Under the pieces are notes generated by a model. The model did not search any database, was not told the DNA's origin, and saw only the letters and a list, made by a program, of their open reading frames with translations. 32,644 bases of DNA from an uncultured Robiginitomaculum sp. GTDB taxonomy: Bacteria > Pseudomonadota > Alphaproteobacteria > Caulobacterales > Maricaulaceae. The stretch spans positions 1 to 32,644 of the forward strand of contig CALLBH010000020.1 of the NCBI GenBank assembly GCA_938001945.1, given 5' to 3'. Every line of letters starts with the position of its first letter. Position 1 is the first letter of the stretch. A program made the position numbers and the translations under genes. Positions 1-32,644 of this stretch are shown here, piece after piece.

Positions 1-206
1 TAAGCCGTGGCGTAATTTAAGACATATCGCGCCGAGCCCACAAGCTGCCGCGCGCCGGGATCAAAACACGTCCCGTCGTCTAAAAAACAGCCATAAAATC
101 CACCCTCGGGTGCAAAGACGCGCGGTTCATAAAATTCCAAAGTCGACTCAATATGCGTCTCAAGGAATTTCGGACTTGTGAAATCGGGATAATCTTTGGA
201 CTGCAT
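1..206 (-). CDS. AGE-family (N-acylglucosamine 2-epimerase/mannose isomerase-like) protein, N-terminal part, truncated by window edge
   Basis: Reverse-strand reading from ATG at 206 gives MQSKDYPDFTSPKFLETHIESTLEFYEPRVFAPEGGFYGCFLDDGTCFDPGARQLVGSARYVLNYATA, open to the window edge. It matches the AGE N-terminal pattern (HI..TL.FY.P....GGF...DDG......R.LV...R.V.NYA). Confidence 0.8.
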   Translation of the reverse strand, partial: MQSKDYPDFTSPKFLETHIESTLEFYEPRVFAPEGGFYGCFLDDGTCFDPGARQLVGSARYVLNYATA

Positions 207-209
207 CGT

Positions 210-1502
210 CTAGGCCAGTTCCATCCATAGGCCTTTAATCGCCAGTGCTGACATAAAGAGCGCGAAGAATAAAATTGCGACAAGAATGATATTGGACACC
301 ACGCTATTGCGATGCTCCCCCATCAAGTCTTTGCGGTTGGCCAGATAGAAAATACAGCCCACCGTTACGGGTAATATAATCGCCCCAAAAGCCTGTGACA
401 TTATCATAATTGGAACAGGTCTCGCCTCAAAGAGTGGAACGACGAGGCCAAGCAGCGAGATGAAAAATACCATAATACGATATTTGGGCAGCGTCATCTC
501 GCGCTGGGTTTCTGTGTAATCACAAATCAACCACGGCAGCATCAAGACATTAGGAAATTGCGACGACACGCCAGCAGCCACGATCCCCATGGCGAAAATG
601 GCTGTCGCAAAGGAACCTGCGAGCGGCTCTAATAAGGTTATCATTTGCGCAGCTTTATCGAGCTTTAAGCCTTGAGTATGAAGCGTGCCTGCCGCGGCGG
701 CCATAACGGCGGCGCTAATGACGAACATCATGACGACGGCCACTATTGCATCATTACGCTGCGTCTTTGCGTCTTTGAGCGTCCAGCCCGCTTCTTTTAC
801 CAGTGTCGTGCGAATAATAAATAGACCCGAAAATACGGTCGTCCCGACCATGCCGGCTATAACAAGCCAAGGCCCTTTATCTGCGCCGGGTTGGACCTCA
901 GGAACATTCGGCAGCAGCCCCTTAATCATGTCGATAGGCGGCGGCATCATCAGGAAAAAGTTAATCAGAAAACACGCCGCCATAATGGCAACGATGACGG
1001 CTAGGCTGCGTTCGAAAACCTGCGTTTTACCGTTCCAGAAAATAAAGAACACCAAAGCAGAGAAAAATGCGGCAAACCATATCGGCGCTATACCGCCATC
1101 AATAATCGTCTTGGACCATTCAAAGCAAATTTCGGCGACAATCCCCATCACGCCCATTACACTTCCTGCTACGCCAAGCGTTAGCGCGATGATAAAGTAG
1201 ATTCCAACAGCAGGATGAATATGCTTTTTAAAGGCCTGCAAAGCCGTTTCACCGGTCACTAATGTATAACGACTATAGAGGTTGATCATAAAAAATGTGC
1301 ATAGACACGAGGCAACAATCGTCCACAAAAGCGTCATGCCATAATCAGCACCCGCTTTCGCCATCGCCGTAATACTACCCGTGCCGATGTTAAATCCTAA
1401 AAGGAATATACCGGGGAGAAAAAGCGCAAGCCCCGCCATAAATTTTTGCATGAGAGTATTTTGCCTTGTTTCGGTCATTAAAATAGATCCCCTCTCATTC
1501 AA
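210..1502 (-). CDS. Nramp-family-like integral membrane transporter (divergent; canonical metal motifs absent)
   Basis: 430-aa polytopic protein. TM1-like segment PGIFLLGFNIGTGSITAMAKAGADYGMTLLW aligns with the Nramp TM1 layout. Real start may be MTETRQ, a few codons in. Confidence 0.75.
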   Translation of the reverse strand: MNERGSILMTETRQNTLMQKFMAGLALFLPGIFLLGFNIGTGSITAMAKAGADYGMTLLWTIVASCLCTFFMINLYSRYTLVTGETALQAFKKHIHPAVGIYFIIALTLGVAGSVMGVMGIVAEICFEWSKTIIDGGIAPIWFAAFFSALVFFIFWNGKTQVFERSLAVIVAIMAACFLINFFLMMPPPIDMIKGLLPNVPEVQPGADKGPWLVIAGMVGTTVFSGLFIIRTTLVKEAGWTLKDAKTQRNDAIVAVVMMFVISAAVMAAAAGTLHTQGLKLDKAAQMITLLEPLAGSFATAIFAMGIVAAGVSSQFPNVLMLPWLICDYTETQREMTLPKYRIMVFFISLLGLVVPLFEARPVPIMIMSQAFGAIILPVTVGCIFYLANRKDLMGEHRNSVVSNIILVAILFFALFMSALAIKGLWMELA

Positions 1503-1565
1503 TTATCTCATGAGTACGGTATAGGCTCGCTTTGTCAATTCAGTGCAAAGCAATAGAAATCAATC

Positions 1566-2762
1566 CTAGTTCTCAAGCTGTTTTACAAATCGTTGTGGTA
1601 GTAAATGTGAAACACCTAAAACCATATACGGCACCCCTGTAATGGCGATAGCCAGCGCGCATGCAAAGGTCAGAGGGAGAATAGCATAGTCGCCAAGGTC
1701 ACCAATATTAAAAAGAAGCGTTAAAGCGCACGCGCCATAGACCAACCATGAAATCCATTTTTTTCCAACTTCTTTTGCGCAATGCATAGTGAGAACCATA
1801 CCCGGAGCGAATAAGAAAAATTCATAAGACACGACACGAGGTATAAGCAGGCTCCCAACCGCTAATCCCAGCCAAACCCTTTGTTGTGGCGTAAGCTTAA
1901 ATTTCTCTGCAATTCCCAACCCTGACCCAACCATCAGAACGGCAAACGGCAACCACAACCATGTATTTAATAATGAGTCATGATCTATACCAACGAAACG
2001 TAACCATCCTAAAAAACCTTGACCAGGAAGATCTTCTAGCGCGTAGAAACGTAAGATTTCCATCCAAGCCTGCACCTCACTAGACCCTGAACTCACGAAT
2101 AAATATGTTGGCAACAATCCAATAAGTGCACCGAGTGAGAATAAACTAAGGCGTTGCCACCAAGGACGTGGTAAAAACAGAACCACAGTCAAAAGACAGA
2201 GCCAGACCTGTTTCAAACTACCGGAAACTCCTATCACAGTAACAAATAACAAAGGCGCGCGGTGCGCGACAAGCGCAATTAGCGCAATCACGCCGTAAAC
2301 TAGGCCTGCAATATTACCCCATAAAATAATACTTCCCGTCAACATTCCCGCAAATGGAATGCGTTCCATAACTGTGGCATAAGGCACACGGCGAAATATA
2401 GGAATCCAAATCGCAGCAAAAATTGCGGCAAAAAATAATATGGCATAAATGCCTGTTATTATGGACGAACCTAACATCGACACTAGACCGTGAAGACCTT
2501 GGGCTGGCCATGGAATATAAAGATAGCTCGCTACAGTATCATATTGCGCGCATGAAAATGCTTTCGCAGGTGGATACATTGTATTGCCTTGCGCTGCCCG
2601 AGCGCCGGCGCAGAGCAAGGTTTCGAATTCTTCGCCGTTATATACTGGGCGACCTTTGAGGGCACGGCCCAAAACACCGCTCATCAGTGGTCCAAAAAAC
2701 AGAACGATTAGTCCTATTTTTTTCCACAGCGGCATATGCTTGTCGTCTTGATCAGACCTCAT
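1566..2762 (-). CDS. Polytopic membrane protein, GT87/DUF2029-like glycosyltransferase candidate
   Basis: 398 aa with multiple hydrophobic segments and a periplasmic loop near the N-terminus; lies next to a polyprenyl-phosphate GT2 gene. Family call is by general resemblance. Confidence 0.5.
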   Translation of the reverse strand: MRSDQDDKHMPLWKKIGLIVLFFGPLMSGVLGRALKGRPVYNGEEFETLLCAGARAAQGNTMYPPAKAFSCAQYDTVASYLYIPWPAQGLHGLVSMLGSSIITGIYAILFFAAIFAAIWIPIFRRVPYATVMERIPFAGMLTGSIILWGNIAGLVYGVIALIALVAHRAPLLFVTVIGVSGSLKQVWLCLLTVVLFLPRPWWQRLSLFSLGALIGLLPTYLFVSSGSSEVQAWMEILRFYALEDLPGQGFLGWLRFVGIDHDSLLNTWLWLPFAVLMVGSGLGIAEKFKLTPQQRVWLGLAVGSLLIPRVVSYEFFLFAPGMVLTMHCAKEVGKKWISWLVYGACALTLLFNIGDLGDYAILPLTFACALAIAITGVPYMVLGVSHLLPQRFVKQLEN

Positions 2763-2787
2763 AAAAATTCCTTAAGGTGCAAATCAG

Positions 2788-3825
2788 TTAAGACGCATCA
2801 TCTTTGTAGTGGTGTTCAATTAAATAATTGGGACGCTGTTTTGATTCTAATGTCAATCTGGCTAGATACTCACCAATTATGCCTAAAGAAATAAGTTGCG
2901 CTGAACTGAGCCCCAAAATAAAAATCGTGAGGGACGCGTAACCGGGAACGTCGATACCAAACATCAAAGTTTGAACGAAAACAATGGCCGCATAAATAAT
3001 TGCGCCCATAGCGACTAAAACACCAAAATAAGTCCAAGCTTTAAGCGGGATTGTTGAAAATCCAAAAATTCCATCGAGAGCGAAATTCCATAAACGGCCA
3101 AATCCAAATTTCGTCTTTCCTGCTTCGCGCTGTGGGCGTTCATAAGGTACAGCAATGGCTGGATATCCCACCCATGCAAACAGCCCTTTCATGAAACGGT
3201 TTCGCTCTTTAAGGGCCCCCATGGCGTCAACAACACGTCGATCAATCAGCCGGAAATCCCCAACATTATCTGGGATTTCAACATTCGAGATTGAGTTGAA
3301 GAATTTATAGAACTTTTTCGCGGTCCAACGCTTTAAAAAACTATCTGTGCGGCGCGCAGTACGTTTTCCATAGACAATATCATAGCCGTCGCGCCAATTT
3401 TTTACAAACGGTTTAATTAGCTCTGGCGGATCCTGCAAATCGACGTCCATAACAATAACCGCATCCGCATCACATTGATCTAAACCGGCAGTGAGAGCGG
3501 CTTCTTTGCCAAAATTACGAGTAAGATTGATGACAGATATATTGGGGTTTAATTGCGATGCCCTAAGTAATATCCCGAGCGTATTATCCCGGCTACCATC
3601 ATTTATAAATGTGATGGTGTAAGTCCCGCCCTCAGAATCAAGAATAGGATATATCCTTGCTAGAAATAGATTTATAGCATCCGCTTCGTCATACACTGGC
3701 ACCAAGACGGTAATGTGAGTCGTCTCAACAGATGGGCGAAGGGCTTTACGCTTCGCGGCAACGATAGCGTGTCCATCTAAAACTGGCGATGCGGTGCTAT
3801 CGATCAAGATTTTATCCTTATACAA
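2788..3825 (-). CDS. Glycosyltransferase family 2, polyprenyl-phosphate glycosyltransferase (DPM1/GtrB/ArnC-like)
   Basis: ITVLVPVYDEADAINLF, FINDGSRDNT, NLTRNFGKEAALTAGLDQCDADAVIVMDVDLQDPPE and two C-terminal TM segments are hallmarks of this GT2 subgroup. Confidence 0.9.
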   Translation of the reverse strand: MYKDKILIDSTASPVLDGHAIVAAKRKALRPSVETTHITVLVPVYDEADAINLFLARIYPILDSEGGTYTITFINDGSRDNTLGILLRASQLNPNISVINLTRNFGKEAALTAGLDQCDADAVIVMDVDLQDPPELIKPFVKNWRDGYDIVYGKRTARRTDSFLKRWTAKKFYKFFNSISNVEIPDNVGDFRLIDRRVVDAMGALKERNRFMKGLFAWVGYPAIAVPYERPQREAGKTKFGFGRLWNFALDGIFGFSTIPLKAWTYFGVLVAMGAIIYAAIVFVQTLMFGIDVPGYASLTIFILGLSSAQLISLGIIGEYLARLTLESKQRPNYLIEHHYKDDAS

Positions 3826-3836
3826 TTCGAAGGGCG

Positions 3837-4604
3837 CTAACTGTATTTTTCACCTAAATACAAACGACGCACGTCAGGGTTAGCCCGAATTTCATCAGGT
3901 GTCCCGGAAAATAAAACTTCGCCTTGAAACATAATGGAAGCGCGGTCGACAATGTCGAGTGTTTCGCGTACGCGGTGATCTGTGATGAGGACGCCAAGTC
4001 CGCGCTCTTTAAGGTAGCGGATAAGTTCTGAGATATCGGCGATGGCGATGGGGTCGATCCCTGTGAAAGGCTCATCAAGCAAAATGAAGCCCGGCTTTGA
4101 AGCCAGCGCGCGCGCAATTTCAACGCGGCGACGTTCCCCGCCGGACAATGCTGGCGCAGGACTATTTTTAATATGCGTTATCGAAAGCTCTTCGAGTAAT
4201 TTATCGACAGTCTCGCCCCATAATTTACGATTGGGCTCGGTAAGCTCAACAATAGCGCGGATATTTTCTTCGACAGTCAGGCCGCGAAAAATACTCTCTT
4301 GTTGCGGCAAATACCCAACGCCGAGACGGGCGCGTTGATACATAGGCAATGTGGTTATGTCTTCGCCATCCAAAATGACTTTACCGCGATCCGCTTCTAC
4401 GAGGCCCATAATCATATAAAAACATGTTGTCTTACCCGCGCCATTCGGGCCCATTAGCGCAACAATTTCGCCGCGCTGCACAGATACAGAAACGCCTTTG
4501 ACAACGGCGCGGCCACGATAAGATTTACCGATACTTGCCGCAGCAAGCCCCGTCGCGGGCGCGCGCAAAACTTTTGAGTCAGATGTTTCGGTGCGGACAC
4601 TCAC
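3837..4604 (-). CDS. lptB: LPS export ABC transporter ATP-binding protein LptB
   Basis: Walker A GPNGAGKTT, signature LSGGERRRVEIARALA, Walker B FILLDEPFTGIDPIA; adjacent to lptA and lptC. Start is GTG at 4604, overlapping the lptA stop. Confidence 0.95.
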   Translation of the reverse strand: MSVRTETSDSKVLRAPATGLAAASIGKSYRGRAVVKGVSVSVQRGEIVALMGPNGAGKTTCFYMIMGLVEADRGKVILDGEDITTLPMYQRARLGVGYLPQQESIFRGLTVEENIRAIVELTEPNRKLWGETVDKLLEELSITHIKNSPAPALSGGERRRVEIARALASKPGFILLDEPFTGIDPIAIADISELIRYLKERGLGVLITDHRVRETLDIVDRASIMFQGEVLFSGTPDEIRANPDVRRLYLGEKYS

Positions 4605-5122
4605 TAAAGTGAACCGCCATTACCACCAGGAATCAAAATATTAACGCGGCCCGTTCTGCACGCGCGGCCTTTACAATCGCCTTGCATTTTGGCCTCTTTA
4701 TTGGCCAGATTATAGATAAGCTTTGACCCTGTACCGACATTGCCTGAGCTGTCTTCAAGAATAACATCACCTGTGATGGTGATGATGTCGCGCGTCTCTT
4801 CATAAACGCCTTTGGCGCCGCGCACTTTTTCGTTCGGCGTGATGTAGTAGAAATTACCGACGGCATCGATACGCTCAATTGGACCTAACCGGCCCCCGCC
4901 CAAATCTGCGCGATATACATTCATCGTATCCGCCAAAATCCGCACATCCCCTTGCTGAACCTGAACTTGGCCCGTTAATACGGTAAGGCGGCCTTTATAA
5001 TCTGCTTTATCCGCATCGATTTTTGTCGGCACATCCCCTGTCCCAAATGCAAATTGAGCCTGCGCCGGCGCTGCAGCGGCGAGGCCGAGTGCTGCAATCA
5101 AACTTACGGTCATTATCTTCAT
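4604..5122 (-). CDS. lptA: LptA/OstA-like periplasmic LPS transport protein
   Basis: Signal peptide MKIMTVSLIAALGLAAAAPAQAQ, OstA-like repeats (IDADKADYKGRLTVLTGQVQVQQGDVRILADTMNVY), position between lptC and lptB. Confidence 0.9.
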   Translation of the reverse strand: MKIMTVSLIAALGLAAAAPAQAQFAFGTGDVPTKIDADKADYKGRLTVLTGQVQVQQGDVRILADTMNVYRADLGGGRLGPIERIDAVGNFYYITPNEKVRGAKGVYEETRDIITITGDVILEDSSGNVGTGSKLIYNLANKEAKMQGDCKGRACRTGRVNILIPGGNGGSL

Positions 5123-5123
5123 T

Positions 5124-5801
5124 CTAATTCTCCGTTTCAGGGTCGTCTTGAGAGGCAGGCTCACGCCGCAGATCCTCTGGATATATTATTGCTTTAACAT
5201 TGTTCTCAAAAATATAACGTGAATAATCCTCAAGGATTTGATAGCGCTCGCCCTCAACTGTGCCGAAATTTCCGACGCATTTGATCGGCTCATCGCCGGT
5301 GACGCGGCGCTCTGCGGTGAAAATCTTAGCGTGTGTGGTATCGCAGCTATATCCATCATCCGTGCGCACTTTAACATCGGCCCGCAACTCCATGATCTGA
5401 GCTTTGGAATCGTAAAGCCCTTCTAGCGCCGTAACACTGGACTCAGGCGCGCCGTCTAATCGGCGAAATGTCAGCACAGGCTTAACCAGTTTAACAGCGT
5501 CAGGGTTATCCATCGCGCGCGTCGCATATTCAGCGGTCAGTGCATATGGCACGCCCTGCCCGTCAAGTCCTGTATAGCGTGGATTGGTCATGCGCACGGC
5601 TTCGCCGCCCGGTCCGGTATCGATCTGTTCGGCTCCGATGCCGCGCGACATGTAAAACGCTAATAGTCCCAAAATACACCCTGCTCCCAGGACAAATGCC
5701 AAACGCAGTATTGCGACAAACCTCGTATGCCGCTTCGCCGCAGTCAGCGTCAGAGAGCGCTTAGGTTCCCATAACGTATCTGATGGTGTCGCGGCGTTCA
5801 T
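5124..5801 (-). CDS. lptC: LPS export system protein LptC
   Basis: Single N-terminal TM followed by an LptC-like domain (MTNPRYTGLDGQGVPYALTAEYA...); gene order rnd-lptC-lptA-lptB. Confidence 0.85.
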   Translation of the reverse strand: MNAATPSDTLWEPKRSLTLTAAKRHTRFVAILRLAFVLGAGCILGLLAFYMSRGIGAEQIDTGPGGEAVRMTNPRYTGLDGQGVPYALTAEYATRAMDNPDAVKLVKPVLTFRRLDGAPESSVTALEGLYDSKAQIMELRADVKVRTDDGYSCDTTHAKIFTAERRVTGDEPIKCVGNFGTVEGERYQILEDYSRYIFENNVKAIIYPEDLRREPASQDDPETEN

Positions 5802-5806
5802 AATGA

Positions 5807-6436
5807 CTAATCGTTACGACGGAAGCTGTGGGAGAATATATCAATCCCGTCCCAGCCTAGGCGATCCAGCGTCGTGCGGGTGGGAAGAAAATCGAAGCAA
5901 GCTTTGGCTACATCCATGCGTCCTTCGCGTAAAAGGCGGCCAATGAAAACACGGCGCAATTGATGTAAATAGAGCACATCCGAAGCGGCATATTCTTGCT
6001 GCGCCTTTGACAATGTATCACTTGCCCAATCGCTGCTTTGTTGCTGTTTGGATAAATCAATACTCAGCAGTTCTTTGCATAAAGCCTTAAGGCCATGAGA
6101 ATCCGTATATGTGCGCGTCAGACCCGAGGCAATCTTAGTACAAAAGAGCGGCATGCAATCGACGCCCAAATCACGCTGCATGATCGCCACATCGAAACGG
6201 GCAAAGTGAAAGATTTTCTCAACATTAGGATTGGCCATCAAGGCTTTCAGGTTCGGGCAATCATATGTGTCGCGGTCCATCTGCACAAGATGCGCGTCAC
6301 CGTCGCCTGAGGAGAGCTGCACAAGACATAATTTATCGCGCACAAGCGACAAGCCCTGCGTCTCGGTATCCACCGCTACAGCGTCGCCAAAATCCAGCCC
6401 TGCTGGAATGTCGTGTTTGTGCAGATGAATAGCCAT
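5807..6436 (-). CDS. rnd: Ribonuclease D family 3'-5' exonuclease
   Basis: DEDD motifs: AVAVDTETQGLS, HFARFDVAIM, YAASDVLYLHQL. Start set at MAIHLHKHDIP (6436). Confidence 0.85.
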   Translation of the reverse strand: MAIHLHKHDIPAGLDFGDAVAVDTETQGLSLVRDKLCLVQLSSGDGDAHLVQMDRDTYDCPNLKALMANPNVEKIFHFARFDVAIMQRDLGVDCMPLFCTKIASGLTRTYTDSHGLKALCKELLSIDLSKQQQSSDWASDTLSKAQQEYAASDVLYLHQLRRVFIGRLLREGRMDVAKACFDFLPTRTTLDRLGWDGIDIFSHSFRRND

Positions 6437-6585
6437 AAAGATGTGTCCTGTTGATTTAGCTATGGACGTAACGAAGCCAAAGCTAAAACTCAAGCCGATT
6501 GCGCGGCGCGAAGACTTACAATGCTTTTAGAATAAGCTGCTCGAAAATCGCTCCTCGCTCGCGACTTCTGTGCTAAACGCTGTGC

Positions 6586-7614
6586 ATGACACAACACCTT
6601 ACAGACGCGCAGAAATACGACATCATCGCCGCGAAAGACAAATCTTATGATGGCGTGTTTTTCGTGGGCGTTCTCACGACAGCGATTTTCTGCCGCCCGG
6701 GGTGTCCGGCGCGCGTGCCCAATGCCGAGAATTGCCAATATTACGATACGGCATATGATGCTTTAAAAGCGGGCTATCGCGCCTGCAAGAAATGTCACCC
6801 CGCCAGTCACAGCGCCCAAGACGGACCGCTAGTCAAACGTCTTATCGCTTTGGTCGAAGATGACCCCGCTAGAGTGTGGCGTGAGGGCGATTTAAAAGCC
6901 ATCGGGATTGACCCGTCCACGGCAAGGCGGCAATTCAAGCGTAGATTTGGTATGAGTTTCACCGCCTATGCCCGCGCGCGCAGATTGGCATTGGGACTTA
7001 AGACACTCGCGAAAGGCGGAGATATGATCGAGGCACAATTGGCATCGGGATATGAAAGCGAGAGCGGGTTTCGCAAGGCTTTCGGCAATGCGTTCGGCGC
7101 CGCGTCCGGCGATACGCTCTATGTCGACTGGATCGACACCCCGTACGGACCAATGATCGCGGTCGCCAGCGCCGAGGCTTTATTCTTGCTCGAATTCACA
7201 GACCGCGTGAAACTTGATCGGCAAATGCAGCGCGTTGCGAAAAAGAACCGCGTGAACATCACCGCGGGGCGCACGGCTATTCATGATCAAATTGCGGGCG
7301 AGTTAGAGCTTTATTTCAAAGGCAAACTGACGGAATTTAAAACGCCGCTAGCCCTTACTGGAACAGATTTCCAAAAGACAACATGGCACGCATTACTGCG
7401 TATTCCCTATGGCCAGACCAAAAGTTATGCCGAGCTCGCCGAGACGGTCGGCAACCCCAAGAGCTTTCGCGCCGTTGCGAATAGTAATGCTAATAATGGA
7501 CTGGCGCTGATCGTACCGTGTCACCGCGTCATCGCCAAAGACGGTACGCTGGGGGGGTATGCGGGCGGTTTAGACCGCAAACAAAAACTGCTGGATCTAG
7601 AGCGCGGAGACTAA
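6586..7614 (+). CDS. ada: Bifunctional Ada: phosphotriester methyltransferase/AraC-type regulator plus O6-methylguanine-DNA methyltransferase
   Basis: N-terminal Cys motif FCRPGCPAR...CKKCHP, HTH region, C-terminal active site IVPCHRVI. Confidence 0.93.
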   Translation: MTQHLTDAQKYDIIAAKDKSYDGVFFVGVLTTAIFCRPGCPARVPNAENCQYYDTAYDALKAGYRACKKCHPASHSAQDGPLVKRLIALVEDDPARVWREGDLKAIGIDPSTARRQFKRRFGMSFTAYARARRLALGLKTLAKGGDMIEAQLASGYESESGFRKAFGNAFGAASGDTLYVDWIDTPYGPMIAVASAEALFLLEFTDRVKLDRQMQRVAKKNRVNITAGRTAIHDQIAGELELYFKGKLTEFKTPLALTGTDFQKTTWHALLRIPYGQTKSYAELAETVGNPKSFRAVANSNANNGLALIVPCHRVIAKDGTLGGYAGGLDRKQKLLDLERGD

Positions 7615-8597
7615 TCGTCAGGATAAAGGTCTATCGTGGAGAGCACATTTTCGCCTTTGGCAGCGCGATAGCGCTCAACGGTAAAGCCTTTACGCTCCAA
7701 TAAGTCGGGCAAATTATCAGGCCCGATTAGGTGTCCCACGCCAACAACGACCAGAACAGTGCCACTTTCATCCATGCGTCCGGCGAGCACATCGGCCCAG
7801 CGGCGAGAGCGCGACGAGAACACAGCTTCATAGGCCAGCGGTTCACGATCATAATAAGGCGTTACAACCTCGGACCCTATGCGTTCTAAATCCCCTGCTA
7901 ACCACGCACGAATAAGTGTCTGCATTTGCTGCGGCAGATCATTTTGATTGATAAGCGTATCGCGCAATGCCGCCATTTGCATTTCATCGGGCAAAGAGAC
8001 GGAGGCTAGCAAATGCTCCTCCATTGTCTCTAGATAGGCAATATATTTACCGCTCGCCTGCGCGCGCGCGAGAAGCTTTGTATCTGCTCCAAAGTCACTG
8101 CGGTAACCCTCTCTCTTCAAAAGACTCGCGGTTATAATATCAGCGGCGAGCCACGGCTTGTAATTATCAAATGTCCCTTCCGGTAGATCGCTATTGAGGG
8201 TCGCCGCAAAGAGAAGTTTACCTTCATACCCAGAAAGCTCTCGCGACAAACCCGTTGAGGTCAAGTAATATCCATATTGCGAAATAATCAGCGACGCTTC
8301 ACGCTGCGCGGCCTCATCATTCGAGGTCTCGAAATACACCGTACCGGCGCGCGCGAAAACATCATCTAAGTCTTTGCGTGACCAATCTGTATCTTCGGGC
8401 AGCATATGAACCGCGCCGTAAATATAAATCTCGGCCTGCATCTCTGTGCCCGTTACTTTGAATATAGGCGGCCCGTCATTACGCGCCCGCGCCGCCGCAA
8501 TTTTGGCCTGAACATCAGGGTCGTTTTGACAGGCATTAAGCGCAAAGGCTGAGGCGATCAGGGCGCAAATACATATCCATTTTATTACGGTTTTCAT
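7611..8597 (-). CDS. TraB/GumN family lipoprotein
   Basis: Lipobox in [28 protein letters not shown] near the N-terminus and [25 protein letters not shown] at the C-terminus are TraB/GumN signatures. Confidence 0.85.
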
Positions 8598-8658
8598 CAG
8601 CAGACTCTAGCGCTCCACGGTTGCGCGCCTGTATGGAACAGTCTACTACCGCGCGCAA

Positions 8659-8735
<77 letters not shown>

Positions 8736-8802
8736 CTTTTTTTTGTGCGGGTTGCCGCCCGCCAACCTAACCCGCGCAGGTTATTTCCCGGATCGGCTAT
8801 GC

Positions 8803-8874
8803 CGATACTCGCCTCTTGTGTGTTTCCCGTCTTGTGTGTTTCCCGGTTCATCTTCAACGATACTCGCCTCTTGT
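8803..8874. repeat. Short nested direct repeats
   Basis: TCTTGTGTGTTTCCCG twice in exact tandem (8814-8829, 8830-8845), flanked by two copies of CGATACTCGCCTCTTGT (8803-8819, 8858-8874). Confidence 0.9.
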
Positions 8875-8888
8875 TTATTTCGTAATAT

Positions 8889-8912
8889 AAAAAACCCGAC
8901 CAAATGGCCGGG
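8889..8912 (-). terminator. Rho-independent terminator for the SSS symporter gene
   Basis: Minus strand reads CCCGGCC-ATTT-GGTCGGG-TTTTTT: 7-bp stem (one G-U pair), 4-nt loop and U-tract, just past the stop of the 8934-10415 gene. Confidence 0.85.
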
Positions 8913-8933
8913 CTCTTATGTTGTGTGCTAATT

Positions 8934-10415
8934 CTACGAAAACACATCAGCGTCTTCGGGGACGGGGTTTTTGCTAAATACATTATGCGCGTCCCAAATG
9001 GGTTTCTTTCCAAGTACGAGACTAATCAACAAAGCCGAGAAGACGGCGAGGAAAAGCGTAATTGCCATGAGGTGGATGTAATGCAGATCAATATTTTGCT
9101 CTGCGCCTAATGGGTTTGTTGCAACGCCGTAGAACACAAGCCCAATAACAACCCCGGCAATCATGGCGTAGGGGTTTACGTTTTTGAACAATAGTCCAAC
9201 AACAAACGCCGACAAGATTGGCATTGAGAGCAGGCCGTAAAGCTGTTGCACTGTATTGATGATGCTTTGCTCAGGATTATTGAAAATCGGAATCATGATG
9301 AAGGCCAAGACGACCATGGTGATAGACACCCACAGAGACAAGCGTTTCACATTTGGTTTTTTGTTGATGTAAGTCTCGTGAATATCGACCACCCACAGCG
9401 CAGCGGAAGCGTTGAGGATAGAATTAAATGTCGTCAGCACGGCGGCGGCAATCGCGGCAGCAAATGCACCGGACAACCAGACGGGCAAGAGATCACCGAC
9501 GACACGGCCATATGTCGCATCACCGATATCACCATAAAGTTTGAACGCGACGATACCGGGGAGCACAATGATTGGTGGCACGATGAGCAGGCGAATACCG
9601 GCTGCGGCGAGAATACCTTTTTGAGCTTCTTTGACGCTGGGTGACGCCATGGCGCGCTGCGTGATGGTTTGGTTTGTTGACCAATAGAACATCTGAATAA
9701 AGAGCATTCCGGTAAACAGCGTCGCAAATGGGATATCAGAGTCCGGCGCGCCGATGAGCGTTAAGCGCTCGGCCGGTATGCCTGTAAAATCCCAATCAAT
9801 GGCGTTAAGCGCCATAAGCGTCACGACGATGGCAAGGCTAAGCAGTAATATACCGGAGAACGTATCCGACACCGCAACGGCGCGAAGGCCGCCAAAAATA
9901 GCATAGGCCGAACCGACAACCGCGAAGAGGAGCGCGATAATATAAAGGTTCACATCTATGCCAAACATGGACTGCATAAACAGCGAGCCGCCATAGAGAA
10001 TAGCTGGAAGGAAAATGAAAATATTACCCAGCAGGAACAAAATCGAAATTAGCGCGCGAATATGCGGGTTATGGTAACGCTTCTCGAGCAGCTCCGTTGT
10101 CGTCGTGCATTTATATTTGTAATAAACAGGAATAAAGATGAAGGTCAGCATAATCAGTCCAACCACGGCAGCAAGTTCCCACCACGCCAGAAGCGCCATT
10201 TGATTGCCATTCATTCCGACCAATTGATCGGTTGATAAATTAGTGAGCGTGATAGAGCCCGCCACGAAATACCATTTCAATCCACCGCCCGCGAGGAAAT
10301 ATTCTTTCTCTCCGTCGCTGTCTTGGCGCGCGCCGCGGCAGAACCAATAGGTCACGAATGCAATAAGGGCTGTAATGCCTAAAAATACTGCAAATTGAAT
10401 GGGTTGTAATTCCAT
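8934..10415 (-). CDS. Sodium:solute symporter (SSS) family, SglT-like sugar transporter
   Basis: 493-aa polytopic protein; YFLAGGGLKWYFVAGSITLTNLSTDQLVGMNG and AIFGGLRAVAVSDTFSG are SSS/SglT-like; adjacent to alpha-galactosidase. Confidence 0.9.
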   Translation of the reverse strand: MELQPIQFAVFLGITALIAFVTYWFCRGARQDSDGEKEYFLAGGGLKWYFVAGSITLTNLSTDQLVGMNGNQMALLAWWELAAVVGLIMLTFIFIPVYYKYKCTTTTELLEKRYHNPHIRALISILFLLGNIFIFLPAILYGGSLFMQSMFGIDVNLYIIALLFAVVGSAYAIFGGLRAVAVSDTFSGILLLSLAIVVTLMALNAIDWDFTGIPAERLTLIGAPDSDIPFATLFTGMLFIQMFYWSTNQTITQRAMASPSVKEAQKGILAAAGIRLLIVPPIIVLPGIVAFKLYGDIGDATYGRVVGDLLPVWLSGAFAAAIAAAVLTTFNSILNASAALWVVDIHETYINKKPNVKRLSLWVSITMVVLAFIMIPIFNNPEQSIINTVQQLYGLLSMPILSAFVVGLLFKNVNPYAMIAGVVIGLVFYGVATNPLGAEQNIDLHYIHLMAITLFLAVFSALLISLVLGKKPIWDAHNVFSKNPVPEDADVFS

Positions 10416-10513
10416 GATGTCTCTCCCCGCCCCTCTGTTTTTGGAGGCATTTTATTATAGGTTTATAGAGCGAAGACCGCCCTAAAGCCAAGGCCTAAAC
10501 CTTGGTAGATTAT

Positions 10514-12730
10514 CTATGCGGCGCGTTTAAAAACAAAGAGATACGAGCTAAAATCGCCCTTTGTCATATAACGCACTTTATCATTCACTTGCCCTGTCGC
10601 GACATAAGGTAAGGGCATGCCATTTTGCATCAGCGCGTCGCCGTCATATCGCGCGCCGTCTTCGACAAGCATATACTGCGCACTTGGCTCAAGACCGACC
10701 ATGCGCGCGCGGCGGAACGGCAAATTCGGTGCAGCCAGAATGTGGAAATAGGCCAGATAGACAGTGCGCTCGTCGCGGCTTGTATATTGCCAGCACACTT
10801 CATTATCGGTTTTAATGAGCCGATCAAAGCGCCCGCCGACCATGTCGGGCGCGCTATCACGCGCAAATTTCATCAGGCCTTGAAGCTGCTCCTTATGCGC
10901 GTCAATATCGTCTTCATTGAGCGATATGCCCCGCGCCGCGCAAAATGCGCCCGCATTAAATCGGGTATCGATTGACGACACGCGGCCATTTTGATGATTG
11001 GGTGATGGCCCAATATAGGCCGCGGTAACATCCAGCGGGAACAGGTAAGAACAGCCATTGATAATATCGAGACGCCCGATGGGGTCGCACATATCACTGG
11101 TCCAGTTTTGCGCCATGTAACTCAGCATACCCAGATCAAATCGGTTGCCGCCGCTCGCGCAGTTCTCAAATAAGACATCAGGATATTTCGCAATCAATCT
11201 GCGCAGTAGTGAATATAGACCGAGCATATAACGGTGCGAGACTTCGCGCTGCCTGTTCTTGGGGAGCGCGGCTGAACCGACCTCGGTCATATTGCGGTTC
11301 ATATCCCATTTGACGTAATCAATATCGCCGCAAGACAGAATGTCATCAATCTGACCATACAGATAATCGCCGACTTCGGGACGCGATAAATCCAGCGTTA
11401 ATTGATTACGCCCCAGAGACGCTGTTCGTCCCGGCACATGAAGCGCCCAGTCGGGATGTTTCTTGTAAAGCGAGCTATCGGGATTGACCATTTCAGGTTC
11501 AAACCAAATCCCAAATTTAAGACCCTTCGCTTTGACCTTTTTCGCCAGCGCAGGAATGCCGCTGGAGAAGCGTTCTTTATCGGGCGTCCAATCGCCAAGC
11601 GACGAGGTATCATCACGGCGGCCTTCAAACCATCCATCATCCAGCACGAGCATATCGACGCCAATTTCAACGGCTTTGTCGGCCAGATGAAGCACCTTGT
11701 CTTCATCGACATCGAAATATGCCGCTTCCCAAGTATTGAGATAGGTCGGGCGCGGTTTATGACGGAAGCGCTCCGGTGAGATTTTATCGCGCACAAATTC
11801 ATGCCAAATATGGCTCATGCTGCGCAGGCCCTTATCGGCATAAACATGCAAGGCTTCGGGCGTGCAGAATTTCTTTCCGGGCTTTAAACGCCAATGAAAA
11901 TTAAACGGGTTTATCCCCGCAAGTAAGCGCACATCTTCGAACTCACCCTTCTCAACGGAGAGCGCGAAATTTCCGCTATACATCAATGTTGTGGCGTGGA
12001 CGCGGCCAAATTCTTCGGTGGTACCTTTTTGGACAATTGCGATGAACGGATTATGCGCAGCGCTGGATGTCCCGCGCGCGCTGTCGATCACAAAGCGGCC
12101 CTTGGGCACGTCAATGCGTTCTTCGGTAAATTCACGCGACCATGTCCCGTGCAGATGCAGGATTTCATAATCATGCTGCGGGAGATCGAGCGCAGAGCTA
12201 AAGGCATGCTGCAGCTGGATTTCGTTCTCGCCCTTATTTCTAAACTTTGCAGAACGCACGAGCACGCCATATTCCGCGTAAATCGTATAATATAATTCGA
12301 CCTCCAATTTATGGAGCGGATCTTCGAGCGTAACAATCAGAGTCTCGCTATTACCGCCGCGCGCCGAAGGCAGTTTTTTGAGGCGTGGTTTATCTTTGAC
12401 AATTTTATACGATTTATAATGCAGCGAGAAAACTGTATTGCCGTCAGAATTGCGACCATGAAGCGCGGGAAAGCGGTAATCCGATGTGCCGAAACTTGGA
12501 AACTCTTGCGGCGTATCGGACAGGCTGAAATATTTCCCGCCTTGAAATGTGGAGGCCACTTCGCGCTGCGTGCGCAAATGATGGACAGCCACATCCAGCG
12601 GATTTGAAAGCGGGCCGCCATAATGCAGATGCTCTAAAATCCCTTCGGGGGAAACGCGGAAGACATAAGAGAAAAACCGATTGGTTAGCGCAAAGGTTTT
12701 ATCATCGGATACAGTAATCATTGACGTCAT
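10514..12730 (-). CDS. GH36 alpha-galactosidase
   Basis: VLDDGWFEGRRDD, YVKWDMNR (nucleophile region), ENCASGGNRFDLGMLSYMAQNWTSDMCDP; no signal peptide, so probably cytoplasmic. Confidence 0.93.
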   Translation of the reverse strand: MTSMITVSDDKTFALTNRFFSYVFRVSPEGILEHLHYGGPLSNPLDVAVHHLRTQREVASTFQGGKYFSLSDTPQEFPSFGTSDYRFPALHGRNSDGNTVFSLHYKSYKIVKDKPRLKKLPSARGGNSETLIVTLEDPLHKLEVELYYTIYAEYGVLVRSAKFRNKGENEIQLQHAFSSALDLPQHDYEILHLHGTWSREFTEERIDVPKGRFVIDSARGTSSAAHNPFIAIVQKGTTEEFGRVHATTLMYSGNFALSVEKGEFEDVRLLAGINPFNFHWRLKPGKKFCTPEALHVYADKGLRSMSHIWHEFVRDKISPERFRHKPRPTYLNTWEAAYFDVDEDKVLHLADKAVEIGVDMLVLDDGWFEGRRDDTSSLGDWTPDKERFSSGIPALAKKVKAKGLKFGIWFEPEMVNPDSSLYKKHPDWALHVPGRTASLGRNQLTLDLSRPEVGDYLYGQIDDILSCGDIDYVKWDMNRNMTEVGSAALPKNRQREVSHRYMLGLYSLLRRLIAKYPDVLFENCASGGNRFDLGMLSYMAQNWTSDMCDPIGRLDIINGCSYLFPLDVTAAYIGPSPNHQNGRVSSIDTRFNAGAFCAARGISLNEDDIDAHKEQLQGLMKFARDSAPDMVGGRFDRLIKTDNEVCWQYTSRDERTVYLAYFHILAAPNLPFRRARMVGLEPSAQYMLVEDGARYDGDALMQNGMPLPYVATGQVNDKVRYMTKGDFSSYLFVFKRAA

Positions 12731-12786
12731 AAATCGTCATACTCACTTTTAAAGACTGCAGTAACCCCAAAATTGGGTCGAAATGA

Positions 12787-12810
12787 AAAGAGCGGCAAAT
12801 GCCGCTCTTT
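12787..12810 (-). terminator. Terminator hairpin at the end of the TonB-dependent receptor gene
   Basis: AAAGAGCGGC-AAAT-GCCGCTCTTT: perfect 10-bp stem with 4-nt loop, between the receptor stop and the GH36 start. Confidence 0.85.
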
Positions 12811-12835
12811 AATACTCTATACTGTAACGATAGTT

Positions 12836-15778
12836 CTAAAACTTACCGCGTACTCCGAATGTGTAACGGCTACCCGTATCTTCATAAGTCAAGAAACGGT
12901 TCTCAAAACGTGAGAAATCGCGCGTATCTTCATCCGTAATATTAATGCCTTCACCAAAGACTTGGAAGTTATCATTAATGTCATATGCGGCCGACAGATC
13001 GACTTGACCATAAGCTTCTCGCTGACGCGGCTCACCTTGATCAGAGAAGGCTGCAACAAGGAACTCATCGCGATAATTATATGAAATACGCGCCGAAACT
13101 GGCCCTTGCTCATAAAACCCACTGACATTGAAGCTGTGCGGTGAAAGACCATTATAATCCAGATCTTCGTTGCCGGATCCTTCAAGACGATCAATGTCAC
13201 TTGTCACATATGTATAATTTGCCGTCACGCCAAAGCCATTATCAAAGGCTTTTTGCCCCGCAAGTTCTAGACCCGCAATGCTGCCAGTCTCGCCATTACG
13301 CGTCCGCGTATCTTGGAACGCGATTTGGCGCGTAATATCAGCAGCTGTCGGATTTGAGGCGTTTCCGGCCGGGAAAACAACCGGACGAATGATTTCAACA
13401 GTCCGCGCCTCGAGGAAATTGTCAAAATCTTTGTAGAACGCTGAAACTCCGATGAAACTTAAATCATCAATATACCATTCAAACGCTGTATCGAGGTTGA
13501 TCGACTCAAAGGCCTCAAGTGTCGGATTACCACCCGTACTTGTCGGCGCATTTGCACGCCCGCCAAATGAGTTTGCAACACCCAGCGATGTCAAAGTCGG
13601 ACGCGTTACGGTTTTTGACACTGCAAAACGCAAAATCTTATCATCGGTCAGGTCAAAGCGAATATTCGCTGATGGTAAGAAATTTGTGTAACTATTACTG
13701 ATGGAAACATCGATCGGCGCAGCAAAATTCGCAACCAATTGTGTATCACCATCAGACTCGCGGAACTGCACAACAGGTTGATCGACACCCGAAGAGTCCG
13801 TTTCGGTATGCGCGACGCGGAAACCAAAGTTTGCCGCATATGGGACGCCTGATAGCGTGCTTTCCCATGACGAGTTGAAGAACACTGCCGTCACTGTCTC
13901 ATCTACCGCAAAGCTGCCTGCTGGATTGAATTCAGGGTCGTAAAATCCATAAATCGAACCAGAAGCGTCGCGGCGGGCACGAAGCTCTGCATCTGATAGT
14001 GCAGCGCGGCCTGATCTGTTTGGATCAGAAATTGCGGCGTCAGAATTAAGCTGTCCGAACGCGTCTTCGAATGTCGCTGTCAAGAACTGAAGCGGAATGC
14101 GATCAGAGCCAGAGACGCCATCGAGGAAGCCACTAAAATCAACAGGTGTTAAGATGCTGTCGTCGAAGTCTGTCGCGTAACCACAATAGGCACAGAAAAT
14201 TCCGCCGCCTTGCGTCGGCGAGAAATTATCGAATAAATCGCGTGATTTCGTGCGGTCTGAATAGCTGGCGCCCAAGCTGATTACAGTATTCATGTCATTA
14301 TTCGCAGCCCAGTCAAATTGACCTTTGGCTTCGAAGACTTCGTCTTCAACAACTGTGCGATTTACATTCACGAAGTGGAGGCGCTGAATGCTGGCGTCTT
14401 GCGCGCCCACAATATTTGTAAGTGTTGTTATCTCTGCATCCCCAGGAAGCTGAATGAGCGGAGACTCAGGTGCCAAAGCCCCCAGAACGACGAACGGGTT
14501 GATACCGTCACGGTCTGCTTTGGACGTCGAGACATCGAAATTGGCCGTCAATGTATCGCTGACATCCCAATCCACATTTGCGCCAAACATATATGTCTCA
14601 GCCTTGCGGTTGTTCGACGTCAACACATTATCATTTTGTGATGGACCGGTTCCTGTAATCCCCGGATTATTGGCAAGGAAATCAAGTCCCGGGCGCGAGA
14701 ATGACGTTACAGTCCCATTTGCATCGATGACGGGGTTGATGAATGGCGGGCTGAAAAAGCCTGAGAACTGCGTGTCGAAGGACTGAATGTCGAATTCAGA
14801 ATATAACCCATCAACCGTAATTTCTAACGTATCTGTGGGGCGGAATTGGACAGTTCCGTTCACCGTCGTGCGCTGACGGTCTTGGATATCTCGGCTAACA
14901 ATAGCTTGCTGCTGAACACGCGCATTTGCTGGAAGGCCCGTGCCGATTAGCGTCGCGCCTTCATTTGGATCAATCGTGCCATCACCATTGACATCCGACT
15001 CCGTAGCCGGATCAAAAATGAAACCGCTCGTATCAAAAATATCAAGACCTGTTGCATCCGGCGAGCCATCAATAAAGCCTGCACCGCCGCGCGCGGAGAA
15101 GCCATTTGTCAAAACACGGTCACGCTGTGCGCTGCGATCTGAGTAGGAAATACCGCCAGAGAAACCGAGCGTGCGATCATCATTTGCCCATGACCCAACG
15201 AGCGACACCTCAGGGGATACTTCTTCGCGAAGTGTATCATATGTGCCGGAAACGGACCCGCTAAAACTCGTCCCTGCGCCGCCGCTGAGCGGACGGTTCG
15301 TGACGATGTTGACGTTTGCGCCAATACCACCTGATTGCAGATTTGGAGAATATGTCTTGAAGACCTCTGCGCGCTGAATAATGTCAGAAGACAGAACGTC
15401 AAATGAGAATTCGCGGCCATCATTATCTGTCGCCAGCGTGCGGCCATTCAAAGTGACCGTGTTAAATTCTGGGCCAAGACCCCGAACGGTAATAAATTGA
15501 CCTTCGCCGCCCGAGCGATCAATGGCGACGCCTGTAATGCGCTGCAAGGACTCCGCAATGTTATTGTCAGGGAATTTGCCAACATCCTCGGCTGTGATGG
15601 CATCGACCACCTGCGTGGAGTCGCGCTTAACATCCAAAGACTGTTTTAGGCTGCTCCGAATACCTGTTGCAATGACTTCATCTTCAAATGGTGCGTCCTG
15701 CGCTTGCGCCGGAACAGCAATAGCCATTGCTGCCGCAGCAACTGAACAGGCCAATATACTTTTACGAGTAAGTTTCAT
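12836..15778 (-). CDS. TonB-dependent receptor, carbohydrate type
   Basis: Signal peptide MKLTRKSILACSVAAAAMAIAVPAQAQ; plug domain (EDVGKFPDNNIAESLQRITGVAIDR...RGLGPEFNTVTLNGRTLA); C-terminal YTFGVRGKF. Start set at 15778. Confidence 0.93.
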   Translation of the reverse strand: MKLTRKSILACSVAAAAMAIAVPAQAQDAPFEDEVIATGIRSSLKQSLDVKRDSTQVVDAITAEDVGKFPDNNIAESLQRITGVAIDRSGGEGQFITVRGLGPEFNTVTLNGRTLATDNDGREFSFDVLSSDIIQRAEVFKTYSPNLQSGGIGANVNIVTNRPLSGGAGTSFSGSVSGTYDTLREEVSPEVSLVGSWANDDRTLGFSGGISYSDRSAQRDRVLTNGFSARGGAGFIDGSPDATGLDIFDTSGFIFDPATESDVNGDGTIDPNEGATLIGTGLPANARVQQQAIVSRDIQDRQRTTVNGTVQFRPTDTLEITVDGLYSEFDIQSFDTQFSGFFSPPFINPVIDANGTVTSFSRPGLDFLANNPGITGTGPSQNDNVLTSNNRKAETYMFGANVDWDVSDTLTANFDVSTSKADRDGINPFVVLGALAPESPLIQLPGDAEITTLTNIVGAQDASIQRLHFVNVNRTVVEDEVFEAKGQFDWAANNDMNTVISLGASYSDRTKSRDLFDNFSPTQGGGIFCAYCGYATDFDDSILTPVDFSGFLDGVSGSDRIPLQFLTATFEDAFGQLNSDAAISDPNRSGRAALSDAELRARRDASGSIYGFYDPEFNPAGSFAVDETVTAVFFNSSWESTLSGVPYAANFGFRVAHTETDSSGVDQPVVQFRESDGDTQLVANFAAPIDVSISNSYTNFLPSANIRFDLTDDKILRFAVSKTVTRPTLTSLGVANSFGGRANAPTSTGGNPTLEAFESINLDTAFEWYIDDLSFIGVSAFYKDFDNFLEARTVEIIRPVVFPAGNASNPTAADITRQIAFQDTRTRNGETGSIAGLELAGQKAFDNGFGVTANYTYVTSDIDRLEGSGNEDLDYNGLSPHSFNVSGFYEQGPVSARISYNYRDEFLVAAFSDQGEPRQREAYGQVDLSAAYDINDNFQVFGEGINITDEDTRDFSRFENRFLTYEDTGSRYTFGVRGKF

Positions 15779-15828
15779 TCTGGTTGTCTCCCTAACCGAT
15801 ACGATCATCCATTTCTGTGAATGGCGTT

Positions 15829-15920
15829 ATCGAACATTTGTAATTCGGATAAGGTGCGGGTCAAGTCAAAAAATATTCTTTTTCGAACATTGTTGCTTAT
15901 TTGCATCGGTTTCGAACATT
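15829..15920. promoter_or_regulatory. Three copies of a TCGAACATT motif upstream of the TonB-dependent receptor
   Basis: ATCGAACATT 15829-15838, TTCGAACATT 15882-15891, TTCGAACATT 15911-15920. The inverse core AATGTTCG recurs at 16939-16946 before galT. Confidence 0.65.
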
Positions 15921-16014
15921 TTTATGCAGATTTACAACCCAAACAACGCGTTTAATCGGCGCTACGCCACCTAAAACAGAGTTTTATATTCGAAAACGTA
16001 TATTTTAAGGAAGA

Positions 16015-16839
16015 TTAGCCTTCATTATCGCCACCATTTGCAACAATACACTCCACACCTTCAGATTCGAATAATGTCTGATAATGGGCATCCAGCTCGC
16101 TATCCGTCACAACAGCGTCCAGTTCACGGACGTGCCCCACGCGGATCATCGCGCGGCGGCCAAATTTAAGGCTATCGGCGACTAAAATACCCTTTTGAGA
16201 GTTCTCTAGAATTGTTCGCGCTGTTTTGACCTCCTGCGGGTCATATTCCAGCAGTGAGCCATCTTCATCAACGCCGCTGACACCAACAACGCCGACATCC
16301 ATGCGAAATTGCGTGATAAAATCATCCGACGCCGCGCCGATAATACCGCCATCATGGGGACGTATCTGCCCGCAGGACACGATAATCTGAAACGTGTCAT
16401 TTTGCATCAAAATCCGCGCCACATGCAGGTTATTCGTGAACACATGGAGTCTTTTATGCCCCAAAAGGGCCTGCGCGACGGCTTCAATGGTGGTTCCTGT
16501 GCTTAAAAATATTGAGGCGCCATTGGGAATTAGAGCGGCTGTCGCTTCTGCGATCTTACGCTTCGCCTCAACGCCCGTATGGAGGCGATCTTCATAAGGC
16601 GGATTTTCTGCGCTGGCTGCTTGCCCCGCCCCGCCATGAAAACGCGTCAGCAATCCATGATCACTGAGTTCATTCAAATCACGACGAATCGTTTGCGGAG
16701 TCACCTCAAATTCAGTGACCATGGCCTCAGTCGCCACAAACCCGAACTTTTCGACCATTTGCAGAATGGAGGCCTGGCGCTTTGAGGGCGAAAATTTATC
16801 CATAATGTTCATTTCCCCGAAAACGCGCCTTAAAAGCAT
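16015..16839 (-). CDS. DeoR/GlpR family transcriptional regulator, presumably of galactose genes
   Basis: N-terminal HTH (SKRQASILQMVEKFGFVATEAMVTEFEVTPQTIRRDLNEL) and C-terminal sugar-isomerase-like domain (SIFLSTGTTIEAVAQAL...). Likely start at MDKFSPSKRQ. Confidence 0.9.
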   Translation of the reverse strand: MLLRRVFGEMNIMDKFSPSKRQASILQMVEKFGFVATEAMVTEFEVTPQTIRRDLNELSDHGLLTRFHGGAGQAASAENPPYEDRLHTGVEAKRKIAEATAALIPNGASIFLSTGTTIEAVAQALLGHKRLHVFTNNLHVARILMQNDTFQIIVSCGQIRPHDGGIIGAASDDFITQFRMDVGVVGVSGVDEDGSLLEYDPQEVKTARTILENSQKGILVADSLKFGRRAMIRVGHVRELDAVVTDSELDAHYQTLFESEGVECIVANGGDNEG

Positions 16840-16938
16840 ACATTACCCGCGCCCTAACGCACAAAACAGCGGTAACCTGATATTAAATTACCCATTTTGT
16901 CATTTTAGGCTAGCCTAGACCTAAATCAAAGGCTAAAA

Positions 16939-16952
16939 AATGTTCGTTTTCG
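16939..16952. promoter_or_regulatory. Candidate DeoR operator before galT
   Basis: AATGTTCGTTTTCG lies in the divergent deoR/galT intergenic region and shares AATGTTCG with the receptor promoter copies. Confidence 0.6.
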
Positions 16953-16967
16953 CAAATAATGGAACCT

Positions 16968-18050
16968 ATGACTGATACTTTAGTCCATAACGCGCCGCAA
17001 ATAGGCACTCGGACTGTCCACTGTCGTCACTTTACCAAACGTGACGGCCGAGATTTGTATCTCTATGGCTATGCCCCGCACACTCTAAAACCGCTTGCAG
17101 AAGATGACCATGATGTCGCAAAGGGTGGAGAATTGCGATATCACCCCCTACGCGGTGAATGGAACATCTATGCCGCGCATAGGCAGAATCGTACCTTTAA
17201 GCCTTCTGCGGCCGACAACCCACTCGCGCCTTCTGTAGCGGGAGGGCCGCCCACAGAAATTCCCTTTGCGGATTTCGAGCTGGCCGTTTTTGAGAACAAG
17301 TTTACCAGTCTTCACGCTCAGGCGCCAAAGCCGGACGCCATTGAAGGCGTTAAGTTAATGCGCGCAGGCGGACGATGCGAAGTCATCGTCTATAGCCCCA
17401 TGCCATCGGGCAATCTTTACACGCTCGGCCAAGACAAACGCCGCCTGCTGCTGTCGGCGTGGAATGATCGCTATACGTCATTATTTGATCAAGGCTGCGA
17501 ATTCGTTCTGCCGTTTGAAAATCGCGGCGATGAAGTGGGCGTAACGCTGCATCACCCGCATGGCCAAATTTACGGATTTCCTTTCGTGCCGCGCGTTCAA
17601 GCCGACGCGGCTAAAGCCTTTGACGCAGGCTATGATCTCGCCGGACATCTAAAGTCACTTGGCGGGGAGTACACAGTTGCTAAGGCCGGCGGCATGACGG
17701 CCTTCTGCCCGCCTTATGCGCGCTTCCCCTATGAGACATGGATTACATCAGATATCGCGGCGCGCGGGCCATGGGATTTCTCTGAGACGCAGCTAGACGG
17801 TTTTGCGCACCTGCTCGGCGATATGACTCGCCGCTATGATGCGTTTTTCGAGCGCCCGACGGCTTACATGCTCTCGCTCCATGCCGCACCGCGCGAAGCC
17901 AGCGACAAATTTCATTTCACCGCGCAGTTCTATCCGCTTCTGCGCGCGCCGGGCCGCGTGAAATATCTGGCCTCCGTTGAGCAGTCCACAGGGGCATTCA
18001 CTGTTGATGTTATGCCTGAAACCGCAGCTAAGACACTCAAAGCGCTATAG
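16968..18050 (+). CDS. galT: Galactose-1-phosphate uridylyltransferase
   Basis: HPLRGEWNIYAAHRQNR, VGVTLHHPHGQIYGFPFVP (HxH active site). ORF opens at 16959; 16968 is preferred because TGGAACCT precedes that ATG. Confidence 0.93.
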   Translation: MTDTLVHNAPQIGTRTVHCRHFTKRDGRDLYLYGYAPHTLKPLAEDDHDVAKGGELRYHPLRGEWNIYAAHRQNRTFKPSAADNPLAPSVAGGPPTEIPFADFELAVFENKFTSLHAQAPKPDAIEGVKLMRAGGRCEVIVYSPMPSGNLYTLGQDKRRLLLSAWNDRYTSLFDQGCEFVLPFENRGDEVGVTLHHPHGQIYGFPFVPRVQADAAKAFDAGYDLAGHLKSLGGEYTVAKAGGMTAFCPPYARFPYETWITSDIAARGPWDFSETQLDGFAHLLGDMTRRYDAFFERPTAYMLSLHAAPREASDKFHFTAQFYPLLRAPGRVKYLASVEQSTGAFTVDVMPETAAKTLKAL

Positions 18051-18063
18051 TCGGAGCGACTCT

Positions 18064-19128
18064 GTGATTACACATTATTTCGAAGATAAATTTGGGCATG
18101 CTGCTCAAATCAGCGGCTTTACGCCCGGACGCGTCAATCTCATTGGCGAGCACACGGATTATAATGGCGGCATGGTTTTACCGACAGCTCTAGAGCTCGG
18201 CATCACGGTTGCGATGTCTCCGCGCAAAGATAGCACGATCCAAATCCGCTCTGATAAATTTGAAGGCGTCGCCCAGCGCGACGTCGCCGATAGCGCGCAA
18301 GAGCATTGGTCAGATTATATTACGGGCTCTATCGCGCTCGCCAATACCGAAGGCTTGATGCAAGGCGGAGCAGACATTGCTGTGGAGACCACCCTGCCCT
18401 TTGGCGCAGGCATCTCGTCCTCTGCGGCCATTACAGTTTGCGTCTTGAAACTGGCGCGCGACATGGCGGGATCTAAGCTTAGCGATCAAGACATCGCCGT
18501 CATGGCGCGGCGCGTCGAAAATGAATATATCGGCATGCCTTGCGGTATTATGGATCAGATGGCCGTAGCCATCGCGCACCCCGGACAGGCGCTGGCTTTG
18601 CATACGGATACGCTGGATTATGACCTCGTCGATTTGCCCGGCGATCATCATATGGCTGTTATCCATTCCGGCGTTTACCGCGCGCTCAATGAAGGCCGCT
18701 ATAAAATCCGCAAGGAAGAATGCGACGAGATTAAAGCTGCACTTGGCCACGATAATATTTGTCAGATTTCGGATAGCGAACTTGAAGCGCTTCGATCTTT
18801 GGGTGACACTCTATATCGCCGCGCGCGGCACTGCGTGACCGATCATCGCCGTACCGTGGACGCTGTGACTTGCCTGCGCAATCACGAAATGGAAAAACTC
18901 GGTGAGCTAATGAATGAGAGTCATATTTCCATGCGTGATGATTTTGAAATTACTGTTCCCAAAGTTGATAAATTAGTCAGCGACGCGTTGACTCTTGGCG
19001 CATTGGGCGCGCGGCAAACGGGCGGCGGCTTTGGCGGCTGTATCGTGGCCTGCGTTCCCAAGGATAAAGTCGAAAACTGGAGCGCAGAATTATTCGCGCA
19101 AAACCCCGACGCATTCTGGGTGGCCTAA
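18064..19128 (+). CDS. galK: Galactokinase
   Basis: GRVNLIGEHTDYNGGMVLPTAL galactokinase signature, LPFGAGISSSAAITV, ARQTGGGFGGCIVA. GTG start at 18064 follows the galT stop. Confidence 0.95.
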   Translation: MITHYFEDKFGHAAQISGFTPGRVNLIGEHTDYNGGMVLPTALELGITVAMSPRKDSTIQIRSDKFEGVAQRDVADSAQEHWSDYITGSIALANTEGLMQGGADIAVETTLPFGAGISSSAAITVCVLKLARDMAGSKLSDQDIAVMARRVENEYIGMPCGIMDQMAVAIAHPGQALALHTDTLDYDLVDLPGDHHMAVIHSGVYRALNEGRYKIRKEECDEIKAALGHDNICQISDSELEALRSLGDTLYRRARHCVTDHRRTVDAVTCLRNHEMEKLGELMNESHISMRDDFEITVPKVDKLVSDALTLGALGARQTGGGFGGCIVACVPKDKVENWSAELFAQNPDAFWVA

Positions 19129-20132
19129 TGAACTACGACCTTAAAGGCGCAAAAATTATCGTTGTCGGCGGCGCGGGCTATATTGGCAGCCATGTCTGCA
19201 AAACCATCGCGGGCCATGGCGGCGTCCCTGTTACCTTTGACAACCTCGGCAGCGGACACGAACATGCCGTGCAATGGGGGCCGCTCGAGGTTGTGGATTT
19301 GCGTGATAAATCCCAGACACTCACGGCGTGCGAAAAACATAAAGACGCCATTTCAGTCGTGCATCTAGCCAGTTCAATTGAAGTCGGCATCGGTGAAAAA
19401 GCCCCCGCAGAGTTTTACGAGAATAATGTCGTCGGCGCACTGAATTTGCTTGATGGAATGCGGGCTGCAAAACTCAACAATCTGATTTTCTCCTCGACCT
19501 GCGCGACCTATGGCGAGACAGATCAAATGCCGCTGCTTGAGAGCCAAATTCAAAATCCATTTTCGACATATGGCAAAACGAAACTCGCTATTGAGCACAT
19601 GATTCAAAGCTATCACAAAGCCTATGGATTAAACTATGTGACGCTGCGTTATTTCAACGCCTCGGGCGCTGATGAGAGCGGTTTAATAGGCGAAGAGCAT
19701 GACCCTGAAACGCATCTTATTCCAATCGCGCTCGCCGCAGCAGCGGGGCTTCGCGGCAAGATGAAAATCTTTGGAACCGATTACGACACACCCGACGGGA
19801 CATGTATTCGCGACTATATCCATGTCAATGACATTGCCGATGCCCATATCTGCGCGCTAGAGAAATTCGAGGCGGGCCTCACCGCCGCCGAAGTCAATAT
19901 CGGCACAGGCAAGGGCGTGAGCAATCTTGAAATTTTAAAGATGATCGAGACTGTCACAGGGTTGCCGGTCCCCTATGACGATGCCCCGCGCAGAGACGGC
20001 GATTTAACCCGTCTTTATGCCGACCCGCAGCGCGCCAAAGATGTGCTTGAATTTACGGCACGCCATTCAGGTTTAAAGAACATCATTCAAACCGCATGGC
20101 ATTTTCACTCCGCCAAATGGAATGTGAACTAG
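19128..20132 (+). CDS. galE: UDP-glucose 4-epimerase
   Basis: Rossmann VVGGAGYIGSHVCK, STCATYGE...STYGKTKLAIE (YxxxK), RYFNASGAD; overlaps the galK stop (TAATG). Confidence 0.95.
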   Translation: MNYDLKGAKIIVVGGAGYIGSHVCKTIAGHGGVPVTFDNLGSGHEHAVQWGPLEVVDLRDKSQTLTACEKHKDAISVVHLASSIEVGIGEKAPAEFYENNVVGALNLLDGMRAAKLNNLIFSSTCATYGETDQMPLLESQIQNPFSTYGKTKLAIEHMIQSYHKAYGLNYVTLRYFNASGADESGLIGEEHDPETHLIPIALAAAAGLRGKMKIFGTDYDTPDGTCIRDYIHVNDIADAHICALEKFEAGLTAAEVNIGTGKGVSNLEILKMIETVTGLPVPYDDAPRRDGDLTRLYADPQRAKDVLEFTARHSGLKNIIQTAWHFHSAKWNVN

Positions 20133-21406
20133 AAGAGCGCGGGAAGCGCGAGTGAAATCTGCGGAACAAATGTAATCAGCAGAAGCGCAATAATAAGCGC
20201 AGAATAAAACGGCCATATCGTTTTCACCGCATCTTCGACAGGTATTTGTCCTACGGCTGCACCAACAAATAAGACTGAACCGACGGGCGGGGTTACAAGG
20301 CCGATACCTAGATTAATCATCATTATAATCCCGAAGTGAACTGGGTCGACGCCAACCGCCATAACGACGGGTAACAGAATTGGAGTCATGATAACGATGA
20401 GCGGGGACATATCCATAAATGTCCCGAGCAAAAGCAAGATAACATTGACGATCAAAAGCACCGCAATCGGATTATCCGTGACTGCCGTGATTAAGCTGGC
20501 GAGCTGTGTTGGGGCTTCGAGAATAGCTAGCGCATAACCAAAGGCTGTCGCTGAGCCGATAATCAACATGACCATAGCGGTAATTTTCACGGACTCTCTG
20601 GCCGCCTTGAATAAGGATTTAAGCCCTAAAGTGCGATACGCGAACAGACCAATCAGCATGGTGTAAATCACCGCAATCGAAGAGCTTTCTGTAGCCGTGA
20701 AAATACCCGATAAAATACCGCCCATAATAATGATTGCCGTCAGCAAACCCGGCACAGCAAAGAGGACCGCTTTGGCAAGGCTTCTCCAACCCGGGAACTT
20801 ACCGCCCGCATAGCCGCGTTTGACAGCGACGCGCCACGCAACACACATGAGAAGAGCTGCGGTTAACACGCCCGGGACAATACCCGCTAAAAATAAATCA
20901 CCGATTGAGACGCCAATCCCCGACGCGGCGGAGTAGATAATCATATTATGCGATGGCGGAATAAGCAGGCCGACGATAGCGGCAGTCACCGTGACATTAA
21001 CAGCGTAGTCCCCGTCATAGCCGCGCTCTTTCATCAACGGCATTAGGGTTGAGCCCATGGCCGAGGCGCTGGCAATGGCAGAGCCGGACACTGCGCCAAA
21101 AAGCGAGGAGGCGCCGACATTAACCAGCCCCAAGCCGCCGCGCGGGCGACCAAATGTGCCTTCGGCAATTTGGACAAGGCGCTCGGCTATCCCCGATCGA
21201 TACATTAAATCGCCGGCAAAAATAAAGAACGGTATCGCCATCAGCGAGAATACACTCACCCCCGACGCCATGCGCTGAAAAGCGACAATCATGGGAATAT
21301 CAAGAACGAGGAATGTCGCCATCGCAGATCCCAATAGTGAGAACGCTACCGGCACGCCCATCGCGAGCAAGATGATGAGGACAATAAGTAGAACGAGGAT
21401 TTCCAT
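20129..21406 (-). CDS. dctM: TRAP transporter large permease (DctM)
   Basis: MEILVLLIVLIILLAMGVPVAFSLLGSA, polytopic, GLLIPPSHNMIIYS; start set at 21406, overlapping the dctQ stop. Confidence 0.92.
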   Translation of the reverse strand: MEILVLLIVLIILLAMGVPVAFSLLGSAMATFLVLDIPMIVAFQRMASGVSVFSLMAIPFFIFAGDLMYRSGIAERLVQIAEGTFGRPRGGLGLVNVGASSLFGAVSGSAIASASAMGSTLMPLMKERGYDGDYAVNVTVTAAIVGLLIPPSHNMIIYSAASGIGVSIGDLFLAGIVPGVLTAALLMCVAWRVAVKRGYAGGKFPGWRSLAKAVLFAVPGLLTAIIIMGGILSGIFTATESSSIAVIYTMLIGLFAYRTLGLKSLFKAARESVKITAMVMLIIGSATAFGYALAILEAPTQLASLITAVTDNPIAVLLIVNVILLLLGTFMDMSPLIVIMTPILLPVVMAVGVDPVHFGIIMMINLGIGLVTPPVGSVLFVGAAVGQIPVEDAVKTIWPFYSALIIALLLITFVPQISLALPALF

Positions 21407-21915
21407 TAAACGGCCTCCTCTAATTCCGGAGCAATAAATGCGTCCTCCGGGTCGTCCAGAATTCTTTCTAATGAGAACAGAGCTATCAGCGCGCCCGCAA
21501 TGGGAATGCCCAGATAGGCCATGCCGCGCGGCAGGCCGATCGAGGGAATAACGTGGCTCCATGTGCGCACGACCAACTCACCGCCCCACCAGAGCATGGC
21601 CAGACCGCAAAGCCCCACCACTACATTCGACGCGATACGTAACAGTTTACGCCGAGGTTTAGGCAACGCATTTTCAACGGCAATAATACGGATATGAAAC
21701 CCTTCGCGCACGCCCGCGGCGCCCGCCAGAAATACGAACCATATCATCAATGTCAGCGCACTTTGCTCTGACCATGACGGACTGGAATTTAAAACAAAAC
21801 GCCCAAAAACTTGCCAGCCAACAATTAAGGTCATGAGCAAAAGACCTATCGCCGAAACGATCATAAGCAGATCAGCGGCGCTGCGTGTGACACGGGCAAG
21901 GACTTTCGTTGACAT
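21406..21915 (-). CDS. dctQ: TRAP transporter small permease (DctQ)
   Basis: Four-TM protein, VGWQVFGRFVLNSSPSWSEQSALTLMIWFVFLAGAAGVREGFHIRI typical of DctQ; start at 21915. Confidence 0.92.
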   Translation of the reverse strand: MSTKVLARVTRSAADLLMIVSAIGLLLMTLIVGWQVFGRFVLNSSPSWSEQSALTLMIWFVFLAGAAGVREGFHIRIIAVENALPKPRRKLLRIASNVVVGLCGLAMLWWGGELVVRTWSHVIPSIGLPRGMAYLGIPIAGALIALFSLERILDDPEDAFIAPELEEAV

Positions 21916-22901
21916 CAGGCCTCCAAATTCTCGATAGATTTGACCAACGCCTTTTGTCGATCCGTGACAACATAGCGATCCCACACGGGTTTCATCTTGG
22001 CGCTAAAGGCGGACAGGTCAGCCACTTCATTGGCCTTGACACCTTCGCCTAAAAGCGCCGCGCGCGCGTCATTCACGCGCTTGTCCCAAAGATCCCTCAT
22101 AAAGGGCACAGACTCTTTCGCCGCCTGCATAACGATGTCGCGGTCACCTGTTGAGAGTTTTTCCCAGCGGCTTGCGGACATAACTAAAACTTCGGGGGCC
22201 ATGACGTGGCGGGTTAGGCTGTAATAAGGCGCGGGGGTATAATGACCGCCGCTTTGATAGGACGGCCAATTATTCTCGGCCCCGTCAATCACGCCTTGAA
22301 CCAGAGACTGATAGACTTCGCTTAGCGACATCGGCGTCGCGTCAGCCCCAAGCGCTTTGATCATCGAGACATAAAGGTCGGAATTTTGAACCCGAATTTT
22401 CATACCTTTCATATCCTCTGGCGTCAAAATTGGTTTTTTCGTGTTATAAAAACAACGCTCGCCGGAGTCGTAAAAACACAGGCCAATAAGGCCGTGCGGT
22501 TTCAGAGAGGCAAGAATTTCATCACCTGCCGGACCGTCCAATGCCATGCGCATGTGGGCGGTCGAGCGAAATAGAAATGGCAGGGATGGCACAATCGTCA
22601 TCGGCTCAATTGCATTGAGCGGGGCAATTGCAACGCGGTTAATATCTAGCCCGCCAAATGTCGTGATTTCCAGAGTATCACGCTCTGAACCCAGCTGCCC
22701 GCCTGCAAACATTTTCACATTCAGGCGGCCATCGGTGCGAGCGCTAAGCAGCTCGCCCATATGGCGCACGGCGGCGACAGTGGGATAGCCTTCGGGGTGA
22801 TGATCGGTCGCCAGAAGCGGACGGTTAAGATTACCCGCTTTGCACGCCGGCAGAAGCGCGGCGCTTGCCGATCCAATTAAAATCTGCCGCCGCGTCGTCA
22901 T
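21915..22901 (-). CDS. dctP: TRAP transporter substrate-binding protein (DctP), predicted lipoprotein
   Basis: DctP-fold sequence (GMKIRVQNSDLYVSMIKALGADATPMSLSEVYQSLVQGVIDGAENNWPSY) with N-terminus MTTRRQILIGSASAALLPACKAG. Confidence 0.93.
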   Translation of the reverse strand: MTTRRQILIGSASAALLPACKAGNLNRPLLATDHHPEGYPTVAAVRHMGELLSARTDGRLNVKMFAGGQLGSERDTLEITTFGGLDINRVAIAPLNAIEPMTIVPSLPFLFRSTAHMRMALDGPAGDEILASLKPHGLIGLCFYDSGERCFYNTKKPILTPEDMKGMKIRVQNSDLYVSMIKALGADATPMSLSEVYQSLVQGVIDGAENNWPSYQSGGHYTPAPYYSLTRHVMAPEVLVMSASRWEKLSTGDRDIVMQAAKESVPFMRDLWDKRVNDARAALLGEGVKANEVADLSAFSAKMKPVWDRYVVTDRQKALVKSIENLEA

Positions 22902-22906
22902 GCTCT

Positions 22907-23425
22907 TTAATGCTTCCAGCGCGAGGCAAGTAATTCGGCCTGCCCGTCTTGAACCCGAACCTCAAAGCGTGGGTCGCCGGGATGTCCTTTGACAAACACT
23001 TCATAGATTATGGACTCATCCGTCTGGACGCTTTCAATCACCCTCACAATTTCAAGTCCATCTGTATTGGCTTTGGTGGTAATTTCGCGCGCATTTTGGG
23101 GAACATCTGCAAACGCCATATCGCGCTGAACTTCTACAATCTGCGGCCCCTGCTCTGTCATTAGAACGTCAAATTCGATCTCATCTCCGCCGGGAAGCTC
23201 GCCCTCAACATCATAATAGACACGTCCATCACGCACTTTCTTGACGACCTCTGTCATCGTGAAATCTGTTCGCGCAGCCATGACGACATCACTGACGCTT
23301 TGCGGTACGTCGGATAGGGCGATCTCTGTATTTTCCGTCGCGCTGGCGCGCGGCGCTTCGGTTTTGGAGCAGCCCAAAAGCGCGCATGTCGCGGCGATTG
23401 ATATCAGTGTTCGTTTTAAAATCAT
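22907..23425 (-). CDS. Small lipoprotein with two PepSY-like repeats, function unknown
   Basis: Lipobox LISIAATCALLGC; two related halves (LSDVPQSVSDVVMAA... and FADVPQNAREITTKA...). Start at 23425 overlaps the kduD stop (ATGA). Confidence 0.7.
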   Translation of the reverse strand: MILKRTLISIAATCALLGCSKTEAPRASATENTEIALSDVPQSVSDVVMAARTDFTMTEVVKKVRDGRVYYDVEGELPGGDEIEFDVLMTEQGPQIVEVQRDMAFADVPQNAREITTKANTDGLEIVRVIESVQTDESIIYEVFVKGHPGDPRFEVRVQDGQAELLASRWKH

Positions 23426-24171
23426 CGGGATAACCATCCTCCATCTACAGGCAATGTAATGCCCTGAACATAATCAGACGCCGCAGAAGCGAGAAAAACG
23501 ATTGCTCCGCCCATATCAGAGGGCTTGCCCCAACGCCCGCTCGGGATACGTCCCAAAATCTCTGCATTGCGCTTTTCATCGGCCTGCAAAGCGGCTGTAT
23601 TATTGGTCGCGAAATAACCCGGCGCAATGGCGTTTACATTGATGCCGTGGCCTGCCCATTCATTGGCGAGCGCTTTGGTGAGGCCACCAACGGCACTTTT
23701 CGATGCCGTGTAAGACGGCACGCGAATGCCGCCCTGAAAGGTCAGCATAGAGGCAATGTTGATAATTTTGCCGCTCTTTTTCTCGGCCACAAGATGGCGC
23801 GCAAACGCTTGCGAGAGGAAGAACAATGTGCGCAGATTAACGTCCATCACCGCATCCCATTCACCCGGTGTGAAGTCGATGGCCTCATTACGTTTGATGA
23901 TGCCTGCATTATTCACCAGAATGTCTGCGCGGCCTAACTCTGACGCGGCTTCGGCAACAATATCAGCAACGCCATCTGCGCTGCTGAGGTCAGTTAATAT
24001 GGAGTGAGACTTCACGCCAATCTTAGCAATTTTTGCCAAAGTTTCCGTCGGCTCCGACCGCCCAATCAAAGCAATGTCAGCGCCCGCCTGCGCAAGCGCC
24101 AGAGCCATGCCCTGCCCGAGCCCTGTATTGGCGCCCGTAACGAGCGCTGTTTTTCCGGAGAGATCAAACAT
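23422..24171 (-). CDS. kduD: SDR dehydrogenase, 2-dehydro-3-deoxy-D-gluconate 5-dehydrogenase (KduD-like)
   Basis: [87 protein letters not shown]; directly after kduI. Confidence 0.9.
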   Translation of the reverse strand: MFDLSGKTALVTGANTGLGQGMALALAQAGADIALIGRSEPTETLAKIAKIGVKSHSILTDLSSADGVADIVAEAASELGRADILVNNAGIIKRNEAIDFTPGEWDAVMDVNLRTLFFLSQAFARHLVAEKKSGKIINIASMLTFQGGIRVPSYTASKSAVGGLTKALANEWAGHGINVNAIAPGYFATNNTAALQADEKRNAEILGRIPSGRWGKPSDMGGAIVFLASAASDYVQGITLPVDGGWLSR

Positions 24172-25019
24172 TATTGAAGCTGGCAAATGTCACAGACACT
24201 CAAGTCTGTGTAGTCTAGGTTCTCGCCGCCCATGCCCCAAATAAAGGAATAAGCTTTCGTCCCGGAGCCCATATGGATGGACCACGGCGGAGAAATCACG
24301 GCTTCTTCATTATCCATAACTAAGTGACGGATTTTATCTTCTTCGCCCATAAAGTGGAACATGCGCGCGCCGTCTTCTAGGCCGAAATAAAGATACACTT
24401 CCGAGCGGCGATCATGCAGATGCGGCGGCATCGTGTTCCAAACACTCCCTTCGCTGAGGATCGTCAGGCCCAAAAGAAGCTGGCAAGATTTGGCTGTCGT
24501 CGGGACAATATATTGATAGATAATGCGCTCATTACTCTCAGCCAGCGACCCGCGCTCTAGCGGCACCGCTTCGTCAATTGAGATTTTCACGACGTCATAG
24601 GCTTTATGAGCCGGCGTGGAGAGCAGATAATATTTCGCTGGGTTTGACGCATCATCAGATGCAAAAACAACGTCTGCGCTTCCCATTGGAATGTACAATC
24701 CGTCTAACTTATTGAGGTTGTGCGTTGTGCCATCGATTGTGACTGTACCGCTACCGCTACCGATATTGATCACGCCAAGTTCGCGGCGTTCTAGAAACGG
24801 ATGACCCTTGGCTGATTCCGGTACCACTTGGCTGGGAAGGGAAACCGAATTCTTCACCGGGGCCACGCCGCCAATCACAAAGCGCTCATTATGGGAGTAA
24901 TTTAGATTAATCTCATCGTCGATAAATAGACCCGAAACGATATAGCGATCCCGCAATTGTTCATTACTTACACCTTCCATCATATCAGGGTGGGTGGCGT
25001 GGTAAGTCTTATTGAACAT
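24171..25019 (-). CDS. kduI: 5-dehydro-4-deoxy-D-glucuronate isomerase
   Basis: KduI pattern: [78 protein letters not shown]. Confidence 0.95.
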
Positions 25020-25047
25020 GAATATCTCCTCAGAAAATCTTATCTAT

Positions 25048-25061
25048 GGTAACCGGTGTCA
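25048..25061. promoter_or_regulatory. Candidate LacI-family operator upstream of kduI
   Basis: GGTAACCGGTGTCA is the exact reverse complement of 26247-26260 and centres on ACCGGT. Confidence 0.8.
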
Positions 25062-25082
25062 TAAGCGAGATCTAGCGCTATC

Positions 25083-26138
25083 TCAAGAGCCGTTTTTCAA
25101 ATTATTGGGCGCAGAAGTGGATTCACGAACAACCATATTTAACTGCACGCTTTGAGGCTCTGTTGGCGCATCCGCGGCCTCAAGCTTGTCTGAGCTCATT
25201 AAAAGCTGGGCTGCGTAACCGCCAAATTCTCGGATCGGAGATCGAACCACCGTCATGGGCGGCGAAATCCTGGACACGATTGGCGTATCATCAAATCCCA
25301 CAACAGAAAGATCTTGCGGAATGCGAAGCCCTGCTTCGCGCGCCGCAAAGTAAACCCCTACAGCCATTTCATCATTACCCGCAAAAATCGCGGTGGGGCG
25401 GTTTGGGCCGCGTAGCAAAGATGCCGCGCAATCTACACCCGAGTCAAAAGTATAGGCCCCTTCTAAGGTCAATTTGGGTTCAAGCTTTAGGCCAAATTCC
25501 TCAAGCCCTGCCTTGAATCCCGCGCGCCGTTCATGCGTTGACATGAAAAGCTCGGGTCCGTGAATATGCGCAATCCTGCTATGCCCCAGCTCTGCCAAAT
25601 GACGCGCGGCGAGCCTTGCACCTTGCGCATCCGCAGTTTTAATCTGATGCGCGGGGTCATTAAGATCAACAGAGGCAATGCGCACAAAGTGACAATTTCT
25701 ATCTTTAAGCTTCGCCGAGAGCTCTAGATCTTCGGATACAGAGGGCACAAATATCAGCCCAAAGGGATTATGTTGCTGGACAAAGGATAAGACCTGATCG
25801 TGATAATCAGAGTCTGTGCGATTACAGGGCCGCAGAACGAGTTGATAGCGCGTCCCTTTTAAAGCATCCAAAATACCGCGCTGAATATTGACGATATATT
25901 GCGGGCTTGGGTTATCGTAAATCAAGCCAATCAGAAAAGAGCGGCGAAAGGCCAAGGCCTGCGCCTGTGGATTAGGCACAAAGCCCGTTTCTTTGACGAT
26001 TCTCTTGACCTCGAGGCGTGTTTTATCACTCACGCCAGAGGCATTATTAATCACGCGCGAAACAGTTTTTTTTGATACGCCTGCCAAGCGGGCGACGTCG
26101 TTGATCGTAATCGTATCTTTATCGCGTTGTGTCGTCAT
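25083..26138 (-). CDS. LacI family transcriptional regulator
   Basis: ITINDVARLAGVSKKTVSRVINNASGVSDKTRLEVKRIVKETGFVPNPQAQAL HTH plus periplasmic-binding-like domain. Confidence 0.94.
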   Translation of the reverse strand: MTTQRDKDTITINDVARLAGVSKKTVSRVINNASGVSDKTRLEVKRIVKETGFVPNPQAQALAFRRSFLIGLIYDNPSPQYIVNIQRGILDALKGTRYQLVLRPCNRTDSDYHDQVLSFVQQHNPFGLIFVPSVSEDLELSAKLKDRNCHFVRIASVDLNDPAHQIKTADAQGARLAARHLAELGHSRIAHIHGPELFMSTHERRAGFKAGLEEFGLKLEPKLTLEGAYTFDSGVDCAASLLRGPNRPTAIFAGNDEMAVGVYFAAREAGLRIPQDLSVVGFDDTPIVSRISPPMTVVRSPIREFGGYAAQLLMSSDKLEAADAPTEPQSVQLNMVVRESTSAPNNLKNGS

Positions 26139-26246
26139 AATTGCAGCAAGCCTCTCGCAGACTCACACCGTCCTATTGATTTTCACCCTCATACTTATGC
26201 TCAAAGGCACAGCTAGAGTGATTTATTAAGTTCAGCATTGGCATGC

Positions 26247-26260
26247 TGACACCGGTTACC
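26247..26260. promoter_or_regulatory. Candidate LacI-family operator upstream of the hydratase/beta-helix unit
   Basis: TGACACCGGTTACC, exact copy (opposite orientation) of 25048-25061. Confidence 0.8.
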
Positions 26261-26313
26261 TATAATGACCTAAAATTAGACATGAGTACAACACAAAACC
26301 GAGGACACTTCAT

Positions 26314-27115
26314 TATGGCATCTTATTCTGCGACGGCTGAAGACATTGCAAAGGCCTTTACGACGGCAAGATTAGAGGCGGGAAGCCTAAAGAAATATCC
26401 CGGTCCTGTGCCCCAAGATTTAGAGCAGGCCTATGCCATTCAAGATGCCGCTATAAAAATGTGGCCGCATAAAGTCGCGGGGTGGAAAATTGGCGGCATC
26501 GGCGGCGACTACGCCACACGGTTCAATGAAACAAAACTCGCCGGACCCGTTTTCGAAAACCAAATTTACATGACCGAAGGCCCTTGTTTCAACATGCCGG
26601 TCTTTGCAGATGGCTTCGCCGCTATCGAAGGCGAAATCGTGATCATCGTCAAAAAGGATGCCCCCGAGGGTAAAATGGATTGGTCTATGGAAGACGCGCA
26701 AGATTATGTCGGCGCCGTGCATATGGGCGTTGAAATTGCCAGCAGTCCCTTCCCGGACATCAATAATATGGGGCCGCTTGTGACGATCTCTGATTTCGGG
26801 AATAATAATGGCCTGATTATCGGTCAAGAGCTTCCCGGCTGGGCAAGCTCCAAGCTCGAAGATTGGTCGGTTGAAACCATCATCAATGGCAAAAGCTTTG
26901 GCACGGCAACGCCGCCGGGACCGATGCTATCTTTCCGCTTTGTTTTAGAAAATGCGGCGCGCCGCGGCATGCCCCTTAAAAAAGGTATGGCGATTACAAC
27001 AGGTGCCATCACGGGTGTTCACCAAGCCTATAGCGGGCAGACAAGCACCGTGACCTGTAGCAAGACCTACGACATTGATATCGTTCTTGTGCCTGAAACT
27101 CCTGCGGCATCTTAA
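26314..27115 (+). CDS. 2-keto-4-pentenoate hydratase (MhpD)/FAH-family-like protein
   Basis: KVAGWKIGG, AIEGEIVIIV, AVHMGVEIASSPFPD, FGNNNGLIIG match the hydratase layout; GAGGA upstream of ATG 26314. An upstream ATG extends the ORF to 26243 but is less likely. Confidence 0.82.
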
Positions 27116-27116
27116 G

Positions 27117-28805
27117 ATGAGCGCGGTTCTAAAAACCATCGCAGGCGGATTTAGCTTGGTCTGTATTCTTTCGATATCTTGCGTCTGCGCGGCGCATGAT
27201 CAAGAGCCGCTCAAAATCTTAAGTGATGCCGAAGTGATGCAAGATACCTACCTGCCCGATTTTTCTTATGCGGGCTATAATCATGGCATTGGCGAGATCC
27301 CGGTTTTAAAGGGCAAAGTCATCGACGTGACCGATTATGACGTTATTGCGGATGACGATATTGACGACTCAGCCGGCATGTTAAAGGCATTCGACGCGGC
27401 ACATAAAACGCGTGGTCCCGTCATCATCAAACTCCCCGCCGGCCGGATCATTGTCTCTGAAATATTGAAAATTCAGCGCGGTGATATTGTCTTGCGCGGC
27501 GCAGGTTCGGGGCCCAAAGGGACAGACCTTCACTTCCCCCGCCCGCTTCAAATGGTCGACAAAACCGACTCACTGGATGAGCTTCGCGAATATTTAAAAA
27601 AATATGATAAACGCCAACGCGAGGCAGATAAAAATATAGATACGCTTTTCTCAGAATATTCATGGAGCGGCGGGTTTATCTGGATACAAAAAGACGGCAC
27701 CCGCGCGGCGGCCTACCTTGAAAGCGAAGATCCAAAAATTGACGTGTTAACCGAAGCCCATTCCGGCAAAGCGGGAACGCGTGAGGTGAAAGTTTCAAAT
27801 GCTGGATATCTGCAAATTGGCGATGCGGTTGAGCTGCAATGGCTTAATCGCCGGGGCGAAGACGGCCCCCTACTCAAAGAGATGTATGGCACAGGCGATA
27901 CCGGTAAGAAAATCGGCTCTCATCATTGGACATTTCCTGAGCGCCCGCTCGTGCGTCAAAAGACAAGAATTTTAGGAATGAGCAGTAATGTCGTGACGAT
28001 CAGCGACCCGTTGCTGCATGACATCTCAAGCGAGATCCCTGCTCAATTTGCGCGCTGGGATCACATCGAAAATGTTGGGATTGAGGACATACACATTTCT
28101 TTCCCCGACTCGCCCGCCTTTGGACATCATCTGGAGCGCGGATATAATGCGATCTATCTTACGAGTGTGTTCAATGGCTGGATTCGCGACGTCAGTGTCC
28201 ATAATGGCGACACAGGCGTGCTATCCTATAACAGTGCCAATATCACCATCGCTAATATTGAAACCACAGGAACCCGCGCCGCGCATTATTCTGTTCACGC
28301 GGGCAATGTTCACAATGTCCTTGTGAAAAACCTGACGGTCAATAATCCGGCCATTCATTCGCTTAGCTTGAATACGCAATCGACCAAATGCGTGTTTCAA
28401 AATGCCATCGTCAATGAAGCCGCGGTTCTGGATCAACATGCGGGCGCCAATCATCAAAATTTGTTTGATAACATCACCGTCAAAGTCGCCGCGCGGCGAG
28501 ACGAGACCGGGCCATATTACCCCATATGGGACGGCAGCGGCGCAGGCTATTGGCAGCCTGGACACGGACGTTTCAACACCACATGGAACTTAAAGGTCAA
28601 TGTCCTCAGCGGAGCAGAGCGCGATGAAACCGTAACCTTGCGCGGAAGCGCAGAAGGGCCCGACGCGCGAATAGTTGGCATATCAGGAAACAGAAATTTC
28701 GACGTCGAATACGTCCCTCCCCCGTATATTGAACGGCTAAACTACCCCATGAACGATGTGCCGTCGCTTTATGACGAGCAGCTAAGACGAAGAACCACAG
28801 ATTGA
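27117..28805 (+). CDS. Secreted right-handed beta-helix protein, pectate-lyase-superfamily-like; candidate polysaccharide-degrading enzyme
   Basis: Signal peptide MSAVLKTIAGGFSLVCILSISCVCAA; VIDVTDYDVIADDDIDDSAGMLKAFDAAHKTRGPVIIKLPAGRI (Pectate_lyase_3-like N-terminus) followed by short beta-helix-type repeats (IENVGIEDIHI, GWIRDVSVHNGD, ANITIANIETTG, HNVLVKNLTVNN). Confidence 0.75.
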   Translation: MSAVLKTIAGGFSLVCILSISCVCAAHDQEPLKILSDAEVMQDTYLPDFSYAGYNHGIGEIPVLKGKVIDVTDYDVIADDDIDDSAGMLKAFDAAHKTRGPVIIKLPAGRIIVSEILKIQRGDIVLRGAGSGPKGTDLHFPRPLQMVDKTDSLDELREYLKKYDKRQREADKNIDTLFSEYSWSGGFIWIQKDGTRAAAYLESEDPKIDVLTEAHSGKAGTREVKVSNAGYLQIGDAVELQWLNRRGEDGPLLKEMYGTGDTGKKIGSHHWTFPERPLVRQKTRILGMSSNVVTISDPLLHDISSEIPAQFARWDHIENVGIEDIHISFPDSPAFGHHLERGYNAIYLTSVFNGWIRDVSVHNGDTGVLSYNSANITIANIETTGTRAAHYSVHAGNVHNVLVKNLTVNNPAIHSLSLNTQSTKCVFQNAIVNEAAVLDQHAGANHQNLFDNITVKVAARRDETGPYYPIWDGSGAGYWQPGHGRFNTTWNLKVNVLSGAERDETVTLRGSAEGPDARIVGISGNRNFDVEYVPPPYIERLNYPMNDVPSLYDEQLRRRTTD

Positions 28806-28839
28806 TTCCAACACCAATCTGAAATCAAACAGATGGCCT

Positions 28840-29160
28840 AAATCGGAAGCTTGATAACGACAAACTCCATTGGCTCATAGCTTTACCCTAGCTCGCGAAC
28901 ATGATGGCTTGCGTCACGATAACTAGCCTCTTTTAGCCTTGTACGGAAACGGCTCGGCACTATCACATGCCAGCATTGTCGATCTGCATCGGCAAATATG
29001 CCTCTCCATTGGCGGGCCGGCTTGCAGCTATCGGTATCAAGGGAACGGTATGTCAATCTGCGACGTCTATATGGCTGACCGCCTTGGGTACTCGGCGCAC
29101 GTAATGCCAAATATCACCGCGTAACCTTAGGTATTGGTCGGGCCGTCTAATCGCTTTCAT
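28840..29160 (-). pseudogene. Relic of a tyrosine recombinase/phage integrase N-terminus (DUF6538-like)
   Basis: Minus frame 1: MKAIRRPDQYLRLRGDIWHYVRRVPKAVSHIDVAD-stop (29160-29053). It continues in another frame as LTYRSLDTDSCKPARQWRGIFADADRQCW...YRDASHHVRELG-stop-SYEPMEF. Together these read as an integrase N-terminus broken by a frameshift and stops. Confidence 0.65.
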
Positions 29161-29294
29161 CCTGCCATCTCCTGTGCAGCCTTTTGTAAGGCAAGAAGTG
29201 AGGCAAATCGCGCGAGTTACCGTGTGGAAAGTGCAGGAAAGAGGGATTTTCCGAGACTTTTCAGAGGCTTACGCAACTTGCTATGATAGGAAAA

Positions 29295-29340
29295 TGGTGC
29301 CCCCACACGGACTTGAACCGCGGACCCCCTGATTACAAAA
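29295..29340 (-). other. 3' fragment of tRNA-Thr(TGT), candidate att site at the integrated element end
   Basis: Minus strand TTTTGTAATCAGGGGGTCCGCGGTTCAAGTCCGTGTGGGGGCACCA has anticodon-loop 3' part, variable loop, T-arm and acceptor 3' strand with CCA. The expected 5' half (CCTGA stem, D-arm, GCCCCCA acceptor) is not next to it. Confidence 0.75.
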
Positions 29341-29507
29341 CTAATTTAGGTTATTACTGCCGTTTACGTTCCATTACCCCACACGAGCATAAATATCTGA
29401 AACTATTGACAATTTTAGATTTTCACTACTCTACATGACTCTAAGGCACGTCACATTTCGCTGTGAATGTGCTTCCAAATTGCTTCCAAATTTGGATGGA
29501 GATTATT

Positions 29508-30692
29508 TTGAAGTTGATAAAGTCAAAGATTGATAGCCTTGAACTCACAGGCAAAGATCAATTCTATTGGGATGAGCAGTTAAAAGGTTTTGGCTTGCGG
29601 GTCTCGCCTAAGGGCAAAAAAACCTTTGTTGTGCAATACCGTCATGCGGGCCGGACACAGCGTTTCCGCATTGGTCATTATGGAAAGCTGACCGTCCATG
29701 ATGCGAGGCGCGACGCTAAGATCATGCTTGGTGAAATTGCCAAGGGGAAAAGCCCTGCAAAATTCATCGGTGAGGGCCGTAACTCGCCAACTTTGGAGAT
29801 TGTTGCAAAACGCTTTATCTCGGAACATGTTTCCATAAGACTAAAGCCTGCGACGCAATCAGATTATAGGCATAACTTAAAAGCTTATATCCTGCCTGCC
29901 TTGGGGGCGCGAAAAGTTGCTGATATTACGCATAAAGAGGTTCAGGCTTTGCATCTCAAAATGAAGGATACACCTACGCAAGCTAACCGTACAATAAGCG
30001 TGTTATCAAAAATATTTAACTTATGTGAAAAATGGGGTTTGCGCGATGGGGCTACGAATCCTTGCACCCAGATTGAGCGATATAAAGAGACACGCCGTCA
30101 TCGGTTTTTAGATGAGACGGAATTAGCTATTCTCTGGAAGACTTTGGACGATATTAAAAATGAAGGTCAGATTAGCCAATACGCAATAACGGCTTTTAAA
30201 CTCCTCATTCTAACAGGTTGCAGGCTTGGCGAAATAAGAACGCTCAAATGGAGTTATATAAAAGGAAACCGTGTGGAATTTCCCGATACGAAAACAGGTT
30301 ATAAGCGCTTGCCGCTAAACGCTGACACAATGCAAATCTTACGAGATACGATACGCCAAGAAGATAATGACTATGTGATATGCGGTGAGATTGCTGGAAA
30401 GCCTATTGTGAACTTACAAAAGTCATGGCGGCGTGTAAGGGCGAGGGCAGGGCTTGAGGACGTTAGAATACATGATTTGCGACATACTTTTGCCTCCCAT
30501 GCGGTTATGGGTGGAACGCCTTTAGCTGTTGTGAGTAAACTTTTGGGGCATTCACAAATCGCAACAACAATGCGATACGCGCATCTAGCCGATAAAGAAT
30601 TATTACAGGCCAGTGAAGGCATAGGTTCTATTTTAAAACAATCGAATCCTCGTAGAGATACCTCTGATAATATCCATTTCTTGAAACGATAA
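29508..30692 (+). CDS. Tyrosine recombinase/integrase (DUF4102-type N-terminus)
   Basis: FYWDEQLKGFGLRVSPKGKKTFVVQYRHAGRTQRFRIGHYGKLTVHDARRDAKIMLGEI; catalytic TGCRLGEIRTLKW, IHDLRHTFASHAV, LGHSQIATTMRYAHL. TTG 29508 with GGATGGAGA upstream, or ATG 29496, is the likely start; ORF opens at 29463. Confidence 0.93.
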   Translation: MKLIKSKIDSLELTGKDQFYWDEQLKGFGLRVSPKGKKTFVVQYRHAGRTQRFRIGHYGKLTVHDARRDAKIMLGEIAKGKSPAKFIGEGRNSPTLEIVAKRFISEHVSIRLKPATQSDYRHNLKAYILPALGARKVADITHKEVQALHLKMKDTPTQANRTISVLSKIFNLCEKWGLRDGATNPCTQIERYKETRRHRFLDETELAILWKTLDDIKNEGQISQYAITAFKLLILTGCRLGEIRTLKWSYIKGNRVEFPDTKTGYKRLPLNADTMQILRDTIRQEDNDYVICGEIAGKPIVNLQKSWRRVRARAGLEDVRIHDLRHTFASHAVMGGTPLAVVSKLLGHSQIATTMRYAHLADKELLQASEGIGSILKQSNPRRDTSDNIHFLKR

Positions 30693-30698
30693 GCTCAT

Positions 30699-31532
30699 AT
30701 GAACCTCGTAAAACTAAAGGCTGAATTAGCAGGGGCGGGGACTTGCCCCGTCTTATCTGAACACATACTCGATATGGCTGTGAAAATGCCAATCTTGCCA
30801 GATGATATAACCGCCATTGACGGGATGAACTTGATTCTGAGCCAGTTCTTTATGTCGCCTTATGCTGGATATTTTGAAAACAAGAAAACTAAGATTATTG
30901 AGGACACAAAGCTTGCCCCTGAACAAATTTATGACGTGTTTCAAGGCTTAGACTTTATGGCGAAAACGCATATTATGTACGCTCTAGTACCTCTCGTGAA
31001 TGAAGATGTAATTGATGGTTTTGAGGAGTTGAAAAAAATAGAGAGGGCGGCGCAAAAGTTAAAAGATTTACTTCCAGCAAAAGACAGCACGCTTTACACC
31101 ATTCTGGCAATGGTTGAACAAACACAATCGCATTCACATCTACAATTTGATGAAAACACAAATAACGCCGCGCTCTATTTTACTAATTTAGAGACTATGA
31201 TTGACGGGCTCATAAATCTACGCTCGGTCATTCCCCAAACAGCTATGGGGCAATTCATGAAGCTAGGCGTTAAAAGCCCAAAGGGTAATCTGGCTTTAAG
31301 AGTTTGGCTTGAACAGGCTTATGAGCTGTGGACGGGCGGTATGGGGCGCAATTTTAAACATGATGGCAAAGACGGCATAAATGGCAGAAAGCGCTTTACC
31401 GAATTTGCCTATAACTCTCTCATGATTATTCACCCCGCTATTACATATGCAAGCCTAGAACATGGCGTCAGGGCGTTGTTCGAAAGACGCTCTAAAACCA
31501 TTGCGGCTCTACACCCTAAAAACATCTCATAG
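30699..31532 (+). CDS. Hypothetical protein, mobile-element accessory, no recognised domain
   Basis: 277-aa ORF, 6 nt after the integrase stop and co-directional; predicted largely helical; no family recognised. Confidence 0.7.
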   Translation: MNLVKLKAELAGAGTCPVLSEHILDMAVKMPILPDDITAIDGMNLILSQFFMSPYAGYFENKKTKIIEDTKLAPEQIYDVFQGLDFMAKTHIMYALVPLVNEDVIDGFEELKKIERAAQKLKDLLPAKDSTLYTILAMVEQTQSHSHLQFDENTNNAALYFTNLETMIDGLINLRSVIPQTAMGQFMKLGVKSPKGNLALRVWLEQAYELWTGGMGRNFKHDGKDGINGRKRFTEFAYNSLMIIHPAITYASLEHGVRALFERRSKTIAALHPKNIS

Positions 31533-31600
31533 CTACTCAGTGCTTTAAATGGTCATCTAGCGTAATCAGACGGGGTAACTGAGACCCTTGATAACGCGCT

Positions 31601-31816
31601 ATGAGTCAACCGCTAAACAATCCCGATCAACTCTTAACGGAAGCGCAAGCGGCTGATTTGATCTGTTATTCGCAACGCACGTTACAGAATTGGCGGCAGC
31701 GCGGGGGCGGCCCGAAATATGTCAAAGTCTCCGCGCGGTCTATCCGCTATCAGCGCCGAGATGTTCTCGATTGGATTGAAGCGCATAAGCGCCGTCATAC
31801 TGCCGAAGAATTTTGA
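31601..31816 (+). CDS. AlpA/excisionase-like HTH protein (HTH_17 type)
   Basis: LLTEAQAADLICYSQRTLQNWRQRGGGPKYVKVSARSIRYQRRDVLDWIEAHKRRHT: typical MerR-like winged-helix DNA-binding domain of AlpA/Xis proteins. Confidence 0.88.
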   Translation: MSQPLNNPDQLLTEAQAADLICYSQRTLQNWRQRGGGPKYVKVSARSIRYQRRDVLDWIEAHKRRHTAEEF

Positions 31817-31982
31817 TAAGCTTGACGGTTGTTGAAGGCTATACTTACCCTCAACATAACCCCAGCTTTGACGCCTCCTTTAACGCCACCCGACCCCACT
31901 TTAACCCCTATTAAACCCATTAAAGGGCTATTTGAGGCAAGATTCGACCCTATCCGTTTATACGGCTATTTAACGTCAAAAA

Positions 31983-32624
31983 CCGATAAAGAATGCATTA
32001 AAAACCGTATTCAATAACGGACTAAAGATTGTGCAGATTAATGTGGTCTATTTTAAACGATAAATAATCGATAAAACCGATTAGGGTGTCGTTTAGCTAA
32101 TCGGTTATAACTCGATTTTTTACTCTTAATAAAGTGAGCGCTTTAATGCGCTATTTATAACCCTACCCATGACGCCAGCTAATACCCCTATTTGACCCCT
32201 CTAAAGGGTTATATAGCCCTCAAATGAGTCGATACGGTGTCGAGTCGTGTATCGATACATTTACCGATACTTTCCCGGTAATTGCCGATACCGTTCCCGT
32301 AAAATGACCCTGCGCTATCTTAGGGCTAAATAGGCCCCAACTTGGCCCTTACTGTCCCTATACTTGTATCGGCAATTTACCGCCTATAGGCGCTGAATAG
32401 GCAACAGAAGCCCTTTTGCATTTAAACCGATAAGTTTTGCGTAATAATGGGAATGATAGACGCGGTAATCCGATATACGCAAATAATACCCATAATAGCC
32501 CAAAACATACCCGTTAAAGGACGGTTCGAAATAGGGTCTAAATGTTATCCGATAACCATCATCCACATCGATGATGAGGTGCAAGCATCCGCTGCTCTTA
32601 TCCTCGGCTAAAGCCTTACCGATA
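31983..32624. repeat. Dispersed CCGATA hexamer repeats with inverted repeats, candidate iteron/control region
   Basis: CCGATA at 31983, 32264, 32285, 32427, 32470, 32549, 32619 and TATCGG at 32367. IR AACCGATTAG/CTAATCGGTT (32075-32084/32097-32106); IR AATTGCCGATAC/GTATCGGCAATT (32280-32291/32366-32377). Confidence 0.75.
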
Positions 32625-32644
32625 AACGGAACTGGTGCGGGTCG

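Follow-up and report, generated by a model that had tools for sequence, protein, structure and literature searches.

A conserved non-coding tract derived from inside a Rep_trans gene in an integrated island of Robiginitomaculum: a candidate rolling-circle origin without its initiator

INTRODUCTION

In plasmids of the pT181 family, which use initiators of the Rep_trans type (PF02486), the dso lies within the rep gene, and the initiator can do without the protein segment that this DNA specifies (PMC5703833). The same catalytic residues, given for Rep_trans/MOBT as D, D, YxK, and E, are found in the MOBT relaxases of Tn916, ICEBs1, and ICESt3, where the origin is located in or next to the nickase gene (PMC6499999). 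The iOriT hitchers are integrative mobilizable elements that have an oriT and no relaxase (PMC11389934). Gram-negative PICIs have int, alpA, and pri-rep genes, and their ori, located 3' of rep, comprises two sets of iterons flanking an AT-rich stretch (PMC6092414).

Here, we analyzed a stretch of 32,644 nucleotides (the window) from a MAG of an uncultured Robiginitomaculum sp. (2.13 Mb, 261 contigs, 77% complete); the window is apparently the whole contig. The initial annotation of this DNA described a CCGATA-rich non-coding tract at positions 31983–32624 and proposed that it could be an origin of a new type or a regulator array, fitting a replication origin, a packaging or transfer site, or an array bound by a Rep or Xis protein. 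The tract and its surroundings were compared with related islands and with the systems listed above.

RESULTS

Genomic setting and the island module

The tract lies at the right end of the contig. The genes to the left of the island are chromosomal, and the tract is preceded by the integrase end of an island integrated at a tRNA gene (Table 1). No intact tRNA gene was found at the attachment site by ARAGORN. The sequence of this site matches the 51-bp direct repeats bounding one of the related islands described below (L035; positions 1918 and 13198), and it was also found upstream of other integrases. The 277-aa protein encoded next to the integrase had no match in Pfam, PHROG, or NCBIfam, and its relatives were absent from viral contigs.

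Table 1 Features of the right part of the window
Feature	Position	Strand	Basis and remarks
Attachment site, tRNA 3' half	29295–29339	-	tRNA-Thr(UGU), read by eye from the sequence
Tyrosine integrase	29463–30692	+	PF00589, E 4e-26; arm-binding domain PF13356
277-aa protein, constant member of the module	30699–31532	+	Homologues in the equivalent position of L037 (45% identity) and L035 (27%)
AlpA-like HTH protein, 71 aa	31601–31816	+	PF12728, E 1.5e-9; PHROG excisionase/regulator
Conserved non-coding tract, candidate origin region	31817–32540	+	71% identity to L037; no ORF
rep-homologous part of the tract	31970–32240	+	nhmmer match to the interior of L035 rep
Best-conserved core	32049–32084	+	Three-way alignment (window, L037, L035); CGAT at 32058, 32069, and 32078
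Hairpin, candidate cruciform/nick region	32075–32106	+	Perfect 10-bp stem AACCGATTAG/CTAATCGGTT, 12-nt loop
Relic of RlxS/DUF3363 relaxase gene	32552–32644	-	Internal deletion and frame change

A search with the integrase revealed two close relatives, both in the genome of Hellea balneolensis DSM 19091 (loci L037 and L035); the window integrase is 69% and 62% identical to the Hellea integrases. Comparison with related elements, which the initial annotation had recommended, showed that the module together with the tract recurs in L037. The gene order of this locus (int, unknown gene, alpA, tract) is the same as in the window, the AlpA-like proteins are 83% identical, and the island ends in a tRNA-Gly gene. 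It is 10,032 bp long and bounded by perfect 55-bp direct (att) repeats, which indicates that it moved recently or is still mobile. A 1787-aa RTX-repeat protein and a 300-aa protein are encoded by the only large genes to the right of the tract, and no initiator gene was found in this island, which is complete between the att repeats. The 1787-aa cargo protein has 23 matches to RTX calcium-binding repeats (L037:9689-15052 in minus-strand locus coordinates; oriented 4949-10312). A 22-nt perfect direct repeat, CAATCTGCTCCCAAATTGCTGC, occurs a short way in from each end of this island (oriented positions 1699 and 11468), and its copies are possibly integrase arm sites.

The second Hellea island, L035, has the order int, unknown gene, alpA, followed by an intact gene for a 426-aa Rep and by cargo that includes an apparent DNA methylase (recognized by eye). 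This island is 11,280 bp long, and the 51-bp repeats bounding it carry one mismatch. Thus, islands with and without rep coexist in one Hellea genome. On scaffold 2 of H. balneolensis (L035, 1918–14557), two integrase-bearing islands seem to be arranged in tandem: the right-hand repeat of the first is directly followed by a second integrase gene (13376–14557).

The order int-alpA-Rep is common to more distant alphaproteobacterial islands. At loci L042, L059, L060, and L064, a conserved protein of about 117 aa without an assigned function is encoded between alpA and rep; it is absent from L035, L037, and the window. On a contig of Pseudovibrio stylochi (L100, 1927–5024), alpA-Rep is followed by a SIR2/HerA-type, defence-like gene pair (by eye).

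Enrichment of CCGATA

The count of CCGATA reported in the initial annotation was exact: seven copies are located on the + strand (31983, 32264, 32285, 32427, 32470, 32549, and 32619) and one TATCGG at 32367, making eight in 642 nt, and no ORF of note is present in this region. The boundaries had to be revised: on the left, the tract reaches as far as the stop codon of alpA (31817), and on the right, the final ~90 nt form a separate feature. The genome-wide frequency of the hexamer is 0.71 per kb (1510 sites in 2.126 Mb), so the tract is far denser. At this rate, about 0.46 CCGATA/TATCGG sites are expected per 642 nt, and the Poisson chance of finding at least eight is about 3e-8; a rough correction that takes in every hexamer and every 642-nt tile of the window raises this value to about 3e-3. 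Dinucleotide-shuffled versions of the tract contained 0.8 sites on average and four at most, and every other 642-nt stretch of the window had no more than three.

Other words are equally enriched, such as CCCTA and AATAG in the tract of the window and TAACCC in the homologous tract of L037; the sequence is therefore unusual in several respects, of which its CCGATA content is one. The hexamer is kept at two of the five sites alignable between the window and L037, against a background of 20% of hexamers, and in the right half of the tract, most CGATA sites have not kept their positions. Judged by this alignment, what is conserved in the tract is not CCGATA as such.

Conservation of the tract

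The tracts of the window and L037 are 71% identical over 710 aligned non-coding columns, compared with 38%–45% in shuffled controls, and share perfect runs of 26, 24, 18, and 17 nt. Between the same two loci, dS is saturated for int and amounts to 3.0 for the 277-aa gene and 1.29 for alpA. Since 71% identity persists while the synonymous sites of the neighboring genes are saturated or nearly so, the tract is likely held by selection on DNA. The comparison with alpA gave a marginal difference: third positions of codons for the same residue are kept in 31 of 54 cases (57%) versus 71% in the tract (p 0.04). Because alpA is less diverged than int, a younger recombined segment comprising the tract is a weaker but real alternative.

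Only one homologous tract, that of L037, was found among 137 genomes of the family and about 400 of the order, and the conservation therefore rests on one pair. Plasmid and phage records contained no match to the tract, and the core pattern, searched in viral contigs and 385 alphaproteobacterial genomes, matched the window alone. Relatives of AlpA in the genome and viral collections led to many int-alpA-Rep islands and to no further tract.

Derivation from inside rep and the sister Rep

The profile built from the two tracts matched, in collinear fashion, the middle of the intact rep of L035 (L035:4966-5279; nhmmer, 314 nt, E 3.5e-24). As in origins known to lie within rep, the location is gene-internal: the corresponding part of the tract (Table 1) derives from rep coding DNA. 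In this stretch, three-way identity at the first, second, and third codon positions of rep was 0.52/0.56/0.47, compared with 0.72/0.83/0.40 for int. Third positions are hardly less identical than the others, which agrees with a constraint acting on the DNA itself. A tblastn comparison of the L035 Rep protein with the tract yielded chance matches alone (E 0.18 and worse), so none of the other frames of the tract contains an intact rep; by these comparisons, the window has lost the coding sequence of this gene. A Rep_trans initiator on the same element is absent from the window and the complete L037 island and present in L035. The intact rep region of L035 contains 12 CGATA/TATCG sites versus a shuffle mean of 3.0.

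The best fold match of the L035 Rep was the RCR initiator 4CIJ (E 4e-9). PF02486 was matched by 9 of the 11 aligned Reps, and the L035 Rep alone falls below a match to this family. Residues D9, D130, Y241-x-K243, and E278 are invariant in the alignment (n = 11) and agree with the motif residues of Rep_trans/MOBT. One distant relative of Rep was found in viral contigs. The L035 Rep (4669–5949) has an insertion of about 55 residues (165–221), which is absent from most relatives, is encoded partly by tract-like DNA, and is predicted to be disordered (pLDDT ~30).

Conserved core and hairpin

The three CGAT sites of the core are spaced by 11 and 9 bp in the window and by 11 and 10 bp in both relatives, which corresponds to one helical turn. 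The hairpin starts at once 3' of this triple. Its DNA fold z-score was -3.2 in the window and -4.5 at the same place in L035; the value of -1.3 for L037 is weak and not significant. The arrangement fits a candidate Rep binding site beside a cruciform.

Regular spacing is confined to the core triple; the other sites are 3 to 161 bp apart and occur on both strands. An origin of the iteron-type theta class, used by an unrelated Rep whose gene lies past the end of the contig and which binds the tract, would agree with the enrichment of short words on both strands and with the low GC content, but outside the core the spacing is irregular, regular tandem direct repeats are missing, and the complete L037 island encodes no initiator beyond the tract. 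We consider such an origin very improbable.

The tract could also be conserved for regulation, as a set of operators for the AlpA-like protein or as a regulatory RNA controlling the island. Its position directly after alpA, its repeated C-rich words, its direct repeats about 280–310 bp apart, and the fact that certain stretches fold better than shuffles are consistent with such a role. However, the search of the tract against Rfam gave no match, promoter- and terminator-like sites occur at chance level, the folding z-scores are inconsistent between the tracts of the window and L037, and regulation leaves the derivation from inside rep unexplained. A regulatory function therefore appears improbable, and nothing was found in support of an array bound by AlpA or Xis.

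Relaxase relic and the possible decay of the tract

The right end of the window contains a relic of a relaxase gene, with 77% DNA identity over 74 nt to a gene of locus L058 whose protein is RlxS. Positions 32624–32644 match the same gene about 670 nt further upstream, in a changed frame; this jump of the final 21 nt at the contig end could be an assembly effect. The last CCGATA (32619) falls in the relic.

These data raise the question of whether the whole tract is debris, consisting of a decayed rep followed by a decayed relaxase, with its CGATA-richness inherited from the ancestral rep and no present function. Both rep-derived DNA and a broken relaxase are indeed present, the rep region of L035 is already CGATA-rich, and neither Rep nor relaxase was found in the window's own, 77% complete MAG. 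On the other hand, neutral DNA should have diverged like the saturated synonymous sites of int, and the identity between the two tracts, including the three longest perfect runs, remains. Decay without function is thus unlikely in our view, although it deserves more weight than regulation.

DISCUSSION

The best-supported part of the initial interpretation is that of a replication or transfer origin: the tract belongs to an int-alpA island, its DNA is conserved, and it derives from inside a rolling-circle rep gene. Its other parts fared less well: CCGATA is not what is conserved, no Rep was found in the contig or elsewhere in the incomplete MAG, and an array bound by AlpA or Xis has no support. 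The tract does not look like a new type of origin either and instead resembles a pT181-type origin without its gene. Taken together, the sequence data suggest, with an about even chance of being correct, that the tract is a rolling-circle origin kept without its initiator, which could function only with Rep provided by a sister island. Three points are inferred from these comparisons: the origin function of the tract, the action of Rep in trans, and the place of the nick.

Such an origin could have arisen and could operate as follows. In the ancestral island, the gene that encoded a rolling-circle initiator of the Rep_trans (pT181) type would have contained the origin. This gene would have ceased to encode Rep in the lineage leading to the window and L037, with the DNA signals kept. 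The integrase and the AlpA-like protein would excise the island, after which the CGATAA sites of the tract would be bound by Rep that a sister island provides within that cell. Rep could then extrude and nick the adjoining hairpin, leading to single-strand replication or transfer.

The two islands of H. balneolensis suggest a further step, namely that islands of this kind are replication satellites, which have shed the initiator, kept the origin, and depend for their copying or transfer on Rep from a sister island that shares the cell. This proposal is more tentative than that of an origin kept without its initiator, and we regard it as possible rather than probable.

Among the known systems, the pT181 family (PMC5703833) is similar in the fold and catalytic residues of the sister Rep, in the derivation of the tract from the interior of rep, and in the repeats beside a hairpin. 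Unlike these plasmids, the islands described here are chromosomally integrated and alphaproteobacterial, and rep is lost in the window and L037. The MOBT relaxases (PMC6499999) share the PF02486 catalytic residues and an origin in or next to the nickase gene, but the alphaproteobacterial Rep lacks an evident N-terminal HTH domain, and no conjugation genes were seen. With the iOriT hitchers (PMC11389934), the islands share an integrase, a candidate cis signal, and a presumable dependence on the proteins of another element. In the window, the integrase is present, the relaxase fragment is broken, and the origin is a candidate; unlike an oriT, this signal would stem from the interior of rep and serve as a Rep_trans origin of replication/transfer.

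Gram-negative PICIs and P4-like satellites (PMC6092414) are similar in the left-end integrase, alpA, the tRNA site, and small size. They differ in that the complete relatives found here have no primase-rep or recognized packaging genes and the tract is absent from the phage collection. Assignment of the island to the Gram-negative PICIs was considered and rejected: int and alpA are present, but pri-rep is absent from the window and the complete L037 island.

This case illustrates that a raw motif count can lead to a genuinely conserved non-coding element when what is conserved is not the motif. If the proposed interpretation is true, the islands of H. balneolensis would provide a concrete example of a small helper-satellite pair, in a type strain that can be cultured, and would show how an origin inside a gene can persist after the gene is gone. 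Rep_trans replication, mainly studied in plasmids and ICEs of Firmicutes, would then extend to integrated alphaproteobacterial islands, some of them with methylase or possible defence cargo.
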